This document shows positions 1 to 64,000 of a DNA stretch of 64,000 bases, in pieces. Positions within the stretch are counted from its first letter, which is position 1, and each line of letters begins with the position of its first letter. Source of the DNA: Methanosarcina horonobensis HB-1 = JCM 15518 (GTDB lineage Archaea; Halobacteriota; Methanosarcinia; Methanosarcinales; Methanosarcinaceae); assembly GCF_000970285.1 (NCBI RefSeq), contig NZ_CP009516.1, positions 3,637,036 to 3,701,035 on the forward strand. The letters are read 5' to 3'. A model generated the notes under the pieces. It worked only from the letters and a program-made list of their open reading frames with translations, was not told the origin of the DNA and ran no database searches. A program made the translations under genes and the position numbers.

Positions 1-109
1 TCTTGCCTGCATTGGGGGGGCCGTAGATGCCGATACATGCTCCTTTTTTCTTGAAGAGTTTATTGAATATTTTTGAAAAGCTTACCTTAAATCGTTTTAT
101 CATATTCAT
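1..109 (-). CDS. Era-like GTP-binding protein, N-terminal fragment (runs off the window)
   Basis: Only the first 36 codons are inside the window. The ATG at 107-109 follows a GGAGG ribosome binding site at 116-120. The peptide begins with a basic, Phe/Lys-rich segment and then reads IGIYGPPNAGK, the start of a Walker A/G1 loop. The length of the basic leader and the GPPNAGK loop resemble the small archaeal Era-like GTPases; this is family recognition, and the G2-G5 motifs lie outside the window. Gene identity beyond a P-loop GTPase is inferred. Confidence 0.7.
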   Translation of the reverse strand, partial: MNMIKRFKVSFSKIFNKLFKKKGACIGIYGPPNAGK

Positions 110-437
110 GGCTTCCCTCCATTGGGAAAAGCATAACACCAAAGGATTTCTCGGATTGCTTTCCTGTATGGATTACTGGTGTTTTCGTGACCTTTTTATT
201 TAATTGATCATAGCATATAAATAATTTCCATTTGTTAAGCTGTGGGAATCGGAGAAATTGGAGATACTGACTTCTCCTTTTCAGTATACCTGGGATAAAC
301 AGCAGACCTGGGTCTTTCTATATAAAAAATAGAAAGTGCCTGCGTGAAATAACACCAGAATATAAATAAATTACTTCATATCGCCTGATTCCCGCAGAAA
401 TTTAACAAAAAGTTTTTGATAAAGAAAATGTTCAGCC

Positions 438-500
438 TGTCTGTAACTCATTTCCTATTGTCTGTAACTCATTTCCTATTGTCTGTAACTCATTTCCTAT
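438..500. repeat. 21-bp tandem repeat, three perfect copies
   Basis: The unit TGTCTGTAACTCATTTCCTA plus T occurs at 438-458, 459-479 and 480-500 without a mismatch. Perfect identity suggests recent slippage or duplication. No flanking gene remnants were seen. Confidence 0.9.
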
Positions 501-879
501 TAAATTTTTATGTTTTTACTGATTTTCAGTACTTTCCTTTATATCTTTTCCTATTTTTATTCATCATATCTTAAAAATATAAATGATCACTATCCTGTTA
601 AGGATTTTGCAGGCATCATTTATTAAATTCTCTTCCTGTTTTCTTGTTACCGTAGTTCGAAAAACCTGACCTGCTGAGCCTTAGTCCCTTGTCTTAACTC
701 ACCGCATACATACACCAGTGTTACTCTGTTACTCTACGCAGTTTCTGATGAGTAGTTCTAAGAATGCTTTCAATAGAGTCCCTCCAGAATTTTTTTGCTA
801 ATCGGGAAATTCAAGGTTGACTATTTACTCTTTTTTAGGGTTTTAATTGTATATTTACTTTATTTATTCAATTAAGAAG

Positions 880-923
880 ATTATATATGAGAATAGATTA
901 CATTATATATGAGAATAGACTAC
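880..923. repeat. 22-bp direct tandem repeat, two copies
   Basis: ATTATATATGAGAATAGAYTAC occurs at 880-901 and 902-923 with one C/T difference. The TATATATGAG core resembles a TATA box, so the duplication may have copied a promoter element, but no gene start follows closely. Confidence 0.85.
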
Positions 924-1275
924 CTTAGTCCCCTGATACCTAAAAAAAGGATTTTTTACTTCTTTCAAAAGTAGAACATTCTTTTATTAAAAAATCAATT
1001 TACCGGTTTTAAAAGAAGACAGGAGAAAGTATAGTGTTTTTTAAGAAAAATCAATTCTGTTTAGAGAAACAACTTATATTTTGAAGGCTTTTTTGTTAGA
1101 TCTTATTGTTTTCTCTTAACAGGGCTTAGGGATCATTATTACCTGGCTGATAGACAGGCTAAAGCTTCTACAGCGCAAAGGTAGAAAAACTGGAGATTCT
1201 ACTTTGGTGCCCTTGAGTAATATTAACAGATTAAATAGGAATTGCTAACAGGAACTTCTGGATTTCTTTCTCTTC

Positions 1276-1309
1276 AGGAGTATACTCACTTAAGGAGTAT
1301 ATTCACTTA
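1276..1309. repeat. 17-bp direct tandem repeat, two copies
   Basis: AGGAGTATAYTCACTTA occurs at 1276-1292 and 1293-1309. The second copy overlaps the last codons of the PhoU-type gene on the minus strand, so the duplication lies at its 3' end. Confidence 0.8.
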
Positions 1310-2298
1310 TCCTTTATTGCCGAATTTATAGCTATTTCAGCTATGTTAGAGCCAAGGTCTCCTATTCTTGAGAGGCTGTCTACTATAGTCCCGAGAGATA
1401 TCATGGTTTTGTGGGACTCAAGTTTAAGAATTGACGCATGCAGTTCAGTTACACGTAAACGCATACCATCGATACTGTCAATTACCTGGTTTGCAAGAGA
1501 AGTATCGGAGTTATACAGGGCATCCACCGCCTGCTCAACCAGTCCCATATACGTACTGCTAAGGTTCTCTATGACTTCCATTACATCTTTCCTCACAGGC
1601 TCCTGAATTTTTGATGCAACATTTGCTATCCTCTGGGAGTGATCTGCTATTCTTTCAATAGGACCTGCTGCCATTCTGAAGTCATGATATTCATCTATAC
1701 TTGTTTCAGAAGAGTCGGGCATTCTTCCTCCGCAGAGAATGGAACGGAACTGCTTGGAAATCAGAAGGCACAACCTGTCAACTTCATCATCCCTCTGGCT
1801 AACATCGAGAGCAAGGTCGTGGTCAGCAGTTTTGAGGGCTCTTATGGCATCCTTTTGCATGGAACCCGTAATCAGGAACATCCTGTGTATGCCTTTTTTA
1901 ATATGGAGTTCATTGGGATTGAGAAGATCCTGGATGACCACACAGTTTGAGCTTTCTTCAATAATTTCAGGTCCTATCAGCTTGTAACAGACTTTTCTAA
2001 TGACCTGTTTCTGCTCGGTAAGTATTCTTTTTGAGGTAAACTCTATCCGGTCATAGCCATAGAGGTATGCAGCAATAATATCCCTTTCCAGAGCTTTTGC
2101 TTCATAGCCTGTTACATCTATATGTTTCGTTTTTATCGTGCGCCCTTCAAGAATAGGGTCAATTAACAGTTTTCCGTCCGGCTGAGTATGGATGGATACT
2201 CTTGTCCCTGTTTCGATTCCTACTTTTTCGGCCCACTGTTTGGGTAGGGAAATAATATAAGTGGATCCGCCTGTCTGCTGTACTTTTCTGGTTTCTAT
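1303..2298 (-). CDS. PhoU-type phosphate uptake regulator with N-terminal AbrB/SpoVT-like domain; apparent AUA start
   Basis: About 331 residues. Residues 1-45 read ETRKVQQTGGSTYIISLPK, an AbrB/SpoVT-like DNA-binding start. Residues about 110-320 form the helical repeats of a PhoU domain, with many Asp/Glu residues. Known family role: coupling phosphate transport or phosphate signalling to gene expression. The reading frame is open from the stop at 1303 to an in-frame TAA at 2314-2316. Between that TAA and the conserved ETRKV there is no ATG, GTG or TTG; AUA at 2296-2298 sits where homologues have Met and follows GGGGA by 6 nt. Alternatives are an internal GTG at 1939-1941, which would delete the AbrB domain, or a start-codon mutation. 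The gene diverges from aroK. Confidence 0.75.
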   Translation of the reverse strand: METRKVQQTGGSTYIISLPKQWAEKVGIETGTRVSIHTQPDGKLLIDPILEGRTIKTKHIDVTGYEAKALERDIIAAYLYGYDRIEFTSKRILTEQKQVIRKVCYKLIGPEIIEESSNCVVIQDLLNPNELHIKKGIHRMFLITGSMQKDAIRALKTADHDLALDVSQRDDEVDRLCLLISKQFRSILCGGRMPDSSETSIDEYHDFRMAAGPIERIADHSQRIANVASKIQEPVRKDVMEVIENLSSTYMGLVEQAVDALYNSDTSLANQVIDSIDGMRLRVTELHASILKLESHKTMISLGTIVDSLSRIGDLGSNIAEIAINSAIKDK

Positions 2299-2563
2299 AT
2301 GGATTCCCCGTTTTTACTTGCTCAGGCCAGGCCTGGAAATAGATGGAAGTAAGATGAAAATTGGATGATACTTAGTTAATATGTATAACTATTTATAATG
2401 TGTAGATAAGAAGATAATATATATACAATTCGGTATTACTATTTATATCCTGAAGAGTTTTTCTTTTTTTGGGAGTAATTCCTGAGTTCTGTATTTAAGT
2501 TTATCCCATTCTCTGCTCGGAAGAGAGGTAAAAAATATTAAAGAGCAGAGCATTCTGGACTTA

Positions 2564-3445
2564 ATGACACTTAAAGGGCATGCCTGCGCTTTCGGAGCTG
2601 GGACAATAATAAACGCCATAGCCACCTGGAAAGGTGCGGCATTCGGAATAGATTTAAAAACCTTTGCAGAGGTGAAACTCTCGGAAGGTGAATTGGTAAT
2701 TACTGGTTCAATTGAAGAAATGCCTGAAGGAGATACTCGCCTAATAGAACACTGCGTTGAACTCGTCCTTGAGAGATTCGGGCTTGAACTCGGAGGCACT
2801 ATAAGGACAGGGAGTGAAATTCCCCTTGCAGGAGGGCTCAAGAGCAGCAGTGCTGCAGCAAATGCTTCAGTCCTTGCAACCCTCCGGGCTGTCGGGGAGA
2901 CAATGCCCTCTCTTGAGATAGTAAAACTGGGTGTAAAGGCTGCAAAGGAAGTAGGGGTTACGATAACAGGAGCTTTTGACGATGCCTGCGCCTCCTTTTT
3001 AGGAGGGATTGTAATCACTGACAACCGAAAGATGGAACTTATCAGACGCGAAGAAGCCGATTCAAAAGTCCTGATATTTGCTCCGGCAAAAAAGGCTTTC
3101 AGCGCGAGTACGAATGTTAAACGGTCACAATTGATTGCACCATATGTGGAAATGGCATACGAGCTCGCTCTCGCAGGAGAATACGAGCGTGCAATGACGC
3201 TTAACGGCTTTCTCTACTGCGGAGCTCTTGGGTTTGATACCGAACATATGCTCAGGGCTCTGGAATGTGGAGTTAAAGGAGTAAGCCTTTCCGGAACAGG
3301 CCCTTCTTACGCAGCCCTGGTAAAAGCCGAGCAGGTGAAAGAGCTTAAATCAGCCTGGGAAAGCTGCGGCATGGAAGGAAGAGTTATAGAAACCAGTATA
3401 AATAACAGAGATGCGATATCCTTTAACAGAGAGGGATCCTTTTGA
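2564..3445 (+). CDS. aroK: Archaeal shikimate kinase (GHMP family)
   Basis: 293 residues. It phosphorylates shikimate with ATP in the chorismate pathway. Archaea use a GHMP-superfamily enzyme unrelated to bacterial AroK. The GHMP ATP-binding motif appears as PLAGGLKSSSAAANA near residue 90, and a C-terminal LSGTGPSYAAL motif near residue 248 matches the third GHMP motif. The start gives the expected MTLKGHACAFGAGT N-terminus. The stop codon overlaps the TTG start of the chorismate mutase gene by 4 nt, so the two are translationally coupled. Confidence 0.93.
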   Translation: MTLKGHACAFGAGTIINAIATWKGAAFGIDLKTFAEVKLSEGELVITGSIEEMPEGDTRLIEHCVELVLERFGLELGGTIRTGSEIPLAGGLKSSSAAANASVLATLRAVGETMPSLEIVKLGVKAAKEVGVTITGAFDDACASFLGGIVITDNRKMELIRREEADSKVLIFAPAKKAFSASTNVKRSQLIAPYVEMAYELALAGEYERAMTLNGFLYCGALGFDTEHMLRALECGVKGVSLSGTGPSYAALVKAEQVKELKSAWESCGMEGRVIETSINNRDAISFNREGSF

Positions 3446-3729
3446 GTGAACTTGAAGCCGTCCGCAAAGAAGTAGAGGAGATTGACAGGGAAATCCTGTC
3501 CCTTATTGACAGAAGGGTTAACCTTGCTGAGAGAATACTTGAATCAAAAAGAATAAATGGAACTTCCATAAATGACCGTAAACAAAACGAGGTTGTAATT
3601 AACAGGGCATTAAATGCTGCAACCGAACTCAACCTTGATGTAGGATCGATAAAGGAAATTTTTGAAATTCTTATAAGGATGAGTATCGAACGCCAGAACG
3701 AGTTAAGTGGAAAGGGAAGCCTGCCCTGA
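3442..3729 (+). CDS. Chorismate mutase (AroQ class)
   Basis: 95 residues, typical of a single AroQ helical domain. It converts chorismate to prephenate for Phe/Tyr synthesis. The N-terminal helix reads [19 protein letters not shown] and is followed by RILESKR, the usual basic positions of the active site. The start is TTG at 3442, overlapping the aroK stop (TTGA), with GAGGG just upstream. Co-transcription with aroK fits the pathway order. Confidence 0.9.
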
Positions 3730-3749
3730 TTGCCTCAAAGGAGCAAAAA

Positions 3750-4145
3750 ATGGTCGATATTTCACTGATTATGGGCTCTGAGTCAGACAGGGCAATCGCC
3801 AATCGTGCGGTTTCCGTAATTGAAAAAACCAAATATACTTACGAAGTGATGGTTATCTCTGCCCACAGGAACCCTGACGAGCTTGACAGCTATATCTCGA
3901 ACACGGACGCAAAAGTCTTTATTACAATAGCAGGTCTATCGGCAGCCCTCCCTGGAGTTGTTGCCTCCAAGACTAAAAAGCCTGTAATAGGTGTACCTGT
4001 AAGCGCAAAACTAGGCGGGCTTGATGCCCTTCTTTCCATCGCCCAGATGCCTCCTGGTGTGCCTGTAGGAAGTGTAGGGATTGACAACGGGGCAAACGGG
4101 GCATATCTTGCCCTGAGGATTCTGGATTTAATTGGAACTCCTTAA
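3750..4145 (+). CDS. purE: N5-carboxyaminoimidazole ribonucleotide mutase (PurE)
   Basis: 131 residues, slightly short for PurE. It acts in de novo purine synthesis, moving the carboxyl group of N5-CAIR to give CAIR. The [10 protein letters not shown] motif (residues 8-17), SAHRNPDEL near residue 38 and the Gly/Pro-rich [14 protein letters not shown] segment near residue 62 are the family signatures. It lies 20 nt after the chorismate mutase gene and is probably in the same operon. An AAAGGAGCAAAAA ribosome binding site precedes the ATG. Confidence 0.93.
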
Positions 4146-4178
4146 GAACACTCAGAATTCCAGTTTCTAATTTGTTCG

Positions 4179-4235
4179 CTGGGGAGTTAAATTCCCGAAA
4201 CATTTTTTCATATTTTTACGTTTTTTATCATATTT
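4179..4235 (+). terminator. Probable terminator of the aroK-purE operon
   Basis: A short GGGGA-GTTAAA-TTCCC hairpin is followed by several T-runs (CATTTTTTCATATTTTTACG and beyond), the arrangement expected for T-rich archaeal termination. The next gene converges from the other strand. Confidence 0.45.
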
Positions 4236-4582
4236 TACTCTTCTAGTCCCATCTTTATGGAGTGATATTAAAAGATGTAGAATAACAGGCATCTGATTTG
4301 AAAAAGGAGCTCTGGGAAACATCTGGAGAAGGAGTCTTCCTGCAGAACGCAATTTCTCAGATGCCAGATAAATAATATGATTCCATATATATAAAATTAA
4401 TATTATACTGAGTACTGAAATACATTCAGCTATGGGATCAGGTTAAAAAGTAAAAAAGCTTCCTGTTATTCACAGGATCTGGCTGCACGGGCTCAGGCTT
4501 ATCAAGGGCAGGTGTTTCGGATATAAAGTTGAGGCTGCTTTCAGCTTTCTGATACTTATGGAAAATCAGTTCATGTCAGAAA
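4236..4582. other. Intergenic region, nothing recognised
   Basis: AT-rich spacer between the convergent purE operon and dph6. No open frame with a ribosome binding site or recognisable motif was seen. Confidence 0.4.
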
Positions 4583-5254
4583 TCAGTTCTTGTCAACAAG
4601 TCTTGCATCCAGGATCTTTAAGGAGCCTGTGTCGCCTTCCCATTCAATTTCACTTTTCACTATTTCTATGCGCTTTTTGAAGAAAGGTGCGTCAAGGACA
4701 ACGGTTTCGTATTCTCCGCCTTCCCCTGCCATATGAACCATGTACCTGCGGTTAAGGGCTTTGAGATTTTCTATTGAGTTCACATTAATAGGGCGTCCAA
4801 GCCAGGACTTATCGAGACCCTCGGCTGCAACTCTCACAATCCTTATATCAAGAACTTTTGCCATCTCATTCAGGAGCTCTTCAGGATCTTTATGCCAGAG
4901 AGGAGCATACACTTTAAGTCCGAGAGAATCGCAAATCTTCTGTACCCTGCTCGCCTGGTACTGCGACTCAATAGCGCCTACGGATACTCCATCCACATTC
5001 ACTTTCCTCAGGGCAAGGGTAAGGTCATCCAGTTCAAGTTCTTTGATTCCGCTGGACTGCTGCTGAATCAACGGGATTTCACTGGCGGCAGAGATGAGTT
5101 CTACCATGTGGAGGTTGATTGAATGGTACATATAGGAGTCGTCCCTTGCGGGAATAATATTAATGAGGTGAGTAACCTCATGCCCCTCTTCAAGGGCTTT
5201 TTGAATGGCAAAGACCGAGTCCTTGCCGCCAGAAATCAGTGCTGCGAGTTTCAT
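4583..5254 (-). CDS. dph6: Diphthamide synthesis ATP-pyrophosphatase (Dph6 / MJ0570 family)
   Basis: About 223 residues. The N-terminal PP-loop SGGKDS (residues 8-13) marks an N-type ATP pyrophosphatase. The HLINIIPARDDSYMYH segment and the C-terminal GEGGEYETVVLDAPFF motif are typical of the MJ0570/Dph6 family, which amidates diphthine on elongation factor 2 in eukaryotes. The second ATG (5254) was preferred because GAGG lies 6 nt upstream; ATG at 5260 overlaps that site. dphB, an earlier step of the same pathway, lies 2.4 kb away. The role in archaea is inferred from homology. Confidence 0.82.
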   Translation of the reverse strand: MKLAALISGGKDSVFAIQKALEEGHEVTHLINIIPARDDSYMYHSINLHMVELISAASEIPLIQQQSSGIKELELDDLTLALRKVNVDGVSVGAIESQYQASRVQKICDSLGLKVYAPLWHKDPEELLNEMAKVLDIRIVRVAAEGLDKSWLGRPINVNSIENLKALNRRYMVHMAGEGGEYETVVLDAPFFKKRIEIVKSEIEWEGDTGSLKILDARLVDKN

Positions 5255-5385
5255 CTGCATCCTCTTCCATAAATCTATTTTTTCGTACTTCCAGGTTATG
5301 ACTTGGGATTATAGTTCGTGGATCATTATAATATTTTATATGTTTTTCCCTTTTGGCATTCATCATCCACAGACTTTTTACGAGC

Positions 5386-6285
5386 TCAGCTCTCTGCCTC
5401 CAGCTTTCCAAAATTGGCTTCATAACGGGATTTCATTTCTTCCCAGGTTGGAAGGCTGGTCTGGCAGCCTCTTGTCTGCACGGCAAAAGAAGCTACTGTT
5501 GAGCCTATTTTTCCACAAGTGGGAAGGGAATAACCTCTTGTGTATGCCAGCAGAAAACCTGCCCTGTAAGCATCTCCTGCTCCTGTAGGATCTACAGCCT
5601 TTACAGAGACTACAGGAATTGCCCATTCTTCGCTGTCTTTGTAGATCCTGCTGCCTTCCGCATCATAGGTAACAACAATAATATCAATCATGGATCTGAG
5701 TTCGAAAAAGCTCTTTCCTGTCATCTCTGAAACCCGCCTGATTTCATGCCTGTTTGCAAAGAGAATGTCGGTGTGGGCGAGAATTATCTCGAGATTCTCT
5801 TTTGAGTAAGTGACCAGATCCTGTCCGGGATCAAAGGATACAAATCCGGAGATTTGTGCTATCTTTGCATTATAGACGCAATCTGCCGTTGCCAGGTGGA
5901 CAAAATCTGCAGGTTCGGGTTCCAGCTCTTTGAATTTTGAGGAAGCTCCCCAGTAAAAGTACGTTGTCTGGTTATCTTTCCTATCAGTAAAAATGAAAGC
6001 CTTGGAGATTTTTCTGTCTTCAATACTGTAGAGGCGGGAAAGGTCAACGCATGCTTCCTTAAGAAGCTTCTCGTATCCCGAGCTTGAAAAATCCGTGCCA
6101 ACAGGAGATATCAGCTGGCTTTTTCCTCCCAGCTTTGCAATGGCAACTGCGATGTTTGCAGCCCCTCCCCCAGGATACTCTTCATAGTCAATTATAGGGG
6201 AAGATTCGTTTTTTCCTGCGATATTTTCAACATCTACGATATAATCAAGGGCAGTATGCCCTACTACGGAGATAGTTCTGTCCAT
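5386..6285 (-). CDS. PfkB-family carbohydrate/nucleoside kinase
   Basis: 299 residues, a full-length ribokinase-family enzyme. The N-terminal family motif reads PGGGAANIAVAIAKLGG from residue 38. The C-terminal DPTGAGDAYRAGFL near residue 235 carries the catalytic Asp and anion hole. The substrate cannot be decided from sequence; candidates are a sugar or nucleoside. It lies upstream of dph6 on the same strand, separated by 125 nt. A compact structured region sits about 130 nt upstream on the same strand and could be a leader or an independent RNA. Confidence 0.85.
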   Translation of the reverse strand: MDRTISVVGHTALDYIVDVENIAGKNESSPIIDYEEYPGGGAANIAVAIAKLGGKSQLISPVGTDFSSSGYEKLLKEACVDLSRLYSIEDRKISKAFIFTDRKDNQTTYFYWGASSKFKELEPEPADFVHLATADCVYNAKIAQISGFVSFDPGQDLVTYSKENLEIILAHTDILFANRHEIRRVSEMTGKSFFELRSMIDIIVVTYDAEGSRIYKDSEEWAIPVVSVKAVDPTGAGDAYRAGFLLAYTRGYSLPTCGKIGSTVASFAVQTRGCQTSLPTWEEMKSRYEANFGKLEAES

Positions 6286-6414
6286 GCAGTTTCCTCTTTT
6301 TTACGGGTCTGGGAGAAGCTCGAGAGTTTTTGAGATTGCGTACTTTGAGATCGAACATATTCTTAAAAGTTGAGTAAAGTAAAAACTCAGGAAAAGATAA
6401 AATTAGTGATTTTA

Positions 6415-6545
6415 TCCGTTTCTGCCGTGGCAGACAGCACGACGGGTCCTCTATTTTAAGCCAGAGATTCATTGAGCCCTGGCTATGCGACGCTGCCTGG
6501 ATGGACGTCGCACAAGGTACACCTTCCTCTGCCCCGGCAATTTAA
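6415..6545 (-). ncRNA. Candidate structured RNA (four consecutive hairpins) upstream of the PfkB-family gene
   Basis: Four perfect inverted repeats lie within about 105 nt: 6421-6434 (TCTGCC/GGCAGA), 6459-6464 with 6479-6484 (AGCCAG/CTGGCT), 6486-6492 with 6506-6512 (TGCGACG/CGTCGCA) and 6514-6518 with 6521-6525 (AAGGT/ACCTT). The block is GC-rich in AT-rich surroundings and has no coding frame. The minus strand is preferred because it then lies in the leader of the downstream kinase gene. It could be a riboswitch, an sRNA or a mobile palindromic repeat. It does not match tRNA, 5S or SRP RNA features known to me. Confidence 0.5.
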
Positions 6546-6568
6546 TAGGTTTAAAGGAAAGAACCTGT

Positions 6569-6958
6569 TTATTTGTTTGCCTTGCCTTTTTGCTGCTGTT
6601 CGCCTTTTTCTCCTGACCTTTCGAATTCCGTGACTTCGACAACTGTCAACGGAACATCGCGGAGAGACTTTCCTATGACGGATTTTGCGATCCTTTCCGC
6701 ATGTTCTGCAGATTCGGCATCAAAAACCTTCATTTCGAAAATAAGCCCTACAAGTGCGGTGTTTGCTGCTATGAAAACACTGCTGAAAGGCTCACCGCAT
6801 GCCGGACAGGATGTAGTTCCCACATCTACCTCTACAAAATCAAGTTTGGGGTTCAGGCGCTTTCCAGCCTCAGAAATCGCAACCCCTATTGCATCATCAG
6901 CTGTTTTTACATCTCTAACCAACCAAGCTGCTTCAAGTACCACATGAAAGTTCTTCAT
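6569..6958 (-). CDS. DUF555 / UPF0212 family protein
   Basis: 129 residues. The N-terminus [20 protein letters not shown] and the central [15 protein letters not shown] are hallmarks of the archaeal UPF0212 (DUF555) family, whose function is unknown. A single CPAC pair near residue 53 could bind a metal or be redox active. The last 15 residues are a Lys/Gln/Gly-rich tail. The gene stands alone between other minus-strand genes. Confidence 0.9.
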
Positions 6959-7220
6959 AATTTTCCACCATAATTATTGGTATACATTCTTAAAATTATC
7001 CCCGAATAGGGAAAAGTTACGAAACCTGAGGAATAGAGTGAAGTATGTTAATTATTTCGGTTTCGAATACGTGTTTGTATTTATAAGTTTTACGTATTAT
7101 ATGGTTTTTCAGTTTAAGCTTTTGGCTTTTTAATTTTGACTTATAAGTGTTAAAACCTCGTTTAGTAATAAAATCTTGTTTATTAGTGTTACACTTAGTT
7201 TATAAGTTTTAGCATCTTAT

Positions 7221-7502
7221 TTATATTGTAAAAAGGGTTTCGTCATCTACTGCAAAGACCCCGAGCTTTACTCCAGCATCAAGCCAGGCATGCCCATAGC
7301 TGAAAGAAGCAAGGGCATTCACAGGGTCCTCATTTTCAAGGAAATAGATTCCATCTTTATAATAAGCTTCTGCCATTGTGTAATAATCCTCTGCTACAGC
7401 ATGCATATGGGAGTTAGGGATTGGAGAGTACTTTGCTTTCTGCAATGCTCTTTTTAACATATTCTCATATCGGTTAACCTTTTCATTTAAATCAGCAGGC
7501 AT
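7221..7502 (-). CDS. DUF357 family protein
   Basis: About 93 residues, all helical in appearance. It contains the DYYTMAEAYYKDGIYFLEN and NALASFSYGHAWLDAG segments typical of the archaeal DUF357 family of unknown function. ATG at 7502 is preferred over the in-frame GTG at 7511 because a GGTGAT site sits 5 nt upstream. The next gene on this strand is dphB upstream, about 135 nt away. Confidence 0.85.
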   Translation of the reverse strand: MPADLNEKVNRYENMLKRALQKAKYSPIPNSHMHAVAEDYYTMAEAYYKDGIYFLENEDPVNALASFSYGHAWLDAGVKLGVFAVDDETLFTI

Positions 7503-7645
7503 CTTGATCACCAGATAACCAGTTTAGGAGTTATTCAATTGGTTTTTATAAAGTAGAGTTTATTCGACCGATATTTATTCAAATTGGCTAAATTCAAATT
7601 CAGTTCTTACTTAACTGGACTTATTTGATTTCTTTATATTCAGTT

Positions 7646-8446
7646 TCATTCGATATTTTCCATTATTTCTTCAGGCCCGGCTGCAAGTTTGACAAGGGCT
7701 TCGGCTTCAAGAAAATGCAATTTTCCCGGAACTACAAGAATATGAAGAGGTTTTCCGAAATCAAAATTCTTCAGGTTTTCTGCATAGTCAGCTTTTACCA
7801 AAGGCTTTTCCGAGCCTGCTCTTGCTATTCCCACAGCAACAGCCCTGTTCATTACTTCTTCTCCTCTTTTTCTTTCAACCTCAAGGAGAAGTTCAAGAGC
7901 AAGGTTAACGGACATATATCCTTTTTCGTTATCAATATCCAGAAAAACAAGAGTGTGAAGTCCAAGTTCGGAGTTTTGTTTTATGGTATCGTAGGGTGTT
8001 TCTGAAACGACTTTTGTCCCTCGCCTGCTTTCGTAAGGATATGGGATACTTGCAGACTTTCCAAAGCGGTAGTTCTGAAGCCCTGTAAGCCCTGAGACAG
8101 CTGAAGTAATGGATGCTCCGTGAATCAGGCGAGTTTCTATCCCGAGATTTTTAGCCCTGAGGCGCAGGTCAACGTGAGTTGTGGAGACCATTGTATCTCC
8201 ACCTGTTAGGAAAGCTATATTTTTATCTTTTGCATTATCAAGCCACTCAGGCTGCTGTTCCACGTCTTCCCTTGAGAGTAAATGGACCTGCTTTCCGTAA
8301 AGTTTCTCCATTTTTTCAGGAGTTGTCCCCATGAGGTGGGAAGTATAAAACTCAGCGTACACGAGGTCAGCTTCCCGGATAGCTTCAAGTCCTTTTAAGG
8401 AAACATCATATTCGTCAAAAAGGCCCAGTCCTATAAATGTGAGCAT
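7646..8446 (-). CDS. dphB: Diphthine synthase
   Basis: 266 residues, the usual family length. It transfers methyl groups from S-adenosylmethionine to the modified histidine of aEF-2 in diphthamide synthesis. The N-terminal MLTFIGLGLFDEYDVSLKGL and the FLTGGDTMVSTTHVDLRLRA motif near residue 78 are diagnostic of the tetrapyrrole-methylase fold in this family. It acts before the Dph6-type amidation step encoded nearby. Confidence 0.95.
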   Translation of the reverse strand: MLTFIGLGLFDEYDVSLKGLEAIREADLVYAEFYTSHLMGTTPEKMEKLYGKQVHLLSREDVEQQPEWLDNAKDKNIAFLTGGDTMVSTTHVDLRLRAKNLGIETRLIHGASITSAVSGLTGLQNYRFGKSASIPYPYESRRGTKVVSETPYDTIKQNSELGLHTLVFLDIDNEKGYMSVNLALELLLEVERKRGEEVMNRAVAVGIARAGSEKPLVKADYAENLKNFDFGKPLHILVVPGKLHFLEAEALVKLAAGPEEIMENIE

Positions 8447-8610
8447 AACCCGCTTTAAGAGCTTATTGGTTTAAAACTTTTGGCGCCGCAAACTAATCGG
8501 AGAATCTATGAGTGTGAGTCAAGGATTTGCGGATACGCTCAACATATTTATATCTAAAAATTAATAATAGCAATGAGACTTACAATCTCAGTTTTTGGAG
8601 ATGATCTTTT

Positions 8611-8853
8611 ATGGTTAAGGTTACGCTTATTCATGCCAGCTGGTGTACGGCCTGTCCGGCAACACGCAGGCTCTGGAAAGACCTTAAATCAGAGTACGAT
8701 TTCGAGTATGAAGAAGTAGATGTAGAGAGTCCTGAGGGACAGGCTCTTATTGATAAGCACGGCATAGTTGGCGTCCCTACAACTCTTATTGATGGAGAGC
8801 CTGCATTTACAGGACTTCCTAAAAAAGCCGACGCCATAGCTCGCATTAAATGA
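8611..8853 (+). CDS. Thioredoxin/glutaredoxin-like protein
   Basis: 80 residues, the size of the small archaeal thioredoxin/glutaredoxin-like proteins. The active site is WCTAC (Cys12 and Cys15), with cis-Pro in the GVPTTLIDG loop near residue 56. It lies 53 nt upstream of a thioredoxin reductase gene, so the two likely form a reductase-thioredoxin pair. A GGAGATGATC site precedes the ATG. No signal peptide, so cytoplasmic. Confidence 0.9.
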   Translation: MVKVTLIHASWCTACPATRRLWKDLKSEYDFEYEEVDVESPEGQALIDKHGIVGVPTTLIDGEPAFTGLPKKADAIARIK

Positions 8854-8906
8854 AAGTATGCCAGGCTTTATTTTTTTGAACTCATTTTCTATTTATGGGA
8901 GGTATT

Positions 8907-9824
8907 ATGTACGATCTGATTATCATAGGAGGGGGGCCTGCAGGGCTTGCAGCGGGCATTTACGCCGTACGTTTCGGGCTTGATACCCTTATTCTGGAAA
9001 GAAGCGAGATAAGCGGTCAGATCTCGATGGCCGATGTTGTAGAAAACTACCCTGGCTTTCCATCGATTTCTGGACTTGAGCTAATGGAAAAATATAGAAC
9101 ACATGCTCAGGAAGTAGGGGTGAAAACCAAGATCACTGAAGTTCTCTCTGTCCGGACCGAAGGCGCAAAGAAAATCATTTCAACGGACAGCGGGGATCTC
9201 GAAACAAAAGCTGTAATAGTTGCCACAGGTGCAAATCCAAAGTATCTTGACGTGCCTGGGGAGAAAGAATTTATCAGTAAGGGAGTTTCCTACTGTGCAA
9301 TTTGCGACGGGCCTTTTTTCAAAAATAAAACCGTAGTTGTTATAGGAGGCGGCAACTCTGCAGTTACGGATGCTCTTTTTCTGTCAAAGATTGCCCAAAA
9401 AGTATATCTTGTCCACAGGCGGGACCATTTGAGAGCTGCTAAAGTCCTTCAGGATCGGGCGGCTTCAGTTCCCAACATAGAGTTAATGCTTAATACTATT
9501 GTCCTGGAAATTGTAGGGAGCAGAGAAGGAGTTAAAAAAGTAGAAAAAATTATATTGCAGGACCTTAACAGCAAAGAAGTCCGTGAGCTTTCCACTAATG
9601 GGGTTTTTATCTATGTAGGAATCCACCCAAATACCGAATTCGTTAATGTGGAAAAAGATACAGAAGGCTTCATCAAGACAGACCGCTGGATGGAAACCTC
9701 TGAGAAAGGAATATACGCCGCAGGAGACTGCAGTTACACTCCTATCTGGCAGCTTGTAGCAGCAGTAAGAGATGGGGCAGTCGCAGCCACAGCTGCATAT
9801 GAATATATCGAAAAAATGAAATAA
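8907..9824 (+). CDS. trxB: Thioredoxin reductase
   Basis: About 305 residues, typical of low-molecular-weight flavoprotein reductases. FAD site IIIGGGPAGLAAG at the N-terminus, redox pair CAIC (Cys130 and Cys133), pyridine-nucleotide site IGGGNSAVTDA followed by HRRDHLRA, a motif usually linked to NADPH, and C-terminal YAAGDC. ATG at 8907 was chosen because GGGAGGT lies just upstream; the in-frame ATG at 8895 overlaps that site. It forms an operon with the thioredoxin-like gene. Confidence 0.94.
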   Translation: MYDLIIIGGGPAGLAAGIYAVRFGLDTLILERSEISGQISMADVVENYPGFPSISGLELMEKYRTHAQEVGVKTKITEVLSVRTEGAKKIISTDSGDLETKAVIVATGANPKYLDVPGEKEFISKGVSYCAICDGPFFKNKTVVVIGGGNSAVTDALFLSKIAQKVYLVHRRDHLRAAKVLQDRAASVPNIELMLNTIVLEIVGSREGVKKVEKIILQDLNSKEVRELSTNGVFIYVGIHPNTEFVNVEKDTEGFIKTDRWMETSEKGIYAAGDCSYTPIWQLVAAVRDGAVAATAAYEYIEKMK

Positions 9825-9835
9825 AAAATATTCCA

Positions 9836-9859
9836 GAGGGTTCAGACTATAGAACCCTC
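9836..9859 (+). terminator. Hairpin after trxB
   Basis: GAGGGTTC (9836-9843) and GAACCCTC (9852-9859) form a perfect 8-bp stem with an 8-nt loop, 12 nt after the trxB stop codon. No strong T-run follows, so it may be an RNA 3' end stabiliser rather than a terminator. Confidence 0.55.
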
Positions 9860-10149
9860 ATGAAAATCAGTTTAGCCTGGAAAAACATCTAAGAAGCAGT
9901 TAGAGGAATAATACGGAACTTAGATTATCTGATCTTAATAACCTTAAACCTAAACTTAAACCTGAATATATTAATAGTCTTAAACTTAGATCTTAGAATT
10001 CTTATCTCGAGTCTTTGGATTATATATAAGGAATAGGAGCCCTAGAGGTCCAGAAATTCTAAAGTCAACACTATCCATGCAAAAATCAAAAAAGAGGACA
10101 GCAAGTTCTCTGTCCCGAATTTATGCATTCAGGAATTCGCTTTAAGGCT
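9860..10149. other. Spacer between convergent genes
   Basis: About 290 nt of AT-rich sequence with short CTTAAACCTAAACTTAAACC-type direct repeats near 9945. No gene seen. Confidence 0.4.
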
Positions 10150-10440
10150 TTATTCCAGCATTTGATTAATCCTATTATAAAAATCTATGATCAGTTTTGT
10201 CGCGTCGCTTTCCATGTTCAGCTGGAAAGTGCGAATCTGCTTCCCAAGAGGTTTTTCTATGACAATACCCGACTCTATTAACGGGGTAATTACCCTTGAT
10301 ACACTGGAATGTGACAGACCGGTTTCTTCTGCTATTCCAGATAGGTAAGTTGATTCGTTCTGGTGCTCGATCAGATTTTTAAGGACGGTCATCTGTGCGG
10401 TTTTACCAAAGATTTTTTCAAGTGGATCCATTGTTATCAT
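10150..10440 (-). CDS. Winged-helix transcriptional regulator (MarR/ArsR-like)
   Basis: 96 residues. Residues 10-80 form a winged helix: GKTAQMTVLKNLIEH, then the recognition helix GLSHSSVSRVITPLIESGIV and the wing KPLGKQIRTFQLN. Such archaeal proteins repress or activate neighbouring genes, but the target is not evident. It diverges from the response-regulator-like gene at 10677, and the 235 bp between them carries the promoters of both. The start could be ATG 10440 or ATG 10431. Confidence 0.82.
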   Translation of the reverse strand: MITMDPLEKIFGKTAQMTVLKNLIEHQNESTYLSGIAEETGLSHSSVSRVITPLIESGIVIEKPLGKQIRTFQLNMESDATKLIIDFYNRINQMLE

Positions 10441-10676
10441 CTCAGAGGTGGCTGTTCTCCGTAAGTGATTCTTATTTCCAATATTAACTTGCTATTTATG
10501 GTTATAAACTTATCTGCTTATTGGGTGGTCAGGCGATTCATATGAAATCCTCTAAATATTTGGATAACTCGGCTTTCTCCCCAATTACTGTGTACATTTT
10601 TAGATACTCTCTTCGTTTTAATATTTGAGAAATGTTTAATACCTAAGAAAATATATACTGTATGAGGTGGAGGGAA

Positions 10677-11189
10677 ATGCAGAACATTGATCTTAACCAT
10701 GAAATATTAAAACTTATAAAAGAACAGCCTGAAATAAGCGAAAGGAACATTGCCCTTGCTCTTTCGATCTCAGAAGACACAGTAAAAACTCGGATTGCAA
10801 ACCTTCAGGATATCAGAGAAAAAATCCTGATTGTGGGTAATAGGAAAAAAGCCTATGAAAACCTTAAGAAAACACTTGAAGCTGAAAACTATAATGTTGT
10901 CAATATCTTGAATAGCTTTTCAGCCCTTGAAACAGTAAGCGAGGAAAGACCAGATCTTATACTGCTTGATACGGCTTTTCTGGATACAGATGGCTTTGAA
11001 ATTTGCAGGCAACTCAGGGCCAACCCAAAATACCGATGGGTTCCTGTTATGATGCTGGGCGAAAAGAATGAAGCAGAAGACAGCATTAAAGCCTATAAGT
11101 CTGGAGCTGATGATTACATTACCGCACCATTAAATCCTCTGGAGCTAAGAGCAAGAGTAGGAATGATTTTGAGACGTAGCCGGGTTTAA
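10677..11189 (+). CDS. Response regulator receiver protein with N-terminal HTH
   Basis: About 170 residues. Residues 5-45 look like a small winged-helix/Lrp-type HTH (EISERNIALALSISEDTVKT). From residue 50 there is a CheY-like receiver domain: ILIVG, phospho-acceptor Asp in LILLDTAFLD, and the C-terminal Lys position replaced by Thr-Ala in YITAPLNP. The conserved acidic pair near the N-terminus is not obvious and the Lys is missing, so this may be a pseudo-receiver. ATG 10677 follows GGTGGAGGGAA; an upstream ATG at 10662 overlaps that site. Confidence 0.8.
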   Translation: MQNIDLNHEILKLIKEQPEISERNIALALSISEDTVKTRIANLQDIREKILIVGNRKKAYENLKKTLEAENYNVVNILNSFSALETVSEERPDLILLDTAFLDTDGFEICRQLRANPKYRWVPVMMLGEKNEAEDSIKAYKSGADDYITAPLNPLELRARVGMILRRSRV

Positions 11190-12217
11190 ATTCGAGAGAG
11201 AATTCATTGTCTTATAAGCACTGGCACTCTGATAAAATGGCTTATTTAAGGTGGAATTCCCTTTTCTTTCTCCTTTCAGATTTTGCGTGCTTTTAAGATT
11301 TTACATGCTTTTAAGATTTTACATGCTTTAAAGAGTGCTCTAAGGTTCAAAATTCATCAGATTCCTTGAAAATATCTTAATAAAATTATTTACTCACTTT
11401 TTAAGAGGTTTTCTTCACTGATATCTTATAATAAGTCCACCGATCCATATTATAACATTTGCTCAAAATGTGCTTGAAATACATCATGTTAAATTTAATA
11501 AGACAGATTTTCAGATATATTTTAGGAATATAATAATTATTTTAATGAAGATAGTTCCCTGCAGATCTGATTATGTCACTCTATTAAAGTGAATTTCGTT
11601 GTTAAAGATACAGATTTTTCAAAATTACATTTTCTCGTCAGAACCAGATTTATCTATAAACATCAGATTTTCCGTCAAAATTACACAGTTTCGTTGGAGT
11701 TTTATAAGAGTTTTGCCGCAACCTCGAGATTGAGGCAACAGGTAATAACTTCAACGCAGTCTACACATAGAAATGGCTTTCTTTTTATCCAGAAGAGATC
11801 TGTCCGGCCAATATCCGATTGTATTTCATGACCGGTTCCAAAAGAAGAATAAAACAGACTGATAAACAAACATTACGAGCATATATAATAATTCAGATGT
11901 ATATTAAAAATAAATTAATATAAAAAACCAATAGTTATGGAATAATATATTATATATTTCCAAAATATTGGCTTAATTCTTAAACACATTTAGAATACTT
12001 TATTTTTAAAATAATAAAGTAAATGAATATTTCAAAATGTTTAAAAAAGAATAAAACGTAAATTATTATGCGTAACTGTTTATGTGTCCTTATTTTTGAT
12101 AAGGAGCTAAAGTATAGAATCCATTTAATGCTCTAAAAGCATATAATATTGTTGTTTAAGGTAGATGTGTGGTAAAGCGGTGGAAAAAATGTAGTCCAAA
12201 AAATGTGTGGTGAAGTT
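11190..12217. other. 1 kb intergenic region before a TPR gene
   Basis: Very AT-rich. A frame at 11589-11831 lacks a ribosome binding site and family features and is not called. An 18-bp tandem repeat lies at 11288-11323. The long leader before the TPR gene may hold distal control elements. Confidence 0.4.
11288..11323. repeat. 18-bp tandem repeat, two copies plus a partial third
   Basis: TGCTTTTAAGATTTTACA occurs at 11288-11305 and 11306-11323, followed by a partial third copy (TGCTTTA). The copies are identical, implying recent expansion. Confidence 0.85.
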
Positions 12218-13096
12218 ATGACTTCGAATGAATGGTATAATAAAGGCGTTGCACTCCAAGAATTGAAAAGGTTTACAGAAGCTCTGGATGCATACAACAA
12301 AGCTCTGGAAATAAGCCCTGATAACGCGAAAATCCTGTTTAGCAAAGGGATTGTCCTAAAAAACCTCATGAGGTATGAGGATGCCCTTGAGGCTTTTGAC
12401 AGATCTCTTGAGATCAACCCTGCTGACGCCAAAACCTGGTGCTTTAAAGCTGAGCTTCTCTTAGGCCTCATGCAGTACGAAGAAGCTCTGGATTCATTCT
12501 ACAGAGCGATATCCCTTGCTCCTGAAGACCCGGAAGTCTGGTACAGGCGGGGAATGGCTCTCAGGGAAATGCGAGCATATGAAGATGCAATGGATGACCT
12601 TGAGAAATCTATCAGGCTCTATTCAAAGAATTATGACATGAGTTCTATGAGCGCAAGCGAATGGTGCAAGAAAGGTATGGGACTCTGTAAAATAAAGAGT
12701 TACCATGAAGCTCTTGATGCCTTTAACAGAGCACTTGAGTTAAACCCGACTAACGGGAAAGCCCTTTACAACAAAGGAGTTGCTCTGCGCTGGCTCGGAA
12801 AAAACGATGAAGCAAAGTTATACATAGAGAGAGCCGTGGAGATTTTTGACAACAAAATCAAAGCAAATCCCGAGAATGCAAGATTCTGGTATAACAAAGG
12901 GATAGCCCTGAGAGACCTTGAAAGATACAAAGAAGCGCTTGAGGCTTTCGAAAAGGCTATAGACATCAACCCGAGCTTTACAAAAGCCTGGATCGGCAAA
13001 GGAATAGTTTACGACAGAGTTAAAAAACACCAGAAAGCAATGGAAGCCTACGAAAGGGCAGTCGATATAAACCCAATATATTCAGACCTTATTTGA
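12218..13096 (+). CDS. Tetratricopeptide repeat protein
   Basis: About 292 residues made of roughly eight 34-residue TPR units (pattern W-x2-KG-x7-L-x2-Y-x2-A-x3-Y-x3-L-x2-P). Examples begin EWYNKGVALQELKRF and RFWYNKGIALRDLERY. There is no signal peptide or membrane segment. TPRs scaffold protein-protein contacts; the partner is unknown. ATG 12218 is preferred because GGTGAAGTT lies just upstream; an ATG at 12203 overlaps that region. A longer TPR paralogue lies at 14409. Confidence 0.88.
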   Translation: MTSNEWYNKGVALQELKRFTEALDAYNKALEISPDNAKILFSKGIVLKNLMRYEDALEAFDRSLEINPADAKTWCFKAELLLGLMQYEEALDSFYRAISLAPEDPEVWYRRGMALREMRAYEDAMDDLEKSIRLYSKNYDMSSMSASEWCKKGMGLCKIKSYHEALDAFNRALELNPTNGKALYNKGVALRWLGKNDEAKLYIERAVEIFDNKIKANPENARFWYNKGIALRDLERYKEALEAFEKAIDINPSFTKAWIGKGIVYDRVKKHQKAMEAYERAVDINPIYSDLI

Positions 13097-13256
13097 GTAA
13101 ATCTAATTCAGGACATATTCCAGAGAAACCGCAGAATACTGAGCCGAAAAAGCCGTTACCGGAAAAATTCGTACAGGAATTAACAGGTATGACGGCTAAA
13201 ATTAACTTTTTCTGTTATTTTTTATGCTTGCTGACTTTTATTTATGCTGATATATT

Positions 13257-14045
13257 TTACAAATCCATCTGAAGATCCCATGGTTCAGCATATTTCCCTT
13301 GATTTAGCACATCAATGAATCCAATCAGATCCTGAAATGTGTTAAGCTGAAAGTCAAAGCATTGTTCTTTTTCATCTGTTTGTCTCCAGTCTCCATAGGA
13401 AGCATATGCTGTTTTAAAGCCTAGCTTTCGTGCAGGAGCCATGTCCCTTTTAATACTATCTCCCACCACCAGGCTTTCCTCCGGCTTTATTCCGAGGGAG
13501 TCAAGTGCAAAGAGAAAATGGGCAGGATCAGGCTTTTTAGTACCTGTCATATCTGCAGATACCAGGAATTCAAAGGAATCCAGAAGCCCGACTCTCATAA
13601 GCCTTGCCTGGGCATGATATTTGTCAGCATCTGTTATTATTGCAAGCTTCAGGCCAAGTTTCTTTAGTTCCTCAAGAGTATCCCTCACGCCAGGATATAA
13701 TTTGAGATTTTGCAGTTTTTCCCTGTCATAAATCTCACAGCAATATCTGTACGCCTTGACTGTGTAAAGATTTCTCTCCTGCATGTAGTCCCTTATATTT
13801 TCATAATCTTCAAACCCATAAGTTCCCCTGAGGAAGTACCTGAAAAGTTCTTCAGGGTCTTTCATAAAGTTCTTATCCTTTTCTCCAAGATAAGAAAGAA
13901 TCTCCCTGCATGCTATGAGTTTTACGGCTACGAAATCAAAAAGAGTGTTATCCATATCAAAGAGAACAGCCTTCAGGGTTTTCTGATGGCTTTGCTGTAT
14001 ATTTTTCAGGATATTTTCCGTATTTTCTTTAGTCTCTCTCATCAT
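13257..14045 (-). CDS. HAD-superfamily hydrolase (phosphoglycolate-phosphatase-like)
   Basis: 262 residues. HAD motif I AVLFDMDNTLFD at about residue 27, motif II IITDAD near residue 136, motif III Lys in TGTKKPDP, and motif IV VGDSIKRDMAPARK. An all-helical cap follows motif I, as in subclass I phosphatases. The substrate is unknown. The first 24 residues are a polar, charged extension and may not all be translated; two adjacent ATG codons are available. It diverges from the TPR gene at 14409. Confidence 0.87.
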   Translation of the reverse strand: MMRETKENTENILKNIQQSHQKTLKAVLFDMDNTLFDFVAVKLIACREILSYLGEKDKNFMKDPEELFRYFLRGTYGFEDYENIRDYMQERNLYTVKAYRYCCEIYDREKLQNLKLYPGVRDTLEELKKLGLKLAIITDADKYHAQARLMRVGLLDSFEFLVSADMTGTKKPDPAHFLFALDSLGIKPEESLVVGDSIKRDMAPARKLGFKTAYASYGDWRQTDEKEQCFDFQLNTFQDLIGFIDVLNQGKYAEPWDLQMDL

Positions 14046-14408
14046 TTCCCAGCCTATTTTTCATTATCCCCTTGTTTCCTCATCTGCTCAATCTTTCTTG
14101 ATCTATTCGAGAAATCTGTTCAATATTTTTCTGATTACTTTCATGCCCCATGGAGCTCTTTTGATGTTTTTGAAATGTATTTTTACCGTTTCTGGATCTT
14201 TCTGATCTTCTTCTCTTTCCATTCTCTTTTTCTGCACATTTCAGACTACTTTTTGGGGAGAGGCTATAAAAACCATAAAGGACAGATGTATAGATCATAA
14301 AGGACAGATGTATAGATCATAAAGAACAACAGACTTAAGTAGATAACGAACGCGAATACTCTAAAATTGTGGTTCTTAATTTTAAAAGATATTAAAGGAA
14401 ATTTTGAC

Positions 14409-15605
14409 ATGGATTCTGGAGAACCAAAGGACAAATCCTTCGAAAAAGAAGGAAAAGAAAAAAAAACTGAGTCCGAAGAGGGATCAGTTTCTGGGGACAT
14501 GTACGTGCTGGACGACTCGGGGAGTGTGGCAAAAGAAGAGGTCAGCAACGAAATTCTTGCAGCCGAACTTAATGAGTGTGGACTTGATCTTCTGAGGCTT
14601 GGCAAGTTTAAGGAGGCAATAGTTGCTTTTGAGAAAGCAATTGAGAAAGACCCGGAGAATATTTATCTTTTAAACAATAAGGCGGCAGCTCTTGAGAGCC
14701 TCGGAAAGTTTGAGGAAGCTCTCAAACTCTATCAGGAAGCAGTTAAGATCAATTCCGAAGATGCGGATCTCTGGAACAATATGGCTTTTTCTTACTCCCA
14801 GGTAGGAGAATACGAAAAAGCAGTCGATGCCTATGGGAAAGCTCTTGAGCTCAAGCCGGATTATCCTAACGCATGGTATGGAAAAGCCCTGAATCTCAGC
14901 CAAGCAGGAAAATACGAAGAGGCTATTGAAGCCTATGGGAAGGTCTTAAAAGAAAATTCGGACTACAAAGAAGCCTGGGCAGGAATGGGTATAGCTCTCG
15001 GGCAGATGGGAAACTACGATGAAGCAATAATTGCATACGATAAAGCGCTTGAGATCGACCCGGGTTTTCTTGAAGCCTGGTACTATAAAGGAGTGGACCT
15101 TGACAGCCTTGGCAGTTTCAAGCAGGCTCTGAAAGCCTACGAAAAAGCCGTGGAGATTGACCCCAAAAATGATGATGCCTGGAATAATATGGGCATAGAT
15201 CTGGAAAACCTGGAAAGATATGACGAAGCAATCAACGCTTTTGAAAAAGCAATCGAAATAAATTCCGAAAATTCCGACGTCTGGTACAATAAAGGCTTTA
15301 CTCTCAGCCAGGTGCAGAGGTTTGAGGAAGCTGTCGAAGCCTACAGGAAAGCTATACAGCTTGATCCTGAGTACCTTGAACCGTACTCAAGTCTGGGTTT
15401 TGTACTGGCCCAGCTCAAGCGCTTTGAAGAAGCCCTGGAGATCTATGAAAGAGCTCTTAAGCTTGATCCGGAAGCTGCAGACTCCTGGTTTGGAAAAGCT
15501 ATCTGTTTGAGTTTCCTCGGTCGCGAAGAAGAGGCTGAGGATGCGTATCGAAAGGCCGTGGAAATCGACCCCAGGTACGCTGAGATCGGAGGAGACATTC
15601 AGTAA
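14409..15605 (+). CDS. Tetratricopeptide repeat protein with acidic N-terminal tail
   Basis: About 398 residues. The first 45 residues are Lys/Glu/Ser-rich and likely disordered. About ten consecutive TPR units follow (for example AWYGKALNLSQAGKYEEAIEAY and DVWYNKGFTLSQVQRFEEAVEAY). There are no membrane segments. ATG 14409 was chosen because AAAGGA lies 9 nt upstream and no better start exists. Function is probably scaffolding; partners are unknown. Confidence 0.88.
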   Translation: MDSGEPKDKSFEKEGKEKKTESEEGSVSGDMYVLDDSGSVAKEEVSNEILAAELNECGLDLLRLGKFKEAIVAFEKAIEKDPENIYLLNNKAAALESLGKFEEALKLYQEAVKINSEDADLWNNMAFSYSQVGEYEKAVDAYGKALELKPDYPNAWYGKALNLSQAGKYEEAIEAYGKVLKENSDYKEAWAGMGIALGQMGNYDEAIIAYDKALEIDPGFLEAWYYKGVDLDSLGSFKQALKAYEKAVEIDPKNDDAWNNMGIDLENLERYDEAINAFEKAIEINSENSDVWYNKGFTLSQVQRFEEAVEAYRKAIQLDPEYLEPYSSLGFVLAQLKRFEEALEIYERALKLDPEAADSWFGKAICLSFLGREEEAEDAYRKAVEIDPRYAEIGGDIQ

Positions 15606-15811
15606 TCCGGAGAGAGTTTTTCTTTTCCGGACCTTATTTTGGTGATTTCACTATTACTCTCTTTTTTTACCTACACTCCTTTAAACTCATTGTATACTCC
15701 TACCCAGCAGCTGTAAGTAAACGGAAGCAAATTTACCTGCACCTGTTCAAGGTTAAACACAGGCTCGGAGTATCTGGATTTTTTAGATTTACTGACTGGA
15801 AGACGTTATGT

Positions 15812-16324
15812 GTGAAAATTGGGGATTTGTCACAGGCAATAAGTCATATTTCACCCACTTCTGGTGAAAACAAGAGAAAAAAAGAGTATAAGATGCGGAT
15901 AATTGACCATCCTTCCGGACAGGAGAGACCTCAACCGCTCCTTTCTGAAAGCTCTAAAGGTTCTCTTGCCGCCCGCCTGGCAGACACCCTGATGAATGAA
16001 ATCGTAACTAAATGTGATTGCGGAATCGATCTTCATACAGGAGCTATCCACCGCCCCAACCTGCCCCAGGTTCGAGTAAACCTGGATACAGAAGGTTCGG
16101 AAAACCTCGGAAAAGCCTTCAACGTACCTGTAGTCCTTGACTCGAAGCTCAGGGACGGATCCCTAAGAGAAGAAGAAATTCTGGGGTTTATCGTAGATCC
16201 ATTTGGCGGGCCAAGAGAAATGCCGATAACGACAGAAGAGGAAGGTATCGTAATCGGAAAAAACAACCTTCCACTGGTAAACGAAGGAGATACCCTTTTC
16301 CATATAGCCCGTTCGAGAGAATAG
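15812..16324 (+). pseudogene. Succinylglutamate desuccinylase/aspartoacylase-like gene with internal deletions
   Basis: 170 residues remain of a family usually near 320-340. The C-terminal half is recognisable: DCGIDLHTGAIHRPNLPQVRV and FIVDPFGGPREMPITTEEEG. The segment that normally holds the zinc-binding HGDE motif is missing after residue 45, and another 60-80 residues appear to be missing near residue 122. Without the zinc ligands it should be catalytically dead. The frame is open, so a shortened product may be made. It lies upstream of a RimK ligase, a known neighbour of this family. Confidence 0.75.
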
Positions 16325-16683
16325 AACTTGTAGAATCCCAGCTTGAAGAATTTATGAGCCTGAAAGAACCTTCTCAGGATATTGTACAGAGTCGGAGAGA
16401 CATAGTCAATTCCGGAAGAACCTGAACCCTCCCCGAATGGTTGCAAAGATTTGCTTCCAAATTTATTTTTAGCTTATTCTGTAGCTCTTTTTTAGATTAA
16501 TTCTGGTTTCTGAGATACCCAATAACTGAAAAAACCCAAGAGTATAAAAAAAGAGGATTCTGGCAAGAAAGCAAGAGTTGGAAACGAAGAGAATAGCTCT
16601 ATATATCGGAAACACTTTTCAATAGAGATATATCTCCCTTTAAATTTAAAAAAACTCCCCCACAGGGCAGAGCGGATGAAAGA

Positions 16684-17589
16684 ATGAAAGGATGGATTCT
16701 TTATAAGAGTACAGCTGCCGAATTGAGGCCCGACCTGTACGAAATTCACCGCTTCATTGAGGTTGCGGGTGAGAAAGAAATAGAACTCAGAGTTGTAAAG
16801 CCCGACCAGTTCGACCTGATTGTAACAAGGGATGACAGAAAAAGCATACTCCTCGACGGAGAAGTTGTCCCCCTTCCGGAATTCCTCCTGCCGAGAATGG
16901 GAGCAGGCACAACCTACTTCGCGCTTGCGGTCATCCGCCACCTTGAACGCCTCGGAGTCCGCGTATTTAACTCTTCGCAGAGCATTGATACCGTCAAGGA
17001 CAAACTTTACTCCCAGCAAATTCTGGCAGAAAGAGGAATCTCCTCCCCCAATACGATGTTTGCTAAAAACCCGGTCAATATAAACCTGGTTGAAAAGTAC
17101 CTGGGCTTTCCCCTCATAGTAAAAGCCCTCTCCGGTTCCATGGGCAAAGGCATTTTCCTCTCGGAAAACCACGACAACTTCCGTGACCTGATGGAACTTA
17201 TCCACGTAACCAACCCAAATGCAAACATAATCCTCCAGGAATTCGTAAAATCCAGCCTGGGGCGAGATCTCCGCGTCCTCGTAATCGGAGGCCGGGCAGT
17301 AGCCTGTATGGAACGAATAGCTCCGGCTGGCAGTTTCAAGTCCAATTACTCCAGAGGCGGAGAAATCCGCAAATTCGAAATGACTCCGGAAATAGAACAG
17401 CTGGCAACCGAAACCGCCCGCACCTTCGGACTCGATATAGCCGGCATAGATCTCCTCTTCGACGGCGACCATTTCAAAGTCTGCGAAGCTAACTCTTCCC
17501 CGGGCTTTGAGGGGCTTGAGGAATGCTGCGGGATTAATGTTGCAGGGATGATTTACGATTTTGTAAGAGAAAAGGTGGGGGAAAAGTAA
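16684..17589 (+). CDS. rimK: RimK-family alpha-L-glutamate ligase (ATP-grasp)
   Basis: 301 residues. An N-terminal pre-ATP-grasp domain is followed by the ATP-grasp fold: FPLIVKALSGSMGKGIFLSE near residue 140, ILQEFV near residue 183, GRDLRVLVIGGRAVACMERI near residue 196 and the Mg-binding end VCEANSSPGFEG near residue 262. In archaea this family includes F420 (CofF) and tetrahydrosarcinapterin (MptN) glutamate ligases, so it could modify a cofactor rather than ribosomal protein S6. The adjacent aspartoacylase-like gene has decayed. Confidence 0.85.
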   Translation: MKGWILYKSTAAELRPDLYEIHRFIEVAGEKEIELRVVKPDQFDLIVTRDDRKSILLDGEVVPLPEFLLPRMGAGTTYFALAVIRHLERLGVRVFNSSQSIDTVKDKLYSQQILAERGISSPNTMFAKNPVNINLVEKYLGFPLIVKALSGSMGKGIFLSENHDNFRDLMELIHVTNPNANIILQEFVKSSLGRDLRVLVIGGRAVACMERIAPAGSFKSNYSRGGEIRKFEMTPEIEQLATETARTFGLDIAGIDLLFDGDHFKVCEANSSPGFEGLEECCGINVAGMIYDFVREKVGEK

Positions 17590-18023
17590 AGGTTAACTCG
17601 TTTCCGGCTTATATTCAGAAAAATAGCCTATTTCAGTCCAGTGTCTACTTAGCGTTGTTCAAACTAGCAAGAGAAGCAGTTTTTTCCATCCAGACCTACT
17701 GTAATATTGAAGGTCTCACTTCTGTCTATCATACTCCCGCCGTAAGAGAATCTATGCCCATAGTTCTTTTTGCGGGGATCCACATCCATCCCTCCTCCTC
17801 TACCCGAATTACGCACATAAGAATATTCAATTACTCAATGAAAGAATTCCATGTTGCTGAGGGGTTTGAATTAAGAACTTATACAGCGAATTTCTGCTTG
17901 AAAATCTGAACTTTGGAATTGATTTTCAAGTCTTTTTTATATTTTGGCGGTGGCGGAGAGCTTGCTGTACTTCTTTGAAACTTGATCAATTCAGTTTTGT
18001 CTGATCCGTTTGATTTGATCTAT
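17590..18023. other. Intergenic region, no gene called
   Basis: About 430 nt between convergent genes. A frame at 17655-17909 has no ribosome binding site and an irregular composition and is not called. No strong hairpin seen. Confidence 0.4.
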
Positions 18024-18869
18024 TCAGTTTGTTTTTTCCCACCACATCTTTACCCTTGTGGACCACCCTCTCTGAATGAGGGTTTCATTCTCTGTTTCAA
18101 GTACACCTTCAAAATAGTCCCTCAGGATAGCTTCCTGAGTATCGGAGTTTGCATTGTAATATGACTTAAAATCCTCAACAGCTTCTTCAAGGGTTGTAAA
18201 CCTGTGGATATGCTCAAAGGGAAAAACGCTTATATTCGGGTAGATTCCCATGTCATAGAGCACGTTATAAAGAACATCGCACTTGGGAGCTGGCTGGTAC
18301 TCACTCCCGTGAAGAAGTGGCCAGAGTTTCCGGGAATGCATATCCCAGGAAGTTTCCCCTGCAAACCAGTAAAGATAAACGTACTTCGAAGAAGCGTCCA
18401 CCATCTTCTGAACTGAAGTCCGTATGTCTTTCATGCCCAGGGAATAAGAAGCAAAAACCACATCATAAGGAGCGGAAAGGTCAGACTCGACATCAACGGC
18501 TTCCCAGTTTTTGTGTACAGGGTCGATATTTTCGATTCCGTACTCTTTGATGTTGTCCTGCATAACACCCATCATGCCGTCCGAAGGCTCTACAGCGGTT
18601 ACATGGGCTACACGCTGTGAAATCGGAATTGCAAGGGTTCCGGGACCGGCTCCTATATCGAGGACCCTGGAGTTGGGAGAAAGCTTCATGCCCTCAATTC
18701 TCTTCTCGGTTATTTCCCTTGACTTCTCATCCTGGAACATCCTCCAGAAGCGTCTGGCGTTTTCCTTACTGTACCATATGGTCGAACAATCTACATTCCT
18801 GTTGGATTTCACCTGTTTTTCCAGTGTCTCTTTCCAGATTTCGTTCCAGTCAATTCCTTTTGACTCCAT
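18024..18869 (-). CDS. Class I SAM-dependent methyltransferase
   Basis: 281 residues. Motif I RVLDIGAGPGTLAIPISQR near residue 88, followed by VTAVEPSDGM (acidic ribose-binding end of beta 2) and the catalytic-region segment FASYSLGMKDI. The N-terminal 60 residues (IDWNEIWKETLEKQ and RFWRMFQDE) resemble small-molecule methyltransferases of methanogens. The substrate is unknown. A GAGGTTGTAG site precedes the ATG. It stands alone with long flanking intergenic DNA. Confidence 0.85.
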   Translation of the reverse strand: MESKGIDWNEIWKETLEKQVKSNRNVDCSTIWYSKENARRFWRMFQDEKSREITEKRIEGMKLSPNSRVLDIGAGPGTLAIPISQRVAHVTAVEPSDGMMGVMQDNIKEYGIENIDPVHKNWEAVDVESDLSAPYDVVFASYSLGMKDIRTSVQKMVDASSKYVYLYWFAGETSWDMHSRKLWPLLHGSEYQPAPKCDVLYNVLYDMGIYPNISVFPFEHIHRFTTLEEAVEDFKSYYNANSDTQEAILRDYFEGVLETENETLIQRGWSTRVKMWWEKTN

Positions 18870-19047
18870 TCTACAACCTCAATAATATTTATTCGGGAAG
18901 GACCCGTATTACTAAAATAATTTAAAATAGCAATATATATACCTTCTTCAGATGAAGTAAGTTACTTTTGGATGGATTTATCCCTTAATCATCACAACAG
19001 AATCAGGATTAAAGGTAAGTCTTCGATTTTCACTTCACTGTTATGGT

Positions 19048-19191
19048 TTAAGTTTCAGGTATTTCGGCCGGATCTTCGGGAAGAGGCTCCTGTTCAGGGA
19101 GTGTCAGGTTCTCTATAGGAGTCGGATCAGGTATATTTCCGGGAGTTTCAACTCCTAGCAGGGTTATGAAAACAACAGGTTCATTTCTCAT
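19048..19191 (-). CDS. Small Pro/Glu-rich open frame (47 residues)
   Basis: ATG at 19189-19191 follows GAGGG with 7-nt spacing, and the frame ends at TAA 19048-19050. The peptide begins MRNEPVVFITLLGVETPG and continues as a Pro/Glu/Thr-rich tail, resembling the tails of the lipoproteins that follow. It could be a worn remnant of that family that lost its signal peptide and Cys. No homologue is recognised. Confidence 0.35.
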   Translation of the reverse strand: MRNEPVVFITLLGVETPGNIPDPTPIENLTLPEQEPLPEDPAEIPET

Positions 19192-19372
19192 TACTTTTCC
19201 CTCATTAAAAAAAAGAGATTACTGAGAAATTCTACTGAAAATAAAGAACCGTTTTTAAAGACTCTGTTATAAGACTCTCTTTAGATCTATTTTTAAAGCT
19301 TTTTCCTTTAAGCGAAGATTTCCAGAAAATGGGAGGTTTTGAACCTCAGATCTTGATCAGTACTCCAGGACT

Positions 19373-19864
19373 TCACTCTTCCTCCACTACTATCACAGTT
19401 CCTCTCATAGAAGGATGAATCGAGCAGTAGTACTCATAGGTGCCCGGATCTGTAAACAGGAACTCATACGAGCCTCCCTGTGCCAAGGATGGAGACCCGA
19501 AACTGGTACCCGTACCTTTAACTGTATGGGCAATCGGGTCTAGGTTCGTCCATCTTACGGTTTCACCAGCGGATACTGTAACTGTTTCCGGGTTAAAGGA
19601 AGAATTAACAATTGATACCTCGGTAACTCCGGATTCATTGGAAGTACCAGGCATTTCACCCTGAACTGGAAGTATAGGTGTTTCTTCTGGAACTGCCTCT
19701 TCTCTGACCGGCTCTACAGGTTCTTCAACTGGTGTTCCGGCTTCATCAACTAGCTCTTCGGCCGGAGTCTCAGCTGGCTCAGGTTCTTCAGCACCATCTT
19801 CTGCGCATCCTATTGCCAGGAACACGCTGCATAAAACTAGCAAAATAACTAATTCTCTTCTCAT
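19373..19864 (-). CDS. Cupredoxin-domain lipoprotein (plastocyanin-like)
   Basis: About 163 residues. Lipoprotein signal LVILLVLCSVFLAIGC, with the lipobox Cys near residue 19, then a Glu/Pro/Ala-rich linker to about residue 70. A cupredoxin domain follows: NSSFNPETVTVSAGETVRW, the first Cu ligand His in PIAHTVKG, and Cys/His/Met ligands in YYCSIHPSMRG at the end. All four type 1 copper ligands are present. It is expected on the outer face of the membrane, possibly in electron transfer or copper handling. The start at 19864 follows GGGGGAAAAT. Confidence 0.88.
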   Translation of the reverse strand: MRRELVILLVLCSVFLAIGCAEDGAEEPEPAETPAEELVDEAGTPVEEPVEPVREEAVPEETPILPVQGEMPGTSNESGVTEVSIVNSSFNPETVTVSAGETVRWTNLDPIAHTVKGTGTSFGSPSLAQGGSYEFLFTDPGTYEYYCSIHPSMRGTVIVVEEE

Positions 19865-20413
19865 ATTTTCCCCCATCAAAATTAGTGATTTATAATTAAT
19901 TTTTGATTTTATAATAGTTCCTACCAGATTCTGAACATAGTTCTTTCTCAATACAGGGAAAACTCTGCAGATAAAAATTAAAGAAACAGCCTGTTATGCG
20001 AATTTTTACGGATAGGAAGGCTGGAAAAGAGTTGCTTTAACTTTTGCTCTATGACAGAATTCTGATGAAGCAAGAACTGATAAATAAAACCGTTTTTAAA
20101 GGCATTCTAGTTGAAGTGAGACTTCCGGTCAATTCCAGCATATTCGGCATATTCCGGTGTTTCAGGTCTTGAGATTGCCATTTATCTTTGTAATGACCCT
20201 ATTCCTTCACCATTATTCCCTATACCTTAGGGTCAATCAGTACAAGGACAAAGTTCCTTATCATGGAAATGCAAATGTGCTTCCCATTTCCGGTTGTTGA
20301 ACTAAGACGCCACAACTTTCGCCATATACTTGAGAGTTTACATAGTAGTGCCGGAGTATAGTGAAAGGATTAATGGATCAGACAGAATCCTGAACTATCA
20401 CTTAAACAATTCA

Positions 20414-20803
20414 TCACTCGCTAGGAGTTACCCGAATTACTCCGGGCCTTTCTGTGGTGGTTACAGTTTCAGTATCTGCTTCCTCTGCAGCTGTAATCTC
20501 CTCTTCAGCTATAATTTCCTCTTCAACTGCACCCCCTTCTTCGGTTACAGTTTCGATTTCAGTTGCATTCATTTCTTCAACCGGAGTTACGGCTTCAACC
20601 GGAGTTTCTTCTATGACTTCAGTTACTTCTACTACTTCCTGAACTGGAGTTACGGCTTCAACCCCGGTTACTACTTCAACTTCAGTTACAGCCTCAACTG
20701 GAGTTCCTTCTTCAGCTGGTTCTTCTTCAGCACCATCTTCTGCACATCCTATTGCAAGGAATACGCCTAACAGAACTATTAAAACAAGCAGTGCTTTTCT
20801 CAT
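20414..20803 (-). CDS. Low-complexity Val/Glu/Thr-rich lipoprotein
   Basis: About 129 residues. Signal peptide LLVLIVLLGVFLAIGC with a lipobox Cys, then AEDGAEEEPAEE and a tract built on the repeats TPVEAVTEVE and TPVEEM, ending RPGVIRVTPSE. It shares signal, start of the mature protein and tail with the lipoproteins at 19373 and 21452. No folded domain is seen, so it may be a surface spacer or a cupredoxin-lipoprotein relative that lost its domain. The start follows GGGGGGAAAAT. Confidence 0.75.
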   Translation of the reverse strand: MRKALLVLIVLLGVFLAIGCAEDGAEEEPAEEGTPVEAVTEVEVVTGVEAVTPVQEVVEVTEVIEETPVEAVTPVEEMNATEIETVTEEGGAVEEEIIAEEEITAAEEADTETVTTTERPGVIRVTPSE

Positions 20804-21451
20804 ATTTTCCCCCCATGAAATCAAATGCTTTATAATTAATAGTTCTATTTTATAATATCTCCTGCTAATTTCTGAACATACTTCCTTTTACGGTCCAGGA
20901 TTTAATTAGGAGCTTAAGGAGCTTAAACTTGACAATATTAAATACCAACCTAAGATGTTAACTTAAGATAACTTAAGATGTCAGTTTAAGATTTACTTAC
21001 CACTCGGACTTTACCTTCAAAAACCAAAAAAAATATGTTCCAAAAAGAGATGCTGAAAAATGTAACAGGACAGAATAATAGGATAGAATTGTAGGATAGA
21101 ATTTAACCTAAAAAAGTAAAACCGTTTTTAAAAGCTTTCACGTTGAAGTGAAATTTCCAGAGTTCCGAAGTTTCACTAATTGAGACTGCCATTCATCTTC
21201 GTATCGGCTTTGCCCTTCACTGTCATACTCTATTACCACTTAATTACCACTAAATTTGGGTGAACTGTGTACGATAATAGAGTCCCCTTTTCCGGTAAAT
21301 GTGAACTTGTATTTTTTTTTGACTGTTGGACTAAAGACCGTAATTATAGCTATTCATTACTATGCATTTGAAGTTCACATAGTAATACCGAAGTACAGCG
21401 TAGAGGATTAATAGATCAGGCAAGGTCCTGACTTACTTCTTAAATGATTGA

Positions 21452-21808
21452 TCACTGGGTAGGAGTCACTCTAATTACTCCAGTCCTGTTTGTCCCAGCT
21501 GGAGTTTCTTCCTCAACAGGAGTTTCGCCTTCGATTTCGGTCTGATTTTCCTCTCCAGTTGGAGTAATTGCTTCGACCGGAGTTACTTCTTCGACCGGAG
21601 TTTCTTCTATGACTTCAGTTACTTCTACTACTTCCTGAACTGGAGTTACGGCCTCAACCCCGGTTACTACTTCAACTTCAGTTACAGCCTCAACTGGAGT
21701 TCCTTCTTCAGCTGGAGTTACTGTTTCATTTGGCCTCTCGGTACCTGCACATCCTATCGCCAGGAATACGCCTAACAGAACTATTAAAACAAGCAGTACT
21801 TTTCTCAT
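21452..21808 (-). CDS. Low-complexity Val/Glu/Thr-rich lipoprotein, paralogue
   Basis: 118 residues. It shares the signal peptide and the stretch TPVEAVTEVEVVTGVEAVTP with the gene at 20414. The tail ends TGVIRVTPTQ. The mature part starts at the Cys of LAIGC and is rich in Asn-Glu-Thr motifs (NETVT, NQTEIE, NRTG) that could be N-glycosylation sites in archaea. It lies in a duplicated segment with the previous gene. Confidence 0.75.
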   Translation of the reverse strand: MRKVLLVLIVLLGVFLAIGCAGTERPNETVTPAEEGTPVEAVTEVEVVTGVEAVTPVQEVVEVTEVIEETPVEEVTPVEAITPTGEENQTEIEGETPVEEETPAGTNRTGVIRVTPTQ

Positions 21809-22076
21809 ACTTTCCCCCCATGTAAATTTGAGTGCTTTATAATTAACATCCTGGTTTTATAATTATTACTGCCAGTTTCTGAACACAGTTCCGTTATTTA
21901 GTTCATTTTTTGTCTACGGATGAGATCTGGATTTATCCAGAGAATAATTATCCGAAGAAATCTAAAGAATCTGAAGGCAATTCAGAGAATCTTTTTCTTT
22001 CGAAGGTTTGACCGTCATTAAACTATAATACCGGAAATTCCAGTATAATTAAAGGACTCTTTTTCGGGGGGAGAGC

Positions 22077-23441
22077 ATGAAAATTAAATCCATTAACCCT
22101 TATACTGAAGAAATAAACTGGACTTACGATGCATTATCTTTCGGAAACTGCGAGGATCAGATTGAAAAATCCAGGGCTGCTTTTTCAGGATGGGGTTCTC
22201 TTTCGGTTGAGGAAAGAACAGTTTATATCGCGCGGGCAGCCAAGGTGCTCAGGCAAAACAGACGGGTATATGCCGAGATTATTACAAAGGAAATGGGAAA
22301 GCCGATAAGGCATTCCCTTGCAGAAATCGAAAAATGTGCATGGCTCTGTGATTATTATGTAGCAAATGCTGCAGGGTTTCTGAGAGACGAAATTGTAGAA
22401 ACAGAAGCCGAAAAGAGCTATGTTACCTATGAGCCCCTGGGAGCTGTTTTAGGGATTATGCCCTGGAACTTCCCTTTCTGGCAGGTTTTCAGGTTTGCAG
22501 TGCCCACTCTGATTGCAGGAAACGTATGTCTGCTAAAACATGCCTCCAATGTCCCAGGGTCAGCTCTTAAGATAGAGAAGGTCTTTACCGAAGCAGGGCT
22601 GCCTGAAAACGTGTTTAAGACCCTGCTGATAGACGCTAAAACTGCCATGGAAATCATTGATGAGGATCTTGTAGACGGGGTTTCACTTACCGGAAGCGTG
22701 GGAGCCGGTTCTGAAATAGGAGAGATTGCCGGAAGGATGATCAAGCCTTTCGTGCTGGAACTTGGAGGGTCTGACCCTTTTATAGTGCTTGAGGATGCAG
22801 ATATAGACCGGGCTGCAGAGGTTGGAGTGAGAGCCCGCTTCCTCAATGCCGGGCAGAGCTGTATTGCTGCCAAGAGGTTTATTGTCATTGAGGATGTTGT
22901 TGTGGATTTCATTGAGGCATTCGAACTGCACATGCAGGAATTGAAGATCGGAGACCCAATGGACGAAGACACTGATATTGGGCCTGTAGCAAAAAAAGAG
23001 TTTCTAGACAACCTTGAGAAAGTCCTGAAGGATGCAAAAAAGAAGGGAGCAGAACCTCACGTTTACGGAGAAGAGTATGAAAAGGGCTATTTCTTCAGGC
23101 CGACCCTTGTCCCTGCAGCCAGTACTGATATGAAAGTTCTCAACATGGAAGTCTTCGGACCTATTGCGCCAGTGGTTATGGCAAAGGATGAAAATGATGC
23201 AGTGAAAATAGCAAACTCCACAGAGTTCGGACTCGGAGCCGAAATATGGTCTGCAGACCTTAAAAGAGCTGAGCGGCTGGCAAAAAGAATCAGGTCAGGC
23301 TTTGTAACCATCAATGGGAGAGTTAAGTCCGATCCAAGGTTACCTTTTGGAGGGACAAAGAAATCCGGCATTGGAAGAGAACTTTCATATTATGGACTCA
23401 AAGAATTTGTGAATATAAAGACCATCGTGGTCAATAAATAA
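22077..23441 (+). CDS. NAD(P)-dependent aldehyde dehydrogenase (succinate-semialdehyde/lactaldehyde type)
   Basis: 454 residues, typical of short SSADH-like enzymes. Motifs: GIMPWNFPFWQVFRF near residue 127, catalytic Glu in VLELGGSDPFIV near residue 227, catalytic Cys in NAGQSCIAAKRF near residue 262, and the C-terminal PFGGTKKSGIGREL. It oxidises an aldehyde to the acid; the exact substrate cannot be read from sequence. The start follows GGGGGGAGAGC. The next gene on this strand is about 190 nt downstream, perhaps a separate transcript. Confidence 0.9.
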   Translation: MKIKSINPYTEEINWTYDALSFGNCEDQIEKSRAAFSGWGSLSVEERTVYIARAAKVLRQNRRVYAEIITKEMGKPIRHSLAEIEKCAWLCDYYVANAAGFLRDEIVETEAEKSYVTYEPLGAVLGIMPWNFPFWQVFRFAVPTLIAGNVCLLKHASNVPGSALKIEKVFTEAGLPENVFKTLLIDAKTAMEIIDEDLVDGVSLTGSVGAGSEIGEIAGRMIKPFVLELGGSDPFIVLEDADIDRAAEVGVRARFLNAGQSCIAAKRFIVIEDVVVDFIEAFELHMQELKIGDPMDEDTDIGPVAKKEFLDNLEKVLKDAKKKGAEPHVYGEEYEKGYFFRPTLVPAASTDMKVLNMEVFGPIAPVVMAKDENDAVKIANSTEFGLGAEIWSADLKRAERLAKRIRSGFVTINGRVKSDPRLPFGGTKKSGIGRELSYYGLKEFVNIKTIVVNK

Positions 23442-23628
23442 AAACTAGTAACTGGGAAAAAATGATTGAGGGCAGGACTAAGTCCAGATTAAGAAACCTG
23501 ATTGAAAACTGATGAAAAACTTGCTTAAACAAAAACCATTAAAAGAATAAACATTGAGAAAATAAATTGAGGATAAAGTCGAATAACATCAGGATTAAGA
23601 ATTCGGATCAAATAAATTGGAGTTTTTC

Positions 23629-25263
23629 ATGAAAGCTTCGGACCTTTTTGTTGCCCAGCTAAAAGAGGAAGGTGTGGAATATATTTTTGGACTTCCTGGA
23701 GAAGAAAACCTTGCCCTTCTCGAATCTCTGCGAAACTCGAATATCAAACTGATCATAACAAGGCATGAACAGGCTGCCGCATTTATGGCTGCAGCTTATG
23801 GAAGGCTGACAGGAAAAGCAGGGGTCTGCTTTTCAACCCTCGGGCCGGGAGCAACAAATCTTGTTACGGGTGTTGCCCAGGCCCAGCTTATAGGAGCTCC
23901 CTTAATCTCCATATCCGGACAAAAAGCGCTGGTAGACAACTGGCAGGCCCGTTTCCAGCTTGTAGATGTTGTCAGGATTATGGAACCGCTATGCAAGAAG
24001 GCTGTATCGATTTTCGATCCCGGGATGATCCCCACAGTAATCCGAAATGCTTTCAAACATGCAGAAGCCGAAAAGCCCGGGGCTGTACACATTGAGCTTC
24101 CCGAGGATGTGGCTGAAGAGGAGACCGATGCGGTTGTACAGAAACGGAGCGAAATCAAAATTCCCTATCCCGATCCCAAAGCTGTTGAAATGGCCGCAAG
24201 CATGATCAGCGAAGCCGAAAACCCTCTTATTATCGTTTCTTCCGGAGCTAACCGAAAGGCAGTTACTGAAGAGCTCGAATATTTTGCCCGAAAGACCGGT
24301 ATCTACCTTGTGCATACACAGATGGGAAAAGGGGTTGTCCCTGATGACTGCCTTTACAGCCTTTTTGCTACCGGAATCCATGCAAGAGATTACGTAAACT
24401 GCGGAATTGACGGGGCAGACCTGATAATAACCGTAGGCTACGATATAGTAGAATACCCTCCCTACCTGTGGAATAGGTATCTGGATAAAAAGATCATAAA
24501 TATAGATTTTGTGGAGTCAGTGCCTGACAGATATTTTAACCCGGCAGTAGAAGTAATAGGAGATATTGCTTCCTCTATCCGGCAGCTTGCCGCAAAAATT
24601 CAGGAAAAGAGGGAGTTTCCTTTCTTTGAAAATACAAGGACCTTTATTGAAGAAAAAATCAATTCTCCTTTCAGGAAAGGCTACCCTCCACTCCCCCAGG
24701 AAGTTGTACGGAGTGTGAGAAAGGTGCTCGGGCGTAAAGATATCATTTCTCTTGACAACGGGATATACAAACTCTGGTTTTCCCGACTTTACAAGACTTA
24801 CGCCCCCAATACAGTGCTGCTGGACAATGCCCTGGCAACAATGGGTGCAGGCTTTTCAGCAGGGCTTGTTGCAAAACTTCTTCACCCGGAACGCCGCGTA
24901 CTTGCCGTCTGTGGAGACGGAGGCTTTATGATGAACTGTCAGGAGCTTGAGACTGCAGCCCGTTACGGGATTCCTCTCGTTGTACTTATCCTGAACGACA
25001 ATGCCTTCGGCTTCATTAAGTGGAAGCAGAAGAAAATGCACTTTGAAGACTTTGCTCTGGATTACGGAAACCCTGACTTTGCACTCCTTGCTGAAAGTTT
25101 CGGGGTAACAGGTATGAAAGTAAAAGAAACCGATGACCTGACAGAGGTTCTCGAAAAAGCCTTTTCTCTAAATAAACTGGTGGTCATCGAATGCCCTATC
25201 GATTACTCTGTAAACTATGAAACCTTCTCTATAGAACTCGGAAACCTTGTGTGCAAATTCTGA
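23629..25263 (+). CDS. Acetolactate-synthase-like thiamine pyrophosphate enzyme (large subunit type)
   Basis: About 544 residues. The catalytic Glu lies in ITRHEQAAAFMAAAYGR near residue 50, followed by the GVCFSTLGPGATNLVTG signature. The TPP/Mg motif is GDGGFMMNCQELETA near residue 428, ending NDNAFGFIKW. No regulatory small subunit gene lies nearby, which suggests a catabolic AlsS-like enzyme rather than the anabolic IlvB; other pyruvate-decarboxylating TPP enzymes are possible. ATG 23629 follows TTGGAG. The fumarase/aspartase-like gene starts 31 nt downstream, so co-transcription is likely. Confidence 0.87.
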   Translation: MKASDLFVAQLKEEGVEYIFGLPGEENLALLESLRNSNIKLIITRHEQAAAFMAAAYGRLTGKAGVCFSTLGPGATNLVTGVAQAQLIGAPLISISGQKALVDNWQARFQLVDVVRIMEPLCKKAVSIFDPGMIPTVIRNAFKHAEAEKPGAVHIELPEDVAEEETDAVVQKRSEIKIPYPDPKAVEMAASMISEAENPLIIVSSGANRKAVTEELEYFARKTGIYLVHTQMGKGVVPDDCLYSLFATGIHARDYVNCGIDGADLIITVGYDIVEYPPYLWNRYLDKKIINIDFVESVPDRYFNPAVEVIGDIASSIRQLAAKIQEKREFPFFENTRTFIEEKINSPFRKGYPPLPQEVVRSVRKVLGRKDIISLDNGIYKLWFSRLYKTYAPNTVLLDNALATMGAGFSAGLVAKLLHPERRVLAVCGDGGFMMNCQELETAARYGIPLVVLILNDNAFGFIKWKQKKMHFEDFALDYGNPDFALLAESFGVTGMKVKETDDLTEVLEKAFSLNKLVVIECPIDYSVNYETFSIELGNLVCKF

Positions 25264-25294
25264 TAAAAAATTTCTGTATTTCTGAGGTGGATAC

Positions 25295-26695
25295 ATTACT
25301 CTAAAAACCCGAATTGAAAGAGATTCTCTGGGAGAACTCGAAGTTCCCGAAGAGGCCTATTATGGCGTCCAGACTCAGCGAGCTCTATGTAACTTCCCTG
25401 TCAGCGGGCACAGGCAGAGACCGGATTTTATCAGGGCATATGTTCAGATAAAAAAAGCTGCAGCCCTTGCCAATATGGAACTGGGAGCTCTTGATAGAGA
25501 CAGAGGGAACGCTATTGTGGCGGCTGCTGATGAAGTGCTTGCAGGCCTGACCGGACGGTACTCGGACCAGTTTCCAGTAGATATTTTTCAGGCTGGGGCA
25601 GGTACTTCTTCTAACATGAACATAAATGAGGTTCTTGCTAACCGGGGACTTGAACTGATGGGCCGGAGCCGCGGAGATTATGACTTCCTCAGCCCTAACG
25701 ACCACGTGAATATGGCTCAGTCAACCAATGACACATTCCCGACTGCTTCCTGTATAGCTGTTATTTTTGCAGCTGACAGGCTTCTTGATGTACTGTCTTC
25801 ACTCTCGAATGCTTTTCAGGAAAAAGAGCGCGAATTCTCAAGAGTTTCCAAGTCCGGCAGGACTCACCTTATGGATGCCGTGCCTGTGACTCTTGGAGAT
25901 GAATTCGGAGCTTATGCAGCTGCTCTCTCCAGAGCTTCCCACCGGATACAGGAAAGGCGAAACGATCTCCTGGAGCTTCCTCTTGGAGGCACTGCAACAG
26001 GGACAGGGGCGAATACAAACCCGGGATATAGAGAACTGGCAATCTTAAAACTTTCCGAACTCTGTAATTTGCCCTTAAGAAAGGCAGACAACAGTTTCGA
26101 AACCCTTCAGAGTCGAGCTCAACTGTCAGCTTTTTCGGGGGCTCTTAAGGAAGTTGCAATAGAACTTATACGGATAGCAAATGATCTCAGACTCCTTAAT
26201 GCGGGCCCCACTACCGGAATTTCAGAAATAGGGCTTCCATCTGTACAGCCTGGCTCGTCCATGATGCCCGGGAAATACAACCCTGTAATGGCTGAATGTC
26301 TGGATATGATAGGTTTCCAGATTATAGGTAATGATACAGCAGTTACTCTTGCAGCCCAGGCAGGACAGCTGGAACTCAATGTTATGACTCCTGTAATAAC
26401 CTCAAATATCCTTGAGTCCATTGACCTGCTCACCAGTTACCTGCCAATCTTCCAGAAACGCTGTGTAGAAGGGATTCAGGCTCATGAAGAAAGGTGCAAA
26501 GCCTATCTTGAATTTAACCCTATCCTGGCAACTTTTCTCACCCCTAAAATAGGCTACCTTAAAGCTGCCGAAATAGCAAACGAGTCCCTGGACAGAAGAT
26601 TACCTGTTAAGGATATTGCGATAGTGAAAGGAATTTTGAGCAAAGAAGAGGCTGATAAGCTATTAAAAACTGAAAAACTATTAAAAAAGAACTGA
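25295..26695 (+). CDS. fumC: Class II fumarase/aspartase-family lyase; apparent AUU start
   Basis: About 466 residues. Family signature GSSMMPGKYNPVMAEC near residue 320, plus TNDTFPTASC near residue 145 and the GRTHLMDAVP motif. Fumarase and aspartate ammonia-lyase share these features, and fumarase is favoured only slightly. The conserved N-terminus (TLKTRIERDSLGELEVPEEA) begins before any ATG; the first ATG at 25475 would cut off 60 conserved residues. Between an in-frame TGA and the conserved start the only plausible initiator is AUU at 25295-25297, 4 nt after GAGGTGG. Probably coupled to the upstream TPP enzyme. Confidence 0.85.
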   Translation: MTLKTRIERDSLGELEVPEEAYYGVQTQRALCNFPVSGHRQRPDFIRAYVQIKKAAALANMELGALDRDRGNAIVAAADEVLAGLTGRYSDQFPVDIFQAGAGTSSNMNINEVLANRGLELMGRSRGDYDFLSPNDHVNMAQSTNDTFPTASCIAVIFAADRLLDVLSSLSNAFQEKEREFSRVSKSGRTHLMDAVPVTLGDEFGAYAAALSRASHRIQERRNDLLELPLGGTATGTGANTNPGYRELAILKLSELCNLPLRKADNSFETLQSRAQLSAFSGALKEVAIELIRIANDLRLLNAGPTTGISEIGLPSVQPGSSMMPGKYNPVMAECLDMIGFQIIGNDTAVTLAAQAGQLELNVMTPVITSNILESIDLLTSYLPIFQKRCVEGIQAHEERCKAYLEFNPILATFLTPKIGYLKAAEIANESLDRRLPVKDIAIVKGILSKEEADKLLKTEKLLKKN

Positions 26696-26719
26696 TATTA
26701 AAAAGGTATATGAGGGGCC

Positions 26720-27070
26720 TTAATTAAGGTACCCTTTTCTTTCAAGCCAGTCAACTTGCGGTCTTGTATACTTCCAGATGACATCAGCTTTTGAATCCTG
26801 GATTTCCCACGGGTTTGCTATAACAACGTCACCCTCACGAATCCACATCTTTTTATTTTTGGAGCCGGGAATCCTGCCCATGCGGACAATCCCGTCCATA
26901 CACTGCAGTGTAACTCTTTTTGAGCCAAGTAAACTTGCTACTGTTGCCAGGACTTCGTTTTTATCCTTACGGGGAGTGCGTACTCTTGTTACTTCAGGAG
27001 TATCTCCTGCATTTACTGGTTTGTTTGATCCTGATTGTCTTTTTCTTACAACACTTCTATAATTAGCCAG
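26720..27070 (-). CDS. eif1A: Archaeal translation initiation factor 1A, copy 1; apparent CUG start
   Basis: About 116 residues. It is the homologue of bacterial IF1/eukaryotic eIF1A, binding the ribosomal A site and helping start-codon selection. The OB-fold reads [40 protein letters not shown] and [16 protein letters not shown]. The frame has no ATG, GTG or TTG before the internal Met at [11 protein letters not shown] at 27068-27070 follows GGAGG with 7-nt spacing and gives (M)ANYRS, the same N-terminus as copy 2. A CTGATAG/CTATCAG inverted repeat (27123-27129 and 27139-27145) lies in the leader. It is the last gene of one repeat module. Confidence 0.9.
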
Positions 27071-27322
27071 ATTAATTCCTCCTTTATTGATTTTGTTTCT
27101 AATTGTTTGATAGTTGCCTGTCCTGATAGTTACTGGTCCTATCAGTGTTTTTCAGTTTATTTTGCCTTTCTCAGTAATCTCCCGGATTTAATTTTCAAGT
27201 GCTTGATCAGGCAAGTTCGCAGAAAAATGAAGCGAAAACAAAGGGATGGAAAATAAAAAGTGAAAAATGAATCGAGCATTATTCAAACTTAATTGAAAAA
27301 ATAACACTCAATGCGATTATAG

Positions 27323-27547
27323 TTAGAATTTCCTGTAGTTAGGAAGGCAATCTCTGCAGTAAACCGGCCGTCCTTCTGTTGGTTTGAACGGAACTTCGGT
27401 CTCAACACCGCAGTCAGAACAGGTAACCTTGTGCATTTCTCTGGGGCCGCTGTTGCCGCCTCTGAAACCACCACGGTTGCCGTCTCTGGGGCCGCCCCGG
27501 TTGCTGTCTCTTCCTCTGAAGGAGTTTCCTCTGTCATTAAAACCCAT
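27323..27547 (-). CDS. CxxC-x17-CxxC small zinc-ribbon protein with RGG-rich N-terminus, copy A
   Basis: 74 residues. Residues 1-36 are Gly/Arg/Asn-rich (GFNDRGNSFRGRDSNRGG), resembling RNA-binding RGG tails. The C-terminal half holds CSDC, 17 residues, then CRDC, ending in a basic tail (LPNYRKF). The spacing matches the CxxC-x17-CxxC domain described from Methanosarcina barkeri. It probably binds zinc and RNA; no function is established to my knowledge. The ATG follows the full anti-SD match GGAGGTGA with 7-nt spacing. Copies B, C and D lie at 27917, 29801 and 30352. Confidence 0.88.
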   Translation of the reverse strand: MGFNDRGNSFRGRDSNRGGPRDGNRGGFRGGNSGPREMHKVTCSDCGVETEVPFKPTEGRPVYCRDCLPNYRKF

Positions 27548-27696
27548 TTTTGTTTCACCTCCGCTTATAGCAGATATTTATCAGTTAAAAAACAAGATTG
27601 TATAGAGCTCTTTGATTAAAAACAAAAGCGAGTTTTTAATAACAGATTATACGTCTCTTTATTTTCGACTTCAAAATGACATCCAAATTATATAAA
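27548..27696 (-). promoter_or_regulatory. Promoter and structured leader of zinc-ribbon copy A
   Basis: TATA box TTTATATAAT at about 27688-27696. The predicted RNA start is near 27666, at a conserved AAAATAAAGA (27656-27665). The leader carries a 9-bp stem ATTAAAAAC/GTTTTTAAT (27615-27623 with 27632-27640; loop variable among copies) and a small hairpin CTGC-TATAA-GCGG (27561-27573) whose 3' arm overlaps the GGAGGTGA ribosome site. Confidence 0.7.
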
Positions 27697-27916
27697 CTTT
27701 CCTATTAAAGAGTTAATTCACAGAAAGAAAAATTTCAGGAAGGATTAAGAGCAGAACTTCTCTAGCTCAAAATTATGCTTAAAGTAATGATTGAAGTGAG
27801 TTAAACGGATAAACTCAAGAAGAGTTCCTGTAGAAAAAGAATTGATCCGTCTGCCTAGGAATAAGACAGGACGGACACACTCTATAAAAGTAAGAATTCC
27901 GAAGTGGAGTTCGGAC

Positions 27917-28120
27917 TTAATAACGGTTCTCTCTGGGCTTCCTGTGTTTTGGAAGGCAATCCCTGCAGTAGACCGGTCTGTCGGGATCAGGTTTGAAAGG
28001 AACCTGGGTCTCAGCGCCGCAATCAGAACAGGTTGCTGTGTGCATTTCCCTCGGGGCTCCACCGAAACCTCCCCGGTTGCTGTCTCTTCCCCGGAAGGAA
28101 TTTCTGTCATTAAAAGCCAT
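27917..28120 (-). CDS. CxxC-x17-CxxC small zinc-ribbon protein, copy B
   Basis: 67 residues, the shortest of the four copies: the RGG tail has lost about seven residues (AFNDRNSFRGRDSNRGGFGG). Cys pairs CSDC and CRDC with 17 residues between are intact, with PFKPDPDRPVY in the loop. The tail is KHRKPRENRY, longer and more basic than in the other copies. The start codon follows GGAGGTGA. It lies upstream of copy A on the same strand with its own promoter and leader. Confidence 0.87.
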   Translation of the reverse strand: MAFNDRNSFRGRDSNRGGFGGAPREMHTATCSDCGAETQVPFKPDPDRPVYCRDCLPKHRKPRENRY

Positions 28121-28270
28121 TTTCTTTTCACCTCCGCTTACAACGGATAGTCATTTGCTTAAAAATAAGATTGTATAGAGCTCTTTGATTAAAAACAGAA
28201 ATTAGTTTTTAATAACAGATTATACGTCTCTTTATTTTTAATGCTCCTACTATACAGTCAAATTATATAA
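28121..28270 (-). promoter_or_regulatory. Promoter and structured leader of zinc-ribbon copy B
   Basis: TATA box TTATATAATT at 28261-28270; predicted RNA start near 28239 at AAAAATAAAGA. The stem ATTAAAAAC/GTTTTTAAT lies at 28188-28196 and 28205-28213. The SD-proximal hairpin is CCGT-TGTAA-GCGG at 28134-28146, where one pair becomes U-G relative to copy C. The segment AGAGCTCTATACAATCTT is shared with copy A. Confidence 0.7.
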
Positions 28271-28440
28271 ATTTTACTCATAAAAATTAAAAAAACAATC
28301 ATAAAATATTTTTCATCTGAAGTCTCCTGATTTTAAATCAGAGCATTCAGATACCTTTACTGCAATCAAACAATTAATATTTAAACCCCACTGGCTTTTT
28401 AATCAGTTACTCTTCAGGAACAATGGAACGGATTCATTAA

Positions 28441-28584
28441 TTATCCAATTTCTCTTTTCAGGTAGTGCCAGAAAGCCCATACACAGACCAGCTCCCAGCC
28501 TTCAGCACCATATCTGTTGAGGTCTTCTGTAGTTCCTCTGCCTAATTTAAGAATTGGAACACATTTATATTCAAATTTTTTCAC
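28441..28584 (-). CDS. Small DUF4177-like protein (47 residues)
   Basis: GTG at 28582-28584 follows GGAG with 7-nt spacing; the frame ends at TAA 28441-28443. The peptide KKFEYKCVPILKLG followed by LNRYGAEGWELVCVW is the core of the DUF4177 family (small beta-strand proteins with an AEGWELV motif). Function unknown. It sits between the two aIF1A/zinc-ribbon modules and is on the same strand. Confidence 0.75.
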   Translation of the reverse strand: MKKFEYKCVPILKLGRGTTEDLNRYGAEGWELVCVWAFWHYLKREIG

Positions 28585-28903
28585 GTAATCTCTCCGGATT
28601 TAATTTATTTTTAACAAATCTTCTGATTTTAAGTAGAAATGGTAGAAAAAGCCTCCCATAATCGGCAATAAGATTATCTGTAAACATGGGTGTAATGCGT
28701 GTTAAACCGGGCATAATAGATGAAACAGTAAAAAGCCTGAAAAGGATAAGCAGGAGACGAAAAGAGTAGAAAACTCTTGAAATAGCTCCGAATAGATGCA
28801 GAATAATTGAAAAGAGGGAGATGAGAGGTTTAACCGTTTCGCTGGTTAAAACCAACTGGATCAAGGTATTTTTTTTGTTAGTTAAATTTCGAAATTTTAT
28901 CCA
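28585..28903. other. Spacer between DUF4177 gene and aIF1A copy 2
   Basis: About 320 nt. A 27-codon plus-strand frame (MGVMRVKPGIIDETVK) has no ribosome site or family match. Nothing else is recognised. Confidence 0.35.
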
Positions 28904-29248
28904 TTATTTCAGATAGCCTTTGCGTTCGAGCCATTCTATTTGAGGTCTTGTATACTTCCAGATGACATCAGCTTTTGAATCCTGAATTTCCCACGGAGTT
29001 GCAATTACGATATCACCTTCACGAATCCACATCTTCTTATTCTTAGATCCGGGGATTCTCCCCATTCGGACAACGCCGTCCATACACTGTAAATTGACTC
29101 TCTTTGAACCTAAAAGACTGCCTACCGTTGCCAGCACTTCATGGTTCTCCTTACGTGGAGTACGCACTCTTGTCACTTCCTGAGTGCTGGGTGCAGCGTT
29201 TGCTGTTCCTTCTCTTCTCTTTCTCATGTTGCTTCTATAGTTAGCCAG
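28904..29248 (-). CDS. eif1A: Archaeal translation initiation factor 1A, copy 2; apparent CUG start
   Basis: About 114 residues, roughly 85% identical by eye to copy 1 over the OB-fold ([20 protein letters not shown] and [18 protein letters not shown]). CTG at 29246-29248 follows GAGG with the same 7-nt spacing as copy 1 and gives (M)ANYRSNM. An ATG at 29227 seven codons later has no ribosome site and would remove the shared ANYRS, so CUG is preferred. The basic N-terminal tail (RKRREG) differs most between copies, as is usual for this factor. Confidence 0.9.
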
Positions 29249-29800
29249 GTTGATTCCTCGTTTATTTTGATTTTGAATTTTTAGTTTTTGAATTTTGATT
29301 TAGAGTTCAGTTTAGGTGCTGATCAAATTCGTAGCTTAAATTCTTCTGACATGCCTTATGGTGTATTGAACCTTTCTACCTTTAACGATTCTCTGCAGGT
29401 ACTTTAGTCTGAAAGTTCATAAACGGATAAGAAATTAAAAACCCTTAAAAAACATAAAAGGCCTGAAAAATTTACAAATCCGAAACCTCAAAAAATTGCT
29501 TTATTAGGGATCCTATCCACCCAATCCATGATCCCCTAAAAAGAGGTTTGAAAATTATTGTATATTGTATCAACACTTTAAATAAATTTTTGCTGAAATA
29601 AGATCTTTTAATGAAATATGACTTTAATTAGTAAATTAAGTGGCAGCTTTAAGTAATTATCGCTCAATACCAGATTCATGGAATTAAGGGTTGATACCCT
29701 CACCAGAGTATAATGAATAAAACAAAAACATAGATTAAAAAGTGGAGCAGTGTTGCTGTAATACGTTACAGAACAACACCTTGTATAGAGAAGTTTAAAT
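29249..29800. other. Spacer between aIF1A copy 2 and zinc-ribbon copy C
   Basis: About 550 nt, AT-rich, with simple direct repeats such as TTTTGAATTTTTAGTTTTTG near 29270. No gene seen. It corresponds to the 250-bp spacer between copy A and aIF1A copy 1 but is not clearly alignable. Confidence 0.4.
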
Positions 29801-30025
29801 TTAGAACTTTCTGTGGTTTGGAAGGCAATCTCTACAGTAAACCGGCCGTCCTTCTGTTGGTTTGAACGGAACTTCGGTCTCAACACCGCAGTCAGAACAG
29901 GTAACCTTGTGCATTTCTCTGGGGCCGCTGTTGCCGCCTCTGAAACCACCACGGTTGCCGTCTCTGGGGCCGCCCCGGTTGCTGTCTCTTCCCCTATAGG
30001 AGTTTCCTCTGTCATTAAAACCCAT
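29801..30025 (-). CDS. CxxC-x17-CxxC small zinc-ribbon protein, copy C
   Basis: 74 residues, differing from copy A at only about two positions (S10 to Y and N to H near the C-terminus). The near identity extends through the DNA of the coding region, while flanks differ, implying recent duplication or gene conversion. Cys pairs CSDC and CRDC are intact. The ATG at 30025 follows GGAGGTGA with 7-nt spacing; an in-frame upstream ATG lies in the conserved leader and is not used. Confidence 0.88.
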   Translation of the reverse strand: MGFNDRGNSYRGRDSNRGGPRDGNRGGFRGGNSGPREMHKVTCSDCGVETEVPFKPTEGRPVYCRDCLPNHRKF

Positions 30026-30178
30026 TTTTGTTTCACCTCCGCTTATAGCGGATAAATCATGATCATAAAAATATGATTGGATATAATTCATTATTTAAAA
30101 ACAAAAGTGGAGTTTTTAATAACAGATTATATTTCTCATTATTTTTACTAATTCTACAATCTTTTTATGATATATAAA
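30026..30178 (-). promoter_or_regulatory. Promoter and structured leader of zinc-ribbon copy C
   Basis: TATA box TTTATATA at 30171-30178; predicted RNA start near 30148. The stem TTAAAAAC/GTTTTTAA lies at 30095-30102 and 30112-30119. The SD-proximal hairpin CCGC-TATAA-GCGG at 30039-30051 is fully Watson-Crick and its 3' arm runs into GGAGGTGA. Confidence 0.7.
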
Positions 30179-30351
30179 GTTAATCAATAAAATGTTAGAA
30201 AATAGAGAGGTAATCCTGTCTAGAAAAAATATAAAAAGAAGCTGAAGTACACAAACTGTATCTTAGAATAAATAGGTAAGATTGGAAACCCTCTTCCCAT
30301 CAGGCCTCCAGAGAAAAGCTTGGAATAGAAAATTGTTAGAATTCCGGGATT

Positions 30352-30576
30352 TTAGAACTTCCTGTGTTTCGGAAGACAATCCCTGCAGTAAACCGGTCTT
30401 CCTTCAATTGGCTTGAACGGAACCTGGGTCTCAACTCCGCAGTCAGAGCAAACTGCAGGGTAAAGTTCTCTTGGGCCGCTGTTACCGCCTCTGAAACCTC
30501 CGCGGTTGCTGTCTCTTGAGCCACCCCGGTTACTATCTCTCCCTCGGAAGGAATTTCCTCTGTCACTAAAACTCAC
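30352..30576 (-). CDS. CxxC-x17-CxxC small zinc-ribbon protein, copy D; GUG start
   Basis: 74 residues. The most diverged copy: SFSDRGNSFRGRDSNRGG tail, CSDC and CRDC separated by 17 residues, loop PFKPIEGRPVY. It starts at GTG 30576, 7 nt after GGAGGTGA; the other three copies use ATG at the same place. It is the most upstream gene of the second module. Confidence 0.86.
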   Translation of the reverse strand: MSFSDRGNSFRGRDSNRGGSRDSNRGGFRGGNSGPRELYPAVCSDCGVETQVPFKPIEGRPVYCRDCLPKHRKF

Positions 30577-30736
30577 TCTTGTTTCACCTCCGCTTATGGC
30601 GGATACCTTTAAGCTTGCCATAAAAATAAGATCCTATACAATTCTTATATTAAAAACAAAAATGAAGTTTTTAATAACAGAATATATGATTCTTTATTTT
30701 TACTGCCAATATGACCCTATCGTTATAATATATAAG
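30577..30736 (-). promoter_or_regulatory. Promoter and structured leader of zinc-ribbon copy D
   Basis: TATA box TTATATATTA at about 30727-30736; predicted RNA start near 30701-30705, just before AAAATAAAGA (30691-30700). The stem ATTAAAAAC/GTTTTTAAT lies at 30649-30657 and 30667-30675. The SD-proximal hairpin is CCGC-CATAA-GCGG at 30590-30602. Confidence 0.7.
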
Positions 30737-30888
30737 TTTATCTCAAATAAACGGCGTATAAGGAGAAGCTTTCCGGGCAAGCCGAAGCTTTATTTGCTTC
30801 AATTTGACCAGTAAACTAAAGGGAATAGAAAGAAACAAAGAGATGAGTAAGAGAATTGATTTATAAATAGAAACAAAATAACCTATTG

Positions 30889-31215
30889 ATGAGCTATTAT
30901 TATTTACTATTACTTGCGATATTATTTGAGGTCTGCGGAACAACCTGCATGAAATTATCCGAGGGCTTTTCAAAACTGATTCCCTCAGTTTTGATTTTCG
31001 TATTTTATGCAATCAGTTTCTTTTTCTTTACCCTTGCTCTTAAAGGAATAGATGTAAGCATTGCGTATGCGGTATGGGCAGGGCTGGGGACTGCCTTTAT
31101 AACAATAGTCGGAATTTTCTGGTTCAGGGAACCTGCCTCTGCCCTCAAGACAATTTCTCTTGTCGTTGTAGTTGCAGGAGTTATCGGGCTTCACCTGAGT
31201 GATAAAGTAACATAA
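30889..31215 (+). CDS. Small multidrug resistance (SMR/EmrE-type) transporter
   Basis: About 108 residues with four hydrophobic helices. The membrane-embedded Glu lies in LLLAILFEVCGTTCMKLSEGF, and the helix 3 motif is AYAVWAGLGTAFIT. SMR proteins export cationic compounds by proton antiport as dimers. Only one SMR gene is present, which fits a homodimer. ATG 30889 was chosen; a TTG directly before it is possible. It diverges from zinc-ribbon copy D. Confidence 0.9.
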   Translation: MSYYYLLLLAILFEVCGTTCMKLSEGFSKLIPSVLIFVFYAISFFFFTLALKGIDVSIAYAVWAGLGTAFITIVGIFWFREPASALKTISLVVVVAGVIGLHLSDKVT

Positions 31216-31246
31216 TTGACCTGGTACTGACAACCTTATTGAAAGA

Positions 31247-31810
31247 CTACGTACAAGCCGAAGCTGAAGCTTTGACATAAGCTGGAATTTTAAAGTTCTT
31301 CGGTTCCTGACAAAAAGAAGACCTCAGCTCGGGCTTCAAAGTTTTTAGCCACAACACAAACCCTAAAATTTTGTTCCCCGTCCTTGTACTGAGCTCTTCA
31401 ACCCTGAAATAATCAATCTCAAAACTGCAGTCTACAAGCAGGAACACAAGCTCTTTTTCGGAGAAATGATGTGCAATAAACTCAACATCTCCTATTAAAG
31501 ATAACCTCAGGGTTTCAGGACTCTGAATGCTTCCCAAGTTATCCTGACTCTATCCTGCAGACGGCACAGAGGTTAAAAAAGCCTGCATGACTGCAACATC
31601 GAAACTTGATTCCTGGAAGGGAAGATCAGAAGCATTTCCGAGCTTAAATTTAACCCTTCCCTCTGTCTTCTTATCCGAATCCAGGCTTTTTACAACAGTT
31701 TCTGAAAGCTGAAAGCCTTATTGCTTCAATATTTATATCTATCTCTGTTACCGAATATCCCAGAGAAGCAAGCAAAAGAGCAAAGGATAGAGTAAAAGAA
31801 AAATCATGAG
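31247..31810 (-). pseudogene. Frameshifted class I SAM methyltransferase
   Basis: Methyltransferase pieces occur in three frames on the minus strand: LLLASLGYSVTEIDINIEAI (about 31800-31730), VKFKLGNASDLPFQESSFDV (about 31690-31600) and DRVRITWEAFRVLKP (about 31560-31515), then GDVEFIAHHFSEKELVFLL and a C-terminal beta region (31500-31247). At least two frameshifts separate them. The order matches a complete methyltransferase, so the gene was once functional. Confidence 0.75.
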
Positions 31811-32858
31811 GCTGGAAAAAAAGTGGAAAAAATAAAAAAATTAAAAAACTGAAGGGGTAGGTAAATTGTCTGGAAATCAATAAAGATATTTCAGGCAACT
31901 CCTGAATCCGCCCTACAGGTGTCGCCTGAAAAATGCTTATTGTTAAGGGTTAACCCTGTTAAAGCAGACTTTGACACCGCCTCAGTACTGTTTAATTCAG
32001 GGTTGTAGTCCCGCAATTGGCCTGTGACAACCTGTCCAGGTCACAAGATATTATCTTCGCGGGATAACTCAGCGGCCTCTGCTGCAGAGTTCCGGAAGGA
32101 ATCGGACCGTTGACATCAATATAGATGCAACAGAAGCCGCTGTTTCAGGATGGAAATGCCCTTAACATTCAGGTTTGTTTCTCAATGTTTTTGGAGTACT
32201 TACTTTTTGGAGATTTGTTCCTCTCTGTTTTTTGAGACCTTTATTCATTCGTGTTTTTAAAGACCTTTATTTCCTTCACAGTTTTAAAGATCTTTTAATC
32301 CCAGCAGGTTGTTTCAAAGCTTTTAGTTTCGCTTTATCCGAAAAACCATTTGGGACTAGAATCTCATATTGTAAAATTAGAATATAAGTATACTTTTTGT
32401 AATAGTTCGGTTACCTTACCTATTCAATGCTTTTAAAGCTTGATAATGCTTTATTTTCCTTGATAAAAGATCTGCACAATTTATAATAAATAGAGAGTGG
32501 ATATGATTTCTTCGATTAACAGACAAGAGTTCTATAAAAAAATAAGTAAATCCTGATCCTTCACCATCCTTCTAAGTATCGTTAAATGTGCAAAATAAGC
32601 TGTAAATAGCAACGAAGATGATTTGGAGGTCTGAAAAGACTTTAACCTTCAGGTTCAGGCCTTGAAACTTAAAATAGTCTGATAAACTACCTGCGCTTAG
32701 TGGGAAAAACCTGAAGTATTGAGTTGAAGAGAGAAATAACTCTTTTTAATTACCTCCATTCATATTATTCGAACAATCTGAAAACATCCAGACATCAAAA
32801 CTTTCGAGATTCTGGAAAAGAAATAGTATAAGGCACAGAACCAGCATAGTATCTTTTG
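31811..32858. other. 1 kb intergenic region with possible further gene debris
   Basis: A piece near 32110-32165 on the plus strand reads VDINIDATEAAVSG, resembling the EIDINIEAI segment of the broken methyltransferase, so a second decayed copy is possible. The remainder is AT-rich with CTTTATTCATTCGTGTTTTT-like direct repeats near 32240 and no gene. Confidence 0.35.
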
Positions 32859-34190
32859 ATGGAACCGAGTTCGGAAACTTCCTCAGCAGATGGAAAAGCA
32901 CTTTTTCCTCTATATACCATAACATTTATCGGAACCCTCGGGTTCGGCATCATACTTACTTTTCTCGTATACCTTGTAACTGACTATGGAGGCAACGCTC
33001 TTATTTACGGCATTCTTGCATCCACTTACCCTGCTTTCCAGCTTATTGGAGCTCCCGTTCTCGGAAGGTGGTCTGACCTTTACGGAAGGAAGAAGATTTT
33101 ACTGCTGAGCCAGGTTGGAACTCTTCTTGCATGGGTTATTTTTCTTATTGCCCTGTTCTTTCCTGTAATCCCGCTGCTGGAAGTAGAATCCGACATGCTG
33201 GGAACTTTTACAGTTACTCTTCCTCTGTTCGCTCTCTTTTTCGCAAGGGCTCTTGACGGCGCTACAGGAGGAAATATTTCAGTTGCTAACGCTTATCTTG
33301 CTGATCTCACTTCAGAAGAAGAGAGAAATAAAAACTACGGAAGGATGTCTGTCGCCTCAAACCTAGGATATGTCTTTGGCCCTGCAATTGCCGGAATCCT
33401 TGGGACAACCATTTATGGCGAACTTTTGCCCGTGTCCGTAGCCCTGCTTATTTCTGTCATAGGAACCTTTATCGTACTTTTTCTGCTCCCTGATTCCCGT
33501 CCCTGCGCTATTGAAGAATACCCAGAATCCGCAGGCATCAGAAAAGTACTTGGGCAGGAACAGAAAGAATGCTATGAGGTTGAAGGGGGGAGTAAAATAA
33601 AATTTAGCGAGGCTTTCAAACTTGAATACATCCCTTTTATGCTCATTGTTTATTTTCTTATTTTCCTTGGCTTCAATATATATTATACTGCATTCCCGGT
33701 CTTTGCTGCTGTTGCCCTTCAATGGAGCCCTGCCGAACTGGGCATATACTTTTCCGTAATTAGTGCACTTATGGCGTTTGTGCAGGGCCCCGTCCTTGCA
33801 AAGCTTGCAAAGAAATATAGAGAATCAATCTTGGTTGTTGTCGGCGGCTTCATTCTGGGCCTTCAGTTCATCCTGATAGTTCCCGGAAACCTCTTCCTCT
33901 TATACTTAGCAGCTGTCTTTTTTGCTTTCGGGAACGGGATCATGTGGCCTTCCATTCTCTCTATCCTCTCTAAATTTGCAGGAAAAAAATACCAGGGATC
34001 TGTTCAGGGATTCGCCATGAGCACAAGCAGCCTTGCAAGCATAATCGGGCTTCTTGCAGGAGGCCTGCTTTATACGCAGCTGGGAGTGATCTCCTTCCTG
34101 ATAGCAGCTGCAATAATATATCTTGTAGTTTTCTTTTCATTCAGGCTTATAAGAATCGAAAGAATAAAAGCGGAAAGAAATGGCAATTGA
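32859..34190 (+). CDS. MFS drug-exporter-like transporter
   Basis: About 443 residues with 12 predicted membrane helices. MFS motif A appears as GRWSDLYGRKKILLLSQ near residue 68, and a motif C-like GPAIAGILGTTIYGELL near residue 170. A central cytoplasmic loop of about 50 residues (IEEYPESAGIRKV onward) separates the two six-helix bundles, and the C-terminal half has KLAKKYRE. Probably a proton-coupled exporter; the substrate is unknown. It stands alone with long flanks. Confidence 0.87.
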   Translation: MEPSSETSSADGKALFPLYTITFIGTLGFGIILTFLVYLVTDYGGNALIYGILASTYPAFQLIGAPVLGRWSDLYGRKKILLLSQVGTLLAWVIFLIALFFPVIPLLEVESDMLGTFTVTLPLFALFFARALDGATGGNISVANAYLADLTSEEERNKNYGRMSVASNLGYVFGPAIAGILGTTIYGELLPVSVALLISVIGTFIVLFLLPDSRPCAIEEYPESAGIRKVLGQEQKECYEVEGGSKIKFSEAFKLEYIPFMLIVYFLIFLGFNIYYTAFPVFAAVALQWSPAELGIYFSVISALMAFVQGPVLAKLAKKYRESILVVVGGFILGLQFILIVPGNLFLLYLAAVFFAFGNGIMWPSILSILSKFAGKKYQGSVQGFAMSTSSLASIIGLLAGGLLYTQLGVISFLIAAAIIYLVVFFSFRLIRIERIKAERNGN

Positions 34191-34344
34191 GAAAATTTCA
34201 ACCGAATCTTCCAAAAATAATTGGACCTACAAAACGGGCACGGAAAAACTAAATCCAGAGTATATAATCACGGAAAACAAGGAAAAAGGGTAATATTGCA
34301 GCTTAGTCTTTTTGAGCACAGCGAAAAGGACAGGATACGGCTGC

Positions 34345-34382
34345 GGTTACGTCGTAACCCTCAGAAAATCTTCGATTTTCTG
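34345..34382. repeat. Two adjacent perfect hairpins
   Basis: GGTTAC/GTAACC (34345-34350 with 34354-34359, 3-nt loop) is followed at once by CAGAAAATC/GATTTTCTG (34362-34370 with 34374-34382, 3-nt loop). Located 150 nt after the MFS gene and 130 nt before the hydrolase gene. Could be a terminator pair or a dispersed intergenic palindromic repeat. Confidence 0.65.
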
Positions 34383-34510
34383 TGACTCTGGAGCACAATT
34401 CGGGATGGAAACCTCTTCACCCGTGCTTCCTTTCTTCTGTAATATAACAGCTAAAAATACCGATCATTACTTATTCATATAAATATTATATTGGCTTACC
34501 AAATTAACAA

Positions 34511-36535
34511 ATGGTGTGGATGATAAAGCATTGGAATTACCACAGTTACGGCATAGATTTGACTACTCATTCACCGGGACACTCGGCAATTAATCCGGGA
34601 AGAAATGCATACATCCTTATCCTTGGTCTGGTAATTATTTTCCTGACCCTCAATTCGGCATCTGCTTTTCCTATAAATTCAGTTGTTGCTTCAAACTTTA
34701 GCGGTCCTACTGATTCAGGAGAGCTAGAGGTCTTTATGGACGGGGCCGTAAATACACAGCTCAAGGCCCATCATATTCCCGGAGCAACCGTAGCTGTGGT
34801 CAAAGATGGACAGGTCATTTTTGCCAAGGGCTATGGTTATGCCGATATCGATGAACGCAAGCAAGTAGCTGGAAATCAAACTCTCTTCCGTGTAGGCTCT
34901 GTCAGCAAACTCTTCATATGGACAGCAGTAATGCAGCTTGCTGAACAGGGAAAGCTGGATCTTGATGCCGATGTTAACATATATCTCAAGGACTTTCAGA
35001 TTCCTTCTACCTATTCCAGGCCTATTACCCTCAAGAATCTCATGTCCCATACATCGGGCTTCGAGGATTTAGCCATTGGAGGACGTGTTTTTGTGCGCAG
35101 TTCAACTGATATCATGCCGCTGGACGAGTACCTGAAAAAAGAAATGCCTGCTCGAGTGCGCCCTCCTGGAGAACTAACCGCCTACTCGAACTATGGCTCT
35201 GACCTGGCTGCATATATTGTTGAGCAGGCATCGGGAATGCCATTTGATAAGTATGTGGAACAGAATATCCTGCTTCCGCTGGACATGAACAATACAACAT
35301 TCGACCAGCCCCTACCATCCAGGCTGGCTTCGAACATGTCCAATGGATATGTTTATGAGGACAACGCTTACATAGCAAAGCCTTTTGAATACTTGCAGGT
35401 ATGGCCGGCAGGCTCTATGAGTTCCACCTCAGAGGATATGGCAAAATTCATGATTGCCCATCTTCAAAACGGAAAGTATGGCAATAGCCGTATACTGCAG
35501 GAGGATACGGCACAGCAAATGCACAGCAGTCTCTTCAAAAACGATCCCGGAGTTAGCGGCATAGCATACGGGTTCTTGGAGATGAATCCGGACAAACCGA
35601 GAGTTATAGGGCATGGGGGCGACACTATCCTGTTCCATACCCAGCTGGTGCTGATACCCGAAAGCCAACTTGGACTGTTTATTTCCTGTAACGAACAGGC
35701 TAGCGAATCAGCCGTCAACGAGCTATGGCAGGTTTTTATGGATTATTACTATCCACTGCCTCTTTCCTCAGTACATGAACCCATCTCCGGCTTTGAACAG
35801 AATGCAGGCCTCTTTGCTGGAAGCTACCGCCCAACAAGGAGCGCCTACACCAATTTCGAAAAATTAGCCTCTCTCTTCCAGGAGGTAAGGGTATCTCCAG
35901 GCCCGAATGATACTCTGATAACTTCCCAGCTATTCCAGGGGTCAAAAAAATGGATAGAGGTAAAACCGCTGACTTTCATTCCCGCTGATGGTCTGCCTTC
36001 CCGGGACGGGCTGGTCTTCGGCAAAGATAGCGAGGGTCATATCAATTATCTCTTCATGAAACTGAATCCCACGACTGCCTATGAGAAAGTGCCCTGGCAC
36101 GATGATATCAATATTAATCTTTCCCTGTTGGGAGGTTGCATTCTCCTATTCTTGTCGACGCTTATCTGGCCGATGAGATTGATTACCAAGCGCTCCCCTT
36201 GGAAGCCAAAAAAGCCTGCCACAATTGCCAGATTGTTTGCAGGTGGAGCCAGCATGATTAACTTTCTGTTCCTGGTGGGATTAATATCTCTTTTTTTGGC
36301 TAAGCCAGAAGATGCAGAATTCCTATACTCTATCACTACCTTCTTAATAGTCCTCCTGGCAATCGCCCTGATAGCTGCAATTCTAGCACTTAGCTCTGTT
36401 GCATTCGCAGTCCTTGCATGGAAAAATAGCTACTGGGATCTTTCTGCAAGAATTCATTACAGTCTTGTGGTTCTGGCTCTGCTGGCGTTTGTCTGGTGGC
36501 TGAATAACTGGAATTTTCTTGGGTTCAAGCTCTAA
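34511..36535 (+). CDS. Secreted/membrane-anchored beta-lactamase-family serine hydrolase
   Basis: 674 residues. N-terminal hydrophobic signal ILILGLVIIFLTLNSASA, then a class C beta-lactamase/PBP4*-like domain (residues about 75-430): catalytic SVSK near residue 137, YSNYG near residue 226 and HGG (VIGHGGD) near residue 366. A beta-rich linker follows, then about four C-terminal membrane helices from residue 540. Archaea lack murein, so the substrate is probably a peptide or ester. Start is ATG 34511 or 34520; no clear ribosome site. Confidence 0.85.
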   Translation: MVWMIKHWNYHSYGIDLTTHSPGHSAINPGRNAYILILGLVIIFLTLNSASAFPINSVVASNFSGPTDSGELEVFMDGAVNTQLKAHHIPGATVAVVKDGQVIFAKGYGYADIDERKQVAGNQTLFRVGSVSKLFIWTAVMQLAEQGKLDLDADVNIYLKDFQIPSTYSRPITLKNLMSHTSGFEDLAIGGRVFVRSSTDIMPLDEYLKKEMPARVRPPGELTAYSNYGSDLAAYIVEQASGMPFDKYVEQNILLPLDMNNTTFDQPLPSRLASNMSNGYVYEDNAYIAKPFEYLQVWPAGSMSSTSEDMAKFMIAHLQNGKYGNSRILQEDTAQQMHSSLFKNDPGVSGIAYGFLEMNPDKPRVIGHGGDTILFHTQLVLIPESQLGLFISCNEQASESAVNELWQVFMDYYYPLPLSSVHEPISGFEQNAGLFAGSYRPTRSAYTNFEKLASLFQEVRVSPGPNDTLITSQLFQGSKKWIEVKPLTFIPADGLPSRDGLVFGKDSEGHINYLFMKLNPTTAYEKVPWHDDININLSLLGGCILLFLSTLIWPMRLITKRSPWKPKKPATIARLFAGGASMINFLFLVGLISLFLAKPEDAEFLYSITTFLIVLLAIALIAAILALSSVAFAVLAWKNSYWDLSARIHYSLVVLALLAFVWWLNNWNFLGFKL

Positions 36536-36918
36536 TTTAATCTCATGCCGACGGGAATTTGACCAATTCTAGAGTTCATACACTTGTCGAGGGGGAAAGT
36601 GCTTGGTACTCAGAAACTTCCTAATTATTTAATTTAAGGAATTGAAGAATTCATCGGGATTCAAAGGTCTATCAGGATTCAAGGATTCATAACGCATTCC
36701 TGACCACAGTTTTCCAGGAAACTCCAGGGAAAAGATTCAATAATTAATTCTGAACATTCAGAAGATTAATTTAGGATATCCAGTAAATCAATTCCAATAC
36801 AGATTCGCAACTTGGCTTTAAAAAGAATTCAAATTAATAGAATTAAAAAAGAAATTATTTTCAACGAGAAACTGCGAATAAATTGCATAAAATAGTCAAA
36901 GTTGAAAAATAATTTATT
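36536..36918. other. Intergenic region, nothing recognised
   Basis: About 380 nt, AT-rich, with short direct repeats of ATCAGGATTCAAGGATTCAT type near 36660-36690. No gene or fold seen. Confidence 0.4.
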
Positions 36919-37230
36919 TTGAACAATCAGCGAGCAGTAGGGGCGAAATGGTATGGGATGGCCTATAACTTCCGGATACTACATAATAGAGGACATGAAT
37001 TCAAGATCTTCGGCTCAAGCGCCTCTCTGCCCTACTTAAATGAAATCCCGACGACTGCACTCTCCTACTTCTTCAGGGAAAGAAAAGTTACAGATATCGT
37101 TGGGGACAGAGACCCCGTTGTAATCCAGAAGCAATGGATCTCTACACAGGCAAAACAAAGAAATGAGGCTCATGTTACTTCCATCCTGAAGTCAATGAAA
37201 ACAGCTGGCGAAAGTACGAGCAGCAGATAA
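36919..37230 (+). CDS. Hypothetical protein, not recognised
   Basis: Up to 103 residues from TTG 36919, or 90 residues from ATG 36958. Codon use resembles neighbours, and the sequence has aromatic and charged residues in protein-like balance (AYNFRILHNRGHEFKIFG, TALSYFFRERKVTDIVG). No membrane helix, Cys motif or known domain is seen, and no convincing ribosome site. It could be a fragment of a larger gene. Confidence 0.4.
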   Translation: MNNQRAVGAKWYGMAYNFRILHNRGHEFKIFGSSASLPYLNEIPTTALSYFFRERKVTDIVGDRDPVVIQKQWISTQAKQRNEAHVTSILKSMKTAGESTSSR

Positions 37231-37321
37231 AGCAAAACGTTGTCTTGAAGGTAAAGAAAAGATAAGCCAGGACTGCTTTTCAGGACATACTGCTCTTCAG
37301 GGAGCAGAGCAGCTCAAAGTA

Positions 37322-37516
37322 TTAATAAATCTCCTTGACTCTCCCAACCTGCCCATCGGTCAACTGCACCTTTATCCCGTGAGGATGAGTCGAAGAGTTG
37401 GTTAAAATTCTCTTTACAATGCCCTGGGTTATTTTCCCTGTCCTCTGATCCTGCTTTAAAACAATTCCTACTTTTAATCCTTCTTTGACGTTTGATCTTA
37501 TGCTACATCTGTTCAT
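37322..37516 (-). CDS. YwbE family protein
   Basis: 64 residues. The sequence VGIVLKQDQRTGKITQGIVK followed by NSSTHPHGIKVQLTDGQVGR is the signature of the YwbE family, known from Bacillus and other bacteria and in some methanogens; function unknown. The C-terminal HPHGIKV loop is especially conserved. It stands alone, with the small membrane gene on the same strand behind it. Confidence 0.88.
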   Translation of the reverse strand: MNRCSIRSNVKEGLKVGIVLKQDQRTGKITQGIVKRILTNSSTHPHGIKVQLTDGQVGRVKEIY

Positions 37517-37645
37517 GGCAGAAGGTAAATTAATAGCTATATAAATTATACGTTTAAAAAATTATTTTCCTATAAGAATTACTTTCTCTTTCAATACTTT
37601 CATCAATAAATTGACATTTTCACCGGAAAGTTATTTCACGGTTTC

Positions 37646-37894
37646 TTATATATGTTCTCTACTTTCAAGCCAGTCTATTATCCTGGGCCAGAGAGATAAT
37701 GAAATAATCAGGGAAATAACAAAAACAAAAATAGAACCGGCAGTAATATCTACAAGAGTATAGGCTGCTTCCCCCTGGTACATATTGGCTAACAGAGCTC
37801 CGAGTAAGAAGAGGTTTACAAGCGCTGCCGAGGTAGCAATACTTGAGATAAGTACAACTCTACTCCTTTTGTCTTTGGATCCAAATTTTACCAT
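37646..37894 (-). CDS. Small two-helix membrane protein
   Basis: 82 residues. A basic N-terminus (KFGSKDKRSR) precedes a helix VVLISSIATSAALVNLFLLG and a second helix IFVFVISLIISLSLW, then a charged tail. No domain is recognised. A GGTGATTAT site lies upstream of the ATG. Confidence 0.6.
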   Translation of the reverse strand: MVKFGSKDKRSRVVLISSIATSAALVNLFLLGALLANMYQGEAAYTLVDITAGSIFVFVISLIISLSLWPRIIDWLESREHI

Positions 37895-37984
37895 ATAATC
37901 ACCGTTAGCCTGATTACCCCCAACAACCGATCACCCTCAATAACCTAACAACCTCACTACTCCCAAGAACATTACATTCTCAAT

Positions 37985-38050
37985 AGCTTCATATCCTTAA
38001 AAGCTTCATATCCTTAAAAGCTTCATATCCTTAAAAGCTTCGTATCCTCA
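37985..38050. repeat. 17-bp tandem repeat, three copies plus a diverged fourth
   Basis: AGCTTCATATCCTTAAA occurs at 37985-38001, 38002-38018 and 38019-38035, followed by AGCTTCGTATCCTCAA. It lies in the spacer between the small membrane gene and copA. Confidence 0.9.
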
Positions 38051-38300
38051 ACTGGTTAGCTGAAGTATCCGGAAGGTAGAATCCGGAACCTGGCCTGTGG
38101 TAAGTTCATCCTGAGAGCTTTTAAAAGCGAGTGCAGGAAAGTTCTATCAACGGGTACTTTTACACTTTATTTTCTACACATCATCGTCCAAGTTTTTTCT
38201 GAATTTTACTTTCTAAGTCCTGCTTTCTGCACTCTGTTTGATTTTTCTTTCTTACAGATCTACCTTAAATAATTCAGCTTCAGAAGTATCTTCCCTTAAC

Positions 38301-41195
38301 TTATTTAATCCTGCTTCTTTTCATCAGCAGGGAATTTGTCGTTACAGAAACCGAGCTAAGTGCCATGAAAGCGGCAGCCAGCTCCGGTGTAATCATAATC
38401 CGGAGGAAAAAAGGATACAGAATTCCAGCTGCAATAGGGATTCCTATTGTATTGTACCCGAAAGCCCAGACCAGATTTTGCTTGATCTTATTAATGGTAA
38501 GCCGGCTCAGTTTAAGAGCTGCTACCACATCTCTCGGATCGTTTTTTATAAGTACTATCTTTGCAGATTCCATTGCCACATCCGTGCCTGCCCCCATAGC
38601 GATTCCAACATCGGATTGAATCAGGGCAGGAGCATCGTTAATGCCGTCGCCAACCATGCCGACGAGTTTGCCTTCTTTCTGAAGCTTTTTGATTTCGTTT
38701 GCTTTATCTTCGGGCAGCACCTCTGCAAGCACCCTTGGAATCCCTACCTCTCCAGCAATAGCCCCGGCTGTGATAGCATTGTCTCCGGTTATCATAACTA
38801 CTTCGATATTCATTTTTTTAAGGGTATCAACAGCCTCTTTAGAGTTCTCCTTCAGAGTATCGGCAACTGCAACAAGCCCTACAGCTTCGTTCCCAAGAGC
38901 TACAAGCATTGCAGTTTTCCCCTGTTCTTCAAATTTGCGCATCTGGGTTTCAAGCCCCTCAAAAGAAATTGAGTTTTCTTCCATAAGTTTGCGGGTACCA
39001 AGCAGGATCTTCCGGTCTTCAAGATAGGCTTCGATGCCCTTTCCTGGAATCGAACGGAAGTTTTTTGCCTCTGCAAGGTCGATTTTTCTTTCATCCGCAC
39101 CTCTTACAATGGCTTCTCCCAGTGGATGCTCGGATCCTCTTTCAGCCGTTGCGGCAATAAAAAGCACTTCGTTTTCCTCGCGACCGGAAACTGCAAACAC
39201 GTCCGTGAGTTTGGGGGTACCTTCAGTCAGGGTCCCTGTTTTGTCAAACACGATCGTATCAAGTTTATGCGCCCTCTCAAGGGCTTCTCCACCTTTGATC
39301 AGAATTCCGTTTTCAGCGCCTTTTCCCGTTCCGACCATAATAGCTGCGGGTGTTGCAAGTCCTACTGCACAGGGACAGGATATCACAAGGACGGTGATAG
39401 CTATAAGCAGGGAAAAGAGGAAGGGACTGATTCCTCCGAGAGCTATGGATTCACCTACTCCGTAGCGCCAGTAACCGATGAAAAACCAGAAGAAAAAAGC
39501 CACCAGGGCAATTATATGCACGGCTACGATGAAGTTGCCGGCAAAAACATCTGCGATTCTCTGTATGGGAGCTTTTGTTGTCTGGGCTGATTCCACAAGC
39601 CTGATTATCTGGGCAAGGGCAGTATCAGCTCCTACTTTTGTAGCCCTGAACCTGAAGGACCCTGTCTTGTTAAGGGTAGCCCCGATAACAGTATCCCCTT
39701 GACTTTTCTCTACGGGGATGCTCTCACCGGTAATCATTGACTCGTCTACTGCAGAGCTTCCCTGAACCACAATTCCGTCAACAGGGATCTTTTCTCCGGG
39801 ACGGACCACGACAATATCCCCGACAACTACCTCTTCTACAGGAACTTCTTTTTCTTCGCCGTCTACGAGGATCCGTGAGGTTTTTGCTCTTAACCCCATC
39901 AGTTTTCGGATGGCTTCCGAAGTTCTGCCCCTGGCTCTTGCTTCAAGGTACCTGCCAAAGACAATGAAAAGTATCAGTAAAGCTACGGTATCATAATAAA
40001 GAACGTCGTATCCAGGCCCCAAGTCAAGGAAAGTTGCTGCTACACTGATAAGATAAGCTGACCCTGTCCCTGCAGCAATCAGCAGGTTCATGTCGGTTAC
40101 TCCATGCTTGAAACCTTTGAAAGTTCCGACGAAAAACTGTCTGCCCGGAAAAAGAAGGACAAGAGTAGAGAGTATAAAAAGTACAACAGGTTCTGTAAGG
40201 ATCTCAGGAACAAAAGCGAGAAACGGAAATGCCATGCTCATATTTCCAAGAGCTATCGGAATTCCCAGGACAAGGGCAATAATCAGGTTGTTTCTCTGCC
40301 TGCGGATTTCAGCATCCCTTGACATTTGTTCCCGGTCTTCGTATTCAACAGTCTCAGCCTGGACCGAAGCCCCATAGCCTATTCCCTGAATTGCAGCAAT
40401 AATTTCCCTCACAGAAATGCGAGCCGAGTCAAATTCCACAACGGCTTTCTCAAGAGGAAGATTTACGGAGGCCGAGATTACGCCTTCGGTTTTATAGAGG
40501 ATCTTCTCAATATTTGAAGCACAGGACGCACAGCTCATACCCTGGATATTCAGGGTTACTTTATCCTTCTCGACTTTATACCCTATGGATTCAATAGCCT
40601 CTTCAATTTCCTTCGGAGAAACCATGGAAGGATCAAAACTGACCTGTGCCCTGCCAAGTTCCAGGTTAACGGCTACGGAATCCACGCCCTCTTTTTTCTT
40701 CAGGATCTTCTCGATGTTCAGTGCACATGCCGAACAGGTCATCCCTGAAACTCCGAGAGTGATTTCTTTTGAACCCGGTTTCTGGCTTGATATGCGAACT
40801 GCTTCTTTTTCCGCAGCAATGCATGGTTCGGTAAGAGGGCATGCCTGAGAACTCTCTACCACCCCCTCTTTTACTTCTTCTGAAACCCTGTCTACAGGTT
40901 CTGAAAGTAAACCTGCTTTCTCTTTTTCCAGAGCAGGTTCGGAGTTTTCTGCCTGGACTTCTTCTTCATACCCTTCAGTCGTCGCTTCTTCGCGTTCTGT
41001 AGAATATCCTGCCTTTCGGACAGCTTCTTTGATATCCTCAAGGCTTAGTTTATCGGGATCAAAGTTAACAGTTGCACTTTCGGCTTCAAGATTGACATCT
41101 ACAGATTTGACTCCATCAAGAGAAGAAATAGCATCCGCTACTCTTTTCTGGCAGTGACCACAGGTCATGCCATAAACACCTATCGTGATTTCCAT
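38301..41195 (-). CDS. copA: Copper-type P1B ATPase with three N-terminal heavy-metal domains
   Basis: 964 residues. Three HMA domains: GMTCGHC (residues 9-15), GMTCSAC (151-157) and GMSCASC (219-225). An acidic linker of about 75 residues separates HMA1 from HMA2. The transmembrane metal site is CPC (607-609), the phosphorylation loop DKTGT (651-655), and the hinge [10 protein letters not shown] lies near residue 860. CPC with NxxxxYN-like and MxxxS-like C-terminal helices ([17 protein letters not shown]) indicates Cu(I) export. The separate HMA and CopZ genes upstream may deliver copper. Confidence 0.95.
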
Positions 41196-41236
41196 CGGAT
41201 ATGCCGCCTATCCAGTTTTTCAGACTGCCTAACCGC

Positions 41237-41464
41237 TTAAAAAGCGTTTATAGACTCCCTTATATTTTTGTAACCCGCCTCAAGCAGGGTCATCCTTATG
41301 ACATGTGCATCGGTTATCCGGCTGTCATATACCACATTTACTGTCCTCTCAGGGACGTTTACATTTACACGGGAAACCCCGTTAATAGAGGTAATAAGTT
41401 TGGTAACTGTGTCTTTGCAGTACCTGCAAATCATATCATCTACTACAAGTGTTGTCTCCCCGAT
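41237..41464 (-). CDS. HMA-domain protein with atypical ICRYC site; no standard start codon
   Basis: About 75 residues, one HMA fold: TTLVVDDMICRYCKDTVTKL, then VNVNVPERTVNVVYD. The usual GMTCxxC is changed to DMICRYC, but the Cys pair is kept. The N-terminal strand lies upstream of the only ATG (41434, inside the metal loop). After an in-frame TGA the possible starts are limited; AUC at 41462-41464 follows GGGGGTGA by 4 nt. It lies between copA and copZ on the same strand and is probably a copper chaperone. Confidence 0.7.
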   Translation of the reverse strand: MGETTLVVDDMICRYCKDTVTKLITSINGVSRVNVNVPERTVNVVYDSRITDAHVIRMTLLEAGYKNIRESINAF

Positions 41465-41608
41465 GTCTTCACCCCCGGATCATCAGCTGCTTTTTAAACA
41501 GGCGCTTCACCCATATTATAAAAATCTGTACCTTTTACTATATAATAAATTCCTCGAGCCCGATAAATCGAATCTCTTGAGGAGAATCGCCAAATACATT
41601 ATCCCAGT

Positions 41609-41815
41609 TCAGGCTGGCTCATACCCGGTTTCTCTTATTGCAGCTTTGATTTTCTCGGTGTCTGTCTTTCCTTCATCGAACTCAACAACAGCCTGTCTGT
41701 TCTCAAGGCTGACATCTACTTTCTTTACGCCCTGCACGCCTTCAATTGCCTTTTTAACCCTCATAACGCAGTGTCCGCAGGACATGCCTTCGACTTTTAC
41801 GGTTTCCTGAGTAAT
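41609..41815 (-). CDS. copZ: CopZ-type copper chaperone; apparent AUU start
   Basis: About 68 residues, a complete HMA fold: ETVKVEGMSCGHCVMRVKKA, then GVKKVDVSLENRQAVVEFDE. The metal motif is GMSCGHC. The initiator appears to be AUU at 41813-41815, 7 nt after GGAGGT; there is no ATG, GTG or TTG in frame before the metal site. The end coordinate was set so that the frame closes at the TGA. It is the first of three minus-strand copper genes leading to copA. Confidence 0.82.
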   Translation of the reverse strand: MTQETVKVEGMSCGHCVMRVKKAIEGVQGVKKVDVSLENRQAVVEFDEGKTDTEKIKAAIRETGYEPA

Positions 41816-42202
41816 TGTTTCAACCTCCAGTATAATTTATCTGAAATAACTTGGATTATCAGCTTTATAAAAGTGTTCTCTAGAGAAAAGAAGTAAAGAT
41901 CCTGTTAAAATAGTTTCCTAGCAATCTTATCTCAAACAGTTATCATAAATCTTAAGGACTGACAGGACTCCAAGTGATAAGAATAAGTATATCCGACCTT
42001 AAGGAAACATATCATACCTTATATCATTTTCATATCCAGAATTAGAATGTAAGGACTAATGGGACAATACGAACATGAGATTTGACTGAAAATAGTATTA
42101 AACGAACCGCAATCAACACGGACTTACATACACGATCAAAAGATAATAGGGGGATGGACCCCCACTGATTTTATTTATAGGCAGCCTTATCAGGCTTATA
42201 AC
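41816..42202. other. Intergenic region between copper genes
   Basis: About 390 nt with two AT-rich blocks (near 41860 and 42010-42130) that could be promoters for copZ. No gene seen. No operator palindrome was convincing. Confidence 0.35.
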
Positions 42203-43147
42203 TTAACATCCTTGTTCGGATTCTTCCATACTCTCTAAGTCCATTGTTTTGTTTTGTTCATATTCTTCCATACACCCTAAGTCCATTGTCTTGTTTTGCT
42301 CATATTCTTCCGAAGGCTGTAACTTCATTGCCTTATCCATCATTTCCATTGTCATATTTTCTCCGGTCATGCACTCATAGGCCTGAATCATATGACCCAT
42401 CATTTCCATCTTAGACTCAAGGGTTTCTGTGCTGGAATCTTTCATGTGAAGTTTGTGGAGTACCATAGCTTTTTTCAGCCAGACGCTTGCGCTGTCCATT
42501 CTGGCCTTGTCTGTCATCTCCATAGCTGCGCTCTCTCCCATAATACATTTACGGGCATACATCATATTGTCCATCATTTCCATCCGGGACTCATTGGTTG
42601 CTTTACTGGGATTCTCCATCTGAAGCTTGTGCAGTACCATAGCCTGCTTCAGCCAGAAATCAGCATTGTTCAACCTGATCTTGGCTCCATACATAGAGAC
42701 TGCCAATGCTTTGTATGCTGTTATGTTATCCATCTTTTCCATGGTTACATTTTCTCCCATGATGCATTCATGGGCACGCATCATATGATTCAGCAGCTCC
42801 ATCTTAGACTCATTGGTTGCTTTGCTGGGATCCTCCATGTGAAGCTTATGCAGTTCCATAGCTTTCTCAAGACAGAAATCAGTATAACCCAGCTTAGACT
42901 GATCTGCACTTGTGTCCTGATCCATCTCAGCCATGTAGCAGTTTCCGTCAGCCATGTATTCACCGGTCATACAGCGCATCATGGTCTCGTTACCCTGGTA
43001 ATCCCCTATGCTTGACTGCATCATAGAACGTGTTTGATTGTAATCACACTGACCCATGGTATCTCCTGCAGCGGAACCTACCATCGTAATTGCCACAATT
43101 CCCAATACCAGCAAAAATGCTGACTTTATCGTTCCAATCCTGATCAT
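42203..43147 (-). CDS. Secreted Met-rich repeat protein, probable metal binder
   Basis: 314 residues. Signal peptide IKSAFLLVLGIVAITMVGSAAG. The mature protein is about 15% Met (47 Met in the whole chain), with conserved Cys. Three helical repeats of about 65-75 residues share the pattern WLKxAMVLHKLxM, then SKATNES, MEMMxxMMxAxxCIMGE and MTMEMMDK. A C-terminal tail repeats EYEQNKTMDL twice. The Met and His content and the position beside Cu ATPases suggest copper binding outside the cell. Start at 43147 follows GGGGGAAATAAG. No family is recognised. Confidence 0.75.
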   Translation of the reverse strand: MIRIGTIKSAFLLVLGIVAITMVGSAAGDTMGQCDYNQTRSMMQSSIGDYQGNETMMRCMTGEYMADGNCYMAEMDQDTSADQSKLGYTDFCLEKAMELHKLHMEDPSKATNESKMELLNHMMRAHECIMGENVTMEKMDNITAYKALAVSMYGAKIRLNNADFWLKQAMVLHKLQMENPSKATNESRMEMMDNMMYARKCIMGESAAMEMTDKARMDSASVWLKKAMVLHKLHMKDSSTETLESKMEMMGHMIQAYECMTGENMTMEMMDKAMKLQPSEEYEQNKTMDLGCMEEYEQNKTMDLESMEESEQGC

Positions 43148-43501
43148 CTTATTTCCCCCGTTACGCACCGAATTTGATAGGTTTAAAGATTCGGTTCCTA
43201 TTTTATTTATCTCCGCAATATAAAAGTCTTATTATAATAAAAACCGTTTCTGGGGACTCTTTTACAGATTAAGAGGCTTTAAAAAGGAGATAATTAAAAA
43301 AAAACATTGAAGACAATGAAATCTTTCATTTTTCACAAAGAAGTGGCTTCGTAACCCAATGTAAGATAAATATCCGGAAAATAAGGCAACCAAAACGCAA
43401 GAAGGCTCTTAAAGATGCCAGCCCTGGGAAGCTGAAAATTAAAAGAAAAATGTCAGAAGTTGACAATAATCAGGGCTAAAGACAAAAAGCCGGGATGTAG
43501 C
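43148..43501. other. Intergenic region, nothing recognised
   Basis: About 350 nt between two minus-strand genes. AT-rich; contains the promoter region of the Met-rich protein. No gene or strong fold seen. Confidence 0.35.
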
Positions 43502-43822
43502 TCATTTGATCTTTCGGGTTTGATCATGCTGGATTCCGTCCTTATGTCCTCCAGCACCATGTTCAATCCTTTTATCCTCTTCTTTATGCCCGTGCTTTCC
43601 GTCGCCATGCCCGCAATGTCTTCCATGTTCTCTATGATTTCCATACTTTCCACACATGAAAAAATGAAGCAGGATGTAAGCAAGGAAGAATATATAACTG
43701 GAGTACGCCAGAAGGTGAGCTCTGTGCTCTGTCAATATATAGAATGCAATGGTAGATAGAATAAAGAGCAAGGCTGCCCTTATAATAAATTTATTTCTTA
43801 AACTGAAAATTGTTCCATTCAT
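43502..43822 (-). CDS. DUF2933-like membrane protein with His-rich tail, copy 1
   Basis: About 106 residues. Two membrane helices (IIRAALLFILSTIAFYILTE and SSYIFFLAYILLHFFMCG), with HRAHLLAY between them, then a tail of His/Gly/Lys motifs (HGRHCGHGDGKHGHKE). The layout matches DUF2933 proteins, which often sit beside copper genes. The His-rich tail is a likely metal ligand set. Two paralogues lie at 52074 and 58372. The isoprenylcysteine-methyltransferase-like partner gene seen beside those copies is missing here. Confidence 0.78.
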   Translation of the reverse strand: MNGTIFSLRNKFIIRAALLFILSTIAFYILTEHRAHLLAYSSYIFFLAYILLHFFMCGKYGNHREHGRHCGHGDGKHGHKEEDKRIEHGAGGHKDGIQHDQTRKIK

Positions 43823-43864
43823 CAGGGAGTCTCCCAAGCCATAGGGCTTGAGTGCTATTCCTTC

Positions 43865-44824
43865 TCAGCCCTTTAATACTGAGGGATTCACCACATTTTG
43901 TGCCCTACCCCTAATAAACATCTCTACATTCTCAATACTCACATACGTACATTCATCCAAAGATTCTTCAGAGAGAAAAGCAATATGTGGAGTCAACACT
44001 ACATTATTCATCACTAGAAGTGGACTATTCATTGGTAGAGGCTCTTTTTCGAAGACATCCAGCCCTGCTCCGGCGATCTTTTTCTCCTTAAGAGCTTCTA
44101 TAAGAGCAGCTTCATTGACCACTTTCCCCCTGGCAGTATTGATCAATATAGCAGTAGGTTTCATCCTTGCTAGTTCTCTCGCACCTATCATATGTTCTGT
44201 TTCAGGTGTTAGCGGCACATGCAATGTGACTATGTCACTCTCTGAGAGCAGAGTATCCAGATCTACAAATTTTATGCCCAGTGCTTTTGCTTTCTCAGGA
44301 TTGGGATGAGCCGTTACAGAGAGCACATTCATGTTGAATCCTTGTGCAATCTGTATCACTCTTTTACCTATTTCGCCCGTTCCAAGTACACCTATGGTCT
44401 TGCTCATGAGCTGGTTACCCACATAGTGCTTCCAATCGAATAATCCTTCTCGCAGGTCCATATCTGCCAGATGGACTCTTCTGAGAAGGTTCAGGGATAA
44501 GGCAAAGACAAACTCCGCCACCGAGTCGAAGGCATAACTGGGAACGTTTGATACTATTACTTCACGTTCTGTCGCTGCCTCCAGGTCCACATTATCGAAG
44601 CCCGTCTGCCACAGAGAGATCAGCTTTAGCTTGGGCGCAGAGCTTATAGCCTTGGCGTCAACTCCGTATCTTCCTACTATTACAACTTCAGCATCCTTTA
44701 TTCTCTCAATGAATTCGTCATGAGAGAAAGGCACATTTTTGTAAATTTCGAGTTCACCCAACGCTTCGAGCCGTTTTTTGTACTCTTCCGTCATGAATAT
44801 GGGGTCTGCTACTACTATCTTCAT
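43865..44824 (-). CDS. D-2-hydroxyacid dehydrogenase
   Basis: About 319 residues. Rossmann motif TIGVLGTGEIGKRVIQIA near residue 145, catalytic Arg in NTARGKVVNEAAL, Glu nearby (AGLDVFEKEPLP) and His in LTPHIAFLSEE. It reduces a 2-keto acid with NAD(P)H; the substrate is not evident. The start at 44824 overlaps the stop of the upstream YHS-like gene (ATGA) and is preceded by GGGGTGGCGT. Confidence 0.88.
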   Translation of the reverse strand: MKIVVADPIFMTEEYKKRLEALGELEIYKNVPFSHDEFIERIKDAEVVIVGRYGVDAKAISSAPKLKLISLWQTGFDNVDLEAATEREVIVSNVPSYAFDSVAEFVFALSLNLLRRVHLADMDLREGLFDWKHYVGNQLMSKTIGVLGTGEIGKRVIQIAQGFNMNVLSVTAHPNPEKAKALGIKFVDLDTLLSESDIVTLHVPLTPETEHMIGARELARMKPTAILINTARGKVVNEAALIEALKEKKIAGAGLDVFEKEPLPMNSPLLVMNNVVLTPHIAFLSEESLDECTYVSIENVEMFIRGRAQNVVNPSVLKG

Positions 44825-44976
44825 ACGCCACCCCGTAATTCCAAATGATGCCTGAGATTCCACTTATCTTTCCTGTAGGAAAAGCTGAAAAAACAGTAAG
44901 TTTTGCCTTCGTACTCTGACTTGAAGACAGCAGACTTGTCTTCACGCTCTATCTTGCCCGGGTTTAAAATATTCAT
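44821..44976 (-). CDS. Degenerate YHS-like small protein
   Basis: 51 residues. NILNPGKIEREDKSAVFKSE and the core KSEYEGKTYCFFSF resemble the end of a YHS domain, but the DPVCxM metal motif is absent and the C-terminal part (YRKDKWNLRHHLE) looks frameshifted. ATG 44976 follows GGGATGGGAAGAT. Its stop overlaps the dehydrogenase start (ATGA). Lies directly after an intact YHS gene, so probably a decaying duplicate. Confidence 0.6.
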   Translation of the reverse strand: MNILNPGKIEREDKSAVFKSEYEGKTYCFFSFSYRKDKWNLRHHLELRGGV

Positions 44977-44989
44977 ATCTTCCCATCCC

Positions 44990-45139
44990 TTAGGGCTCGA
45001 TGTACTTTTCTGGATCTTCATCAAACTTCTTTTTATCCGAAAGGGCGCAGAAGTAGTACGTCTTTCCTTTATACTCGCTCTTGAATCTCGCGTCCTTCTC
45101 GTCTAGCTTCATCTTACAGACAGGATCAATTACTACTAT
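44990..45139 (-). CDS. YHS-domain metal-binding protein; non-AUG start
   Basis: About 49 residues: IDPVCKMKLDEKDARFKSEY followed by KGKTYYFCALSDKKKFDEDP, a complete YHS domain with both Cys positions. No ATG, GTG or TTG lies between the GGGGGT ribosome site and IDPVC; AUA at 45137-45139 (spacing 6) or the neighbouring AUU is the likely initiator. YHS proteins are common in copper resistance loci. First gene of a three-gene run ending in the dehydrogenase. Confidence 0.72.
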   Translation of the reverse strand: MVVIDPVCKMKLDEKDARFKSEYKGKTYYFCALSDKKKFDEDPEKYIEP

Positions 45140-45219
45140 AATAATACCCCCAATAATTAAAAACGAGTCAAACTATTTCTATTTTATCACCTGAACAGAT
45201 TTGAGAGGAATTTAATCTG

Positions 45220-45417
45220 GTGCACGAAATTCAATTCAAGATCGCTTTGGCAGTATTGCTCTTAATAGTTGCTGGCGTCAGACTTTATTACTAAAGGGAC
45301 CATAGAGGGTTTGAAAAAGTAGCAATAAAACATAAAGGGCATACTTTGATGACCGATGGCTCTTACAGGTTCATCAGGCATTACATGTGCACAGTCATCT
45401 TCCAGTTGGGGCAATGA
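45220..45417 (+). pseudogene. Decayed isoprenylcysteine-methyltransferase-like gene
   Basis: The frames read (V)HEIQFKIALAVLLLIVAG, then after a frameshift DHRGFEKVAIKHKGHTLMTD and GSYRFIRHYM. These match the intact gene at 46398 (EAQFKRVLAALLLVE, KSYRDFKRAMIKHE, GPYRFIRHPM). About 70 residues are missing between KHK and GHTL. A worn copy of the neighbouring gene. Confidence 0.75.
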
Positions 45418-45592
45418 TTGGAAAAGAGAAGTTAAAAATACCCCCAGGAAAAATTCAGGAAAAACCATGTTATGGAGAAAAAAAATCGCGATTTTGGAAT
45501 GTTTTGTGATAGAAGTGTTTTGTAATAGATTTTCTAGGGATTGTAACATCTCAAATTTTTAGAAGCTATTAACCTCCAATTGACTCTCGAAT

Positions 45593-46240
45593 TTAGTGAA
45601 TTACATGCGGTTCCTCATAAGAGCCTTCAGGCTCATTGTAGGTTGCCAGCATTAGAGCCGCTACCAAGAGCACGCCGGACCAAAGATATCCTAATATCGA
45701 GAACAAGATATTAAATGCCCTCAAAACTCCTGCTAATGCAATCAAAGATCCTAAAACTCCATGATACCTCTTCGACCACCGAATTGACTCCGCAGTCCCA
45801 TGCTGGGGATGTGTCAGGAACATGAAGCCTATGACGACCAGGGCACTAGGCAGCACCAGCCCCAAGATCTTCTTCGAAGATCCTTTTGCAGTCTTTAAAA
45901 ATTCCATGAGGCCGGCCAGAGTTAGCAACACCCCCATCGTTAGATGCTGCCTCTGCTGGGGGTCGGTCCATACGGCCTTTAAAGTGAGCTTAAGGTTCTT
46001 GGTTTCATGGTGAAGGAGTAGGAAGAGTGTGAGGAAGGCTCCAGAGATAGTCAGTAAGGCAGAAGGCAGATATGTCAGGATATTTACGAGTATTCCCACC
46101 TCATGTAGCAGAGCTAGCGCGGCAGCAGTTCCAATGACCACACCCATCAAGTTGTGCACAAAATTCGAGGCCCGACGAATGGCCTCTGGAGAGTGCACAG
46201 CTCTCCATTTCCTTGCCTCATTCTCTGTCAGCTCGACCAT
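45593..46240 (-). CDS. Five-helix membrane protein, not recognised; probably leaderless
   Basis: 215 residues with about five to six hydrophobic helices (ASNFVHNLMGVVIGTAAALA, LTISGAFLTLFLLLHH, LGLVLPSALVVIGFMFL, YHGVLGSLIALAGVLRAFN, YLWSGVLLVAALML). Conserved-looking His residues sit at HNLMG, HHETKN, HPQHG and YHGVLG, which could bind heme or metal. No family is recognised. There is no ribosome site; a palindromic TATA box CTTATATAAG centred about 25 nt upstream (46260-46269) suggests a leaderless mRNA. Confidence 0.7.
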   Translation of the reverse strand: MVELTENEARKWRAVHSPEAIRRASNFVHNLMGVVIGTAAALALLHEVGILVNILTYLPSALLTISGAFLTLFLLLHHETKNLKLTLKAVWTDPQQRQHLTMGVLLTLAGLMEFLKTAKGSSKKILGLVLPSALVVIGFMFLTHPQHGTAESIRWSKRYHGVLGSLIALAGVLRAFNILFSILGYLWSGVLLVAALMLATYNEPEGSYEEPHVIH

Positions 46241-46397
46241 ACTTATATTATAATTACATGCTTATATAAGTAAATCTACTGATACAGCTAAGCCTCTGTT
46301 ACATTCTTTTCTATTTTGTAGCTGCTGAAAGTAATATGCAACTTTTCCCAATGAGGAATTCATAATCAATAAATAGTTTTGTGATAGATTTAATCCT

Positions 46398-47003
46398 GTG
46401 TCTGAAGCTCAGTTTAAGCGCGTCCTGGCAGCCTTGCTTTTGGTGGAAATAGGTATCAGGCTACATTATATGAAAAGCTACAGAGATTTCAAAAGAGCAA
46501 TGATAAAACACGAGCAAAGAGAGAAAATGTCTCTCGCTTTTGTAGGCCTCGGGTTTATTCCCATATTCTTTTACGTTCTTACATCCCGGATAAATTCTTT
46601 TCGCCTTCCTTTCCCTGCATGGCTCCGCTGGTTTGGAGCAGGAATTATCTTTGCTGGCGATCTTCTCTTTGTCTGGTCTCATAGAGCTTTAGGCAGGAAC
46701 TGGTCTCCCTTCCTGGAGACCTGGAAAGACCATACTTTGGTGACTGAGGGTCCTTACAGGTTCATCAGACATCCTATGTATGCGGCCATTGCTTTAATAG
46801 GCATAGGAGTATCGTTCCTCTCTGCCAACTTGCTGGTTATCTTGGCTCATATGCTGTCAATAATAAGCATGTACCTGGTCCGAGTATCCGATGAAGAGAA
46901 GATGATGGCAGAACAATTCGGAGACGAGTACAGGGAATATGTGCAGAACACGAGAAGGCTGATCCCAAAGTTGAGAATTTTAAGGAGTAGAAAACAGATT
47001 TAG
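46398..47003 (+). CDS. Isoprenylcysteine carboxyl methyltransferase-like membrane protein
   Basis: 201 residues with about four membrane helices. The SAM-binding C-terminal part reads LVTEGPYRFIRHPMYAAIAL near residue 115, followed by EEKMMAEQFGDEYREYVQNT, the pattern of the ICMT/PEMT family. The methyl acceptor in archaea is unknown; lipids or quinone-like carriers are possible. Start is GTG 46398 without a clear ribosome site. A decayed copy lies 1.2 kb upstream. Confidence 0.82.
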   Translation: MSEAQFKRVLAALLLVEIGIRLHYMKSYRDFKRAMIKHEQREKMSLAFVGLGFIPIFFYVLTSRINSFRLPFPAWLRWFGAGIIFAGDLLFVWSHRALGRNWSPFLETWKDHTLVTEGPYRFIRHPMYAAIALIGIGVSFLSANLLVILAHMLSIISMYLVRVSDEEKMMAEQFGDEYREYVQNTRRLIPKLRILRSRKQI

Positions 47004-47120
47004 GAAGCAAATTTTGAATCTTAAGGATAGTTCGTGGACTGTTGAGAAAAAAATAGTTAACTGATAGGGTAGTGTTGGGAACTATATTACTGTTTGAGTA
47101 TGCATCTATGTTCTTCTTGA

Positions 47121-47263
47121 TTACTTTAAACGCGGAATAAACCCCGGAACTTCTGCCATATAACGAGAGTACTCTTCTCCAAATTCCGTCAGCACCTCTT
47201 TCTCTTCACTTCCTGTCAGCCTTTTGTACATATATACAAGGATTGGAAACACAATCAGAGTCG
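47121..47263 (-). pseudogene. C-terminal remnant of an ICMT-like gene
   Basis: The minus strand reads TLIVFPILVYMYKRLTGSEE then LTEFGEEYSRYMAEVPGFIP and a stop. This matches the last 47 residues of the intact gene at 57746 (VMFPILVLVYKKLAK, FGEEYSRYMAKVPGFIPSLG). The rest of the gene is absent. Confidence 0.8.
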
Positions 47264-47357
47264 ACATTGGGTATTTTTGCATATCCCGCCAAAAAGGCGA
47301 TTAGCGTTTTTTAGATTAATATGACTATTTATATACATGAAGGGATAATTTTTGTAT

Positions 47358-47483
47358 CTATAGATGAGCCAATTTTTGATAGATTCTATTCATGTTAATG
47401 AACTCTAGGCGCTTGTTTAACTCCTGGAATTGCTCCTGAAGTTGCTCATAATTTGGGAGCCCGTCTTTTCTAAACGTTAACAT
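47358..47483 (-). CDS. Short Gln/Glu-rich open frame (41 residues)
   Basis: ATG 47483 to TAG 47358. The peptide (TFRKDGLPNYEQLQEQFQEL) is heptad-like and could be a coiled coil. There is no ribosome site and the frame may be a fragment of a larger gene. Low confidence. Confidence 0.25.
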   Translation of the reverse strand: MLTFRKDGLPNYEQLQEQFQELNKRLEFINMNRIYQKLAHL

Positions 47484-47721
47484 ACGTAAAATTTAGTAGT
47501 CACATTGCATAGGTTAGCAATTATCATCTCAGCAATTATTGTCTACAATAAACCTTTGCTATCTTCGAAAATTGAAAAATTAATTGGGGCTAAGACCAGC
47601 GAACCGCCTCTCCTCAGAGCAGTCCCCAAAGTCAAAACTATTTCTCTTGAAGATAAACATTAATACTGAAGATAAACATCGATACAATAGTCGACTAAAA
47701 TCTCAACTGAGAGTATTTTTT

Positions 47722-48906
47722 ATGATAGATAAAAAAGTTCTCATCTCCGGGGGAGGCATAGCGGGACTTACTCTTGGGATACTGCTCAAGGAGAAAGGAT
47801 GGGAGCCTTTAGTAATCGAGCGCGATACGGCCGTGAGGACTGAAGGGTACATGATGGGTTTTTTTGGAACGGGCTGGGACGTTGCCGATCGTATGGGATT
47901 ATTGAGTGATATTAAAAAGGTTCATTATCCAATAGATTATCTGGAATATGTCGATTGGAATGGAGATCCTCATTTTCCGGCAGTGCCCATCGAACGTGTA
48001 CGCAAGGCCTTTAGGGGAAAATTTGCCTTTCTCCGCCGCCCGGATTTGGAGTTCATCCTTTTCAATCGTGCCTTGGCATCAGGTGTGAGAATAAGATTTG
48101 GCACGACCATTCAATCAATTAAAGAAGAGGAGAACGGTTTGCAGGTAGTGTTCAACGACGGAACCATGAGCGCATTTCAGTTGCTTTTTGGCGCTGATGG
48201 AGTTCATTCCAACGTTCGTGAATTGATTTTTGGTCCAGAGTCTCAATTCGCCCGATATCTTGGTTATTATGTAGCGGCATTTCACACTCCTAATCATGAT
48301 TATTGCATCGGACGTTCGCTGGAGATCTATGAGGAGCCGGGCCGTATCGCGTGGTTTTACCCCCTCGATGCCAATTGCATGGATGCGGTGTATATTTTTC
48401 GCCATGATAACGTTGGTTACTTGCCTCATGAAAAGCGGCTTGCTTTCGTACAAGAGCAGTTCGATGGGGCCGACTGGATTGCCGAAGATACCTTAAAAAA
48501 GGTTTCCTCCTCAAAGCCCATTTATTTCGATGCCATGGAGCAAATTGTCATGCCGGACTGGTATAAAGGGCGAATTGCGCTTCTTGGAGATGCGTGTGGA
48601 TGTCTTACACTGACTGCAGTACAAGGATCACATATGGCGATGGCAGGGGCCTATGTAATTACGCAGGAGCTTGAGAGGTATTCCGGAGATTATCAATCCG
48701 CCTTTACTACCTACCAACAATTCCTCAAACCTTTCGTAGATAGAAAACAAAATGACGCCATACGGTTTGCTGGACAGTTAGTTCCATCTTCGAGAACGAA
48801 AATGGTGTTTCGCTATCCACTCATTCGTTTAATATTCAATAAATTTTTCCTGAGTCATTTTCTAAATTTATTGGGTGCGAAAAGTATTCTGGTTAACTAT
48901 AGTTAA
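47722..48906 (+). CDS. FAD-dependent monooxygenase (aromatic-hydroxylase/TetX type)
   Basis: About 394 residues. FAD site VLISGGGIAGLTLGILL, ribose-binding Glu in VIERDTAV, and the second FAD motif LLGDACGCLTLTAVQGSHMA near residue 290. This is the PHBH-like class A flavin monooxygenase fold that hydroxylates aromatic or polyketide substrates. ATG 47722 follows GAGAG; a longer frame upstream is unlikely to be translated. Such enzymes are rare in methanogens, codon choice differs from housekeeping neighbours, and the gene sits among IS debris, so transfer from bacteria is likely. Confidence 0.85.
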   Translation: MIDKKVLISGGGIAGLTLGILLKEKGWEPLVIERDTAVRTEGYMMGFFGTGWDVADRMGLLSDIKKVHYPIDYLEYVDWNGDPHFPAVPIERVRKAFRGKFAFLRRPDLEFILFNRALASGVRIRFGTTIQSIKEEENGLQVVFNDGTMSAFQLLFGADGVHSNVRELIFGPESQFARYLGYYVAAFHTPNHDYCIGRSLEIYEEPGRIAWFYPLDANCMDAVYIFRHDNVGYLPHEKRLAFVQEQFDGADWIAEDTLKKVSSSKPIYFDAMEQIVMPDWYKGRIALLGDACGCLTLTAVQGSHMAMAGAYVITQELERYSGDYQSAFTTYQQFLKPFVDRKQNDAIRFAGQLVPSSRTKMVFRYPLIRLIFNKFFLSHFLNLLGAKSILVNYS

Positions 48907-49112
48907 AAATCTAAAGATTGATATTGATAGATCCCGCTGGTAGATCCCTGCGCCACGGTTATTAGTGAGCCGGTTTCAAAATTAGCCTACTATTTCCCAC
49001 CAGTATATAAGGGAGCAAGCGATATAGATTGGCCTAATTACAGCATCGCTGTCATGGTGCGCCAAGAAAGCGCATTTTACTAAACTCCCATTTGACCCAT
49101 AGGTATCTACAC
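48907..49112. other. Spacer between monooxygenase gene and MITE
   Basis: No gene recognised. Composition differs from the housekeeping region and may be part of the acquired segment. Confidence 0.3.
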
Positions 49113-49427
49113 TTGCCATAAGGCCCAATGGGAGCATAACTGTCATCAAGTGCAAAGCAACTTTTAATATTAACTAGCACTAATCGCAATGGATTTCGTT
49201 TTTCGCATCAAGATTTAAACATCCATATGAATTAATATGGCTATAAACCATTGGCATAAGCGCTCTGAAGTCATCTAATATCATTAAGTGTATTGATCTG
49301 AAACGAAATTTCTTATATGTGTTGACTTTATATTACTAGCTCCTGATCCTTATTTTTGAATATGTCTGTTATATGGAAATTACTTTGCATTTGGTAGCAG
49401 CTATGCTCCCATTGGGCCATTTAGGAA
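49113..49427. mobile_element. MITE-like element with long inverted repeats
   Basis: GGCCCAATGGGAGCATA (49122-49138) is mirrored by TATGCTCCCATTGGGCC (49402-49418), and TGCAAAG (49151-49157) by CTTTGCA (49383-49389) at the same distance. The terminal repeats are about 40 bp at roughly 80% identity, with a further match (GATTTCGTTT) inward. The ~230-bp interior has no gene. Size and arrangement fit a nonautonomous transposable element. Confidence 0.65.
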
Positions 49428-49504
49428 AGAATAATGTGACATAGATATCTTTTTAGTATTCCAATTACAAAAATATAAAGCATATCAATACCGGTTGGAA
49501 TAAT

Positions 49505-50155
49505 TTGTCAGTATTAAGTCCAAAAGAGGTTGTAGACCTATACAGGAAAAGGGCGAAAAATTATGATCTTACTGCCAACCTGTATTATTTGATTGGCTTT
49601 AGATTACACCATTATAGAGTTCTCACAATTGACTCCCTTGATATCAAGAAAGGTGATACTGTCTTGGAATTAGGCTGTGGTACAGGTCTAAACTTCCCAT
49701 TGCTTCAACAAAAGATCGGAAAAGAGGGCAAGATCATAGGTGTGGATATTACTGATAAGATGCTAGAAAAGGCAAAGGAGCGCGTCAAGAAAAATGACTG
49801 GAAAAACGTTGAGTTCTTTCATGATGATGTTGCCCAATACAATATCCCAGAAGGTGTTGATGCAGTCTTTTCAACATTCGCATTGACACTATCTCCAGAC
49901 TACGACAAGGTGATCAAAAATTGCAGTGAATCACTTAGAAAAGGTGGTAGAATTGCAATTCTTGATTTCAAAATGCCGAACAATTACATGAGATTTCTTG
50001 CACCCTTGATGATATTAGTTACAAGGCCTTTTGGTGTCAGGAAAGAACTTCAGTATAGGCACTTGTGGGAATCTGTTGAAAGATATTTCCAAAAATCTTC
50101 ATTGAGAGAAATGTACGGGGGATTTGTTTACTTATCTGTGGGAATAAAGGATTAA
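49505..50155 (+). CDS. Class I SAM-dependent methyltransferase
   Basis: 216 residues. Motif I DTVLELGCGTGLNFPLLQQ near residue 58, acidic IIGVDITDKML, then FFHDDVAQYN and the C-terminal ILDFKMPNNYMRFLAPLMIL. A UbiE-like layout, substrate unknown. Start is TTG 49505; no ribosome site but a TATA-like AAATATAAAG 30 nt upstream suggests a leaderless transcript. Located between a MITE and IS remnants. Confidence 0.8.
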   Translation: MSVLSPKEVVDLYRKRAKNYDLTANLYYLIGFRLHHYRVLTIDSLDIKKGDTVLELGCGTGLNFPLLQQKIGKEGKIIGVDITDKMLEKAKERVKKNDWKNVEFFHDDVAQYNIPEGVDAVFSTFALTLSPDYDKVIKNCSESLRKGGRIAILDFKMPNNYMRFLAPLMILVTRPFGVRKELQYRHLWESVERYFQKSSLREMYGGFVYLSVGIKD

Positions 50156-50253
50156 AATAACGACGGATAGATGAGCAATTTTCGAGTTGTCACATTAGAG
50201 TATGAACAGAATATGTGTACATCCTGAGATTGTTTAATGCACTAAAAGGGGTT

Positions 50254-50608
50254 CTGTTAAAAGGGGTTCTGTTGCAAAAGGTCATAATATAGAAGCAAAA
50301 ATTTAATTTCACAGCAAAGAACATAAAAAAGCATAATATTCCTATGAAACTATGAAACAGTCAAAATTAAGCAGCTATTCCGAATAACTTGTTTATAAAA
50401 TTGGCTTCAGCAAGAACACATCGATTTAAAGTATCAATCTGTCCTTTTTATCATATGCATGATTTCAATTCCTTTTAAAATCTTAATAGCCGTATAAAAG
50501 ACTGAAAGCCTAACATTGGACGAACTATCTGTTTTATAGATCTATAATCCTGTTCAACAATATTATTCAAATACTTAATTTGCCGAAGGCTTACGTTTTT
50601 ACAGACCT
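50254..50608 (-). mobile_element. IS6-family element remnant
   Basis: A terminal-repeat-like GGTTCTGTTGCAAAA lies at about 50262-50276. The minus strand encodes the C-terminal transposase part NVSLRQIKYLNNIVEQDYRS then RPMLGFQSFIRLLRF, a stop and frameshift, then KILKGIEIMHMIKKGQID and FGIAA. This order is typical of IS6/IS240 transposases. The 5' half is missing; the element is dead. Confidence 0.8.
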
Positions 50609-50623
50609 TCCGCAGATCTCTCC

Positions 50624-50893
50624 TCAAAGATAATATCTTTCACAATTTTTCCCCATTAACCTTACTATCTTGTTCTTAACTTCATTCATATTTGCAATTT
50701 CAATTATTACTTTTGAGTCCATTTCAGTTTTGATTTCTGTAATCTCCCTAATTAGCGTGAAAACCCATTTCAACGTGGGCTTCTGAGTTTGTTTTTTAAG
50801 CTGGTCCGGTATTATTTCCCCTTTTTCTTTTAACTTCTCTCTTAGCTTCCATTCAGCTACCGAATAAATCATTAGGGTTAAGACCATTATCAT
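50624..50893 (-). mobile_element. C-terminal transposase fragment (IS1634/IS4-like)
   Basis: 89 residues. The segment LMIYSVAEWKLREKLKEKGE, then QLKKQTQKPTLKWVF and NEVKNKIVRLMGKNCERYYL, matches the C-terminal end of IS1634-type transposases common in Methanosarcina. No N-terminal half or inverted repeat is present. It abuts the IS6 remnant, so one element probably inserted into the other. Confidence 0.7.
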
Positions 50894-50945
50894 TGACAGT
50901 TCTTCAACTTGACATTGTCACATTATAAATATACTTTTATATCAT

Positions 50946-51153
50946 TTCGTGAAATCGGTGATGCTCTATGGGAATCCATAGAACCCTATCTTCCTCCACA
51001 GAAACCACATACAGGAAAGTCACGTACAGATAGTTAATGAACGGTATTTTGTACGTCGTTATGGCAGGTTGTACGTGGAAAGATGTTACCTGCCGCTATG
51101 GCTCTAACAGTAGTTCCGATTGCTTGTGGTTCAGAATGGCTGAAATAGCTTAT
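50946..51153 (+). mobile_element. IS5-family transposase fragment
   Basis: The plus strand reads REIGDALWESIEPYLPPQKP, THTGK..., a stop and frameshift, then NGILYVVMAGCTWKDVTCRY. This is the N-terminal DUF4096-type region of IS5-family transposases. The rest is missing. Confidence 0.75.
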
Positions 51154-51429
51154 TAGTCCGCACTTTTTATCCATATATGAAATGTTACGAAATTACCTGG
51201 CAAAAATAATAATTCTTGAACGATTCCTCGTACAGATAATTAAAAACTACATCTATTCCAAAAAACCTCGTTAGCTTCCGCTAGCCATTTTATGGTTAAC
51301 AGACTCCTTAATTGAATACAAATGAAAATGAATTATAAAATATTGGGAAAAAAATAGTAAATTGATCAGGGTAGTTACTTATGACTGCAACTGTTGCTAA
51401 AACGTGAGAATTAAATTTTTAGTACTATT
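51154..51429. other. Spacer at the end of the IS debris
   Basis: About 275 nt, AT-rich. A short inverted match GTTAGCTTCCGCTAGC near 51278. No gene seen. Confidence 0.3.
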
Positions 51430-52052
51430 TTAAATGTGGTATAAACCCCGGAACTTCTGCCATATAGCGGGAATATGCTTCACCAAACTCCTCCAATGCC
51501 TCTTTTTCCTCACTTTTGCCAGCCTTTTGTACATATATACGAAGATTGGAAACATAATCAGAGTCAATATTGTGGGCCATTGTATCAGAAATCCTATCAT
51601 CACAAGTATGAAGCCGTCATATTGAGGATGACAGACATAGGCATAAGGCCCGGTAGTTGCCAATTCATGATTCTTCCGTGCCTTGTATAGCACATCCCAG
51701 GCTGAGGAGAGGAGATATAGCCCTCCTAGAATGAAAATATAGCTGATGAAATGAATCAGATTTAGATGAGGATCTCCTTCCATGCCCAGAAGGTCACTCC
51801 ATAGATGTCCGGCATTGTGAGAGTATATATCCAGCTCTGGATATGACTTGCCAGCCACCCTGATAGCAGGTAGATGGTCAGAGGAAAACCGTACATTTCG
51901 GTAAATAACGCAACTGTGAAGGCTGCAAATCCTCCAAGGGAGCGCCAGTCACGCGATGTTTTAGGATGTGTGAAGCTAAAGGCAAACATAATGAATATAA
52001 GGGAATTGATGATAACCAAGGACCAGAGACCATATGCAGGTGCATAGCTCAT
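51430..52052 (-). pseudogene. Frameshifted ICMT-like membrane methyltransferase
   Basis: Two overlapping frames together rebuild the gene at 57746: APAYGLWSLVIINSLIFIMF to YGFPLTIYLLSGWLA in one, then PELDIYSHNAGHLWSDLLGM to PTILTLIMFPIFVYMYKRLA in the next. A one-nucleotide shift lies near 51840-51855. After KRLAK a second shift changes the conserved FGEEYSRYMAKVPGF end to KHIPAIWQKFRG. The gene overlaps the promoter-distal end of its DUF2933 partner. Confidence 0.85.
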
Positions 52053-52073
52053 ATTAACTTCTCCTGATTGTGT

Positions 52074-52394
52074 TCATGCTGACCTGAACCTTGCTGCTCT
52101 CCTGCGCCCTGTCTGTTCCTTTTCTTCTCCCTCTCCTTCATGCTCATGCTTTTCCTGACCGTGCCCTCCATGTCCTCCTCCACACCCTCCATGTCCTTCG
52201 TGTCCTGAGTGCATGAAAAGGTGCATCAGAATGAAGACACCGAATATTATGTAACTAGAATATGCCAGAAGGTGCGCCCTATGCTCGGTAACCAAGTAGA
52301 ATGCAATAATAACTAAACTGAAGAACGCGATTACCTTTATGATGAGATTATCTCTTGAACTGGAATTCACCCCATTCACCCGGAAAATTCCCAT
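52074..52394 (-). CDS. DUF2933-like membrane protein with His/Gly-rich tail, copy 2
   Basis: Up to 106 residues; a GTG at 52379 would give the same N-terminus (NGVNSSSR) as the other copies. Two helices (IIKVIAFFSLVIIAFYLVTE, SSYIIFGVFILMHLFMHSG) with HRAHLLAY between, then HEGHGGCGGGHGGHGQEKHE and an Arg-rich end. The C-terminal Arg/Ala end (RRRAARFRSA) differs from the other copies and may reflect a frameshift. Located between its broken ICMT-like partner and a P-type ATPase. Confidence 0.75.
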   Translation of the reverse strand: MGIFRVNGVNSSSRDNLIIKVIAFFSLVIIAFYLVTEHRAHLLAYSSYIIFGVFILMHLFMHSGHEGHGGCGGGHGGHGQEKHEHEGEGEEKEQTGRRRAARFRSA

Positions 52395-52452
52395 TTTTAT
52401 TATTTTAAATAATCTTTAATAAAAATTACTTTTGTGACAAAAACTGAAACTC

Positions 52453-54516
52453 TTAATCGAGCTCTGTTCTATTTAGAAGCAAGGCATTGATCGTCACTAG
52501 CAAAGTACTTCCAGCCATGGTAAGGGCTGCAATCTCAGGCCTCAACAGCAGCCCAATTGAAGGATATAAAGCTCCACCGGCGATCGGAAAAGCTATGAGG
52601 TTGTAACCTGCCGCATACCAGAGGTTCTCAATCATCTTCCGCCTGGTAGCTTTGCTTATGGCTATCACCTTTATCACATCCAGGGGATCGCTATGCATAA
52701 GCACAACATCTGCAGACTCCAGGGCCACATCCGTTCCCGCACCAATGGCTATACCCACATCAGCCTGTACCAGCGCTGGGGCATCATTAATGCCGTCTCC
52801 TACCATAGCCACCAGCTTGCCCTCCTGCTGGATCTCTTTCACCTTGTCAACCTTTTGGTCTGGCCGAACCTCGGCAAATACCTTCTCTATCCCTAAATCT
52901 GTGGTAATGCGTCTCGCTGTAGCCCAGTTATCCCCGGTGAGCATGATACTTTCGATACCGAGAGCCTTGAGCTGCTGTACGGTTTCCCGTGAGGTGGGTC
53001 TAGGGGCATCGGCCACGGCGATAAGTCCTACCAATCTGCCATCCTTGCTGATGTAAATCACTGTTTTACCCTGTTTTCCTAACTCCTCGGCCTTGGTCTT
53101 TATTCCCCCCATAGCTATTTTCTGATCCTCCATCAGGCTGAGATTACCCATGAGAATTGTACTACCCTCAACTTGGGCCTTTATACCCTGGCCGGTTACC
53201 GCTTCAAAACTGCTTGCTGTGAGTGGGGCTGTTCCCTTAGCTTTCTGAAGTATCGCCTTGGCAATGGGATGTTCCGAACCTTGTTCCACAGAAGCTGCAA
53301 TCATAATCAGTTCGGATTCGGTCACTTCAGGAGCAGTTACCACATCCGTCGCCTCAGGCTCACCTTTAGTGAGCGTTCCTGTCTTATCAAAGATTACGGC
53401 CTGCAGCCGGGCAGAGTCCTCTAAAGCTACAGCACTTTTGAAAAGGATACCTCGCTGGGCAGTCATTGTAGTAGCTACCTGAATAGCCATAGGAGTGGCA
53501 AGACCAAGGGCATCGGGACAGGCTATTACTACTACTGTAACAGCGAGAGTGAAGGCAAAGACCAGAGACGCATTGGCGAAGAAGTACCAGATTATGAAGG
53601 TAAGGGGCCCAAAGATTATAGCTGCCACAGTGAGCCATATAGCTGCTCTGTCGGCCAATACCTGCGCTGGAGGCTTCGATGCCTGGGCAGCAGCTACTAA
53701 TTGAACGATCTGAGCCAAAGCGGTGTCAGCTCCCACTTTCGTGGCCTTGAACTTGAAGGAGCCTGTCTGGTTGATAGTTGCGCCTATAACCTCGCTTCCT
53801 GAAATCTTATGAACAGGTACGCTTTCTCCCGTAACCATGGCTTCGTTCACTGAAGACTCTCCTTCGATGACTATACCGTCTACGGGTATCTTGTCGCCTG
53901 GCCTGACCACGACAGTATCGCCAACTTTGACTTCAGCAGTTGAAATTTCCATCTCTTTCCCATCCCTGATAACCTTGGCCATGGAAGGTGAAAGTTCCAA
54001 TAGGGCACGGATAGCTGAGGATGCGCTGCCTCTGGCTCTGAGGTCGAGCCAGTGACCTCCCAGGATAAAGACCATTAGCACAGTCGCAGCCTCGTAGAAG
54101 GTCTCGGCCTTAAAGAAGAATGTAGCACCAACACTGAACACATAAGCAGAGAGCACAGAGATCGTGACCAGGACCGCCAGGTTTGGAATGCGATTCTTTA
54201 TAGCATGCATCGCGTCCACGTAAAACATCCATCCACCATAGAAGACGACGGGCGTGGCCAACAGAAGCATGAAGACGTTAGGATTCAGCCAAAAGGGAAC
54301 GGGCAACTCTATTCCGGTCAATTCTCGCACTAACATCGAGTAAGGTAGAATGAGCAGGGTCAAGGGTATTGAAACCAACAACCTGCGATACATATCCTCG
54401 GCCATGGATTCGATATCGCCATGTATTCCCTTGTCTCTTCCTGGTATGGGTTGAGACGTACCATTTCCCGGAGCGCCGTGTTCCTCGTGAGCGCTCTTTC
54501 CATGATCAGGTTTCAT
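52453..54516 (-). CDS. P1B-type metal ATPase with CPD transmembrane motif (CopB-like)
   Basis: About 687 residues. There is no HMA domain in the same frame; the N-terminus is short and His/Gly-rich ([13 protein letters not shown]). Transmembrane site [10 protein letters not shown] (CPD at about 333-335), phosphorylation motif DKTGT near residue 375, SEHP near residue 415 and [10 protein letters not shown] near residue 580. CPC (CopA/ZntA) and CPH (CopB) are the usual forms; CPD is unusual and could change the metal. ATG 54516 follows GAGGAG and overlaps the upstream HMA-like gene by 11 nt. Confidence 0.9.
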
Positions 54517-54751
54517 GCTCTCCTCTAATATCATGAGGCCTGAAGACACGGCAGTGATAACCGCATTCAGCCACTATATGCTGAATTCCTCCTACGGTGA
54601 TGAGGCTTTCATCGTACTCTACAATAGCCACTCCGCTTACAGGGCTGACCTCGACATGTTTGATGCCCGGATGCATACGGAGATGTTTTTCAACTGCCAG
54701 TGCATCCCCTGGATGAAGGAGCCAATCAACCTTGACCACAGCTTTTTTCAA
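54506..54751 (-). CDS. HMA-like domain protein without the Cys pair
   Basis: 81 residues. The fold pattern ([20 protein letters not shown], then [19 protein letters not shown] and [13 protein letters not shown]) matches an HMA ferredoxin-like domain, but the metal loop WLLHPGD has no CxxC; His and one C-terminal Cys pair (ECGYHC) remain. Start is TTG 54751 after GGGGG. It overlaps the ATPase start, so the two are translationally coupled and may act as a split N-terminal domain. Confidence 0.72.
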
Positions 54752-54851
54752 TCGTTAAACCCCCTTCTGCTACAAAAATTCGAAAAACATTCAATAGAGA
54801 TAAGCTCTGCTAACGAGCCGCCCTGCCAATTAAATTGTTAGCTGATCTTCA

Positions 54852-55097
54852 TTACTTTGCAAAATAGTTGTAGATATAAGCAAACAGCGCTCCCACAATT
54901 AAACCGTAAATCAGCATCCAAATGGCGCTAATCACTGCACCCAATACTGTAGGCGTATATCCGGGGTGGAAGGGTGCGATTATCTCTAAGAATTGAAGCC
55001 CCCGCCCAGTTAATACTACAAAGAGAGCGAATATCAGGCTGATTACACCCGACGCAATGCCACTTGCCAGAGTAAATGCTTTTACATCTAACTTCAC
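54852..55097 (-). CDS. DUF5676-like two-helix membrane protein
   Basis: 81 residues. KLDVKAFTLASGIASGVISL and a second helix AVISAIWMLIYGLIVGALFAY, ending YNYFAK. The N-terminal KAFxLASGI pattern matches DUF5676 proteins, which are often found in metal-resistance clusters. First gene of the run that includes the HMA-like and ATPase genes. A GGGGGAAAATCT site precedes the ATG. Confidence 0.75.
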   Translation of the reverse strand: MKLDVKAFTLASGIASGVISLIFALFVVLTGRGLQFLEIIAPFHPGYTPTVLGAVISAIWMLIYGLIVGALFAYIYNYFAK

Positions 55098-55234
55098 AGA
55101 TTTTCCCCCTCTTTTATTTAATAATTATTAATTTGATATAATATATATTCATCAATTTTAAAACTTGGAATTTTGTCTTAAAACACAAGTCAATAATCCA
55201 ATATAATTATAGAAACCGAATTCTGAGGAATAGT

Positions 55235-56176
55235 ATGGCCTGGAGAGATTATGGAGAACTGTTTGTAAGGTATAAGGAAAATCCTATACTTACTATTGAA
55301 GATTGGCCTTATCGGGCTCACTCGGTATTTAACCCTGCAGTAACTATGGTTAATGGTACAACTCTATTAATGGTGCGTGTAGAAGACCACAGGGGTTTTT
55401 CTCACTTAACAGCAGCCAGGAGCAAAAACGGAATTGGAGACTGGGATATTGATAGCGAACCAACCTATCGTCCAGACCCTTTAGGCTACCCTGAAGAAAT
55501 ATATGGTATTGAAGATCCGCGTATAACTTACATAAATGAGATGGAAAAATGGGCTGTAGCATACACGGCTTTTTCGGATTCAGGTCCTTTAACATCTCTT
55601 GCCTTTACAGAGGATTTCTACAATTTTGAACGGATAGGAGCTATACTGCCGCCCGGGAGTACAGACGCTTCTATTTTCCCTGTGAGGTTTAATGGCAAAT
55701 GGGCAATACTACACAGACAAGTATCTAGTGTGATGGGTGCGAAAGCAAATATCTGGATCTCCTTTTCTCCGGATATGAAATACTGGGGAGATCATCAGGT
55801 TCTTATGCATACTCGGGAAGGCGGATGGTGGGATGCACATAATATAGGTACATGCCCGCAGCCAATCCGTGTACCTGACGGGTGGCTAATCATGTACCAT
55901 GGAATACGTCAGACAACACCTAAACTGAGTTATCGGGTTGGACTGGCTCTTCTTGACCTTGAAGATCCCAGAAAAGTGCTTCGCAGGTCAGAAGGATGGG
56001 TTTTTGGACCTCGTGAGATGTACGAACGCATTGGAGACGTTAGCGATGTAGTTTTCCCCTGCGGATGGGTCCTGGTGGATGATGAGATTCGTATCTATTA
56101 TGGAAGTGCGGATACCTCCGTATCAATGGCCAGCGCAAAAGTGAGCGATATTCTTGAGTATATCCTGATGCCCTGA
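55235..56176 (+). CDS. Glycoside hydrolase family 130-type phosphorylase
   Basis: 313 residues, five-bladed beta-propeller. Signature IEDPRITYINEMEKWAVAY near residue 91, plus VFNPAVTMVNGTTLLMVRVE and the C-terminal IYYGSADTSVSMASAKV. GH130 enzymes phosphorolyse beta-mannosides (for example mannosyl-GlcNAc or mannooligosaccharides). The catalytic Asp is expected in the EDPR segment. It stands alone on the plus strand; no sugar-transport genes are nearby. Confidence 0.9.
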   Translation: MAWRDYGELFVRYKENPILTIEDWPYRAHSVFNPAVTMVNGTTLLMVRVEDHRGFSHLTAARSKNGIGDWDIDSEPTYRPDPLGYPEEIYGIEDPRITYINEMEKWAVAYTAFSDSGPLTSLAFTEDFYNFERIGAILPPGSTDASIFPVRFNGKWAILHRQVSSVMGAKANIWISFSPDMKYWGDHQVLMHTREGGWWDAHNIGTCPQPIRVPDGWLIMYHGIRQTTPKLSYRVGLALLDLEDPRKVLRRSEGWVFGPREMYERIGDVSDVVFPCGWVLVDDEIRIYYGSADTSVSMASAKVSDILEYILMP

Positions 56177-56615
56177 TGAACAATGTCCTGAAGAATAATG
56201 ATGGTTCGAAGAAAACAAAGGAAAATCCATTGATCCTGAAAAAATTATTTGAATATTCCATAAAAACTGAAAATCTGTTTCTTTGGGTTCTGTGTTAAAG
56301 GACTTAAGCACCTGAGGTACAATGATAAGTACAATAGCTGTAAGTACAATAGCTGTTGAGACAAAATTCTGTTTTAGGCAATTAAAAGTTTAATTTTTAT
56401 TTATCTCTCAATTCAACCGAATAATCTAAATATAATTATTCAGTTTCAAAACAGAATGGATAACTCAAAAAACAGTGCAATATTTTTCTTAGAACTTTAC
56501 GTATACGTGGGGAGCTAGATAGAGCTATTCAGTAAAATAGGAGCTCAAGCAGGTAGAGAATACTCACTTGAAAATAGAATTTATCCCTACCTAATGCTAA
56601 GAAAGTCGAAGGCTT
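56177..56615. other. Intergenic region with a 15-bp tandem repeat
   Basis: AAGTACAATAGCTGT is repeated twice in tandem near 56326-56356. Otherwise AT-rich with no gene. Confidence 0.5.
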
Positions 56616-56861
56616 TTATGTCAACCGCCTTTTTATTTCTTCAAATTCTTCCTCAGTAATTTCGCCTTTTGCATACCTTTCCTTTGCAATATCCAGTGCC
56701 GACTTCTCTTCGCCCCGGGACTTATTCTGTTCAAGAAGTCGTTTGATTAGTAGATAAGCTAGCACAATTATAAGAATCCAGAAAAGGAGTCCGAACAACA
56801 TACCTCCAAACCCCATCATACCGTAACCGTAATCACTCATATATCCATCTATTGTAACCAC
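56616..56861 (-). CDS. SHOCT-domain membrane protein
   Basis: Up to 81 residues. A Gly/Met/Tyr-rich start (MSDYGYGMMGFGGMLFG), one membrane helix LLFWILIIVLAYLLIK, then a SHOCT domain: SALDIAKERYAKGEITEEEF. Translation may start at ATG 56840 (MSDYGYG). Short SHOCT proteins of this shape are frequent in metal-resistance loci. Function unknown. Confidence 0.85.
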   Translation of the reverse strand: MVTIDGYMSDYGYGMMGFGGMLFGLLFWILIIVLAYLLIKRLLEQNKSRGEEKSALDIAKERYAKGEITEEEFEEIKRRLT

Positions 56862-56948
56862 TCCCCAAATTTCTCTGTCTCAATATTGGAATTTTCTGTG
56901 ATCTTAAGGACATATCTGCCTGAAAAAACTAGAAATCAGAACGATTAT

Positions 56949-57323
56949 TCAGGCTTGCTTAAGGGGGGTAAAGCACACTGCTACTCCTTTAAGGAGCTTG
57001 CCAATATCTGCTGCTTTAGCGCTCTCAACAAAAACTCCTCTTGTTCCAGATATAATTACAGTCCATTCGCCACCGCTGTATATCCAGTAATGCTGAGGTG
57101 TCCATTTCATCTTATAGAGCTCCGCGTAAGCACTTGCCAGAGCATCAAATATCATATTTACGGCTCCGCAGAACTTGGCTGTCATCTCAGCCATTTCTTT
57201 GGGCATCTCAGTGTTGGCCTTATAATCCACAAGTTTTCCATCGGGACTGAAAATCCCAGCTGCCATTACGCCCTCAAATCTCAGAAGCTCATCTAGCGAT
57301 AGATCGCACTCTTTTGTATCCAT
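56949..57323 (-). CDS. DUF2173 family protein
   Basis: 124 residues. Pattern LDELLRFEGVMAAGIFSPDG, KLVDYK, EMPKEMAEMTAKFCGAVNMI and WIYSGGEWTVIISGTRGVF fits the DUF2173 family, related to roadblock/LC7 domains. The single Cys in TAKFCGAV and another near the end are conserved-looking. Function unknown; often found beside redox or metal genes. A GGGGGATTA site precedes the ATG. Confidence 0.85.
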   Translation of the reverse strand: MDTKECDLSLDELLRFEGVMAAGIFSPDGKLVDYKANTEMPKEMAEMTAKFCGAVNMIFDALASAYAELYKMKWTPQHYWIYSGGEWTVIISGTRGVFVESAKAADIGKLLKGVAVCFTPLKQA

Positions 57324-57745
57324 ACATTAATCCCCCAATTAAATGGTATATTTGCAAATTACTTGCTAAATCTTAGATTTAGAGGAAAGTCTGCTTTATT
57401 CCTCTGATGCTGATCATAAGCCCGCTGGTTCTTCGCTTTTTTGTACAAAATTATTTAGCGGGCTTAATAGTCCTTTAAACTTAGTTTTTGCATAAATGAA
57501 TAAATGATTGACAATATTATTATATAATAATATCAAATTAAAAAAAAGAAAATTAAAATCTTGGGTCACGAGGATGGGTTACTGAAAATATAAGCACAAG
57601 ATCCTCTAAATTTTTCTTAAACAAAAGTAATGCGCTCTTTTTTCAGATTCGATCAATAACTCACGGACATTACCAATTAAAGATGCGTCAGTTTATTTCT
57701 ATTTCGTCACCCAGGGCTTAAAATATATAGTTAGAATTTTGCGGA
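57324..57745. other. Intergenic region, nothing recognised
   Basis: About 420 nt. TATA-like blocks near 57515-57535 (TATTATTATATAATAATATC). No gene. Confidence 0.4.
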
Positions 57746-58375
57746 TCATCCAAGGCTTGGTATAAATCCCGGAACTTTTGCCATATAGCGAGAATATTCT
57801 TCGCCAAATTCCGCTAATGTATCCCGCTCCTCCCGTTTTGCCAGCTTTTTATACACCAACACCAGGATAGGGAACATCACTAGAGTCAATATTGTGGGCC
57901 ATTGTACAAGAAATCCCAGCATAACAAGCACGAAAGCAACATATTGAGGGTGGCGCACATAGGCATACGGCCCGGTGATTGCAAGTTCGTGGTTCTTTTG
58001 TGCCTTATACAGCACACTCCAGGATGAAGATAGAAGATATAGTCCTCCAAGGATTAGAACGTAGCTGAATAAATGAATCGGACTGAGGTGAGGGTCCCCT
58101 GTCATGCCCAGAAGGTCGCTCCAGAGATGTCCAGAATTGTGAGAGTAAATATCCAGCCCCGGGTAGCGGTCTGTCAGCCATCCTGATAGCAGGTAAATGG
58201 TGAGAGGGAAACCGTACATTTCTGTGAAAAGTGCAACTATAAACGCTGCAAATCCTCCAAGAGAACGCCAGTCGCGCGATGTTTTAGGTTGCATGAAACT
58301 TAAGGCGAAGATAATAAAGATTAAAGAGTTAACTATGACCAGAGGCCAGAGACCATATGCTTGAATAGTACTCAT
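57746..58375 (-). CDS. ICMT-like membrane methyltransferase, intact copy
   Basis: 209 residues with about five membrane helices. The C-terminal SAM-binding region reads AITGPYAYVRHPQYVAFVLV near residue 133, then LAEFGEEYSRYMAKVPGF. The central segment DIYSHNSGHLWSDLLGM is shared with the broken copy at 51430. It starts inside the stop of its DUF2933 partner (ATGA overlap), so both are made from one mRNA. The substrate is unknown; membrane lipids or prenylated carriers are possible. Confidence 0.85.
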   Translation of the reverse strand: MSTIQAYGLWPLVIVNSLIFIIFALSFMQPKTSRDWRSLGGFAAFIVALFTEMYGFPLTIYLLSGWLTDRYPGLDIYSHNSGHLWSDLLGMTGDPHLSPIHLFSYVLILGGLYLLSSSWSVLYKAQKNHELAITGPYAYVRHPQYVAFVLVMLGFLVQWPTILTLVMFPILVLVYKKLAKREERDTLAEFGEEYSRYMAKVPGFIPSLG

Positions 58376-58710
58376 TTTAGACTCTCCTTGTCGTGTTCAT
58401 GCTCCCCGTGTCCGTGCTGACCTGTATATTCATGCACTTCGGCATCCCGTTCAACTCCTTTTTCTGTGTCACTAAGTTTGTGTTTTCCACTTCCATGCCC
58501 AGAATGTCCTCCATGTTCTCCATGTCCCCCATGCCTTCCACACATGAAAAAGTGAAGAAGGATGTAAGCAAGGAAGAATATGTAGCTGGAATATGCCAGC
58601 AGGTGAACTTTATGCTCTATCAGCAGATAGAATGCAATAGTAGCTAAACCGAAAAGCACTATTGCCTTTACGATGAAATTATTTCTTGAATTGCAGCTTG
58701 CTCCATTCAT
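58372..58710 (-). CDS. DUF2933-like membrane protein with His-rich tail, copy 3
   Basis: 112 residues. Helices IVKAIVLFGLATIAFYLLIE and SSYIFFLAYILLHFFMCGRH, between them HKVHLLAY, then a tail with HGGHGEHGGHSGHGSGKH and HGHGEHEHD. Start follows GGAGAAACTCC. It is coupled to the ICMT-like gene downstream. The best-preserved of the three DUF2933 copies. Confidence 0.82.
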   Translation of the reverse strand: MNGASCNSRNNFIVKAIVLFGLATIAFYLLIEHKVHLLAYSSYIFFLAYILLHFFMCGRHGGHGEHGGHSGHGSGKHKLSDTEKGVERDAEVHEYTGQHGHGEHEHDKESLK

Positions 58711-58989
58711 TTGGAGTTTCTCCTTTTTTCAGTTGTAAGAATGATCGTTTAATAAGAACCACAAGTAAGAGAGTTTCTGGACAATTTTTTCTAGAAACTA
58801 GAGTTATATTCATATCATTAAGATCAATAACTCGTCTTGAGGTTCTTTTGCCCACAACCGAAAAATGATTATATAATAATTATAAAAATACCACTATTAA
58901 ATTTTATTCATAGCGGCAAAAATTGAACCTTTCAATTGAGTTTTGCTTTGCTATTCACGAAAGCTTTAACAGTATATTGAGGTAAAAGC

Positions 58990-59640
58990 ATGGAGGAAAA
59001 ATTAACCGATGAAGAGAAAGAATACTACTCACTCACTAGAAAGGCGTTTGCTGCATTGGCTCCTTTTTATGATATTATCGCTGCACCTTTTTCCGGAGTG
59101 AGAGATAGAGTTGTGAGTCTTACAAATGCTCAAGAAGGTGCTAAAATATTAGATGTTGCCACAGGAACGGGAAAACAGGCTTTTGCGTTTGCAGAGAAGG
59201 GGTATGAAACTGTTGGAATTGATCTTTCTAATGCCATGCTTAACGTGGCCAAAAAGAAAAGTAAATTTAAAAATGCGAGATTTGAAGTTGCTGATGCAAC
59301 AAATCTGCCATTTGAGGATAATAGTTTTGATGTTTCTTGTGTGTCGTTTGCTTTACACGATATGCCTTTGAGTATAAGAAAAAAGGTATTGAGAGAGATG
59401 GTCAGGGTAACCAGAACTAAAGGAATTATAGTAGTTGCTGATTATGGTTTACCAGAAAGCAAAATCAGTAAATTTTTAATTTACCATTTCACTGTTCTAT
59501 TTGAAGCCGAATACTACAAAGATTTCGTTAGATCGGACCTTGAACCGCTGCTTAACAGAAATAGAATTAAGATAATAGAAAAAGTTACTGTATTACATGG
59601 AGCTGGAAGAATATTGAAAGGGATAAATAATAAATTATAA
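58990..59640 (+). CDS. UbiE/MenG-like SAM methyltransferase
   Basis: 216 residues. Motif I AKILDVATGTGKQAFAFAEK near residue 50, acidic TVGIDLSNAML, FEVADATNLPFEDNSFDV and the C-terminal GRILKGINN. The layout is that of quinone methyltransferases. Methanogens of this genus use methanophenazine, so a carrier-lipid methylation role is conceivable but only inferred. A GAGGTAAAAGC site precedes the ATG. The UbiB-like gene converges from the other side. Confidence 0.83.
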   Translation: MEEKLTDEEKEYYSLTRKAFAALAPFYDIIAAPFSGVRDRVVSLTNAQEGAKILDVATGTGKQAFAFAEKGYETVGIDLSNAMLNVAKKKSKFKNARFEVADATNLPFEDNSFDVSCVSFALHDMPLSIRKKVLREMVRVTRTKGIIVVADYGLPESKISKFLIYHFTVLFEAEYYKDFVRSDLEPLLNRNRIKIIEKVTVLHGAGRILKGINNKL

Positions 59641-59846
59641 GGACTCACAAAGTTGAAATAAGAAATCAACGTTGACAAATAATTATCTGTTTAAAAGACA
59701 TATTTAACGATCAGGCCCCGAAACTCAAAACGACTTGTCTTAATCTCAAACTTCGGATGACCTTTTCACTTTTGGTCAAGAGAATAGTTCTTAAACGTTT
59801 ATTGATGTGAAGATAAAATTGGTTTTAGAATAAACTCAATAATTGA

Positions 59847-61487
59847 TCAAGAATGAATAACTGAATATATCCCAACCAGAAGCCCACCTGCAAACCCAAA
59901 AATACCCAGTAAAGAAATGTTTCCTTCTCCCCTGATTATCAGGTATGCGGAAGCAATAATTACTACAGCTAAAAACAGATTTTTTGACATTTCATCAAGC
60001 AAGCGATATTTTTTAATAACATCGCCCTTGCCCTGTAGCTTCTCTATTCTGTATCCGCGTATGGTTTTGATAACATCATCAATACCGATAGGGATATTTT
60101 TAAGCGTATTTAAATATTCGTCAGCTTCAAACTGGATACCTTCCACTATCTTTCCCGGAGAATAACGCTCTTTCATTGCTTCAGATATCAACGATTTTGC
60201 TTCATTCATAATACTATAGTTGAGATCGAGTTTAAGGCATACACCTTCGATAAGCAAAACAGCACGTTCCAGCGTGGAAAACTCCGCCGGCAGAGAGATA
60301 TCGTGTTTTAACGCAAGTATTGCATATCTATCGCTTTTTCGCCCCTGGGCTCCGTAGTGCTGGTCTGCTATCAGATCGTCCATGTCTCGTTTAAGGTTAC
60401 GAATGTCAACATCTTCTTCGGTAAGGTTACCAATTCTTAAAAACATATCAGTTGCCATATCAACTTTCTTTTTGTATACGGCATAAAAAAAGTCCAACAT
60501 ATTCCGCTTTAATTCACCATCAATCGTTCCAACCGCTCCAAAATCAATAAATGCGACGGAACTATTCCGGGCTATAATATTTCCGCTATGCGGGTCAGCA
60601 TGATAAAATCCGTCTAAATATACCTGTTTTAAATAACTTGAACCTATGATCCTTGCATACCTTGACTTTGTTTCCTGATCAACACCAGTTAAATCTTTAA
60701 TTTGAATGCCTTCTATGTAATCCATGACCAGGATATTTTCGCGGCAATAATCCATATATGCATCCGGAATTATCACATCTCTGACATCTTTGAAGTTTTC
60801 CTTCATCCTTTTCATGTTTATGGCTTCAAACCTGTAGTCAAGCTCTCGATGCAGCATTTCTCTAAACTCGTACAGGAATGCATCAAAATTGAAATTTTTA
60901 CCCGTTCCGATTATTTTAACCAGAATCGGTTTCATGTCCTCGATAATAGCAAGGTCAAGATTGATTGTATCTATAAGGTTCGGGCGTTCAATCTTTACGG
61001 CAACTTTCTTGCCTTTCAAAAAAGCTTCGTAAACCTGCCCAATTGATGCACTTGCAATGGGTTTCGTGTCAAAATCATCAAATATGTCCAGTATATCACC
61101 ACAGTGGTAACAAACAGGACTATGTACGTGTCCTCCTTCCGACATTCCACATATGCATTCGGTTTCGAAGGATTTTCGCATTATATTAAAATCAAGAGGT
61201 TTGACCCTATCCTGTAGCTTTTCCAGTTCCTGTACATAGGTAGGGGGAAGCAGATCGGAACGTTTGCTCAATGTCTGGCCAAGTTTGATAAAAGTGGGAC
61301 CGAGTTCTTCAAAAGCGAGCCTGAGTTTTACAGCATTACTGCGGTTTTTCAAATCAACGGAGCATGTACATTCTTTGTTTGATATGTAATCCCTGTGGAT
61401 ATCTTTGTACAAAAGTGAGAATAAATTGTACTTTAAGAACACTTTTGTAATAGTAAGGTATCTTTTTGCTTTTTCAAGCATAAACAT
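59847..61487 (-). CDS. UbiB/AarF-family atypical kinase with Cys-rich insert
   Basis: 546 residues. The KxGQ motif is FIKLGQTLSKRSDLLP near residue 66. The Ala-rich nucleotide loop is PIASASIGQVYEAF near residue 142, with VAVKIERP after it. The HADPHSGN catalytic motif and IDFGAVGT complete an ABC1/AarF kinase. Two C-terminal membrane helices. Between the KxGQ motif and the Ala-rich loop an insert ECICG, then HSPVCYHCG gives four Cys plus His, a likely metal knuckle not usual for the family. UbiB proteins act in quinone lipid handling. Confidence 0.88.
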   Translation of the reverse strand: MFMLEKAKRYLTITKVFLKYNLFSLLYKDIHRDYISNKECTCSVDLKNRSNAVKLRLAFEELGPTFIKLGQTLSKRSDLLPPTYVQELEKLQDRVKPLDFNIMRKSFETECICGMSEGGHVHSPVCYHCGDILDIFDDFDTKPIASASIGQVYEAFLKGKKVAVKIERPNLIDTINLDLAIIEDMKPILVKIIGTGKNFNFDAFLYEFREMLHRELDYRFEAINMKRMKENFKDVRDVIIPDAYMDYCRENILVMDYIEGIQIKDLTGVDQETKSRYARIIGSSYLKQVYLDGFYHADPHSGNIIARNSSVAFIDFGAVGTIDGELKRNMLDFFYAVYKKKVDMATDMFLRIGNLTEEDVDIRNLKRDMDDLIADQHYGAQGRKSDRYAILALKHDISLPAEFSTLERAVLLIEGVCLKLDLNYSIMNEAKSLISEAMKERYSPGKIVEGIQFEADEYLNTLKNIPIGIDDVIKTIRGYRIEKLQGKGDVIKKYRLLDEMSKNLFLAVVIIASAYLIIRGEGNISLLGIFGFAGGLLVGIYSVIHS

Positions 61488-61611
61488 ATATTAAGAACTT
61501 TAGGTAAATATAAATTCGACTTAATAATTCTCATTTAATGTCTTATCTTATGAAGGACTGCAAAAGAAATAAAACACTGGAATAACTAAAATTTGGCTCC
61601 AAGTATAGATT

Positions 61612-61929
61612 TCAATCTGCGAGAAAACGGGCAGTTAACTCAGAGAGAATCCCCAGAATCATTACCAGGGTCACAGCCAGCAGGGCGGTAGACCATAACC
61701 TGGCATCATATACTTTCAGTAACTTTCTTGCATTTTTTGAGCTCAGTAGAATCCCGGAAGAGAGCGCAAATAATATTATTGTTATCAAGCTCACAGTTAT
61801 CCAGTGATGGCCCGTAATTTCTACCAAAAACTGTCTGAAATCAGTTGATAAATCGTGAGCTATAATGATGCAACCGGTTAAAAAGATAGTAATTGAGGCT
61901 GATGCGATGAATGTTCCCGATTCCTTCAT
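61612..61929 (-). CDS. Small three-helix membrane protein
   Basis: 105 residues. Helices ASASITIFLTGCIIIAHDL, HHWITVSLITIILFALSSGI and TALLAVTLVMILGILSEL. The start at 61929 lies 1 nt after the preceding stop, with GGAGGTCTGAC as ribosome site. Probably a partner of the b561-like protein it follows. No family is recognised. Confidence 0.68.
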   Translation of the reverse strand: MKESGTFIASASITIFLTGCIIIAHDLSTDFRQFLVEITGHHWITVSLITIILFALSSGILLSSKNARKLLKVYDARLWSTALLAVTLVMILGILSELTARFLAD

Positions 61930-61930
61930 G

Positions 61931-62905
61931 TCAGACCTCCGCTCCAATTTTTCCGGTATTTGATATGATCGCTCCCATAAGGAACATGAGCAGCACCATA
62001 AAGAGTGCCAGATAAGCAGTTGTTCCCAGAGCACGCCTGAAACTGACATCATTCAGAAAAGTGTCTCTATCAAGAACATAGAGTGTAAGTGATAGAGCAA
62101 GAGCGATTACAGGCAGAAAGACAAAAACATGCTCTTTTGCCTCCATTATAATTTCATGTGCCCAGGGATAAGGACCTTCCAGGATTACAGGTTTTATCCT
62201 GGAGCCGTAGACCGTCAGGTAATTGTAACCACCTGCAAGCCAGCATCCTGCAATCACTAGAAGTGTAGCAAAATAGCTTGCTATCCTGACTCTTGTGAGT
62301 GACCTGTCTGCCGGATACCTGACTTCCAGAAGTACCCAGACCAGAGCAAGAGCAACCAGACCTCCGGATATCGAGTGCAGGAGAACCAGACTCTTTGTTC
62401 CTTGAGTTACTCCGTTATATAGACCCCAGCTGGCATCAACGAATAGAATTGGAGCCAGGGAGTATCCCATTATTTTGTGCAATCCTCTGTAGCTGGCCCG
62501 GTTCTTTAAAACCAGACTTGGAATTATCTGTAGAATTACAATAAGAACGATGATCAGACCCAGCTTTCCGTGGACAGATGATAGTACGGGCTCTCCATGC
62601 TGCAGCCTCATCAGCAGACCATAGATAAACGATCCCAGGATAAAGGCTCCAAAATAAATGCCGCTCCTTCTATGAAGCCTGAAGACGTTCCCAGGGATTC
62701 TCTTTATCCTTCCTTTGAGCATAGCTCCGGTTGTAAGAGCATAAGTAATCAGCAAAAGACTGATGATAGCTATCAGAGCGTGGCCTATCCAGCTTTCGTA
62801 CAGAAAGGCAATGCCACTAATAACTAAAAGTAAAATCAGACCTATGTATATATCTGATGCCTTTTTATCTGATATCTTTTGTCTTGGTTTCGGTTCTTTG
62901 GAAAT
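61931..62905 (-). CDS. Cytochrome b561-like seven-helix membrane protein; apparent AUU start
   Basis: About 324 residues with eight or so membrane helices. His residues lie in pairs on helices (SSVHGKLGL and GLHKIMGYSLAP, HSISGGLVAL), as in b561-type diheme proteins. The N-terminal 50 residues (SKEPKPRQKISDKKASDIYI and a first helix) lie upstream of the first TTG at 62755. Directly before them is an in-frame TAG, so the only initiator is AUU at 62903-62905, 5 nt after GGGGGG. It forms an operon with the small membrane gene. Probably electron transfer; heme binding is inferred. Confidence 0.72.
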   Translation of the reverse strand: MSKEPKPRQKISDKKASDIYIGLILLLVISGIAFLYESWIGHALIAIISLLLITYALTTGAMLKGRIKRIPGNVFRLHRRSGIYFGAFILGSFIYGLLMRLQHGEPVLSSVHGKLGLIIVLIVILQIIPSLVLKNRASYRGLHKIMGYSLAPILFVDASWGLYNGVTQGTKSLVLLHSISGGLVALALVWVLLEVRYPADRSLTRVRIASYFATLLVIAGCWLAGGYNYLTVYGSRIKPVILEGPYPWAHEIIMEAKEHVFVFLPVIALALSLTLYVLDRDTFLNDVSFRRALGTTAYLALFMVLLMFLMGAIISNTGKIGAEV

Positions 62906-63238
62906 CTAATCCCCCCGGTAATACCTTTTCCAAAGATTTTCAAATATATCGGTTACCTTACTGAACTTGGAGTCACATATAACTCACTTAAAGAATGCCT
63001 CAGAGCATCACTGTCCTAACGAACTCTTTTGTGGACATTCTTTTAGGACAAAAAATATAGTCATAATTAAGTATGGTTATAATAAATAAGATAATTCATA
63101 TAATATTACTTGCCTATGTCATTTTAAAATCCTTTGACATCTGTTTTAAAAAAGTCTTGAATCTCAGCAGGTATATCTTTCAGATCTGGATTTGATCCCA
63201 AAAGTATAATGCCGTGATGAGACCAATACAATAAAAAT
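62906..63238. other. Divergent promoter region
   Basis: About 330 nt between the b561-like operon and the exporter gene. TATA-like AATAAATAAGATAATTCATA near 63080. No gene. Confidence 0.4.
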
Positions 63239-63970
63239 ATGATTGCATATGAGGAAATTATTTTTGTAGCTCTCCTCACACTGCTGGCAAGCCTGATCGG
63301 GACTCTGGCCGGATTCGGAATATCCACAATTATGGTGCCTGTTCTCCTGACAGTCCTTCCTCTGCCTCAGACCCTGCTTTTTGTAGGCATAATTCACTGG
63401 TTTAATGATATCTGGAAAATGCTCTTATTCCGGAAAGGCATAAGATGGAAACTCTTTCTTGCCTTTGGACTTCCCGGTATCTTCACGAGTTTCATTGGAT
63501 CATCTTTGTCCCTGAGAATTTCCCAGGAGATTCTCTCAAGAGCTTTAGGAGTATTTCTTCTGGTCTATGTTCTTTTTATCACCTTCAACCGAACCTTTAA
63601 ACTTAGCCAGCGGTTATCAGTAGCAGTATCCGGTGGAGCCCTGACAGGATTTTTTGCAGGCATTTTCGGCATAGGAGGGGAAATAAATGCAGTAGCCCTG
63701 AGTGCTTTCAATCTGGAGAAAGCCATCTATATTGCAACCGCAGGTGCCATATCATTTATGATCGATTCTACAAGGATAGCAACCTATATAGGAGGCGGCA
63801 TAAGGCTGAACCCTGCCATTTTATCAGGCTTTTTTGTCTTCATACCCATGTCTTTAATCGGGGCAATGATCGGAAGAAAGGGAGTTGAAAAAATACCTCA
63901 GGAAAAATTCAGGAACTTTGTTGCAGTTTTCATATTCTTATTCGGGATGAAACTGGTGCTGTTTCCATAG
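63239..63970 (+). CDS. TauE/SafE-family (sulfite exporter-like) membrane protein
   Basis: 243 residues, about eight membrane helices in two homologous halves. Half 1 starts LLTLLASLIGTLAGFGIS, half 2 has GALTGFFAGIFGIGGEINAV, the paired GxxGFGxx signatures of the TSUP family. Members export sulfite, sulfoacetate or related anions; the substrate here is unknown. The ATG lies after an AT-rich leader without a clear ribosome site. Confidence 0.88.
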   Translation: MIAYEEIIFVALLTLLASLIGTLAGFGISTIMVPVLLTVLPLPQTLLFVGIIHWFNDIWKMLLFRKGIRWKLFLAFGLPGIFTSFIGSSLSLRISQEILSRALGVFLLVYVLFITFNRTFKLSQRLSVAVSGGALTGFFAGIFGIGGEINAVALSAFNLEKAIYIATAGAISFMIDSTRIATYIGGGIRLNPAILSGFFVFIPMSLIGAMIGRKGVEKIPQEKFRNFVAVFIFLFGMKLVLFP

Positions 63971-64000
63971 TTTGATGGGAACCTTTGCTCTATAACTTTT

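Follow-up and report, generated by a model that had tools for sequence, protein, structure and literature searches.

What does a protein that is 15% methionine do beside the copper pump of a methanogen? The question is raised by a locus of Methanosarcina horonobensis HB-1, in a stretch of 64,000 nucleotides that we refer to as the window. An earlier note had described there a 314-residue open reading frame with about 15% Met, without giving its strand, and had proposed an undescribed copper buffer of archaea. The reading frame lies on the minus strand, and the genes around it follow on that one strand in the order DUF2933, Met-rich protein, HMA, HMA, and CopA, so that the Met-rich gene is 5' of both HMA genes and CopA. 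The features of the locus are as follows.

38301..41195 (-): Cu(I)-type P1B ATPase (CopA) with three HMA domains and CPC and MALSS motifs
41237..41434 (-): second small HMA protein
41609..41785 (-): small metallochaperone of the HMA type (PF00403), which probably starts a little farther upstream
42203..43147 (-): Met-rich triple-repeat, putatively secreted protein, 314 aa (ORF and translation)
42206..42307 (-): its C-terminal tail, residues 281-314, containing EYEQNKTMDL twice and ending in Cys
42338..42508 (-): repeat 3, residues 214-270, predicted helical hairpin
42512..42682 (-): repeat 2, residues 156-212, predicted helical hairpin
42731..42901 (-): repeat 1, residues 83-139, predicted helical hairpin
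42902..43063 (-): N-terminal region, residues 29-82, low confidence in the model, with NQT and an NETMMRCM sequon/Met/Cys motif
43064..43147 (-): residues 1-28, a predicted signal peptide (sequence judged by eye) with a hydrophobic helix at 7-22 in the model, then GSAA/GD
43216..43237 (-): conserved block TTATAATAAGACTTTTATATTG, which precedes the ATG of the Met-rich gene by about 90 bp
43502..43837 (-): DUF2933 His-rich membrane protein, a usual copper-cluster neighbor

The copper ATPase that the earlier note placed next to the gene is borne out by its three HMA domains, its CPC motif, and a YN/MxxSS signature, a combination typical of Cu(I) P1B-1 pumps. DUF2933 and ICMT genes are documented members of copA clusters (PMC8478169). 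Elsewhere in the window, a second P1B-type ATPase at 52453-54549 (-) has CPD (IACPDALGL) in place of CPC, lacks an N-terminal HMA domain, and lies beside DUF2933. The window also contains a split, apparently frameshifted ICMT-like gene at 51430-52052 (-), a further C-terminal remnant at 47121-47282 (-), and an intact DUF2933-ICMT pair at 57746-58710 (-), which we read from the sequence as probable repeated duplication and decay.

The Met-rich protein contains 47 Met, 9 Cys, and 8 His in 314 residues. Its Met content of 15.0% compares with 2.7% in the other window ORFs of at least 150 aa (binomial P = 3e-21), none of which exceeds 4.5%. An in-frame GTG at 43168 is a possible alternative start, and the N-terminus, a hydrophobic stretch followed by GSAA/GD, fits a Sec signal. 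The three repeat copies claimed for the protein are confirmed: each is 57 aa long, the pairs are identical at 30-32 of 57 positions (53-56%), and their local scores of 155-170 far exceed the maximum of 51 in 500 shuffles. The tail motif EYEQNKTMDL does occur twice, at residues 281 and 295. N-x-S/T sequons are enriched, with nine present versus 1.9 expected and none of 2000 shuffles reaching this number. The earlier note had also pointed to Met-rich motifs that bind Cu(I) in bacterial periplasmic proteins; MM, MxM, and MxxM spacings in the window protein are no more frequent than its composition predicts, and we have dropped Met spacing as support for metal binding.

We modeled the window protein with AlphaFold2 from eight relatives. 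In the model, a hydrophobic helix at the N-terminus is followed by three hairpins of two helices each (residues 77-130, 152-203, and 213-261), whose pLDDT is mostly 71-93; outside the hairpins confidence is low (mean pLDDT 56.6, pTM 0.43). Modeling of a bacterial relative, described below, predicted the same hairpin with a pLDDT of 91-96. A Foldseek search of the PDB with both models gave no hit with an E value of 0.001 or less and returned just generic helical bundles, and a sequence-profile search of the PDB gave one short match to designed leucine-rich repeats that we judged to be chance. No family in the databases searched claims the window protein, as had been stated: Pfam and NCBIfam gave no match at curated cutoffs, and PHROG and the PDB contain no family for it. 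The domain HMM that we built matches its three copies with E values of about 1e-25.

A single-sequence search found relatives in 11 of 31 Methanosarcina genomes and in none of the 24 other genera sampled. The profile extended this to 16 of the 31, some of which match mainly at the signal peptide. The distribution is patchy, about half of the genus lacking the gene; HMA1 relatives occur in 30 of the 31 genomes. Repeat number varies from 0 to 4 among the family members of the genus. The complete helical members are 229-559 aa long with 13-16% Met and one to four hairpins, all end in a terminal Cys, and the region corresponding to window residues 29-82 is larger in relatives. In Methanosarcina most homologs occupy one and the same slot in the copper cluster, with the UbiB kinase on one side and HMA-HMA-CopA on the other. 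The distance from the Met-rich gene to HMA1 is 0.8-2.6 kb in five helical members (G000, G008, G011, G016, and G020) and 9.2 kb in G002. The gene and CopA are on different contigs in G022 and G023; in G001 the gene lies elsewhere, away from CopA, yet 4 kb from an HMA gene; and within the regions read, the slot contains no such gene in G027, G003, and G014. Given their common ancestry, the Methanosarcina loci count as few independent events.

Judged by sequence, the family also takes in members that lack helical repeats and are rich in Met, Cys, and His. The slot of G015 and G021 contains, 1.7-2.4 kb from HMA1, a relative with about 18-19% Met, 34-37 Cys, the family signal peptide, and no hairpin, and G008 is a hybrid that combines NETMxHCCMMGDHSA repeats with one hairpin. 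The nine helical members share the 22-bp block near -90, and its position weight matrix scores 21.3 in G021 and 16.6 in G015, versus 13.0 for the best unrelated upstream region among 377 scanned, which supports shared ancestry for the gene starts of both designs. The block was not seen upstream of HMA2, CopA, or DUF2933, and we rejected it as a regulator site shared with HMA2 and CopA. Also rejected were a G006 relative with 23% Met, which has only the signal peptide in common, no promoter block upstream (score 5.0), and a position away from CopA, and weak matches in other archaea (G131 and G103) that are too short. Two other Met-containing proteins came to our attention. A membrane-anchored protein with GPGMMNNPxYNYxYGP repeats is encoded near the family in several Methanosarcina loci, at L023 3025-3738 (-), L024 8352-9047 (+), L026 8233-8928 (+), and L028 3013-3708 (-); the two copies tested have no convincing Pfam match. 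L042 1489-2172 (+) encodes a secreted protein with 23% Met, MMGNQTMMMPFMMMP repeats, and a signal peptide resembling that of the family, beside cysteine-biosynthesis genes, and a cation-diffusion-type transporter lies about 2.5 kb away.

The family is not restricted to the genus. The profile first matched one Nitrospirota metagenome-assembled genome at 53% identity and then 21 of 396 Nitrospirota genomes, with one hairpin copy each and E values of 1e-20 to 1e-29, except for the weak, stop-interrupted match G621, which is counted in the tally of 22. The 21 bacterial genes studied comprise G451 and 20 fetched loci, all from Nitrospirota, the one bacterial phylum sampled. Their products have a predicted signal peptide of the AYA/Q type, a Met-rich segment, and one hairpin, with 7-24% Met; nearly all end in His, most of them in HKH or HGH. 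A CPC-type CopA is encoded on the same strand within 5.3 kb of 15 of the 21 genes, at 28-124 bp in eight cases, and by our estimate the chance of a random gene lying equally near a given CopA is about 0.5%. These CopA-like neighbors contain CPC in all 15 cases and MxxSS in 14, the remaining one being cut by a contig end, and the one tested with Pfam has YHS and HMBD domains. HMA, ICMT, DUF2933, YHS, and RND genes recur nearby. Because Nitrospirota carry the same domain, the Met-rich hairpin protein is not an archaeal specialty; this part of the original proposal falls, and its copper link and the undescribed status of the family gain much support from the locus conserved across Methanosarcina and from the domain beside CPC-type CopA in Nitrospirota. 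A phage prohead protease of the HK97 type with 4% Met (PF04586; L107 4500-5330 (+)) ends in a related hairpin, whose presence in a protein that is not Met-rich implies that the fold alone does not indicate copper. Searches of plasmids, phage records, and further viral sequences gave nothing besides this protease and a short match in L133.

An alignment of 16 archaeal and 16 bacterial hairpin domains reveals six positions common to both. H20 is present in all archaeal and 15 bacterial domains (31/32), M40 and M43 in 15 of 16 on each side (30/32), and H23 in 12 archaeal and 15 bacterial domains. C8 and C49 occur in all 16 bacterial domains and in 10 and 8 archaeal ones, respectively; in the window repeats the pair is incomplete (Y/C, N/C, and S/C), only C49 being kept. 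The antiparallel geometry of the hairpin would place C8 and C49 face to face at its open end, where they should oppose each other as a disulfide or a metal pair. Met at helix columns 22, 24, 37, 39, 40, and 43 exchanges mainly with Leu and Ile. Most archaeal copies have the sequon TNES at the hairpin turn, where bacteria have TEAS, and archaeal members have 9-17 sequons versus none in the three bacterial members counted.

Since the hairpin unit has no family name and lies in bacterial copper-pump operons, it most likely marks an undescribed copper-soaking protein of archaea and bacteria. We assign a probability of about 0.68 to the reading that the Met-rich protein is an extracytoplasmic Cu(I) sponge or buffer partnered with CopA, for which we infer Cu(I) binding, export, the ligands, and the buffering role. 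The predicted signal peptide would export the protein, which in Methanosarcina would buffer Cu(I) on the surface or in the space that separates membrane and S-layer. Each 57-residue two-helix hairpin would offer soft ligands, namely, the near-invariant HxxH that closes helix 1, M40 and M43 of helix 2, and C8 and C49 near the open end, and sequon-rich Met/Cys linkers and Met tails may add others. Cu(I) exported by the adjacent CopA could then be held through many weak, exchangeable thioether, thiol, and imidazole contacts, so that it would neither re-enter the cell nor poison envelope proteins, and gain or loss of repeats may tune the copper capacity. Precedents are Met-rich segments, described as a "Cu sponge" for the Cu(I) that they bind (PMC11840665), and the metal sponge SilE (PMC5008109). 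We are more tentative about a broader proposal, put at somewhat under even odds, that a Cu(I)-binding hairpin of about 57 residues, single in Nitrospirota CopA operons and in tandem with sequons in Methanosarcina, is a modular extracellular copper sponge that was exchanged between bacteria and archaea.

Several observations speak against a Cu(I) sponge: the Leu/Ile exchange, the chance spacing of Met, the phage hairpin, Y, N, and S in place of C8 in the window, the absence of the block at HMA2 and CopA, the location in G001, and the half of the genus without the gene. Many helix Met positions exchange with Leu and Ile as residues of a hydrophobic core do, which argues most strongly for a hydrophobic role and makes the main rival a helical chaperone or scaffold of envelope stress, whose Met-rich amphipathic hairpins would present a flexible hydrophobic surface to unfolded or membrane proteins and bind them under copper stress, with Met not serving as a ligand. 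The lack of enriched metal-type spacings, the hairpin of the phage protease, and the PspA-like, UbiB-like kinase, and methyltransferase genes close by in some loci point the same way. However, this rival leaves the conserved HxxH and paired Cys positions and the HKH tails to be explained, non-helical Met/Cys/His-rich relatives occupy the same slot, and regions of the MMQMMMDMM type exceed any hydrophobic need by far; we consider it unlikely.

The same sponge mechanism might instead serve another soft metal, such as Ag or Hg, or several metals. CPC-type pumps can also carry Ag+, which favors this idea, as does the preference of SilE, a Met/His sponge, for Ag+ (PMC5008109), but the neighbors are the standard copper set of HMA, CopA, DUF2933, and ICMT, and we give it a small chance. 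Smaller still is the chance that a surface structural or adhesion glycoprotein came to lie in a copper cluster by accident: the sequon difference between archaeal and bacterial members and the patchy distribution would suit it, whereas the independent adjacency to CopA in 15 of 21 Nitrospirota cases would not. The least probable alternative in our view is a Met oxidant sink that guards the envelope through cyclic Met oxidation. Surface Met is indeed very high and copper is linked to oxidative damage (PMC9302797), but the conservation of HxxH, Cys, and HKH would go unexplained, and no Msr gene was recognized among the neighbors.

Under the Cu(I)-sponge reading, the family bears on the fate of Cu(I) after export by CopA in cells without a periplasm, and the literature searched says almost nothing on how methanogens handle copper outside the cytoplasm. 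This one unnamed family has a defined domain and candidate ligands, its locus is conserved in archaea as well as bacteria, and it can be tested in a genetically tractable genus; the hairpin domain model can annotate many hypothetical proteins in copper operons.

Membership in the SilE/PcoE, DUF305, Csp, or Spy families is unsupported, defining motifs or Pfam matches being absent; for Spy/CpxP (LTXXQ), the family members tested have no PF07813 match. The copper storage proteins Csp1 and Csp3 (DUF326) are likewise helical bundles with soft ligands, but no PF03860 match was found, the ligands here would be Met and His rather than mainly Cys, the unit has two helices, and the Cys of the window protein are not in CxxxC as in a Cys-lined four-helix bundle. 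CopM of Synechocystis (DUF305), a secreted and partly extracellular Cu(I) protein, resembles the family in its high Met content and in the duplication of its domain (PMC4335983); unlike CopM, the family has no PF03713 match, and its archaeal members lack the HH motif. Dense Met segments, for which a statistical mode of Cu(I) binding has been proposed (PMC11840665), are shared with the Met-rich domains of CueO and CopI, although the window family has its own hairpin domain and is not joined to an oxidase or cupredoxin. The DUF2933-ICMT-copA clusters of marine gammaproteobacteria have the same genes around CopA, but they are described with a cupredoxin/plastocyanin and not with a Met-rich hairpin protein (PMC8478169). 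A further parallel in design is provided by the periplasmic Ag/Cu sponges SilE and PcoE, which are also secreted, Met/His-rich, and built of repeated helical motifs, with genes beside a metal P-type ATPase and RND genes; a predicted secreted Met/His-rich protein in a metal efflux cluster is what we find here too. The SilE motifs MxxHx5-6HxxM and HxxMxxxHxxM are absent from 8 archaeal and 19 bacterial members, and, in contrast to SilE and PcoE, the unit of this family is a predicted pre-formed hairpin with conserved Cys that occurs in tandem copies.
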